33,021 nt of DNA from an uncultured Bacilli bacterium (lineage in GTDB: Bacteria; Bacillota_I; Bacilli_A; RF39; UBA660). This document shows positions 1 through 33,021 of the stretch, in pieces (within the stretch, counting starts at the first letter, position 1; every line of letters starts with the position of its first letter). Under the pieces are notes generated by a model. The model had not been told where the DNA came from, ran no database searches, and saw nothing but the letters and a program-made list of their open reading frames with translations. The stretch lies in the NCBI GenBank assembly GCA_947623995.1, contig CANQIN010000008.1, positions 1 through 33,021 of the forward strand, read 5' to 3'. The position numbers were made by a program, and so were the translations under genes.

Positions 1-95
1 TAAGCATGGATTTTGAAAACGAAATTGTTAAACTTTTAACTTTTTCCTAATTTTTGCGATTCGATGATTTTATCCTGATTATTTTCTTTCATTAA

Positions 96-124
96 TTTAC
101 ATCTAAAAGTATAAATACTATAAT
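96..124 (+). promoter_or_regulatory. Sigma-A-type promoter of the proteinase pseudogene
   Basis: TTTACA (96-101) and a perfect TATAAT (119-124) are separated by 17 bases. A ribosome binding site (AGAAGG, 135-140) and ATG (145) follow at normal distances. The promoter is intact although the gene it serves is broken. Confidence 0.7.
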
Positions 125-144
125 AATTATATAAAGAAGGTTTT

Positions 145-1070
145 ATGAGTTATATTACAAGAAAAAACTATATCAAGAATTAGAAAAAATTAGAAAGAGA
201 CCATTGATTTCTTATGTAACATCAATTAGGCCTGGTTGTTCCGCACAAATGACTCAAGATGTTTTACCTATAATAATTAAACAAATAAATAAAATTAGTT
301 CTGAATATGACAGTATTGAATTTATTAATTATAAGTAATGGAGGAGATCCAATAGTGTCATGGAGAATTATTTCATTATTAAGAGAAAAATTTAAAAAAG
401 TATCGTTTTAATTCCTTATACTGCTTATAGTGCTGCTACATTATTAGCATTGGGAGCTGATGAAATTATAATGCATCCTTATGGTAATTTAGGGCCTTTA
501 GATCCACAATTAAGTTTTATTGATATAAATGGTAAACCAAGAACCATTAGCTATGAGGATATCACAAAATATGTTGAATTTGTTAAAGATATAGGAATTA
601 CTGACCAAGAACTAATTCAAAAGTCTTTTGAAAAATTGACATCAGAAATACCTCCTACTTCAATTGGTTTTGCTAAAAGAAGTTCTCAATTAGGATTAAC
701 TATGGGGCAAAAATTATTAGCAACTCATATGGATGATGAAAATAAAACAAAAGTAATTTCAGAAACATTAAATACTAAATTTTATCATCATGGTTATCCT
801 TTGGCTAGAAACGAAGCTAAAGAAATTGGATTACCCATTGCAAAATCAAATAAAAAGATTGAAGATTTATTGTGGGAAATTTATGAAGATTTTATGGATG
901 AAATGGAATTTAACAATGTATTTAATCCTGAAGCACTAATAATGGAAAGAATTTCAAAATAACCTCAACCTGTTGCAAATATTATAAATAGTATTAAAGA
1001 AAAAATTAAGTTAGCTTGTTTGGAAAGTTGTTATTTAAACTGTTACATTGAAGAAGAAATTGGGTTATAG
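145..1070 (+). pseudogene. Serine dehydrogenase proteinase (SDH_sah-type, ClpP-like) pseudogene
   Basis: The 170-aa ORF at 450-962 is only the middle of this gene. Reading all frames from ATG 145 gives a continuous homologue of the SDH proteinase family (ClpP/SppA-like fold): a start MSYITRK, then LYQELEKIRKRPLISYVTSI, NGGDPIVSWRIISLLREK, IPYTAYSAATLLALGADEII and GNLGPLDPQ. The SAAT serine region is typical of the family. Three one-base indels are needed to join these parts: one A missing near 165, one extra base near 325, and one G missing near 408. An in-frame TAA at 960-962 then separates the body from a tail that reads on in the same frame (PVANIINSIKEKIKLACLES) to TAG at 1068-1070. Three frameshifts plus a stop make decay more likely than a sequencing slip, although bad sequence near a contig end could mimic it. 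The family is membrane-associated in other bacteria; no function is claimed here. Confidence 0.8.
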
Positions 1071-1082
1071 AGGAGGAAAATA

Positions 1083-1268
1083 ATGATAAATAATATAACT
1101 ACTCTTGGAATACCGATAATAAATACATCACAAATGATAAAAATAGAAAGTAAACAAATAAAATCTCAATGTGTGCCTTATTTTTTTACTGCTAATGAAA
1201 ATAACAAAAAAACTAAAGAAAATAGTTCAAAACATTCACAAATTAAAAATAATATAATTAAAAAATAA
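1083..1268 (+). CDS. Small hypothetical protein (61 aa)
   Basis: The start is supported by a perfect AGGAGG (1071-1076) six bases before ATG 1083, immediately after the end of the proteinase pseudogene, so the two were probably co-transcribed. The product is polar and Lys/Asn-rich, with a short hydrophobic start (TTLGIPII) and a basic C-terminal third. I recognise no domain, signal peptide or membrane segment. The strong ribosome binding site is the best evidence that it is real. It may be a companion of the proteinase that has outlived it, or a chance ORF in AT-rich DNA. Confidence 0.5.
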   Translation: MINNITTLGIPIINTSQMIKIESKQIKSQCVPYFFTANENNKKTKENSSKHSQIKNNIIKK

Positions 1269-1271
1269 AAT

Positions 1272-1318
1272 ATTGGACATATTATATTTTAGGAGGTTAA
1301 TATGTCCAATTTTATTTT
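1272..1318 (+). terminator. 13-bp perfect hairpin with T-rich tail; AGGAGG in its loop
   Basis: ATTGGACATATTA (1272-1284) and TAATATGTCCAAT (1298-1310) are perfect inverted repeats around a 13-base loop, followed by TTTATTTTC. It lies four bases after the stop of the 61-aa ORF, so it reads as its rho-independent terminator. The loop contains AGGAGG (1291-1296) and the 3' arm contains an ATG, which a simple terminator does not need. Confidence 0.55.
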
Positions 1319-1388
1319 CACATCATGTAATAATAGCATAATTAGATATACTAAGTATTCTAACAGGCTTTATATACAAAAAAGATGA
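1302..1388 (+). CDS. Possible 28-codon micro-ORF inside/after the hairpin
   Basis: ATG 1302 is five bases after a perfect AGGAGG (1291-1296) and opens a 28-codon frame beginning MSNFIFTSCNNS and ending RLYIQKR, with TGA at 1386-1388 inside the next terminator stem. It is below the size of the ORF track. The spacing is ideal, but the ATG lies in the 3' arm of the 13-bp hairpin and would be hidden when that stem folds. It could be a translated leader-type peptide or an accident of terminator sequence. Confidence 0.25.
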   Translation: MSNFIFTSCNNSIIRYTKYSNRLYIQKR

Positions 1389-1420
1389 TTTAAAGCATTA
1401 CAACTTTACATCATCTTTTT
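1379..1420. terminator. Bidirectional terminator between the left-end genes and ileS
   Basis: AAAAAGATGAT (1379-1389) and ATCATCTTTTT (1410-1420) form an 11-bp stem with A-rich and T-rich outer arms, so it can act on both strands. A minor inner pairing (AAAG/CTTT) shortens the loop. It sits between the plus-strand genes and the end of the minus-strand ileS at 1452. Confidence 0.7.
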
Positions 1421-1451
1421 CTATTATTATTTGAAACTTTAAAATTTAACC

Positions 1452-4400
1452 CTACTTTTTTACAATATCAATATATACTTCTTCACCATTTAAATCATAA
1501 CTATCAGTTAAATCTTCTTTTTTAATTAAATCTACTGTTAAAGTTTCTTTTTTAATATAATCATTAAACATCTCTAAAGACTTAATAAATTTATCAGGAC
1601 CATTATAATAAATTATAATTCGATCAACAACATTCAAATCTTTTAATTTTCTGATATTTTGAACTTTACTAACAAATTCACGAGCTAATCCTTCTAAAAT
1701 TAATTCTTCACTTAATTCGGTATTTAAAATAACAAAATTATTATTTTCCATACCAACATTAAAACCATCTTTAGCATCAACTCTAATATCAACCATTTCT
1801 TTATTAACTTTTAATTCTTCACCATCTAAATTTAAAGTAATTTCTTGATTATTTTGTAATGATTCAATTTCTTCATTACTTAAATTTAATAAAGCTTCAC
1901 TAAATAATTTAATTTTAGGTCCTAAAATTTTACCTACAACTTTAAAATTAGGTTTTACTAAGAAGTTCATATATTCGCTTAAATTATCAATAAAACTTAC
2001 TTCTTTAACATTTAATTCTTCTTTAATTAAAGATACTAAATCTTTAATTATTTCTTTATTTTTACCATCAATTAAAACTTCTTTTAAAGGTTGTCTTACT
2101 TTAATTTTAGCTTCTTCTCTAACATATCTGCCAATACTAATTAAATTACGAACTAAATCCATTTTTTCTTCAACATCTTCTAAGATTAAAGACTCATCAG
2201 CAACTGGAAAATCTTCTAAATGAACAGATTCTTTACCAGTTAATTTTTGATATATTTCTTCGGTTGTAAATGGTATTATTGGCGCACATAATTTACATAG
2301 ACCACATAATACTTCATAAGTTGTCATATAAACACTTTTCTTAGAATTATCTAATTCACTTTTCCAAAAACGATTCCTGTTACGTCTAATATACCAATTA
2401 GATAAATCATCAGATACAAAATTAGTAATTAATTTAACAACTTGATTTAAGTCATATAGTTCATAATATTTAGTACATTCTAAGACTAATCGATTATATT
2501 TAGAAATTAACCATTTATCTATTTCTTCACGATCATTTATTTTAACATGACAATCATCTATATCAATATGATCAGCATTAGCATACATTTGGAAGAAAGA
2601 ATAAGTATTTTTAAAAGGATTAAAGAACTTAGAATGAACTTCTTTTACCCCAGCTTCATCATATTTTAAAGGAGTCCATACGGGTGATGCATAAAACATA
2701 TACCATCTTACATTATCAGCGCCATACTCTGTTAAAGCAACAGTTGGATCAATAACATTTCCCGTAGATTTACTCATTTTTTTACCATTTGCATCTAATA
2801 CCATATCATTAACGACAACATTTTTAAAACTAGATTTACCAGATATAATAGTTGAAATACATATTAGGGCATTAAACCAACCACGAGTTTGATCTACACC
2901 TTCGGCAATAAAGTCAGCTGGAAATTGACTTTCAAATAATTCTTTATTTTCAAATGGATAATGGAAACTTGCATATGGCATTGCTCCTGAATCAAACCAA
3001 ACATCTAATACATCTAATACTCTAGTCATACGACCATTACAATGAGGACATTTAAGATGTAAATCATCAACATAAGGACGATGTAATTCAATTTTACTTA
3101 CATCAATATCTTCAATTAACATTTCTTGTAATTCTTTTAAAGAACCAATAACATGTTTTTCCCCACAATCATCACAAATCCATATTGGCATTGGACAACC
3201 CCAATATCTATTTCGACTAATTCCCCAATCTACCATATTTTCAAGCCAATTATTAAATCTTTTTGTACCTACATATTCAGGATACCAATTAACACTTTTA
3301 TTAGCTTCAATAATTTGTTCTTTATATTCAGTAGTTCTTATATACCAAGCAGGTTTAGTAAAATAGATTAATGGAGAATGGCAACGCCAACAATGAGGAT
3401 AATCATGATTCATCTTAATTTTCTTAAATAGCTTATCATTTTCTTTTAAATATTTGATAATATCTATTTCTAATTCAGGTGAAGTAACAAGCGTACCTTT
3501 CCAAGGTCCTTCAGTATAACAGCCATCTTTACCTACCGGATTTACAAAAGCTACATTATTTTCAGCACATACCCGATTATCATCTACACCATAAGCCGGA
3601 GCAATATGAACAATTCCTGTTCCATCTTCACAAGTTACATAATTATCAGCAAGAACTTCAAAAGCTTTACCTTCGACTTTAACAAATGGCATTAATTGTT
3701 CATATTTAATACCTACTAAATCAGTTCCTTTAAAGGTTTCTAAAACTTTAAAATCATCACCTAAAACTTTTTCCGATAAAGCTTCAGCTAAGATAAATTT
3801 ATAACCCATTGATTCTACTTTGATATAAGTAATTTCCGGATTTACACATAAAGCTACATTAGCAAGTAAAGTCCATGGAGTTGTAGTCCAAACTAAGAAA
3901 TATTCATCACTATCTACTCTTTTAAAAGGCACAATTACGGTATTGACAGAAACATTTTCATATCCTTGTGATACTTCATTAGCAGATAACTCAGTTCCAC
4001 ATCTTGGACAATAAGGTAAGACTTTATTGCCATAATAGATAACTCCTTTTTTATCCATTTCTTTTATTAGCCACCATTCAGACTCAATAAATTCATTACT
4101 ACAGGTTACATAAGGATGTTCACAATCAATAAATTGCCCCATCATATCGGTTACTTCATTTATTTCATCAATATTTAAAGCAGTAGCCTTATTACATTCT
4201 TTACAAAAATTTTCAATACCAAAAGCTTCAATATCAGCTTTAGTTTTAAAACCTAATTTTTTTTCAACATTAACTTCAATTGGTAAGCCATGAGTATCAA
4301 GACCAATCTTTCTTAAAACTCGGTACCCTTGCATCGTTTTATATTTGCAAAAAGAATCTTTAATTGCTTTGGCTAAAACATGATGAATTCCTGGCTTAGC

Positions 4401-4556
4401 GTTAGCATATATTGGTCCATCATAAAATACCCAATTCTTTTTACCTTCACGATTATCAATAGTTTTATTTAGAATATCTATTCTTTTCCATTCTTCTAAA
4501 ATATCATTTTCAACATCATGAACATTTCTTTTGTCTAATTCTTTAAAATCTTTCAT
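1452..4556 (-). CDS. ileS: Isoleucine--tRNA ligase (clade-2-like)
   Basis: Charges tRNA-Ile with isoleucine in the cytoplasm. The class I signature appears as PGIHHVLAKAIKD near residue 57, and KMSKSTGNVIDP near residue 595. The long editing (CP1) insertion lies between them, with WTTTPWTL and CEDGTGIVHIAPAYG. The long C-terminal anticodon-binding part ends in LAREFVSKVQNIRKLKDLNV. The length (about 1034 aa) and the GIHH form of the HIGH motif resemble the clade-2 (eukaryote-like) bacterial IleRS group; members of that group are often less sensitive to mupirocin, but that is family knowledge, not shown here. The ORF track starts at ATG 4562. The second ATG (4556) is preferred because it sits about 6 bases after AAAGGAAG, which is too close to the first ATG. 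A T-box leader precedes the gene. The reading frame is intact over more than 3 kb. Confidence 0.96.
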   Translation of the reverse strand: MKDFKELDKRNVHDVENDILEEWKRIDILNKTIDNREGKKNWVFYDGPIYANAKPGIHHVLAKAIKDSFCKYKTMQGYRVLRKIGLDTHGLPIEVNVEKKLGFKTKADIEAFGIENFCKECNKATALNIDEINEVTDMMGQFIDCEHPYVTCSNEFIESEWWLIKEMDKKGVIYYGNKVLPYCPRCGTELSANEVSQGYENVSVNTVIVPFKRVDSDEYFLVWTTTPWTLLANVALCVNPEITYIKVESMGYKFILAEALSEKVLGDDFKVLETFKGTDLVGIKYEQLMPFVKVEGKAFEVLADNYVTCEDGTGIVHIAPAYGVDDNRVCAENNVAFVNPVGKDGCYTEGPWKGTLVTSPELEIDIIKYLKENDKLFKKIKMNHDYPHCWRCHSPLIYFTKPAWYIRTTEYKEQIIEANKSVNWYPEYVGTKRFNNWLENMVDWGISRNRYWGCPMPIWICDDCGEKHVIGSLKELQEMLIEDIDVSKIELHRPYVDDLHLKCPHCNGRMTRVLDVLDVWFDSGAMPYASFHYPFENKELFESQFPADFIAEGVDQTRGWFNALICISTIISGKSSFKNVVVNDMVLDANGKKMSKSTGNVIDPTVALTEYGADNVRWYMFYASPVWTPLKYDEAGVKEVHSKFFNPFKNTYSFFQMYANADHIDIDDCHVKINDREEIDKWLISKYNRLVLECTKYYELYDLNQVVKLITNFVSDDLSNWYIRRNRNRFWKSELDNSKKSVYMTTYEVLCGLCKLCAPIIPFTTEEIYQKLTGKESVHLEDFPVADESLILEDVEEKMDLVRNLISIGRYVREEAKIKVRQPLKEVLIDGKNKEIIKDLVSLIKEELNVKEVSFIDNLSEYMNFLVKPNFKVVGKILGPKIKLFSEALLNLSNEEIESLQNNQEITLNLDGEELKVNKEMVDIRVDAKDGFNVGMENNNFVILNTELSEELILEGLAREFVSKVQNIRKLKDLNVVDRIIIYYNGPDKFIKSLEMFNDYIKKETLTVDLIKKEDLTDSYDLNGEEVYIDIVKK

Positions 4557-4573
4557 AAACATCTTCCTTTCAT

Positions 4574-4762
4574 AAAAAAAGATGATACCAAAGGAGTCAA
4601 TAAGACGGTACCATCCTTAATTTAACTTATTTAACAAGATAACGTTTGTTAACCCGCAAAGATTATATAAGTGATATTTATAAAACTTCTTTATTTGGCT
4701 TCCACCAATACCAAACTCTCTTTAAAAGACAATTTTTATAAACGTGTCTTAACTCTTTTGAC
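4574..4762 (-). promoter_or_regulatory. T-box riboswitch leader, isoleucine specifier
   Basis: On the minus strand the leader has stem I landmarks (AGAGAG near its start and GGTGGAAGCC in the distal part). A candidate AUC specifier (4675-4673), followed by a purine, lies in the 3' half. The conserved T-box AAGGATGGTACCGTC is at 4618-4604. GATGGTACC (4615-4607) pairs with GGTATCATC (4589-4581), followed by seven T, giving the terminator that the T-box would disrupt when uncharged tRNA-Ile binds. It therefore couples ileS transcription to tRNA-Ile charging. The specifier and gene identity agree. Confidence 0.92.
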
Positions 4763-4768
4763 AAATAT

Positions 4769-4797
4769 ATTATATGAAAAACCATTTATTGTGTCAA
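4769..4797 (-). promoter_or_regulatory. Promoter of ileS T-box transcript
   Basis: A consensus TTGACA (4797-4792) and TATAAT (4774-4769) are 17 bases apart, just upstream of the T-box leader. The -35 box begins only eight bases after the stop codon of the upstream secreted-protein gene, and I see no terminator between them. Confidence 0.88.
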
Positions 4798-4804
4798 ACA
4801 TTTT

Positions 4805-6657
4805 TTAAGCATTAAGTTGTAATTGGTAAGGTTGTTCCATAGTGCCTTCTCCACTTATTATCTTCGTAGATGGTGTCAGATAACCGACGGGCTCAACCCC
4901 GTATGCGTTTTGGTCGTTGAGGCCGTCGACATTCCCAGAAGAATGGACAGAAAACGCATGGCTGGAGGCAGAGGAATACGGGGATAAAGTCCATAAATAA
5001 CTTGATGGTTTTAACCAGTCTGTTCCTCCACATTCACTCTTATAGTTTCCACTTGTACTAGACCAATTATATAGTTCTTTTGCAAAACATGTTTCTCTTC
5101 CAATACTTCCTCCATTTGTTGCATATCCATAGTCACTTGGATAGATTAAACCTATTCCATTATGTTTTTCTACTTCATCTATTTCTTTACTCCATTCACT
5201 TGGATTTGTATTACTACTTCCTGTTCTTTTTCCTCTTTCATATTCATACCAATGTTTTACTAAACCATTTGATTCATTAGTATATGAATCAGTTCCACCA
5301 AGTGTCCAGATAACATCAGTATCTATCATATTTCTTGCTGTCTCATCTAGTCCTTTTGGTAAATCTGTTCCTGTGTTAAAGTCACACTGGCTTGCACTAC
5401 TGCCTTTATAACAGTCTCCTGTACTACTTTCATAGTTTATTCCATTTAACATATCTTTTAAGGTACTAGTAGTCCAATTATTACTATACCCTGAACCACT
5501 TCTATTCCAGTAATAGTTTCCAAAATTCTTTTGCTCCCCTACTCCATCTGTTCTTACTATTTTTACTCTTTGCTCTACACTACTTCCTACTTTTACATTT
5601 ACTAAGCCTATTATTCTCCATATTTCATTATTAAATGATACATAATTATGAACATATGGTGTAGCTGCATTTTTATAATTTACTCCTGCATATCGATATT
5701 CGGTTTTATTCCATTCTTGACCTAGTTCTTCTAAATCATTATGTTCTACTTTATATAAGCCATTTTTACATGTTGCTATTGGAATTTGTTTTCTGCTATT
5801 TCTACCATTTCTGGGGTTCCTATATTTACTGTTTGTTCTACTTCTTCACTTACTGCTCCTAAATTATCCGTTACCCTTAGTTGTATGGTATGGTCTCCTT
5901 CTAATTGGTTGGTAAATTCTTGAGTTGCTTTTCCATCTTGCCATCCTTCTTCATCTATTTGGTATTCATATTTTGAAATACTTTTATCTTTATATGGAAT
6001 TGCTGTAGCTGTTGCTGTTATCGTATTTTCACATACTGATAAAGCTAGCTCACTTGTTGGTGGTACATCATCTTCATTTATATATGTTGATGTTACTGTT
6101 ATTTTACTTTTAAATTCTTTATTCATTGAATCAATATTTTCTACTGTTACTTTTTCATGCATCCATATTCTTAGTTCAAAATTTTTTGTTTCATTTCCTT
6201 CTAAATATCCACTCATTAATTTATGGGCTTCATATGTATTTGCTATTGTTGTATCTGTTGGACTAGTTTCTCCTAATACTTTTTCTATTCCCTCTTGTCC
6301 TACTTCATTTAATTTTACTTTTAAATAATTTGGACTTAATCTATTTGCTTCTAATACTTTACTTAATGATTCTAGATTTATTTGATATGTTGCCATATCA
6401 TCACACTTATTATGGACACTAAATTTATATGGTTTTAATTTTCTTCCTTCACTATCTAAGATTGGATATGTTTTATCTAAGGTTATATCATCTGATTCAC
6501 TTTCAATATCCATACTTAAACATGCTGAATTAACAACATTTTCTCCTGTTTGCTGTTTCGTTAATATCCAATAAGCATATGTAATACCTACAACTAATAG
6601 TAATGCTCCTATTACTCCTAATGTTATAAATAAATTTTTCTTTTTCTTATTTTCCAT
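4805..6657 (-). pseudogene. Secreted/anchored modular protein with DGR-like variable C-terminus, frameshifted
   Basis: Two ORF-track entries (299 and 215 aa) are halves of one gene of about 617 codons. The first half ends at AENKFQ-stop near 5776. With one extra A in the A4 run just upstream of CAAATTCC the frame reads EKQIPIATCKNGLYK and stays open without stops through VSFNEIWRIIGLV to the second half. Order of parts: a basic N-terminus plus one hydrophobic segment ending in TYAYW (residues 1-30 from MENKKKK), a beta-rich extracellular region, an Ig-like module (PPTSELALSVCEN to VEQTVNI), and a C-terminal domain of the FISUMP/C-type-lectin-like kind ending SYLWTLSPYSS to YGVEPVGYLTPSTKI. 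ATG 6657 is preferred over 6675 because AAAAGG lies nine bases before it. It could be a surface binding protein. As read, it would be truncated after about 290 aa. The last 100 codons hold the unusual GC-rich block listed separately. Confidence 0.7.
4876..4984 (-). other. Candidate DGR variable repeat (VR), GC-rich and A-poor
   Basis: Within a gene that is otherwise very AT-rich, 55 of the 100 bases 4881-4980 are G or C. On the coding strand the block is poor in A (about 17% by hand count). It encodes SYLWTLSPYSS through YGVEPVGYL, the last part of the protein. Runs of codons vary in positions one and two but keep C or T in position three (TCC TCT GCC TCC AGC CAT, and GAC GGC CTC AAC GAC), as expected when AAC/AAT codons of a template repeat are mutagenised at adenines. 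The block ends in GC-rich GGGGTTGAGCCCGTC, in the place of an IMH-like element. No template repeat or reverse transcriptase is in this window, so this is inference from pattern. Confidence 0.6.
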
Positions 6658-6715
6658 ACTATTATACCTTTTCATATATATTATTATTGTAACAGTTTTA
6701 ATTTAAAAGAAAATA

Positions 6716-6759
6716 ATTAAAAAGTGACAAATTTGTTTATTTTACATAATTTGTCACTT
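6716..6759 (-). terminator. Terminator of the fmt transcript
   Basis: On the minus strand AAGTGACAAATT (6759-6748) pairs perfectly with AATTTGTCACTT (6733-6722) and is followed by TTTT and further T-rich sequence. The stop codon TGA of the 114-aa gene lies inside the first arm. Confidence 0.75.
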
Positions 6760-7098
6760 CTTTATTAATTTTAATTCTTGTCCTTTATCTTCTTTTTTAA
6801 TTTTTCTTTCTAATGTTTTTAATTTTAGATTATTAAAATAGTATTTTGTATATTCTTCTTTAGTTAAATTTAATTCAGCTAATAACATTTCACATGTTTC
6901 TTTACCAACTATTTTTTGATTATCACTACTACTATAATAAGCAATTAAACATTCCCAATAATCAATCGGATTTGCTTTTATTGATAGAAAATAATTTTGA
7001 TGAAAATTTATTATTCCTTCAATAATATGATATTTTTCTTTAATTGATAAGCATTCTTGATAATTTGTTAATATTTTTTGATATTTTTTCTTGTTCAT
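6754..7098 (-). CDS. Hypothetical protein downstream of fmt (114 aa)
   Basis: This begins 14 bases after the fmt stop, with AGAAGGA upstream of ATG, and ends inside a terminator, so fmt and this gene form a two-gene operon. The product is soluble, charged and probably helical, with aromatic residues in the middle (PIDYWECLIAYYSS) and a Lys-rich C-terminus. It has no signal peptide or membrane segment. I do not recognise the family; the operon position alone does not establish a role in initiator tRNA formylation. Confidence 0.65.
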   Translation of the reverse strand: MNKKKYQKILTNYQECLSIKEKYHIIEGIINFHQNYFLSIKANPIDYWECLIAYYSSSDNQKIVGKETCEMLLAELNLTKEEYTKYYFNNLKLKTLERKIKKEDKGQELKLIKK

Positions 7099-7112
7099 TT
7101 TTCTTTTTCCTT

Positions 7113-8045
7113 CTAGTTTATTTTAGCATTTTGTAAAACACTTTTATCTATTCCATTCAAGTAACTTTTAACATCCATTACTTTCTTGCCAAATGGTTTA
7201 ATTTTAGTTAAGTAAATAATACCATCTTGACAACTTATTCCTATTGCGTCTTTTTTAATGTCAATTATTTTATTTGCTTTATCTATTTTGCTTTTAATAA
7301 AATAAGCTTCTAATACTTTATATTCTAAATCATTTAATAAGAAATTGGCTAAAGGCCAAGAATTTAAGCCTCTTATTTTATTAATAATTTCTTTACCTGT
7401 TAAATTAAAATCTAATCTTTCATCTTCTCTTGTTATATTATAACCATAAGTAACTAAACTTTCATCTTGTTTAATTCTTTTATTAGTTTTATTTATAATA
7501 CTTGGTAAAGTATCTAATAATACACTACTTCCTATTTCACTTAATTTATCATGTAAAGTACTTACCGTATCAATATCTTTAATTAAGTATTCTTCTTGTT
7601 TAATAATATCACCACTATCCATGCCTTTATCCATATACATAATCGTAATTCCAGTTTTTTCTTCACCATTTATTAAGCACCAATGAATAGGAGCTCCTCC
7701 TCGATATTTAGGTAAGAGAGATGCATGAACATTAATGCAACCTAGCTTTGGATACTCTAAAATTTTACTTGGCAGAATTTGACCATACGCACAGGTGATA
7801 ATAATATCACATGGTATACTTAAAATTTCATCTAAGTGTTCTTTTATTTTTTCTGGTTGAAAAACCTTTAAATTATTTTTTAAAGCATATTTTTTAATCG
7901 GTGAAAATGTTAGTTCTTTTTTTCTTCCTACTAATTTATCTGGTTGGGTAACAACACCAACAACCGTTGTATTTTCATTTAACATTTTTAATATTGGCAC
8001 CGCAAATTCTGGTGTACCCATAAATATAACTTTTAAATCTTTCAT
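7113..8045 (-). CDS. fmt: Methionyl-tRNA formyltransferase
   Basis: Formylates Met-tRNA of the initiator tRNA using 10-formyl-tetrahydrofolate. The N-terminal catalytic domain opens with VIFMGTPEFAVPIL. The folate/catalytic loop appears as INVHASLLPKYRGGAPI (Asn and His of the triad, with the SLLP loop), and MDKGMDSGDI supplies the catalytic Asp. The C-terminal OB-like domain follows (LTGKEIINKIRGLNSWP). Length 310 aa is normal. The start is supported by AGAGG upstream and a promoter just beyond. In many Bacillota fmt sits directly next to priA; here the two are separated by two genes for exported proteins, one on each strand, suggesting insertion into an ancestral priA-fmt cluster. Confidence 0.96.
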   Translation of the reverse strand: MKDLKVIFMGTPEFAVPILKMLNENTTVVGVVTQPDKLVGRKKELTFSPIKKYALKNNLKVFQPEKIKEHLDEILSIPCDIIITCAYGQILPSKILEYPKLGCINVHASLLPKYRGGAPIHWCLINGEEKTGITIMYMDKGMDSGDIIKQEEYLIKDIDTVSTLHDKLSEIGSSVLLDTLPSIINKTNKRIKQDESLVTYGYNITREDERLDFNLTGKEIINKIRGLNSWPLANFLLNDLEYKVLEAYFIKSKIDKANKIIDIKKDAIGISCQDGIIYLTKIKPFGKKVMDVKSYLNGIDKSVLQNAKIN

Positions 8046-8070
8046 ATATATCCTCTTTCAAAGTAATTAA

Positions 8071-8098
8071 ATTGTATCATAAAAATAATAACTAACAA
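8071..8098 (-). promoter_or_regulatory. Probable fmt promoter
   Basis: TTGTTA (8098-8093) and TACAAT (8076-8071) are 16 bases apart, 26 bases upstream of the fmt ATG. Confidence 0.5.
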
Positions 8099-8133
8099 AA
8101 TTATCTTGTGCATTTTACGTCAAATAATAAAAA

Positions 8134-8166
8134 ATTTACATTTTTTCGTTTTCAAAAAATGTAAAT
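8134..8166. repeat. 33-bp perfect palindrome in the fmt / metallo-hydrolase divergent region
   Basis: ATTTACATTTTTT (8134-8146) and AAAAAATGTAAAT (8154-8166) are perfect 13-bp inverted repeats around CGTTTTC. It lies between the divergent fmt and metallo-hydrolase genes, 37 bases before ATG 8204. It has no T-tail on the plus strand, so an operator or mRNA 5' hairpin fits better than a terminator. I see no clear promoter for the plus-strand gene. Confidence 0.5.
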
Positions 8167-8203
8167 GGTGTTAACATTAATTTACAAAGTAAGGAGTATA
8201 GAA

Positions 8204-9544
8204 ATGAAAAAATTAAAAATTAGTATAGTTTTAATGATGGGGATTTTGTTATTTCAACTTAATATTGTAAAGGCCGAAGAATTAAAAATTCATGCTATTG
8301 AATGTACAGTTCAAGGTGATTCAACTTTATTAGAATCCAATGGTAAATACTTATTAATGGATACTTGTATAAAACAAGATGAAAATAAAGTATTAGAATA
8401 TTTAGATAAAAATAATGTTACAGAATTTGATTTATATTTGTCACATTATCATATAGATCATTATGGTTTAATTATGGATATTTTAAATAATAGTAAATAT
8501 ACTATTAAAAATATTTATTTACCAGAATATAACAAAAATGATAGTTTAATTAATCAAATTAATCCTGTAGCAAGTGAAAAAAGTATTAATGTTACTTATT
8601 TAAAAAAAGGTAGTGAATTTAATTTTGAAAAAGCTAAAATTAGTATTGTTGGTCCTATAGAAGACACAGAAAATTTAGAAAATAAAATTAATAATAATTC
8701 TTTAGTTGCCAAAATTAAAATTGATAATACTGTCTTTTTAACAGCAGGTGATATTGAAAAAGAACAAGAAGAATTACTTCTTAAAAATAATGTTGATTTA
8801 AAAGCTGATATTATGAAATTATCACATCATGGTGGTAAAACAAGCAATACAATTGATTTTATTAAAGCTGTAAATCCTAAATTTGCTTATTTTAGCTATT
8901 ATGGAGAAAATGAAAAAGCAAACTTTGCTAGTGATGCTTGGGTAAAAAATACTATAGCAAATGTTAATGATATAACTAATGTTTTAAGTACTGGTTATAA
9001 TGGTAATATTGTTTATGATATTAATAATGATGCAATTACCATTACACCAACTAGAAATTATGTTGAAAAAAAAATTAATTATATTGATTTTAGCGATAAT
9101 AAAATTATGAAAACAATAAAAGAACCTTATGTTAAAAATACTAAATTTCATTATAGTAAAATAAATTTAGCTAACTATGAATTTATTGGAGAAGATACTT
9201 TATCTGGAACAGTTTTAGATGATGATCAAAATATTAATTTATATTATCAAAGTATTTTAAATAATTCCCCTTTAATTGCAGCAATTAGTGATGAAGATAT
9301 TGATGATGAAAGTGATGAAGAAACTTCTAATACTGAAAGTTTAATATGTAGTGAACAAGATGGTTCATATTATGATAAAGATGGTCAAAAAGTTAGTAAA
9401 GAGGAATATTATAATGACTGTGGCGTAGTTGATAATCCTAAAACTGGTAATATCTTACCAATGTTATCTTCTAGTTTAGGACTACTATTTGGGTTTATAA
9501 TAATTGCTAACCGTAAAAATTATTTATTTAAAAAGAAGCTTTAA
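8204..9544 (+). CDS. Wall-anchored metallo-beta-lactamase-fold hydrolase (ComEC-like MBL domain)
   Basis: The preferred start is ATG 8204 (MKKLKISIVL), seven bases after AAGGAG; the ORF-track start at 8165 has no such site. Residues 1-24 form a signal peptide with likely cleavage after VKA. The MBL-fold metal site is SHYHIDHYG near residues 80-88, followed by LTAGDIEKEQ and LSHHGGKTSN, the arrangement seen in ComEC/Rec2-type hydrolases. The C-terminus has an acidic linker, a DGSYYDKDGQKVSKEEYY segment, and a sorting signal made of NPKTG, a hydrophobic stretch (LPMLSSSLGLLFGFIIIA) and a basic tail. The enzyme is therefore predicted to be exported and covalently anchored by a sortase. The substrate is unknown; phosphodiesters or nucleic acid are suggested only by fold. 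It is transcribed towards, and shares a terminator with, the 249-aa secreted-protein gene. Confidence 0.82.
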   Translation: MKKLKISIVLMMGILLFQLNIVKAEELKIHAIECTVQGDSTLLESNGKYLLMDTCIKQDENKVLEYLDKNNVTEFDLYLSHYHIDHYGLIMDILNNSKYTIKNIYLPEYNKNDSLINQINPVASEKSINVTYLKKGSEFNFEKAKISIVGPIEDTENLENKINNNSLVAKIKIDNTVFLTAGDIEKEQEELLLKNNVDLKADIMKLSHHGGKTSNTIDFIKAVNPKFAYFSYYGENEKANFASDAWVKNTIANVNDITNVLSTGYNGNIVYDINNDAITITPTRNYVEKKINYIDFSDNKIMKTIKEPYVKNTKFHYSKINLANYEFIGEDTLSGTVLDDDQNINLYYQSILNNSPLIAAISDEDIDDESDEETSNTESLICSEQDGSYYDKDGQKVSKEEYYNDCGVVDNPKTGNILPMLSSSLGLLFGFIIIANRKNYLFKKKL

Positions 9545-9556
9545 GGCTTCTTTTAT
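9530..9556. terminator. Bidirectional terminator between convergent genes
   Basis: AAAAGAAGC (9531-9539) pairs with GCTTCTTTT (9546-9554) around a six-base loop that holds the stop codon of the hydrolase gene. A-rich and T-rich arms allow use on both strands, where the plus and minus genes converge with only a 12-base gap. Confidence 0.75.
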
Positions 9557-10306
9557 TTATCTTGTTAAACTTAACTCTTTATCAAAAGCTAAAGAATTAT
9601 CTAAATTATTAATGTAATCAGTTAGTTCTTTAACTTCTCCAAGTTCATATTCATCTTTAACTAAATCAGATGGAAGTACATCAGCAATATCTTCAAATAC
9701 TCCATATTCTACTAATGAACTAGCATCAGTTAAATATGGTTCATCTTTTGATAAAGACACTGTATTAGTCCAAACTTCACCAGTAACTAAATCTTCATAT
9801 GTTTTTTCTTCAAAAGCATACTTACTACCTTTTTCATCTTCTGTTATCGTATGATGAACACTAACTTTAACTTTGAATCTTTTATTATCACTTTTACGAT
9901 TTACAACATTTCCTTCAACATCTAAATAATAAATTTTTGGTAAACCAGGTACTAGAGTATTAACAAAAAAATACTTTCTTTCTTCATTTGGATCCTTATT
10001 AGGTACAAATGAAACAATTTCTAAATGATCATGATCATAGTCAATAAGACTATCTGCATAATCATGAGCACTATCCTTAATTTCACTTACCCCATCTTTA
10101 GCTATTTCATAAGTATCTTCATTAAAAATATTATCAATTTTTTCATTAATTGCATTATCAATATCTACAAAAGGTTTAAAAATACTATTAATTTTATTTT
10201 CAATATCCTCTCCTCTACTAGCATTTACTGGAGTTGACATTATAAGTGAAGATGATAAAGCTAATAATAAAGTTCTTTTATTTTTTAGTAAATTTTTCTT
10301 TTCCAT
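9557..10306 (-). CDS. Exported protein of unknown function (249 aa)
   Basis: The N-terminus is a clear signal peptide: basic MEKKNLLKNKRT, hydrophobic LLLALSSSLIM, likely cleavage after VNA. The mature part is acidic, with an amphipathic helical region (about residues 30-90, IENKINSIFKPFVDIDNAINEKI) and a beta-rich central part (KYFFVNTLVPGLPKIYYLDVEGNVV). There is no sorting signal or lipobox, so it is either released or held non-covalently. AAAGGGGAT before ATG and its own promoter overlapping the end of priA support the call. I do not recognise the family. Confidence 0.8.
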   Translation of the reverse strand: MEKKNLLKNKRTLLLALSSSLIMSTPVNASRGEDIENKINSIFKPFVDIDNAINEKIDNIFNEDTYEIAKDGVSEIKDSAHDYADSLIDYDHDHLEIVSFVPNKDPNEERKYFFVNTLVPGLPKIYYLDVEGNVVNRKSDNKRFKVKVSVHHTITEDEKGSKYAFEEKTYEDLVTGEVWTNTVSLSKDEPYLTDASSLVEYGVFEDIADVLPSDLVKDEYELGEVKELTDYINNLDNSLAFDKELSLTR

Positions 10307-10332
10307 AATTAATCCCCTTTCAATGGTTTCAT

Positions 10333-10361
10333 ATTATACATCAATTAATAGGATAAGTCAA
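10333..10361 (-). promoter_or_regulatory. Promoter of the 249-aa exported protein, inside the priA 3' end
   Basis: TTGACT (10361-10356) and TATAAT (10338-10333) are 17 bases apart. The -35 lies within the last codons of priA, so the exported protein can be made independently of priA. Confidence 0.75.
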
Positions 10362-12504
10362 TATCAAGGCTTACTTTAGGAATAATAGTATATATTTTAT
10401 CTAATTCTTGTAAAGCTTTAATTAATTTATCATCACTTCGATATTTAATTAATATTTCATAATGATATATACCATTTATTAAAAAAGGATTTGCTGGAGA
10501 TGGTCCCAAAACAATACTTTCTTTACTAATATTTTTTTCTAAATAATTTTTAGCTTTTTTTATTTCATTACTTACTAAATTAAAATCGCGACTTTTAAGT
10601 TTAATTTGTACTAAATAGTAATATGGAGGATATTTTAAAGTTTTTCTGATTTTCATTTCATAATTAAAATATGCCTGATAATTATGATTTAAAACACATT
10701 TTAAAATTGGATGCATTATATTAAAGGTTTGAATAACGACTTCTCCTTTAATATTAGAACGTCCTGCTCTTCCACTTGCTTGAGTTAAAAGAGCAAAACT
10801 TCTTTCATTACTTTTATATTCTGGAATATTTAAGGATGCATCGGCATTTATAATTCCTACTAAACTAACATTTGGAAAATCAAGACCTTTACTGACCATT
10901 TGGGTTCCTAGTAAAATATCATATTTCCCTTCTTGAAAATCATTTATAATTTTTTCATAAACACCTTTATTAGTTGTGGTATCAGCATCCATTCTAATAA
11001 CTTTTGCTGTTGGAAAAACTTCTTTTAAATATTCTTCTAGTTTTTCAGTACCAAGTCCATAGTAATTTAGAGATTTTTCATGACAACTAGGACATATATC
11101 ATCAACATATTTAGTATAACCACAATAATGGCAACGTAAATGTTTATTAGTTTTATGATAAGTTAGGGTAATATCACAATAAGGACAACGATAAGTAAAA
11201 CCACAATTAGCACAGGTAATAATAGTTGAATGGCCTCTTCTATTTAAAAGCAAGACTACTTGTTCTTTTTTATTTAATCTTTCTATTATTTTATATTCTA
11301 ATTCTCTACTTAAAATATTATGACGATTTTTAGCTTCTTCACTCATATCTACTAAAGAAATAGTTGGTAAATCACCACCACTTGCTCTTTTGGTAATTGA
11401 TATATATTCATAACGTTTTTTTAAAGCTCTTGCCATTGAATCAAGGGATGGAGTTGCACTTCCAAGGATGACAGGACAATTATGATAAGTACTTCTTTTA
11501 ATAGCTACTTTTCTAGCCTGATACTTAGGATTATTTTCTTGTTTATACGAATCAGAATGTTCTTCATCTAAAATAATAATTCCTAAATTTTTTAGGGGCG
11601 CAAAAACAGCACTTCTAGCGCCAATAACAATCTTACATTCTCCCTTTTCTATCTTACGCCATTCATCAAATCGTTCTCCATCTGATAAATGACTATGTAA
11701 AACGGCAATCAATTTAGGAAATCTTTTATTAAAACGTAAAATTAATTGAGGAGTTAAACTAATTTCTGGGACTAAAACTAAAGCGGTTTTATTTTGCTTT
11801 AAAACTTTTTCAATTAAATGCATATAAACTTCAGTCTTTCCAGATCCCGTAACCCCATGCAATAAAATAGTTTTAGATGTATTAAAATAATTACTTATTT
11901 TATCTACAGCCATTTGTTGTTCTAAATTTAATTTCTTTGGCTTATCTTTTTCTTCATTAGTTAAATTATATCGATATTCTTCTTTTTTAATTTCTTTAAT
12001 ATTTCCCTTTTTAATTAAAGTTTTAGTAGCACTTTCACTAATTAAATAAGCATCTTTTTTTAATACTTCAACATTATCTTTAAACAAATCAATAATCTTT
12101 TGTTGTTGTAAATTAAATTTACCATCTTTATTAACTAAACTTAAATAACTAATATATTTTTTATTAACAACATTCCCACTTTTAGCTTTTAAAGCTTTAG
12201 GAAGCATAGCATTAAAACAAGTACTTAAACTACACAATGTTTCTTCTTTTAAAAAATATCCTAAATTAATTAATTCTTCATTTAAAACTATTTCTTCATT
12301 TTTAATATCAATAATCATTTTTGTTTCAAAATCAGGTATATTATGATGAATATTTAAAACATAACCTTCAACTTTTTTCTTGCCAAAAGGAACCACAACT
12401 AAAATACCAACTTTAATTTTATCTTGTAATTTAGTTGGTACTAAATAAGTAAAAGTTTTATCAACTTGTTTAGCTTTAATTTCTACTAAGACGTCTACAT
12501 ACAT
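10345..12504 (-). CDS. priA: Primosomal protein N' (replication restart helicase PriA)
   Basis: A superfamily 2 helicase that reloads the replication machinery at stalled forks. The N-terminal fork-binding domain (VDVLVEIKAKQVDKTFTYLVP) is followed by Walker A LLHGVTGSGKTEVY near residue 220, Walker B with DEEHSD, and the paired zinc-binding cysteines of the family (CANCGFTYRCPYC, CHYCG and CPSC) between about residues 435 and 485. The helicase C domain has QMVSKGLDFPNV and QASGRAGRS. The ORF track starts at TTG 12519; the start MYVDVLVEIK (12504) is preferred because it aligns with the usual PriA N-terminus, although no strong ribosome binding site decides between 12504 and 12510. About 719 aa, slightly short but complete. 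Confidence 0.93.
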   Translation of the reverse strand: MYVDVLVEIKAKQVDKTFTYLVPTKLQDKIKVGILVVVPFGKKKVEGYVLNIHHNIPDFETKMIIDIKNEEIVLNEELINLGYFLKEETLCSLSTCFNAMLPKALKAKSGNVVNKKYISYLSLVNKDGKFNLQQQKIIDLFKDNVEVLKKDAYLISESATKTLIKKGNIKEIKKEEYRYNLTNEEKDKPKKLNLEQQMAVDKISNYFNTSKTILLHGVTGSGKTEVYMHLIEKVLKQNKTALVLVPEISLTPQLILRFNKRFPKLIAVLHSHLSDGERFDEWRKIEKGECKIVIGARSAVFAPLKNLGIIILDEEHSDSYKQENNPKYQARKVAIKRSTYHNCPVILGSATPSLDSMARALKKRYEYISITKRASGGDLPTISLVDMSEEAKNRHNILSRELEYKIIERLNKKEQVVLLLNRRGHSTIITCANCGFTYRCPYCDITLTYHKTNKHLRCHYCGYTKYVDDICPSCHEKSLNYYGLGTEKLEEYLKEVFPTAKVIRMDADTTTNKGVYEKIINDFQEGKYDILLGTQMVSKGLDFPNVSLVGIINADASLNIPEYKSNERSFALLTQASGRAGRSNIKGEVVIQTFNIMHPILKCVLNHNYQAYFNYEMKIRKTLKYPPYYYLVQIKLKSRDFNLVSNEIKKAKNYLEKNISKESIVLGPSPANPFLINGIYHYEILIKYRSDDKLIKALQELDKIYTIIPKVSLDIDLSY

Positions 12505-12609
12505 ATTCATCACTAACAATAGTTTAACACTTATTTTAAAAAAAGAAAACTTACTCTAAAAATTATTTTTCATAAATCTTTTTCTTATAATATTTATTAT
12601 TAAAAAAAA

Positions 12610-12645
12610 CTTGGCAAAAATAGGATTAATCCTAGATTTGCCAAG
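12610..12645. repeat. Inverted repeat copy A (36 bp, itself palindromic), left end of ATPase block; also a terminator on the minus strand
   Basis: The arms CTTGGCAAA and TTTGCCAAG enclose the core TAGGATTAATCCTA. On the minus strand it is followed by eight T (12609-12602), so it ends the ATPase transcript from 12664. The same sequence occurs in opposite orientation at 15729-15762 with 34 of 34 bases identical. Confidence 0.8.
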
Positions 12646-12663
12646 AAATACAAAAAATTTATA

Positions 12664-14016
12664 TTATAATAATTCAGTCATATATATTGGGATATATAAA
12701 ATGCCATTTTCTTCTTTTAAATCTTTTGTATGAATAATTATTGCTTTATCTAAATAATCATTATATTTTTCTTTTAATTTATTTAATGAAGAATACTTAT
12801 ATCTTTTACTAGATTTTACTTCAATTGGAACAATATTATGTTTAGAAGTAATCTTATTAGCAGATATTAAAAAATCAATTTCCATTGTACTATCTGAATC
12901 ATTTCGATTATTTTTAGAAAAAAAGTATAATTTTCGACCATTACTTACTAACATTTGAGCTACAATATTTTCAATTATCATTCCTTCATTAAAAGACAGA
13001 TTATCAAATAATATTTTTTTATAAATTTCATCATTTATTATTTGTTTCTCATTGAAAGTCATAGTAAGTAACAAACCGGTATCTAGAAAATAACATTTTA
13101 AACTATTATCATTAATTCTTTGTCCTAAACCAATATTAGGCTCAGTTGTATTATAAGCAATGTTAATCAAAGAAGCATCAGAAAGCCAATAAAATGCTCC
13201 TTCGTAATTTCTATATCTAGCTGTTTTATTTAAAACTGATAAATTAAACTTTTTTTCATGTTTTTGAAGTTGAGAAGGAATTGTATCAAAAATTTGTTCA
13301 ACTTTTAAATTTAATTCATCAGCATGTTTTCTAATATCTTCACGATATAAGTTTATAATATTTCTTTTAATTTTATCAGTAAGTTGAAAATCTCTTCCAT
13401 TACGATATTCATTAACAGCTTGAGGCATTCCTCCTACAATTAAATATTCTTTAAAATAATCCATTGCTTTACGATGTAGAGCTTGACCTAAAGGTTTTTT
13501 ATTATTATAGCATTCTCTTATATAATCCATTAAAGTTGTATTACCCATTGCCCATAAAAATTCTTCAAAATCCATAGGTGTCATTTTAATTATTTCTTCT
13601 TCAGAAGGAATTAAGATATCCTTAACATTTTTTTTGATAGATATTAAAGAGCCAGTTTCAATATAATCATATCTACCATCCATAACTAAATGTTTAATAG
13701 CTCCTCTAGCTTTAGGACAAAACTGAATTTCATCAAAAATAATTAGTGATTCTTTTTCATATAATTTTGTTTCATAGTATTCTGATAAATAAGTGAATAA
13801 ATAATCAAGATTATCTAAGTAAAGCGAAAACAATTTTTTAATTTCATCGGAAACTTTAGAAAAATCAATTAAAATAAAAGACTTGTAATTTTCTTTAGCA
13901 AATTCTAAAGTAATATAGCTTTTGCCAACCCGTCTTGCTCCTTCAATTAATAGAGCACTTTTTCCTTTGCTTTCTTCCTTCCATTTTAAAATTTCATTAT
14001 ATATTTTTCTTTTCAT
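12664..14016 (-). CDS. AAA-type ATPase with C-terminal DUF4143 / PD-(D/E)XK-like domain (450 aa)
   Basis: The N-terminal ATPase domain has Walker A GARRVGKSY (about residues 25-33) and Walker B LIIFDEIQF near residue 98, then a TGSLIS sensor-like segment. The C-terminal half has the layout of DUF4143: a winged-helix-like middle, FLDTGLLLT, and a nuclease-like motif MEIDFLIS followed by PIEVKSSKR, where D and E-x-K match the PD-(D/E)XK pattern. AAAGGA precedes ATG at a good distance. The gene is single, with direct repeats just upstream and an inverted repeat terminator downstream. Members of this family are common, often multi-copy and flanked by repeats in gut Bacillota, but their cellular role is not settled; DNA binding or defence-like roles would be guesswork. 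Confidence 0.85.
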   Translation of the reverse strand: MKRKIYNEILKWKEESKGKSALLIEGARRVGKSYITLEFAKENYKSFILIDFSKVSDEIKKLFSLYLDNLDYLFTYLSEYYETKLYEKESLIIFDEIQFCPKARGAIKHLVMDGRYDYIETGSLISIKKNVKDILIPSEEEIIKMTPMDFEEFLWAMGNTTLMDYIRECYNNKKPLGQALHRKAMDYFKEYLIVGGMPQAVNEYRNGRDFQLTDKIKRNIINLYREDIRKHADELNLKVEQIFDTIPSQLQKHEKKFNLSVLNKTARYRNYEGAFYWLSDASLINIAYNTTEPNIGLGQRINDNSLKCYFLDTGLLLTMTFNEKQIINDEIYKKILFDNLSFNEGMIIENIVAQMLVSNGRKLYFFSKNNRNDSDSTMEIDFLISANKITSKHNIVPIEVKSSKRYKYSSLNKLKEKYNDYLDKAIIIHTKDLKEENGILYIPIYMTELL

Positions 14017-14049
14017 ATCAAAATTCCTTTCTAATTATTAATATTTTAA

Positions 14050-14133
14050 CACGAAATCAAAAATAACAAAATACTTATTCTGCACGAAATCAAGATTAAT
14101 AAAGTGCCAAATTTGCACGAAATCAAAAATAAT
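14050..14133 (-). repeat. Three direct repeats at exact 33-bp spacing upstream of the ATPase gene
   Basis: The plus-strand core CACGAAATCAA starts at 14050, 14083 and 14116, each followed by an A/T-rich run such as AAATAA. Spacing is exactly 33 bases twice, close to three helical turns. The sequence between cores two and three contains GTGCCAAATTTGCACG. The array ends 34 bases before the ATPase ATG, overlapping where its promoter should be, so a regulatory binding array is likely. Confidence 0.65.
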
Positions 14134-14186
14134 AGCTATTTTCGTTGACTATTATTATTTTTTTTAATTATTTCTATTTTTAAAAG

Positions 14187-14459
14187 TTATAATTTTTTTT
14201 CCTTAATCTTTTGCTCTAAAATAAATTCAAAAGCATAAAATTCATTGCTAATATGGTCGGTTAATATAGAAAAAGTATTATCAATATTTAATTGATAAAT
14301 AATTTTTGCTGTTATTTTAACATTTTCTAAATCAATTTTTTCTTTTAAAGAATTAATACTACTTTCAAAATTATCAATATTAATATTATCTAAATTATAA
14401 TCATTTGAATTCTTTAGTAATTCAATATCTTTTAATATATTATTTAAATGTTCTATCAT
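14187..14459 (-). CDS. Hypothetical small protein (90 aa)
   Basis: This begins 20 bases after the stop of the broken ATPase gene, with AAAAGG a short distance before ATG. The product is acidic and probably helical (HLNNILKDIELLKNSND), then contains TAKIIYQLNIDN and a charged C-terminus. There is no signal peptide or membrane segment. Its position between two DUF4143 ATPase genes, and apparently in the transcript of the broken one, makes it a cargo or partner gene of the block. I do not recognise the family. Confidence 0.55.
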   Translation of the reverse strand: MIEHLNNILKDIELLKNSNDYNLDNINIDNFESSINSLKEKIDLENVKITAKIIYQLNIDNTFSILTDHISNEFYAFEFILEQKIKEKKL

Positions 14460-14479
14460 TTTTACCTTTTATTTTTAAA

Positions 14480-15682
14480 TTAAAATATAACTGATATTGG
14501 ATATGATTTATTATTTTCATCTAATGGAATAATTGTTGGATAAAAACAAAGAAGTCCACCATTTCCAACATTTAAGTTTTTATTTTGCAATACTTGAAAA
14601 TTACTAATCATACTTTTTTGAGGATTTGCCGTCTTTTTTATTTCAAATGGATATATAACATTGTCTAAAGAAATTATTAAATCAATTTCTTTTCCATCTC
14701 TATCCCGATAATAATAAATATTATAATTTAAATCTTGTAAATTATTTCTTTTATTTTTTATTAATTCACTAATAACAAAAGCTTCTAAATAGTGTCCTGA
14801 AACAGTCGAATTCATAATATTTTCACCACTATTCCAACCACACAAATAAGAGCACAATCCTAAATCTAAAAAAATAATTTTAGGACTTTTTGTACATCTT
14901 TTTAATTTACTATTAAAATATGGTTCTAATAAATAAATTATGTCACTTGCTTCTAAAATGGAAATCCATCTTTTAGCTGTTGTAGCATCAATACCTACAC
15001 CTTCACAAATTGAATTATAATTTAATACTTCTCCATTTCTAGAAGCAACGGCAACTAAAAATTTTTTAAATGTTGTTAGATTGCCAACTTGTGTTAAATT
15101 TCTAACATCTCTTTCTAAATAAGTAGTTACATAATCATTAAAAAAAAACATTTCGGTCAATATTGCTATTAATATATTCTGGCATTCCTCCTAAAAATAT
15201 TTCATCAAATAATTCTTTCGGATTAATAGTGAACTTATAAGATATATTATTTGGTAAGAAAAGCCGGGAAGTAAAACCTTTTTTTTCAGCATAGCTTAAA
15301 GAAGATAGTTCAATTATGGAAATTCTGCCTGCAAGTGATTCGCTAACATTTTTCATAAGTTCAAACTTTTGTGAACCAGTTAACCAAATACTTCCTTTTT
15401 CATTATTTTCATCTACTTCCATTTTAAGATAAGAAAATAAATTTGGAGCATATTGTACCTCATCAATAATGATTGGTTTTGATAGTTCATCAAAAATAGT
15501 TTTGGATCATCTGTAGCAAGCTCTCTTAATTTTAAATCATCTAAAGTAACATAAGTCCGATTTTTTTCTTTAATGCTTTTAACAAGTGTTGATTTACCAA
15601 CTTGAAGAGCTCCAGTTAATAAAATTATTTTTCTTTGCTTAGTTATTTTCTTAAATTTTTCTTCTATTTCTCTTTTTATCAT
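14480..15682 (-). pseudogene. DUF4143 AAA ATPase, broken by two homopolymer frameshifts
   Basis: Three ORF-track entries (89, 94 and 226 aa) are one ATPase gene. The first part has Walker A TGALQVGKST and LDDLKLRELATDDPKLF. One extra T in the T5 run near 15500 would continue as FDELSKPIIIDEVQYAPNLF (Walker B) into WLTGSQKFELMKNVSESLAG. At the second break, a T9 run (15140-15148), eight T would join IDRNVFF to NDYVTTYLERDVRNLTQVG. The C-terminal part has LDLGLCSYLCGW, the nuclease-like KEIDLIISLD and YPFEIKK. The joined protein is about 400 aa, normal for the family. Both breaks are one-base changes in T runs with opposite sign, so slippage or miscounting could explain them. It has its own promoter next to the right inverted repeat. 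Confidence 0.82.
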
Positions 15683-15699
15683 AAATATTCGCCAATATA

Positions 15700-15728
15700 A
15701 ATATAAGATAAACCTACAATTAAGTCAA
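15700..15728 (-). promoter_or_regulatory. Promoter of the broken ATPase, abutting the inverted repeat
   Basis: TTGACT (15728-15723) and TATATT (15705-15700) are 17 bases apart. The -35 box starts at the base next to the inverted repeat (15729), pointing into the block, so the palindrome would lie just upstream of RNA polymerase. Confidence 0.65.
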
Positions 15729-15762
15729 TGGCAAATCTAGGATTAATCCTATTTTTGCCAAG
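15729..15762. repeat. Inverted repeat copy B (34 bp), right end of ATPase block
   Basis: This is the exact reverse complement of 34 of the 36 bases of copy A (12610-12645), including the palindromic core TAGGATTAATCCTA. It sits between the end of smc (15784) and the first ATPase promoter. Unlike copy A it is not followed by a T run on the minus strand, so it is a poor terminator for smc. I found no convincing target-site duplication outside the two copies. Confidence 0.8.
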
Positions 15763-15783
15763 ATTTAAAAAATTAGAAAATAT

Positions 15784-18720
15784 TTAATCTTCTAATTTTA
15801 CACTAACAATTTTAGATACACCTTTTTCTTGCATCGTTATACCATATAAAGTATCAGCATATTCCATTGTTCTTTTCTTATGAGTAATTAAAATATATTC
15901 ACTCTTAGCTTTTTGTTCTTGTAAGTACTTACCAAAAGTATCAACATTGGCTTCATCTAGTGCTGCTTCTACTTCATCTAAGATACAAAATGGTACTGGA
16001 AAAACATTTAAAATAGCAAATAATAACGCAATAGCTGTTAAAGTTTTTTCACCACCAGATAAAAGCACAATATTATCAAGTTTTTTACCTGGAGGTTCCG
16101 CAACAATTTCAATACCAGTCTCTAAAATATTATCAGGATCAGTTAGTTTTAACATTCCTCTTCCACCTTTGAATAAATCTTTAAAGACAACTTCAAATTC
16201 TTTAGAAATTAAATCAAAAGTTTTAGTTAAACGTTCAACCATCTTTTCATCCATTTCTTTAATAATACTTTCTAATTCTTCAATCGCTAAAACTAAATCT
16301 TCTTTTTGACTACTTAAAAATTCATAACGTTCATTAATACGGTTAAATTCATCAATACTTCCTAAGTTAACCATTTTATAATTACTTAATTTAGCTTTTA
16401 ACATTTTAGCATTTTCTTTAGCTAAGTCATAATCCATATCTAAAATATAAGTAACTTTAGCTTTATCAAAAGTAATATGATATTCTTCACTTAAATGATT
16501 TAAAAGATAATCCATTTTAATATCAATTTTATTTTTTCTGATTTCTAATTCATTTAAATCATTAATAATAGTATGTAATTCGGTATTTTTCTTTCGATAT
16601 TCTAATTCTTCTTCCGCTAATTTACTTGCTATATCACTTTTTTCTTTTCTTAAGCTTCTAATTTTAGTATTAGTTAATTCTTTTTGGGTAGCTATATCTT
16701 TTTCACTAGCAAGTAGTTTTTCAATTTCTTTTTCAATTCCCCCATTTTTTAGAGTATCAGTTCTTTTTAAACTTTGAATTGTATTTAATAAGTCTTTTTC
16801 TATATTAGCTAACTTTTCTTTTAATTCATTTACTTCTTTTGTTAAAATATAATGATTATTTTGAACTTCTAATCTTTTAGTTTCTAATTCTTCTAATTCT
16901 TTTGCTAAACTATCATTATTTTTATTTAATTTATTTTTTTCTTCTTGTAATATTTTTAATTCGGTTTCTTTCTTTTCTAATTCTAATTTATCATTTAAAG
17001 AATTATTAACTTTAATTGTACCACCACTAATACTACCACCAGCATGAGTAATTTCACCATCTAAAGAAACAATTCGATATTTATAATCCAATTTTTTAGC
17101 TAACTCATTCATGGCATTCATATCTTTGGTAATTAAAACATTTCCTAATTGATTTTCAATGATATTTTGAAATTCACTATTATAAGAAATTAAATCAGAA
17201 GCAACACCTATAAAACCAAGACATTTTTGGGCAACTTTAATAATATCTTCGCCTACTTTACGACCTTTAATGACATTCATTGGAAAAAAGGTCACGCGTC
17301 CTAAATGGTTATCTTTTAAATAATTTATAGCATCTTTAGCATTTAATTCATTTTCTACAACTACAAAATTAGTAGAACTAGCTAAGGCTACTGAAATAGC
17401 TAAACTATAATCATTTTTAACTTCAATTAATTTACCAATAGTTCCTTTAATACCTTTTAAACGGGGATTATGTAAAATATTTTTAACAGCAACAGGCATA
17501 TTATTATCTTCTAAAATATTATTTTTTAAAATTTCTATTTTATTTTCTAATAAAACTTCTTCTCTAATTTTATTTTGATAAACAAAATCATTATTTCCTT
17601 TTTTATTATTTAATAAAAGACTTTTTTCATCAATACTTCCTAATTCATTATTAATAACATTTAAATTATCTTCTTTTTCTTTTAAATTAAAAGTTACTAA
17701 AGATTTTTCTTTTTCTAAATTAGTTTCTTTTTCTTTATTTAATAAATATTCTTCATCTACTTTTTTTTCATCAACCGCATATTTTTGTCTTTCTAAAATA
17801 AGATTTTTTTCACTTTCAATATTAGCTAATTTTTCAGTTAAACTAGTATATTCTTCATTTAACTTTTCTATTTCTTCTTCTATTTCTAAACTTCTCGTTT
17901 TATAATTTTCTAATTTACTACTATCTAAAGTGTTTTCTGATTCAATATTTAATTTTTCATTTTCTAAAGTTTTTCTTTTTCTTTCTAATTCTTCTAATTC
18001 TTCATGATATTTTTTAATATCATAAGTAGTTAGGGAACGATCGATTTCTTCATATTCATTTAAAAGGGCTAGATAAGTTCTGGCTTCTTCACTTTGTTTT
18101 TTTAAAGGTTCTAAATTAACTTCTAATTCATTAATTACTAAATCAACTTTTTCTAAATTATCTTTAGCTTTTTCTAATTTTCTTAAACTTTCTATTTTAC
18201 GATTTTTATATTTTAAAACTTTACTAGCACTTTCTAGAATAACTCTTCTTTCTTCTGGTTTAGCAGTTACAATTTTTTCTATACTTCCTTGACTAATAAT
18301 ATTAAGTGAATCATTACCTATTCCACTATCTAAAAATAGGTTTGTCACATCTTTCAAACGAACTTTAGCATTATTAATATAATATTCATTTTCCCCAGTT
18401 TTATATAATATTCTTTTTACTTCCACTGTTTCTAAATCAGTATTTAAAAAATGATCGCTATTATCAAATTCCAAAGCTACTTCGGCTCTTTTTAAACCAC
18501 TTCTTGATTCACTACCTGAAAAAATAACATCAACCATTTCTTTAGAACCACGTAAACTTTTAACTGATTGTTCTCCTAAAACCCATCTTACAGCATCAAC
18601 TATATTACTTTTTCCTGAACCATTAGGTCCAACAATAGCCGTTATATTACTTTTTAATTCTAAATCAATTTTATCGGCAAAAGATTTAAAACCATTAATT
18701 CTAATACTTTTTAATTTCAT
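15784..18720 (-). CDS. smc: Chromosome partition protein SMC (short form)
   Basis: ATP-driven chromosome condensation and segregation, working as a dimer with ScpA/ScpB. The N-terminus has INGFKSFADKIDL and Walker A GPNGSGKSNIVDAVRWVLGE. Two long coiled coils flank a hinge (about residues 410-570, with LKGIKGTIGKL and THAGGSISGG). The C-terminal head has LLSGGEKTLTAIALLFAIL and Walker B CILDEVEAALDEANV. At 978 aa it is roughly 200 aa shorter than the common Bacillus form, the loss being in the coiled coils, as known for Mollicutes SMCs; all functional motifs are present. AGGTGA precedes ATG, and the gene starts seven bases after the rnc stop. ftsY, often next in Bacillota, is not here; the ATPase block follows instead. 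Confidence 0.95.
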   Translation of the reverse strand: MKLKSIRINGFKSFADKIDLELKSNITAIVGPNGSGKSNIVDAVRWVLGEQSVKSLRGSKEMVDVIFSGSESRSGLKRAEVALEFDNSDHFLNTDLETVEVKRILYKTGENEYYINNAKVRLKDVTNLFLDSGIGNDSLNIISQGSIEKIVTAKPEERRVILESASKVLKYKNRKIESLRKLEKAKDNLEKVDLVINELEVNLEPLKKQSEEARTYLALLNEYEEIDRSLTTYDIKKYHEELEELERKRKTLENEKLNIESENTLDSSKLENYKTRSLEIEEEIEKLNEEYTSLTEKLANIESEKNLILERQKYAVDEKKVDEEYLLNKEKETNLEKEKSLVTFNLKEKEDNLNVINNELGSIDEKSLLLNNKKGNNDFVYQNKIREEVLLENKIEILKNNILEDNNMPVAVKNILHNPRLKGIKGTIGKLIEVKNDYSLAISVALASSTNFVVVENELNAKDAINYLKDNHLGRVTFFPMNVIKGRKVGEDIIKVAQKCLGFIGVASDLISYNSEFQNIIENQLGNVLITKDMNAMNELAKKLDYKYRIVSLDGEITHAGGSISGGTIKVNNSLNDKLELEKKETELKILQEEKNKLNKNNDSLAKELEELETKRLEVQNNHYILTKEVNELKEKLANIEKDLLNTIQSLKRTDTLKNGGIEKEIEKLLASEKDIATQKELTNTKIRSLRKEKSDIASKLAEEELEYRKKNTELHTIINDLNELEIRKNKIDIKMDYLLNHLSEEYHITFDKAKVTYILDMDYDLAKENAKMLKAKLSNYKMVNLGSIDEFNRINERYEFLSSQKEDLVLAIEELESIIKEMDEKMVERLTKTFDLISKEFEVVFKDLFKGGRGMLKLTDPDNILETGIEIVAEPPGKKLDNIVLLSGGEKTLTAIALLFAILNVFPVPFCILDEVEAALDEANVDTFGKYLQEQKAKSEYILITHKKRTMEYADTLYGITMQEKGVSKIVSVKLED

Positions 18721-18727
18721 ACTTCAC

Positions 18728-19384
18728 CTACTTAGCTCTTTTTTGATAGGCATCAAAAGCAGCTTGTTGCTCTGCTTCTTTTTTACTTTTACCGATGCCT
18801 CTTCCATAAACAATTCCATCAATTACTACTTCCATAACAAACTCTTTATCATGAGCAGGACCATTTTCACTAACTAATTCATAAGTTAGACTTTTTCGAT
18901 CAGTTTGAACAAGTTCTTGAAGTAAAGTCTTATAATCTCTTAAAAAATGGGTATCTTCTTTAATAAAAGGTAGGATTATTTCATCAGCATAACGTTTGGC
19001 AACTTTAAATCCACAATCTAAGTAAATCGCTCCTAAGACGCTTTCAAAAACATCAGCTATAATGGTGTCATTAACGTCTTTTTGTTGTCCTTTACCAACT
19101 AAGATATATTTATCTAAACCAATTGTCTTAGCATAAGTTGCTAAAGCTTTTTCGCAAACAAAACAAGCTCTTTCTTTACTCATTGCCCCTTCTTTTAAAT
19201 CAGTATGTAAATAAAAATATTCACTGGTAATTAGTTGCAAAACCGCATCACCTAAAAACTCTAAACGTTCATAATTTTTAGTATGGCGTTCATTGGAATA
19301 AGAACTATGAGTAAAAGCTTCAAGCATTAATTTTTTATTTTTAATTTCTATGTGATATTTTTTAAAAAATTCATCGAAGTTCAT
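18728..19384 (-). CDS. rnc: Ribonuclease III
   Basis: Cuts double-stranded RNA in rRNA and mRNA processing. The catalytic domain has the family signature ERLEFLGDAVLQL (about residues 40-52) and the second acidic site DVFESVLGAIYLD. The C-terminal double-stranded RNA-binding domain runs from DYKTLLQELVQ to GKSKKEAEQQAAFDAY. Length 218 aa is normal. It is the first gene of an rnc-smc operon with a consensus promoter directly upstream; GGTGA precedes ATG. The gene arrangement is conserved in Bacillota. Confidence 0.96.
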   Translation of the reverse strand: MNFDEFFKKYHIEIKNKKLMLEAFTHSSYSNERHTKNYERLEFLGDAVLQLITSEYFYLHTDLKEGAMSKERACFVCEKALATYAKTIGLDKYILVGKGQQKDVNDTIIADVFESVLGAIYLDCGFKVAKRYADEIILPFIKEDTHFLRDYKTLLQELVQTDRKSLTYELVSENGPAHDKEFVMEVVIDGIVYGRGIGKSKKEAEQQAAFDAYQKRAK

Positions 19385-19405
19385 CTTGTCACCACTTTCC
19401 TAAAT

Positions 19406-19434
19406 ATTATACTATGTATAACTTAAAATGTAAA
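19406..19434 (-). promoter_or_regulatory. Promoter of the rnc-smc operon
   Basis: TTTACA (19434-19429) and TATAAT (19411-19406) are 17 bases apart, 21 bases before the rnc ATG. Confidence 0.8.
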
Positions 19435-19465
19435 TTAAGGAAATAAAAACTTCATCACAAATCGT

Positions 19466-19494
19466 TTTACAAATAAAGATAAATATAGTAAAAT
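19466..19494 (+). promoter_or_regulatory. Promoter of yidD and the lipoprotein gene
   Basis: TTTACA (19466-19471) and TAAAAT (19489-19494) are 17 bases apart. It is divergent from the rnc promoter, the two -35 boxes being about 30 bases apart. Confidence 0.7.
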
Positions 19495-19510
19495 GTTATT
19501 GGGTGGTTAG

Positions 19511-19732
19511 ATGAAAAAGGCCCTTATTTTTTTGATTAAATGTTATCAAATTACCCCTCTTGCTAGTCATAGTTTTTGCAGATGTACTCCAACTTGTAGT
19601 AATTATATGATTGAAGCAATAGAAAAATATGGGTGTTTAAAAGGATTAAAATTAGGGATTAAGCGTATTTTAAAATGTAGACCTGGTGGTATTTATGGAT
19701 ACCAGCCATTAGAATGGAGCAAAGAAAAATGA
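19511..19732 (+). CDS. yidD: Membrane protein insertion efficiency factor YidD
   Basis: A small (73 aa) membrane-associated protein that assists YidC-mediated insertion. It shows the family pattern: a hydrophobic/basic N-terminus ([12 protein letters not shown]), the conserved cysteine motif [31 protein letters not shown], and a terminal [15 protein letters not shown] lies five bases before ATG. The stop overlaps the ATG of the next gene by four bases (ATGA), so the two are translationally coupled. Confidence 0.93.
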
Positions 19733-20589
19733 AAAAATTATTTTATAGTGTGATATTATTTAGTTTACTGTTTATTACAAGTGGTTGCTTTGATTGGAAT
19801 AACTTAGATAATGCCACAATTTATACAACTGTATATCCAATTGAATATTTAGTTGAAAATTTATATTCTAATTATAAAAGTTCTAGTTCAATATATCCGC
19901 CAGGAGCTGATGTCGTAAATTACTCACTTACTGATAAACAGGTTTTAGATTTTAGTAAAGGAACTTTATTTGTTTATAATGGTATAACTAATGAAAAACA
20001 AATTGCTAAATCATTTATTAATAAAAATAAACAAATGAAAATAATTGATGTTGCTCAAGGATTAAAATATACTTATGGGGTTGAAGAATTATGGCTTAGT
20101 CCAAGTAATTATTTAATGCTTGCAACTAATTTTAAAAATAATTTAGAAAAATTAGTTGGTAGTAAATATACCAATGACGAAATAGAAGTAAAATACCATG
20201 AATTAGAAGAAACTTTATCAGTAATGGATGCTGAAATAAGAAAAATTGCCACAACTGCAAAAGAAAGTAATCGTAATACTTTAGTTGTTACTAAAAAAAT
20301 ATTTAAATTTTTAGAAAATTATGGATTCAATATTATATGCTTAGAAGATTATGAAGAAAATTCAGCTAATTTAAATACTTTAAAAAATAATTTTAGAAAT
20401 GGTACTTATAAATATTTATTTAAAAGAAATGATGAAGAAAATAATGCTGTTATTGAAGATTTAAAAAAGAACTATAATGCTAATGTTGTAGAAATTAATA
20501 TGATGAATACTTTAACAAATGAAGAAAGTACTTATTTAACAATTATGAATGAATTTGTAACAGACTTAAAAAATGCTACCAACTCATAA
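19729..20589 (+). CDS. Lipoprotein related to ZnuA-type metal-binding proteins, metal ligands apparently lost
   Basis: The start at 19729 (MKKLFYSV) overlaps the yidD stop as ATGA, with GGAG nine bases upstream; the ORF-track start 15 bases earlier lies inside yidD. A lipobox LFITSGC marks lipidation at about residue 21. The layout follows the ZnuA/TroA family: [45 protein letters not shown], a long central helix, and [16 protein letters not shown]. The family usually has His in GADPHD-type loops, in the second domain and near the end; here these places carry Asn or other residues, and I see only one His in the whole protein. Either it binds something else or metal binding has been lost. No ABC permease or ATPase is next to it. 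Confidence 0.72.
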
Positions 20590-20613
20590 AAACTTCCAAA
20601 TGGATGTTTTTTT
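20588..20613 (+). terminator. Terminator after the ZnuA-like gene
   Basis: AAAACTTCC and GGATGTTTT form a nine-position stem with one mismatch and an AAAT loop, followed by more T, directly after the stop codon. Confidence 0.6.
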
Positions 20614-20662
20614 AATGTCTTAAATTTCTATGCATTTTTTTGTCCATATTTTTAATAAAAAA

Positions 20663-20746
20663 TTATTTATCTATTTTCGAGGAATTAATACAACAAAATA
20701 AATCTAAAATTAAAACAAAAACAAAAAAGAATAAAATTATTTTCAT
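20663..20746 (-). CDS. Possible hydrophobic micro-protein (27 aa)
   Basis: This is too short for the ORF track. ATG 20746 is preceded by AGGTGA at six bases. The frame starts MKIILFFFVFVLILDLF, a basic start followed by a strongly hydrophobic stretch, then CCINSSKIDK and TAA. It lies 44 bases downstream of vanZ on the same strand. It could be a single-pass membrane peptide or type I toxin-like small protein; composition alone cannot tell it from a chance ORF. Confidence 0.35.
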   Translation of the reverse strand: MKIILFFFVFVLILDLFCCINSSKIDK

Positions 20747-20790
20747 ATATTAATCACCTATTTAATTATATGAAATAATTATTACTCTTT

Positions 20791-21225
20791 TTAATTAACG
20801 GGTCTAATTATTTTAAATAAATTATAAATTAGACAACCTAAACTAGCTCCACAAAAATCAATAATAACGTCCATTGCTTGAGGACTCCTTCCTCCAACAA
20901 AAGATTGATGAAATTCATCACTTATAGCATATAATAAACAAAAAACCGCAACGATAATAAATTGTTTTTTAGTAATTTTATAATATTGCTTTACTAAATT
21001 AATTGTTAATAAAGCTAAAATTAAATAAATACTAAAATGACCTAATTTACGAATGAAAAATTTACACCAAGGAGCTGATAAAGAAATATTAAAAATATCT
21101 TCAATTATTTTTAATATTCCATTTGATACCCCACTACTAGATTCACCATTTTGAGATGAAAAGAAAAATATCAAAAGTAGCCAACCAACAAATAATATCC
21201 ATGCTATAATTTTTTTTCTATTCAT
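20791..21225 (-). CDS. VanZ-like membrane protein
   Basis: This has four hydrophobic segments (AWILFVGWLLLIFFFS, GHFSIYLILALLTINL, FIIVAVFCLLYAISDEF and IIDFCGASLGCLIYNLF) and the family's conserved features: FSSQNG after the first segment, RKLGHF, YAISDEFHQSFVGGRSPQ and DVIIDF. VanZ-family proteins are associated with teicoplanin tolerance in enterococci, but most members, like this one, have no known function. The preferred start ATG 21225 overlaps the end of the LCP gene (ATGAATAG), with GGAAA upstream, indicating coupled translation; the ORF-track start at 21246 has no ribosome binding site. Confidence 0.88.
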   Translation of the reverse strand: MNRKKIIAWILFVGWLLLIFFFSSQNGESSSGVSNGILKIIEDIFNISLSAPWCKFFIRKLGHFSIYLILALLTINLVKQYYKITKKQFIIVAVFCLLYAISDEFHQSFVGGRSPQAMDVIIDFCGASLGCLIYNLFKIIRPVN

Positions 21226-22690
21226 TAGGCGTTTCCAATACTTCATTTAATTTAGCAATTGCCTCCGTTACAGTTTCCATTTTTGGCTCCATTACATATA
21301 AGTTTTGATTAGGATAACTATAAGTTGGCAACATATTTCCACTACCATCAACATTTTTCGTTTCAATATGCCATGAACGCATATCATCTAATTGCATTTT
21401 TACAAGACTAGTTATATCATCAGAAGTTAAGTTTGTTTCAAATGTTCCATCTAAAGCTCCTAAAATATTATTATAATTATTAATTATGGTACTTGAACTT
21501 GTTACTTTATCAATAATTAAACTTATAACTTGTTCTTGGTTTTCACCACGATGACGATCTCCTGTATCATAAGCATGACGTTCTCTAGCAAAAGCAAGAG
21601 CACAAGAACCACCAACACTGTTTAAACCAGGATAGAATGTACAACTATGATTTGTCCAGCAATTAAAAGAATAATCAACATCAGAATTAATGTTTAAACC
21701 CCCAATAGCATCGACTAAATTAACAACCGCATTAAAATTAACTCTTAAATAATAAGGTATTTTAATTTCTAATAAATCTTCAATTGTGGCCATAGATAGT
21801 TCTATTCCTCCAATTGTACCTGAATGAGTTAATTTATCTTTTAATCCCTCTGTACCATGAACTTGAACATAATAATCTCTTGGAATATGAATCATTAAAA
21901 TATTTCTAGTATTAGGATTAATTGCTAAAATAATATTTACATCACTTAAACTTCTAGACGGTAAGTAATTACTTCTAGTATCTATTCCACTTAAATATAA
22001 GACAAATGGATCTTTAGTAACATCAATTCCTGTATCAGTAATACGTTTTTCTGTAGTTATAGTAATAGTATCTAGCACTTTAACTTTCTGTTCGTATTCA
22101 TCATCTACTTCTATTTTAGCATCATAATTACCAGAATTTACTATAGCAATTAATTCAGTATCCTCTTTTACTTCATCCATTAAACTTACAATATCATCAA
22201 CATATTCAATATCAACATTTACTTTTCGCTTAATTGCTCTTTCATATTCATTTAAATCATCTAAATCTTTAATTGTTTTAACGGTATGATCTTTAATATC
22301 TTCTACTTTTTCATAAGAAGAATTAGCATTAACTAAAATATTATAAACATTAGTTTCAAAATGAGCGCCTAAATTACTTCTTAAAAAAGATATCGTATCA
22401 TTAATTTGATAAACAGCATATCCCTCAATAAGCATGAATAAAACTGCAAGGACATCAATAATAATTAAAGAAACCTTTTTGGTATGCTTTTTAAAAACAA
22501 TTAACCCATGAATACATCCAAAAATAATTAAAACAATTACTACAGCCATAAAATATTTAAATGGTAAAATATTAGCGTCAAAAATAAAATATCCTAATAT
22601 AAGCATTAGGATAATTGATAATCCCCATATAGCTTTACTAACAACAACATATTTTAAACTCTTTTTCTTTTTTCTTTTTTTATTTTGCAT
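21218..22690 (-). CDS. LytR-CpsA-Psr (LCP) family glycopolymer ligase
   Basis: LCP enzymes transfer undecaprenyl-linked glycopolymers (teichoic acids, capsule) to peptidoglycan outside the membrane. The N-terminus (about residues 1-95) is basic and then has three hydrophobic segments. After an accessory region, the LCP domain starts at YLSGIDTRSN (near residue 235), with the conserved NIILAINPNTRNILMIHIPRDYYV, GGIELSMATIEDLL and YPGLNSVGGSCALAFARERH; the Arg and Asp residues needed to hold the pyrophosphate are in place. An LCP enzyme fits the nearby rhamnose and polysaccharide genes. It has its own consensus promoter and leads into vanZ. Confidence 0.93.
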   Translation of the reverse strand: MQNKKRKKKKSLKYVVVSKAIWGLSIILMLILGYFIFDANILPFKYFMAVVIVLIIFGCIHGLIVFKKHTKKVSLIIIDVLAVLFMLIEGYAVYQINDTISFLRSNLGAHFETNVYNILVNANSSYEKVEDIKDHTVKTIKDLDDLNEYERAIKRKVNVDIEYVDDIVSLMDEVKEDTELIAIVNSGNYDAKIEVDDEYEQKVKVLDTITITTEKRITDTGIDVTKDPFVLYLSGIDTRSNYLPSRSLSDVNIILAINPNTRNILMIHIPRDYYVQVHGTEGLKDKLTHSGTIGGIELSMATIEDLLEIKIPYYLRVNFNAVVNLVDAIGGLNINSDVDYSFNCWTNHSCTFYPGLNSVGGSCALAFARERHAYDTGDRHRGENQEQVISLIIDKVTSSSTIINNYNNILGALDGTFETNLTSDDITSLVKMQLDDMRSWHIETKNVDGSGNMLPTYSYPNQNLYVMEPKMETVTEAIAKLNEVLETPNE

Positions 22691-22712
22691 TTTACAACCT
22701 CTTTTCTAGAAG

Positions 22713-22741
22713 ATTATATCATGAATTAAAAAGAAAGTAAA
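22713..22741 (-). promoter_or_regulatory. Promoter of the LCP-vanZ operon
   Basis: TTTACT (22741-22736) and TATAAT (22718-22713) are 17 bases apart, 22 bases before the LCP ATG. Confidence 0.75.
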
Positions 22742-22818
22742 ACAAACCTGAAGGCACTGATTTTAAGCATGAAACGTTTATATTTTAAATGATAATTAAT
22801 GTAAATAACATTAATGTT

Positions 22819-23901
22819 TTAATCTTTTTGAATTTTTATTGATTCAATTTTATTTGCAAATGAATTAATATATCTTTCAACACTCTCAATTACTAATACA
22901 TCATTTTCCCTTAAATTTAAAGCATTTTGTAAAACCCCATCTTTTCTTATATGATGTGTTTCTTTAAAATAATGTTTTAAATGATAAGTTAAATTATCAC
23001 TAAAAGAATCACCAACTATAAATAAACGATTATTACTACTAAAATTATTATTGTTATATATAATATAACCATTTCCTTTTTTATCTTTATTAATTTTTGA
23101 TTCGTCATTATAAATAGCTTCATATTTATAATCTTCATTTTTCAAACCATTTATTCCAGTCATTTTAGTTATGTCTCCATTATAAATTACATATTTAATA
23201 AATGATGGTTCAATTACTTTTAAATTTAAATTTTCTAAAATTAATTTACTCGCAAAATATGATCCATAAACATTCCAGTGAGTATCATCTTTATAATATA
23301 ATAATGAGTCTTGATTTTTATTGTCTATTAATATGTCTTTTGCATATACTACATTAACACCTTTATTTATTAAATAATTTACATACTTTTCAGCTGTTAT
23401 TTCTTTTTCATTATTTATTTTATATTTATCAGGCATAAACTCTTGATAAATTTCTTCTTTATTAGTTCCTATAATAATAATTACTTTTACACCAAGTTTA
23501 TTAAATTCTTCTAATTTATTTTCAATTTTTTCATAATCATCAGCCATTTGTTTTTCACTAAAATTATCTGCTCTAATATATTGTTTAATTGCATTATCAT
23601 TTTCACCTTTATAAAAATACCAATCATTCTTACCAAAAATAACTTGTGAAGAATCTAATTCATTAAATAATTTTTTATCTATTTTATTTTTTATGGAAAT
23701 AATTTCACTTCTAAATGGTAGATGATCATTATAATAATTTTCTAATAAAATCATATATTTGGTTAAATTATTATCATATTTTGGAAATTCTTGCAAATTA
23801 CGATTTTCAGTTGTTTCTATATTTTTATTATAAAAAGCATATATTATTGTAGGCAGTACTAAATAACTAATAAATAAAATAATTAATATCTTCTTTTTCA
23901 T
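22819..23901 (-). CDS. AlgJ/AlgX-like (DHHW-type) SGNH acetyltransferase partner
   Basis: This has one N-terminal membrane segment (ILIILFISYLVLPTIIYAF, residues 4-22), so it is anchored with the domain outside. It then shows the family pattern: ENRNLQEFP, YYNDHLPFRSEIISIKN, VIFGKNDWYFYKG, KDDTHWNVYGSYFASKLI (Asp-x-His catalytic pair) and FIVGDSFSDN (Ser). In known systems (alginate, DHHW/SGNH proteins) such proteins act with an MBOAT protein, which carries acyl groups across the membrane, to O-acetylate a polymer. The gene starts nine bases after the MBOAT stop with AGGTG upstream, so the pair is one operon. The acceptor polymer is unknown. Confidence 0.87.
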   Translation of the reverse strand: MKKKILIILFISYLVLPTIIYAFYNKNIETTENRNLQEFPKYDNNLTKYMILLENYYNDHLPFRSEIISIKNKIDKKLFNELDSSQVIFGKNDWYFYKGENDNAIKQYIRADNFSEKQMADDYEKIENKLEEFNKLGVKVIIIIGTNKEEIYQEFMPDKYKINNEKEITAEKYVNYLINKGVNVVYAKDILIDNKNQDSLLYYKDDTHWNVYGSYFASKLILENLNLKVIEPSFIKYVIYNGDITKMTGINGLKNEDYKYEAIYNDESKINKDKKGNGYIIYNNNNFSSNNRLFIVGDSFSDNLTYHLKHYFKETHHIRKDGVLQNALNLRENDVLVIESVERYINSFANKIESIKIQKD

Positions 23902-23910
23902 AAATACACC

Positions 23911-25334
23911 TCAAAATCTAAAATAAATAAATGGATTATATGTTCCAGAAACTAAAGAAAAAATACATAAAATCATTAAAATACTTATTAATAAAATGTC
24001 AGCTTTATAAACATTTTGTTCATCGTAAGTTCTAATTTGAATTTTTGGAATAATTTTTTGAATAGGTCCTGCCAAAATAATTGCAATAAAAAATATTAAC
24101 CATATCTTAATATTCATAAAATATGAAATAGTATATAATGAATTAGAATTCCAAATAAGCATTCCCTTTAAAAGTAATAAAGCTTCTTTAAATGAATTAC
24201 AATAGAAAAGAGCCCAACCTATAATTACAACAAATAACACATATATATTATTTAATAATAAGCATTTACTATTTTGTAATTTTTTGCCAAAAAAAATTCT
24301 TTCAAATAAAATAAAAATCCCGTGCCATACTCCCCATATCCAAAAATTCAATGATGCACCATGCCATATACCTGTTAGTAAAAAAACAATTCCTAAATTA
24401 ATTAAAGTTCTTTTTTGCCCTTTTCTATTGCCGCCTAATGGAATGTAGATATATTCTTTAAACCAAGTAGACAAACTTATATGCCAACGTCGCCAAAATT
24501 CTTTAATAGATTTAGAAATATAAGGATAGTTGAAATTTTCAGAAAAATGAAATCCAAACATTCTTCCTAATCCTATAGCCATATCACTATATCCTGAAAA
24601 ATCATAATAAATTTGCATTGTATATAATACTACTGCTAACCAAATTAAAGGGGTACTTAAATCTTTTAGAGGAATATCATTACTTAATATTTGACTTACA
24701 ACATATCCTAATTGATTTGCTATCAAAACTTTTTTACTTAAACCAAAAACAAAACGTTTTATACCATAGCAAAAATCATTTATATTTACTTTTCTATTAT
24801 TTATTTCTTTTTCAATTTCTTTATATTTAATTATTGGCCCAGCAATTAATTGAGGAAAAAACATAATATATAAAGCCAATTTAAAAGGATTTTTTTGAAG
24901 ATTTATTTCTTTACGATATAAATCAATAATATAAGAAAGAGCTTGAAAAGTGAAAAAAGAAATTCCTAATGGTAAAATAATTTGAGATATTTTAAAATTA
25001 AGTTTTATATCAAATATATTAAATAACTTAATTATATCGTTTAATAAAGTATAAAAATATTTGAAATAAAATAATGGAACTAAATTTAAAAATATAGATA
25101 ATACTAAAAATAGCTTTTTATTTTTTGCTTTTTCAATAATAAAGCCAAAAATATAATTAATAAATACAATATATAATAATATAAAAAGGTTAACGAATTC
25201 CCCCCCCCCCAAGTATAAAAAACAACACTAGCAAACAATAATAAATAGTTTTTAATTGCTTTAGGTACAATAAAATATAATATTAATGTTATAGGTAAAA
25301 ATATCCATAAAAACAACATACTACTAAATAACAT
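23911..25334 (-). CDS. MBOAT-family O-acyltransferase, out of frame at a G11 tract (likely phase OFF)
   Basis: Two ORF-track entries (76 and 433 aa) are one gene. The 5' part is a typical MBOAT start (LWIFLPITLILYFIVPKAIKNYL to FASVVFYTWGGG). With 12 (or 9) G instead of 11 the frame runs from TWGGG into EFVNLFILLYIVFINYIFGF, the expected next membrane segment. As read, translation stops after 76 codons; the 433-aa ORF has only a TTG at the tract edge and no ribosome binding site. The 3' part has FNYPYISKSIKEFWRRWHIS, WFKEYIYIPLGGNRKG and LTGIWHGASLNFWIWGVWHG with the family's His. The protein moves acyl groups across the membrane for the AlgJ-like partner that follows. A promoter and GGTGAT precede ATG 25334. 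Confidence 0.88.
25200..25210 (-). repeat. G11 (C11 on + strand) tract in the MBOAT gene
   Basis: Eleven consecutive C on the plus strand, in DNA that is about three-quarters A/T. It encodes Gly-Gly-Gly just after the conserved Tyr-x-Trp of the MBOAT N-terminus. One base more would open the frame. Confidence 0.9.
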
Positions 25335-25351
25335 ACTATATCACCGATAAT

Positions 25352-25380
25352 ATTATATCGTATTATCATATTTTTTACAA
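25352..25380 (-). promoter_or_regulatory. Promoter of the MBOAT-AlgJ operon
   Basis: TTGTAA (25380-25375) and TATAAT (25357-25352) are 17 bases apart, 17 bases before ATG 25334. Confidence 0.75.
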
Positions 25381-25460
25381 AAAAAAATGTTTTATCCTAA
25401 AATGTTTTATGAATATGGTAATCGCATAAAAATAAAGTGTTTTTAAGTAAACAAAAATAA

Positions 25461-25495
25461 TGTATTCTTATAATATTAGGAAGTATAAGAATACA
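25461..25495. repeat. 12-bp perfect inverted repeat near the transposase remnant
   Basis: TGTATTCTTATA (25461-25472) and TATAAGAATACA (25484-25495) are perfect inverted repeats with an 11-base gap, immediately before the transposase-like reading frame. It could be part of the IS end or an upstream hairpin. Confidence 0.5.
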
Positions 25496-25644
25496 TAAAA
25501 ACGTTAATTAATCATTTTGAATTATTGGAATACCAAAGAGATATAAGAGGTAAAAAACATAATTTAGTAGATATATTAATAATGACTATCTATTGAATAT
25601 TATGTGCTATACTAACTTTGAATTCAATTGATATTTATCTATAG
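25489..25644 (+). pseudogene. Remnant of an ISAs1-like transposase (N-terminal part)
   Basis: Reading through one stop gives INHFELLEYQRDIRGKKHNL, then VDILIMTIY, a TGA, and ILCAILTLNSIDIYL. This resembles the N-terminal associated domain of ISAs1-family DDE transposases (DPR-x-x-KKH-x-L-x-DIL-x-IA-x-x-A-x-LCG). The rest of the transposase is missing. The stretch 25645-25809 holds a weak repeat pair (AAATGACA at 25706, TGTCATTT at 25740) and nothing else I can recognise. It is a short relic, so the family call is tentative. Confidence 0.5.
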
Positions 25645-25809
25645 TAAAATTGTTTTTAATCTTGCTAGACTTGATAATTCTATGGATAAACTTACTTTAA
25701 AGAAAAAATGACACGTTATATAGAAAATCTTATATTTAATGTCATTTCTTATTCTAATCTTTAACTTTACTAATTTTTTTATGCAATTGCCTTAAAAGAC
25801 AAAATTACT

Positions 25810-27072
25810 TTACATTTTTAAAGTAGTAATTGGCACGACATAGATGCCATCTTCTCTTTGATATGCTATTTTTCCAGCAGTTAAAATCATTAAAAATGAT
25901 GGCTTTTTCATTTTATCTGTATCAATAACATTTTCTAATTTCAATAAATTTTTAGCAGCTTCTTCAATAGATTCATCAGAACCAATTTTAATTTCAATAG
26001 CTCCCCATTTTCCATTTTTTAAATGAATAATTGCATCACACTCTAAACCAGATTTATCTCGGTAAAAAAATACATCGCCATTTAAACAATCAGCATAAAT
26101 TTTTAAATCTCTTAAGCATAAGGCTTCAAATATAAGTCCAAATGTTTTAAAATCCATCAATAAATCTTTATCACTGGCACCTAAAGCAGCTATAGCTAAT
26201 GATGGATCAACAAAGCATCTTTTATTTGTCGTACGAATATCAGTTTTACTTCGTAATTTTGGTTTCCATGCCATTACATCATCTATTATATATAATTTTG
26301 ATAAAGCATTTAAGTAGTCAGCAATTGTTTTTTCAGAAATTTCAGCATCATTATATAATGTATCTTCCTTAATTGTAGTCAAATTAGCGGTAGTACAAAT
26401 ATTTCTTGCAAGACTTTTTAATATTATTCTTAATCTTGTAGGATTTCTAGTAATTTCGTCAACTGTATTAATATCATTTGATATTACTGATTCTAAATAA
26501 TCACTTGCTATTATTAATGCTCCTTCATTATCTGCAGTTAAAGAATCCGGCCAACCACCTCTTGCACATAAAAAAGCAATATCTTCTAATTCTTTATCAG
26601 AATAACCATTTATTTTTTTTCGATTAAATAAATCTTCTAATGATACTTCACCTGTAGAATCATTTGATTCATAAAGACTCATTGTTCTCATAAATAATTT
26701 AATTATTCTTCCTGTACCAGTATGTTTCGGTTGTTCTTTTCTAGGAGTTGCAGAACCTGTAAGTATATATTGATTTTTTAAACCAGTATTATCTATATCA
26801 TAACGAATTGCATCCCAAAGCATTGGAGCATCTTGCCACTCATCGATTAACCGTGGTTTTTCACCAGTTAACAATAAGTCTGGACGAGTTTGGGCTATTT
26901 CCAAATTATTTTTTCTTGTTGCTGGATTTTGTAGTTCTAAATAACTTTTAGCAATTTGCTTGGCAGTAGTGGACTTTCCACACCATTTTGGACCTGTTAT
27001 TAATATAGCTCCATACAATTTTAAACGCTTAGTTAAAACACTATCCATTATTCTTGGCATATATTTTTCCAT
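25810..27072 (-). CDS. AAA-type ATPase with DUF4143 / PD-(D/E)XK-like domain (420 aa)
   Basis: The ATPase domain has Walker A GPKWCGKSTT (about residues 27-36), Walker B-like RLIDEWQDAP near residue 75 and TGSATP. The rest follows DUF4143: LARNICTTANLTTIKEDT in the winged-helix region, RTTNKRCFVDPSLAIAALG, and the nuclease-like LECDAIIH with AIEIKIGS. It is only distantly similar to the ATPases at 12664 and 14480, so it is not a recent duplicate. AGGGAG lies eight bases before ATG. Upstream is an array of 23-bp repeats. It is flanked by an IS remnant and the rfb operon, consistent with a mobile or accessory origin. Role not established. Confidence 0.86.
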   Translation of the reverse strand: MEKYMPRIMDSVLTKRLKLYGAILITGPKWCGKSTTAKQIAKSYLELQNPATRKNNLEIAQTRPDLLLTGEKPRLIDEWQDAPMLWDAIRYDIDNTGLKNQYILTGSATPRKEQPKHTGTGRIIKLFMRTMSLYESNDSTGEVSLEDLFNRKKINGYSDKELEDIAFLCARGGWPDSLTADNEGALIIASDYLESVISNDINTVDEITRNPTRLRIILKSLARNICTTANLTTIKEDTLYNDAEISEKTIADYLNALSKLYIIDDVMAWKPKLRSKTDIRTTNKRCFVDPSLAIAALGASDKDLLMDFKTFGLIFEALCLRDLKIYADCLNGDVFFYRDKSGLECDAIIHLKNGKWGAIEIKIGSDESIEEAAKNLLKLENVIDTDKMKKPSFLMILTAGKIAYQREDGIYVVPITTLKM

Positions 27073-27130
27073 ATTTATCTCCCTTCATTAACAAAATGAT
27101 AACATATTTTTTAAATAAAGTATAGTATTA

Positions 27131-27214
27131 CTTCCGAGTTTGGCACGTTTTTGCTTCCGAGTTTGGCACGTTTTTGCTTCTGAGTTTGGCATATTTTTAC
27201 TTCTGAGTTTGGCA
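27131..27214 (-). repeat. Four tandem 23-bp repeats upstream of the ATPase gene
   Basis: Units start at 27131, 27154, 27177 and 27200 (the last partial). The first two are identical over 23 bases (beginning CTTCCGAGTTTGGCACG). The third and fourth carry CTTCTGAGTTTGGCA. The period is about two helical turns. The array lies 58 bases before the ATPase ATG and runs into the rfb terminator, so it is likely a protein-binding array or element end. Confidence 0.8.
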
Positions 27215-27241
27215 AAAAACGTTAGCATTTCACTAACGTTT
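27214..27241 (-). terminator. Terminator of the rfb operon
   Basis: On the minus strand AAACGTTAG pairs with CTAACGTTT around a seven-base loop, followed by six T (27219-27214). The rfbD-rfbC stop codon TAG is in the first arm. Confidence 0.8.
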
Positions 27242-28750
27242 AAATTTGAATGTTCTTTCTAATGTTAACCATTTTTGATCTTTTTCACTTAAAGAAAGTG
27301 GTGTTCCATCTTCTAAAGTATAATTTGAAGCAGTAGCATTACCTGGATAATTACCAACAACTTCTGGCCACGCTATATTAATATTTGGGTCATTCCAAGC
27401 AAGACCACTTTCATCACCTGGATGATAAAAATCTGTACATTTGTAACAAAATTCAGCAGTATCACTTAAAACTAAAAATCCATGAGCAAAACCTTCCGGA
27501 ATATAAAATTGTTTTTTATTTTCGGCAGATAATATTACCCCATACCATTTACCATAAGTACTACTGTCAGCTCTTAAATCAACAGCAACATCAAAGACTT
27601 TACCATTAATTACTCTAACAAGTTTGCCTTGAGGATATTCTTTTTGGAAATGTAATCCTCTTAAAACACCCTTTTTAGAACAACTTTGATTATCTTGAAC
27701 AAAATTCATATTTAATCCAAAACTTGCTAAATCTCGGGCATTATAAGTTTCCATAAAGTAACCTCGGTCATCACCATGAACAGTAGGCGTTATTTCATAT
27801 AGTCCTTCAATTGGACATTTACTAACACTAATTTGACTCATTTTTTCACTTTCCTTTTCTTTTTCTATATTTAATTTTTTTAAATATCTTTTAACGGCAT
27901 CTTGCCAATCTGGTAAAGGTTCAAAACCTTTTTCTTGTAATTTACTTGTATCTAAACGACTATTTTTAGGTCTTTTAGCTAAAGTAGTTCCATACTCTTT
28001 TGTAGTAACTGGTGTAACTTTAGTATTTATCCCAGCTTCTTGATATAAGTATTTAGTTAAATCATACCAAGAAATATATTCTCCTTCATTAGTAGCATGA
28101 TATATTCCGTATTCATCTTTACTAGCCATATCAAGCAATAGACGAGCTAAATCCTTAGTATAAGTCGGTCTTCCTATTTGGTCATTAACAACTTTTACTT
28201 CATCATGATTTTTACTAACATTTAACATTGTCTTTAAAAAGTTTTTACCATTTATACCAAAGACCCAAGATATACGAACGATATAATATTTATCTAGATA
28301 TTGTCTTACAGCATTTTCACCAGCACTTTTGCTTAATCCATAATAATTTAAAGGTGAGGTAATCTTACTTTCACTTGACCAAGGTTTGTTACCCAAACCT
28401 TCAAAAACATAATCAGTACTAAGATAAATCATTTTAGCATCAATATCATGACAAATTTTAGCTAAATTTTTAGTACTACTATAATTACTTCTAAAAACTT
28501 CATTTTTATTTTCTTCTTTTTCAGCATCATCAACTTTAGTCCAAGCTGCACAATGAATAATAACATCAGGATTTATTTCTTTTATTTTTTCTTCTAATAA
28601 AGTAATATTTAATAAATCAAGTTTTTGATAAAATTCTAAATTATATTCATCTTTTCTTCCACAGCCTACAACTTCATAACCTCTTTTTAAACATTCTTTA
28701 TAAACATCGTATCCTAATTGTCCAGTAACCCCTGTAACTAATACTTTCAT
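27233..28750 (-). CDS. rfbD-rfbC: Fused dTDP-4-dehydrorhamnose reductase (RmlD) / 3,5-epimerase (RmlC)
   Basis: One 505-aa protein carries the last two dTDP-L-rhamnose steps. Residues 1 to about 285 are RmlD: TGVTGQLGYDV for the nucleotide fold, YLSTDYVFEG, YGLSKSAGE with catalytic Tyr and Lys, and NEGEYISWYDL. A charged linker (EKEKESEKM) follows. Residues 304-505 are RmlC: HGDDRGYFMETY, QDNQSCSKKGVLRGLHFQ with the catalytic His, KVFDVAVDLR and FYIPEGFAHGFLVLSDT. In the cell epimerisation precedes reduction, so the fusion order is opposite to the reaction order. Met 304 (27841) has AAGGAAAG about eight bases upstream, so separate RmlC of 202 aa might also be made. It overlaps rfbB by four bases (ATGA), last gene of the operon. 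Confidence 0.95.
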   Translation of the reverse strand: MKVLVTGVTGQLGYDVYKECLKRGYEVVGCGRKDEYNLEFYQKLDLLNITLLEEKIKEINPDVIIHCAAWTKVDDAEKEENKNEVFRSNYSSTKNLAKICHDIDAKMIYLSTDYVFEGLGNKPWSSESKITSPLNYYGLSKSAGENAVRQYLDKYYIVRISWVFGINGKNFLKTMLNVSKNHDEVKVVNDQIGRPTYTKDLARLLLDMASKDEYGIYHATNEGEYISWYDLTKYLYQEAGINTKVTPVTTKEYGTTLAKRPKNSRLDTSKLQEKGFEPLPDWQDAVKRYLKKLNIEKEKESEKMSQISVSKCPIEGLYEITPTVHGDDRGYFMETYNARDLASFGLNMNFVQDNQSCSKKGVLRGLHFQKEYPQGKLVRVINGKVFDVAVDLRADSSTYGKWYGVILSAENKKQFYIPEGFAHGFLVLSDTAEFCYKCTDFYHPGDESGLAWNDPNINIAWPEVVGNYPGNATASNYTLEDGTPLSLSEKDQKWLTLERTFKFKR

Positions 28751-29766
28751 TTTACCTCCCGTTTTCTTAGATATGCACTTTGATATTCTTTACTTTTTAT
28801 TTGCTCTAACCACTTAACATTATTTAAATACCATAAAATAGTTTCTTTTATGCCATCTTCAAATTGATAACTTCTTTTAAAATCTAACTCATTTTCAATT
28901 TTACTACAATCAATAGCATATCTTAAATCATGACCTTTACGATCTTCTACAAAACTAATTAATTCTTCACTCTTTTTTAATTCTTTTAATATAATTTTAA
29001 CTAATTTTAAATTAGTTTTTTCACTTCTACCCCCTAAATTATAAACTTCACCAACTTGACCATTTCTAACAATTAAATCAACACCAACATTATGGTCATG
29101 AACATGAATCCAATCTCTAATATTCTCTCCAGTTCCATAAACCGGTATTTGTTCATCATTTAAAGCCTTAGATATTACAACAGGTATTAATTTTTCAGGA
29201 AATTGATAAGGTCCATAATTATTCGAGCAACGACTAATCGTAACAGGAAGTCCAAAAGTTCGATAGTAAGCCATAACTAATAAATCAGCACTAGCTTTAC
29301 TTGTTGAATAAGGACTTGACGTTTTAATAGGCGAATTTTCGGTAAATAACAAATCAGATCGATCAAGTGGCAAATCACCATAAACTTCATCAGTAGATAT
29401 TTGATGATATCTTTTAATTTGATTTTTTAAGGATGCTTCTAAAAGATTTTGCGTTCCAATTATATTAGTTGTTAAAAAAATTGTTGGGTTTTTAATAGAA
29501 TTATCAACATGGGATTCAGCAGCAAAATTAATTACCACATCAAATTTTTCTTTTTTAAATAATTCTAAAATAAATTCACGGTTAGTTATATCACCATATA
29601 CAAATTTATAATTACTTAAGTTTTTTAAGTTTTCAATGTTATGATAATTTCCCGCATAAGTTAAAGCATCTAAACAAACATATTCATCTAAAGGATATTT
29701 TTTAGTAACATAATGCAAGAAATTACTACCAATGAATCCAGACCCACCGGTAACTAAATATTTCAT
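28747..29766 (-). CDS. rfbB: dTDP-glucose 4,6-dehydratase
   Basis: Converts dTDP-glucose to dTDP-4-keto-6-deoxyglucose, step two of dTDP-rhamnose synthesis. Motifs: N-terminal VTGGSGFIGSNFLHY (NAD binding), NFAAESHVDNSI, STDEVYGDLP (catalytic Thr-Asp-Glu), YSTSKASADLLV (Tyr-x3-Lys), RCSNNYGPYQFPEKLIP and GENIRDWIHVHDH. Length 339 aa is normal. It overlaps rfbA and rfbD-rfbC by four bases each, indicating tight translational coupling. Confidence 0.97.
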   Translation of the reverse strand: MKYLVTGGSGFIGSNFLHYVTKKYPLDEYVCLDALTYAGNYHNIENLKNLSNYKFVYGDITNREFILELFKKEKFDVVINFAAESHVDNSIKNPTIFLTTNIIGTQNLLEASLKNQIKRYHQISTDEVYGDLPLDRSDLLFTENSPIKTSSPYSTSKASADLLVMAYYRTFGLPVTISRCSNNYGPYQFPEKLIPVVISKALNDEQIPVYGTGENIRDWIHVHDHNVGVDLIVRNGQVGEVYNLGGRSEKTNLKLVKIILKELKKSEELISFVEDRKGHDLRYAIDCSKIENELDFKRSYQFEDGIKETILWYLNNVKWLEQIKSKEYQSAYLRKREVK

Positions 29767-30653
29767 CTTCTTGGCTCCTTTGTAGCTCTTACTAATTTTA
29801 ATAAATATTCGCCATATTCATTTTTACTTAGTAACTGGGCTCTTTGTTCTAGTTGTTCTTTACTAATCCATCCCCGATAATATGCAATTTGTTCTGGACA
29901 ACATATTATTTTATCTTTATTCTTTTCAATAGCTCTTATCATATTAGCAGCATCAAGTTCACTATCAAAAGTTCCTGTATCAAACCAAGTAAATTCTTCA
30001 CCTAAGATTTCAGCTTTTAATAGCCCTTTATTTAAATACATCTCATTTAAAGTTGTAATTTCATACTCTCCCCTAGCTGATTTAGTTATATTTTTAGCAA
30101 CATCAGCTACTTTACTTGGATAAAAATATAAACCCGTAATAGCATAGTTAGATTTAGGATATTTTGGTTTTTCTTCAACACTTAAAACATTATTTTCTTC
30201 ATCTAATTCCATAATACCAAATCTCTCAGGATCTTTTACTTGATTACCTAAAATAGTAGCTTTACCATCATAAGCATTTATTTTAGCATGTTCTAATATT
30301 TCCGTAAATTTATTACCATAGAAAATATTATCACCTAAAACCATGGCACAAGGTTCATCTAAAATAAAATCTTCACCTATTAAAAAAGCTTGAGCTAACC
30401 CTTCTGGTTTTTCTTGAACTTGATAAGTTATTTTAATGCCAAAATCACGACCATCTTTTAATAATCTTTTAAAACTATCTTGGTCTTCTCTAGTTGTAAT
30501 TACTAATATGTCTTTAATACCCGCAAGCATTAAAGTTGATAAAGGATAATAAATCATTGGCTTATCATATATAGGCATCAATTGTTTACTAATCCCTTCA
30601 GTTATTGGATAAAGTCTAGTTCCACTTCCTCCAGCTAAAATAATTCCTTTCAT
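29763..30653 (-). CDS. rfbA: Glucose-1-phosphate thymidylyltransferase
   Basis: Makes dTDP-glucose from glucose-1-phosphate and dTTP, the first and usually feedback-controlled step. Motifs: ILAGGSGTRLYPIT, SKQLMPIYDKPMIYYPL, AMVLGDNIFYG (metal Asp), VEEKPKYPKSNYAITGLYFY and EFTWFDTGTFDSELDA. 296 aa is normal. A full AGGAGG lies five bases before ATG. First gene of the rfbA-rfbB-rfbD/C operon. The 185 bases upstream hold the terminator of the PIG-L gene; I could not pick a convincing promoter there. Confidence 0.97.
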   Translation of the reverse strand: MKGIILAGGSGTRLYPITEGISKQLMPIYDKPMIYYPLSTLMLAGIKDILVITTREDQDSFKRLLKDGRDFGIKITYQVQEKPEGLAQAFLIGEDFILDEPCAMVLGDNIFYGNKFTEILEHAKINAYDGKATILGNQVKDPERFGIMELDEENNVLSVEEKPKYPKSNYAITGLYFYPSKVADVAKNITKSARGEYEITTLNEMYLNKGLLKAEILGEEFTWFDTGTFDSELDAANMIRAIEKNKDKIICCPEQIAYYRGWISKEQLEQRAQLLSKNEYGEYLLKLVRATKEPRR

Positions 30654-30792
30654 TTTACCTCCTTATTGAAATGAATTTTACTGGATTTTAATTTCCATCA
30701 TGACAAAAAGTATCCAATTTTATTTAAACTATTTTTAATTATAATTTTAAAAATTAGCCTTTCATCATCTTAATTATAAAATAGATTTAATT

Positions 30793-30815
30793 AAAAAACA
30801 AGGTTTTAAGCCTTG
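30793..30815 (-). terminator. Terminator of the acyltransferase/PIG-L transcript
   Basis: On the minus strand CAAGG pairs with CCTTG around a seven-base loop, then six T (30798-30793). It lies 24 bases after the stop codon of the PIG-L gene. Confidence 0.6.
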
Positions 30816-30838
30816 CTCAATTTCTTATTCTTTAACTA

Positions 30839-32488
30839 TCACCAATACATTTTAAATACAACCTTTAATATTTTATGTTTAACTCTTGCATTAAAAATTC
30901 CAATTTTTAAATATAATTTTGAAATATTTTTACTTATTAATTTAAATAATTTATAGTATGACGGCAATATTTCTATTGTATCGAATACATTTACATTATT
31001 TTTTAAACAAAATGTTATATATCCTTTTTTTAAATTATTTTTTAATTTTATTATTTTATTATTAATTTCAATATTTTTGCTACTTATAATTTTAACCTCA
31101 GATATAGTAAGATTTACTGATTTAAAATTAGTAGTCATACCATAAAAAGAACAATTATTTAAATTATTTAATTCTTTATATATAAAATCATCATTTTTTA
31201 TTAATTTTATAAAATTAATTTTATTATCTTCTGGTGAAAATATTTCAAGTTCTGAAAATCCATAATTATAACCTTCTACTTCTAATAATTTTATTTCAAT
31301 TTTTGATGTCTTTATTGCTTTTTCTAAACAATAATTAGTAACCATATTTTCCAGATCAATAATATATTTATTTTTATCTATTGTTAATTCAACTTTTTTA
31401 ATTTTAGAATTTAAATCATAACTTTGTTGATAAAAATTAAATTCATATATATTTTTAGGTTTATCAAATTTAATAATAATTTTTTTATCTTCATCATTTG
31501 GGTGCCAAAATTTTTTACTAATTTTTAAATATTCTTTATCTCCATTCATAACATCATCTAAATCAAAAAACATAAAATCATTTAAATACTTTTGGTCACC
31601 TGATGATACCTTAACATCAGCAACATTTAATAAATTATTCGTTCTTCTTCTCCAGTATATATTATCATTATTAATAATGCTTTTAGTTTTTCTTACTAAT
31701 ACTTGTGAAGCATGATATTTTAATGTTTTATATATTTTATTTTTAAATAAATTATTAGTATATACTATTTCTAAAACAGGAAAACGACACCTGTCATTAT
31801 AATCATAATACATATTAGAGATAGTTTTAATAGAAAATTTTTCTTTATTTATTTTAGTTGAAACATTATAAGAATTAAATAAATCATTATAACCATTATA
31901 TGATGTTGAATAAGCAAAACCTTTAAAAACAAAAGGTTTATAATTTTCATTTTCTTTAAGAATTTCTCCCATAACTTTTTCAAATGATAATGATAAAGCA
32001 CGATGATCTGGATGATAATCAATATCTATTGCAAATATAAAATCAGGCATTATATCTAATATTATATCTTTTATATCATGTAAAAAATTTTCTTTATAAA
32101 ATTGATTATGATAGCCACTTTTTAAATAATGGTAATCTTGATTATTATATGTATAAGTTTCATTAATATTTCTAACATTATGCCATAATTCATTAGTTAA
32201 ATAAATGTGATTTTTTTGATCTTTCAATTGATCACAATAACCTAAAAAATGAATATTTTCTTTTTTAACATTAAAATATTTTAATACTTTAATTGCTTCT
32301 TTATGTCTAAAATAATCTTTTACAAAATAATCACCATTAGTAGAATATACAACATGAACTTCACAATTAATTTTTTTAAAACTTGCTAACATTCCCCCAC
32401 ACAAATTAATTTCATCATCTTGATGAGGAACTAATATCAATATCTTTTTATTTTTAAATTCATTAAATTTAAAAAATGAATTATTCAT
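30839..32488 (-). CDS. PIG-L/LmbE-type deacetylase with C-terminal discoidin-like domain
   Basis: The N-terminal domain (about residues 1-230) is a PIG-L/LmbE zinc amidase: ILILVPHQDDEINLCGGML (His, Asp-Asp for zinc and catalysis) and IDIDYHPDHRALSLSF (second His pair). Such enzymes remove N-acetyl groups from amino sugars. From about residue 290 there is a beta-rich region with ADVKVSSGD, IIIKFDKPKNIYEFNFYQ and SELEIFSPED, similar in pattern to F5/8 type C (discoidin) carbohydrate-binding modules. There is no signal peptide, so it is probably cytoplasmic, acting on a sugar intermediate; the last 30 residues are basic and hydrophobic. It begins three bases after the acyltransferase gene, in one operon. 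Confidence 0.82.
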   Translation of the reverse strand: MNNSFFKFNEFKNKKILILVPHQDDEINLCGGMLASFKKINCEVHVVYSTNGDYFVKDYFRHKEAIKVLKYFNVKKENIHFLGYCDQLKDQKNHIYLTNELWHNVRNINETYTYNNQDYHYLKSGYHNQFYKENFLHDIKDIILDIMPDFIFAIDIDYHPDHRALSLSFEKVMGEILKENENYKPFVFKGFAYSTSYNGYNDLFNSYNVSTKINKEKFSIKTISNMYYDYNDRCRFPVLEIVYTNNLFKNKIYKTLKYHASQVLVRKTKSIINNDNIYWRRRTNNLLNVADVKVSSGDQKYLNDFMFFDLDDVMNGDKEYLKISKKFWHPNDEDKKIIIKFDKPKNIYEFNFYQQSYDLNSKIKKVELTIDKNKYIIDLENMVTNYCLEKAIKTSKIEIKLLEVEGYNYGFSELEIFSPEDNKINFIKLIKNDDFIYKELNNLNNCSFYGMTTNFKSVNLTISEVKIISSKNIEINNKIIKLKNNLKKGYITFCLKNNVNVFDTIEILPSYYKLFKLISKNISKLYLKIGIFNARVKHKILKVVFKMYW

Positions 32489-32491
32489 GAT

Positions 32492-33021
32492 TTACTCCTT
32501 AACTATAAATAAATATTTTTTTATGAATTTTGATTTTGCTAAAATAATAACAATAATAATGCTTAAAATAAAATTTATTATATATAAAATAATATAATTC
32601 AAACATGGCATAAAAGGTAATGTTAAATATCTTTTTAAAATATATAATATAGGTCGATGAACAAAAAATAAAGCCAAAGAAATTTTTGATATATATGTAA
32701 AAAGATTCCCAAATTTAATATTCTTAATTCTTTGCAATAGTTCAAATAAACAAATACCTGATATTAAAATACCAAAAAAGTCATAATATACTATTGAAGC
32801 ATTACCTTTCATATAGCCGATCATTTGATATAAAACAGAAACTGTAAAACTAATAATTAATGCTATTATTAAATACTTTGATTTAATATTTTTTAAGATT
32901 TTTTTATTAAATAAATAATATCCAATGATTATATAAATACCATATACCCCCCCCCCAGAATGTCCTTTAATCCAAGAGAGTATTCTTTAGTAGAAAATAG
33001 CTAAATAGTATGAAAATTCCA
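32492..33021 (-). CDS. Acyltransferase-3 family membrane protein, partial, out of frame at a G10 tract
   Basis: The ORF track shows only the last 110 aa. The same frame extends upstream through IYIIIGYYLFNKKILKNIK and LIIALIISFTVSVLYQM back to the G10 tract (32947-32956). Beyond the tract the frame that makes sense is one base away: STKEYSLGLKDILGG. With 11 (or 8) G the two join as DILGGGVYGIYIIIGYYLF; with 10, translation stops eight codons after the tract. The joined pattern, many membrane helices ending in LALFFVHRPILYILKRY, fits acyltransferase-3 (OafA/wall teichoic acid type) proteins, which O-acetylate surface glycans. The N-terminal part, with the usual catalytic His, lies beyond the window end. 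Confidence 0.75.
32947..32956 (-). repeat. G10 (C10 on + strand) tract in the acyltransferase-3 gene
   Basis: Ten consecutive C on the plus strand. It encodes Gly codons at a loop between predicted membrane segments. One base more restores the frame across the tract. Confidence 0.88.

Follow-up and report, generated by a model that had tools for sequence, protein, structure and literature searches.

Promoter-located palindromes of PDC-S01-type ATPase genes and an inverted 34-base pair downstream of smc in an uncultured Bacilli bacterium

The stretch of DNA analysed here (the window) comprises 33,021 nucleotides of an uncultured Bacilli bacterium (assembly GCA_947623995.1, contig CANQIN010000008.1). 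Between smc and priA it carries two ATPase genes and a small open reading frame, enclosed by two copies, A and B, of a 34-base sequence (Table 1). A first-pass annotation, made from the letters alone, had listed an intact DUF4143 ATPase, a 90-aa ORF and a broken DUF4143 ATPase in this block, a content that was borne out by the open reading frames and by Pfam. The small open reading frame, orf90, had no match in Pfam, PADLOC or NCBIfam. An intact version of the broken gene, ATPase2, encoding 400 aa, is present in the near relative G009.

Table 1. Features of the ATPase block between smc and priA (positions in the window).
Feature	Position	Strand	Basis or remark
T8 tract, likely terminator tail	12602–12609	-	directly after A; sequence and minus-strand hairpin fold
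Copy A, ATPase2-type palindrome, terminator-like	12610–12645	-	34/34 match to B; fold
ATPase1, intact PDC-S01-type protein (AAA_14/DUF4143) of 450 aa, 99% identical in G008	12664–14016	-	Pfam, PADLOC
Operator-like array of ATPase1, three direct repeats (TTGATTTCGTG on the minus strand)	14050–14126	-	spacing 33 bp
orf90, 90-aa ORF	14187–14459	-	70% identical protein in G008
ATPase2, PDC-S01-type AAA_14/DUF4143 protein, frameshifted into three ORFs	14480–15682	-	intact relative in G009
ATPase2 promoter, TTGACT, 17 nt, TATATT	15700–15728	-	adjoins B directly
Copy B, operator-like palindrome of ATPase2	15729–15762	-	between smc and ATPase2 promoter

Positions 12610–12643 of copy A are the reverse complement of copy B at 34 of 34 bases, as the first-pass annotation had stated. 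The further claim that each copy is itself palindromic held in that both are strongly self-complementary, while the symmetry is near rather than complete. No match to the 34-base pair was obtained in 100 shuffles of the window with three mismatches permitted. A search of the bacterium's own 1.47-Mb genome (138 contigs), which the annotation had proposed as a check, returned A and B as the only full copies at up to three mismatches, along with few and imperfect half-site matches. The sequence is thus not the common genome-wide terminator that had been named as a possible refutation, and a genome-wide terminator or REP-like repeat was rejected on the same copy number of two. No other genome searched carries A and B together. 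In agreement with the annotation, a Pfam scan of the block detected no transposase, recombinase or invertase, and no direct repeat shared by the flanks outside A and B was seen, a comparison made without a clean pre-insertion smc-priA sequence.

Copy B lies immediately upstream of a promoter. The -35 hexamer TTGACT of ATPase2 begins at position 15728, the base adjoining B, and the palindrome adjoins the promoter in the same manner at G009:C87; the plan recurs with other spacers at G025:C34, G018:C30, G031:C6, G001:C35 and in G351. B can fold as a hairpin, but on neither strand does a T-run come directly after it. This arrangement agrees with the earlier proposal of a promoter-adjacent operator, and the best reading of the sequence is that B is a subfamily-specific operator of ATPase2 that is probably autoregulatory.

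Copy A has different surroundings. It starts 18 nt past the stop codon of ATPase1 and is followed by the T8 tract on the minus strand, where the RNA fold of A reaches -18.5 kcal/mol (z -5.6). A thus combines the GC-bearing hairpin and the U-tract of an intrinsic terminator, which B does not, in line with the annotation's view of A as a terminator. An automatic terminator scan, the stem rule of which permits no internal mismatch, reported neither copy. With its T8 tail, A most likely now ends transcription of ATPase1. As A is identical to B, one must have been copied from the other. An operator role leaves copy A unexplained, and a further downstream copy occurs at whiA-clpP; both points count against the explanation that we favour below.

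The interval between smc and priA was compared among close relatives, as the first-pass annotation had suggested, and the slot after smc turned out to be highly variable, so that the block is not fixed at this position. In G009, the smc of which is 99% identical over the aligned part, smc is followed by the palindrome, ATPase2, orf90, one remnant repeat and the sequence upstream of priA; ATPase1 and A are absent from this slot. In G008 (smc 98% identical), smc is followed by a relative of orf90, a CYLTTACM-motif gene and an ATPase1 that is 98.8% identical at the DNA level. The homology of this ATPase1 region stops at window position 12657, between the ATPase1 stop codon and A, and neither palindrome is present beside the gene or after smc. 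G031 carries palindrome B and ATPase1-type repeats after smc, and ATPase2 was not found in the 214 bases that remain on the contig. The sequence after smc in G005, G002 and G017 is unrelated to that of the window, and smc is without such a palindrome in these three genomes as in G008. Wherever a relative carries parts of the block at smc, their orientation is unchanged, with no inverted allele seen. A, B, ATPase1 and ATPase2 hence come and go separately, which argues against a single element bounded by A and B. The annotation had taken the two copies as ends of one mobile or invertible element, a proposal that finds no support in ends that are unlinked in near relatives and in a block without a recombinase.

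Across the genus, the palindrome follows the ATPase gene. Among 37 genus genomes, the degenerate core TTTTYGGARTN{0,4}AYTCCRAAAA occurs at 12 places, every one of them beside an ATPase2-clade gene, and the reversed pattern used as a control gave no match in the same genomes. Among 386 genomes of the family, core matches outside the genus were limited to four genomes; in one of these, G351, the palindrome again directly adjoins the -35 box of an ATPase gene, the product of which is 61% identical. In G025, palindrome and ATPase2 are located elsewhere, within an array of surface-protein-like genes, and the homology of G025:C34 to the window runs exactly from the ATPase2 stop codon through the outer end of the palindrome. 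The sites that depart from this association are copy A and, in G018 and G031, what seem to be relics.

Other genus members of the clade keep the same plan in other letters, namely GACTTTTTyGGA...TCCrAAAAAGTC, ACATTTTCGGA...TCCGAAAATGT and ATGGCTAATTTGGA...TCCAGATTAGCCAT, and in a further variant the -35 box forms part of direct repeats of GACTTTTTTAAAGT. When the palindromes are paired from the centre, A-T/T-A and C-G/T-A swaps preserve the symmetry. In total, a promoter-proximal palindrome or direct-repeat array was present at 20 of the 21 ATPase2-clade genes inspected in the genus; the sole exception is G032:C16, where a deletion took most of the feature. Depending on the subfamily, the palindrome lies over the -10/+1 region, just 3' of the -10 box or upstream of the -35 box, and one geometry of repression therefore does not fit all. 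The palindrome is strong in the ATPase2 clade only, and other clades have other repeat types. The idea that all DUF4143 genes share the same palindrome was rejected, as the simple palindrome score of the DUF4143 genes retrieved from the genus was barely above the control.

ATPase1 is an example of another repeat type. Its direct repeats start at 14050, 14083 and 14116, a spacing that corresponds to about three helical turns, and three matching repeats lie upstream of an 80%-identical homologue at another locus in G032. Distant ATPase1-like genes (about 31% identity) have a different inverted repeat, located over TTGATT. The repeats of ATPase1 and of its distant relatives suggest that subfamily-specific promoter repeats are common in this ATPase family.

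The upstream regions were also analysed far beyond the family, using 80 loci obtained by a clade-alignment scan with one genome per species and spanning, among others, Bacillota, Spirochaetota, Bacteroidota, Proteobacteria, Verrucomicrobiota and an archaeon. Upstream palindrome scores of 74 homologues were higher than those of neighbouring genes (Mann-Whitney p 5.5e-9); a score of at least 12 was reached by 27 of the 74 homologues versus 27 of 295 neighbouring genes, and by the score used a strong palindrome is missing in about half of the homologues. The promoter was clear at 38 loci, and at 23 of these the palindrome encloses the -10 hexamer, usually at a distance of 6 nt from the left palindrome end, as in TTCGGC-TATAAT-AAGATTAAATCGTATTTTAGCCGAA. 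To avoid circularity, 48 upstream regions were anchored on the promoter alone and not on the palindrome, and a common symmetry centre was sought. Such a centre occurred 12 nt past the start of the -10 box, near the expected transcription start, with 60% complementarity versus 49% in shuffled sequences (z 9.1, a value that overstates independence since the loci are related by descent; the neighbouring-gene control is drawn from the same genomes and makes no correction for descent). The column pairs around the centre each comprise several Watson-Crick types. The same procedure on 86 neighbouring-gene promoters gave z -0.7 at that centre and a maximum of 2.2 anywhere. The -10 hexamer is part of the left arm, which would therefore stay outside the transcript; a DNA-binding site is accordingly favoured over an RNA hairpin, and a hairpin in the 5' UTR is unlikely for this phylum-wide class. 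Of the 74 homologous loci, 73 lack a palindrome copy downstream of the gene; only the whiA-clpP locus of G024 has one.

The proteins encoded by these genes belong to a widespread defence candidate. Nearly full-length matches to the PADLOC PDC-S01 models were obtained for ATPase1 (E 5e-115) and for two ATPase2-clade proteins, that of G025:C34 (4e-105) and that of the G025 whiA-clpP locus (9e-102). Pfam assigns AAA_14 and DUF4143 domains, and the Walker A and EID...ExK motifs are invariant or nearly so. An AlphaFold model of the G024 protein (mean pLDDT 91) displays an ATPase part, then a helix-helix-strand unit at about residues 237–267 and a nuclease-like end bearing the conserved EID...ExK residues; on the basis of the model, the helix-helix-strand unit may represent a winged helix. 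A sequence search of solved structures gave weak P-loop matches only, and a fold search returned archaeal AAA+ ATPases, RuvB, Can2 and STAND proteins including Avs4 and Apaf-1, with low or modest TM-scores.

PDC-S01, an ATPase fused to a PD-(D/E)XK superfamily domain, has been ranked fourth by frequency among the defences of prokaryotes, most candidates of this kind still awaiting experimental validation (PMC12988326), and in rumen genomes it was found more often than any other individual locus (PMC13356809). ATPase1 and the intact ATPase2-clade proteins share this identity through their matches to the models, while the window's own ATPase2 is broken. The published description mentions no operator or promoter feature (PMC12988326), to which the conserved upstream palindromes are added here. 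Literature searches for an operator of DUF4143, COG1373 or PDC-S01 genes returned nothing relevant, and in the literature searched we found nothing on the control of PDC-S01, although it is reported to be among the most frequent candidate defence genes.

Control of defence genes through repeats has a precedent in the promoter of the RptR defence island, which is governed by three direct repeats with a 6-bp palindromic minimal site (PMC12255303). The three direct repeats of ATPase1 resemble this arrangement of a repeat-controlled defence promoter. RptR, however, is a separate small repressor, whereas none was seen here and the presumed binder is the putative winged helix of the ATPase itself; the dyads described here are also longer, at 30–40 bp compared to the 6-bp minimal site.

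Toxin-antitoxin systems and the control genes of restriction-modification systems possess autoregulated operators. The likeness to these lies in a potentially harmful nuclease gene, the promoter of which is overlapped or adjoined by a dyad; here, in contrast, the system consists of a single gene, and autoregulation is presumed.

Taken together, we consider it likely that B is the operator of ATPase2, that A is its duplicate and now probably a terminator, and that the block is a patchwork of defence candidates in a variable slot. According to this reading, each ATPase subfamily would have a promoter site of its own, either a dyad or direct repeats, and the site would most likely be bound by the putative winged helix of the ATPase or by a protein tied to the ATPase. 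The bound site may silence the gene until infection or stress. ATPase1 would be run by the separate operator of three direct repeats, and A, as a duplicate of the ATPase2 site, may have landed or been left between ATPase1 and priA. Autoregulation would be the most likely mechanism of the promoter palindromes and arrays. In more general terms, the result is that a very common but uncharacterised defence candidate has a palindrome or repeat array at its promoter, of a kind specific to the subfamily. The occurrence of these palindromes across several phyla raises the question of whether the ATPase binds and silences its own gene and what releases the silencing, and through their sequence the palindromes offer an approach to the DNA specificity of this predicted ATPase-nuclease.

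In a different role, the palindromes would be the termini of a cassette by which the ATPase gene is moved, with the ATPase-nuclease or host functions acting on these termini; a second locus bears on this rival. Between whiA and clpP, G024 and G025 have palindromes in direct orientation, differing at 3 positions, on either side of a lone ATPase2-type gene; in G032 the upstream copy is largely deleted and the downstream copy is kept. Several relatives have whiA and clpP adjacent, with the gene absent. Such two-sided copies, here and in the window, together with the empty sites, the palindrome-gene module at a different place in G025 and a predicted nuclease in the protein, would suit a cassette. 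However, whiA-clpP is the only site besides the window with copies on both sides, since none of the other genus sites has them and the downstream copy is missing at the homologous loci bar that of G024. Near relatives do not carry A and B together, the copies are inverted in the window and direct at whiA-clpP, and neither a recombinase, a target duplication nor multicopy spread was seen. We therefore regard a mobile cassette as unlikely, and the A/B pair most likely does not mark the boundaries of such an element.

MITEs and insertion sequences are similar to the window in that identical inverted sequences flank a block of genes; they differ from it in that no transposase or target duplication was seen here, just two copies occur in the genome and the ends are unlinked in relatives. 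Classical transposon ends were rejected on these grounds. An extended version, in which the PDC-S01 ATPase-nuclease recognises its own subfamily-specific palindrome both to control the promoter and to mobilise or copy the cassette, with the A/B and whiA-clpP pairs as footprints of a mobile element built on this one protein, has in our view little probability. The two-sided copies, if functional, would hint at an undescribed way of moving defence genes.

The palindromes might instead be merely bidirectional terminators, serving smc on one side and ATPase1/priA on the other and matching by chance. The hairpin and T8 tract of A fit this explanation, as do a T-run that follows the downstream whiA-clpP copy on the clpP strand and a plain terminator with AGACTTTTT arms at the empty whiA-clpP site of G023. 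Against it stand B, which has no such T-run, a palindrome that tracks the ATPase gene and its promoter and not smc, being missing at smc in the four relatives named above, and the genome-wide copy number of two; we give it only a slim chance. Turning to the preferred reading's weakest competitor, an invertible segment with A and B as recombination sites that flip the ATPase block is very improbable, since apart from the perfect inverted 34-bp copies around the block there is no inverted allele in relatives with the block or parts of it, no invertase in the block and no second genome among those searched with both A and B. At whiA-clpP, the AGACTTTTT terminator of G023 was suggestive of palindrome arms derived from the target; this was rejected as a general account, as the arms recur at unrelated ATPase2 sites.

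Palindromes of the type flanking the window's ATPase block (copies A and B) were also found at two loci, in genomes G018 and G031, where no ATPase2 gene (the broken ATPase in the window) adjoins them. At the G018 site, a TTGACT promoter still directly adjoins the palindrome. Both sites look like relics of a putative operator left after loss of the gene. A further single palindrome was observed in G293, where an ATPase2-like gene is absent from the surrounding 1.5 kb. Paired tandem palindromes or half-sites lie 5' of one ATPase2-clade gene at each of four loci (L252, L249, L278 and L193).

Features located in the window and in compared genomes (G, genome; C, contig; L, locus)
Feature	Location	Strand	Remark
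Window-type palindrome	G018:C30:513-544 (L073)		no adjoining ATPase2 gene
Window-type palindrome	G031:C60:215-246 (L049)		no adjoining ATPase2 gene
Single palindrome, GGAGT...ACTCC core, long A/T arms	G293:C14:21441-21463 (L232)		genus other than the window's
Third DUF4143/PDC-S01-type ATPase	window 25810-27072	minus	
CYLTTACM-motif protein gene	L036 (G008:C4), ~1950-2506	minus	between orf90 relative and ATPase1

The sequence directly 3' of smc differs among many of the 20 genomes compared, as if this position were a cargo slot. The CYLTTACM-motif gene of G008 is missing from the window, where orf90, the 90-aa ORF between the two ATPases, stands alone.

Genome-wide, 18 DUF4143 matches were obtained in the window's own 1.47-Mb genome, and none in four genomes of the same genus. 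Searching a plasmid collection yielded 349 records with ATPase homologues, 140 of them predicted to be conjugative; Rhizobium, Agrobacterium and Moraxella were the commonest genera.
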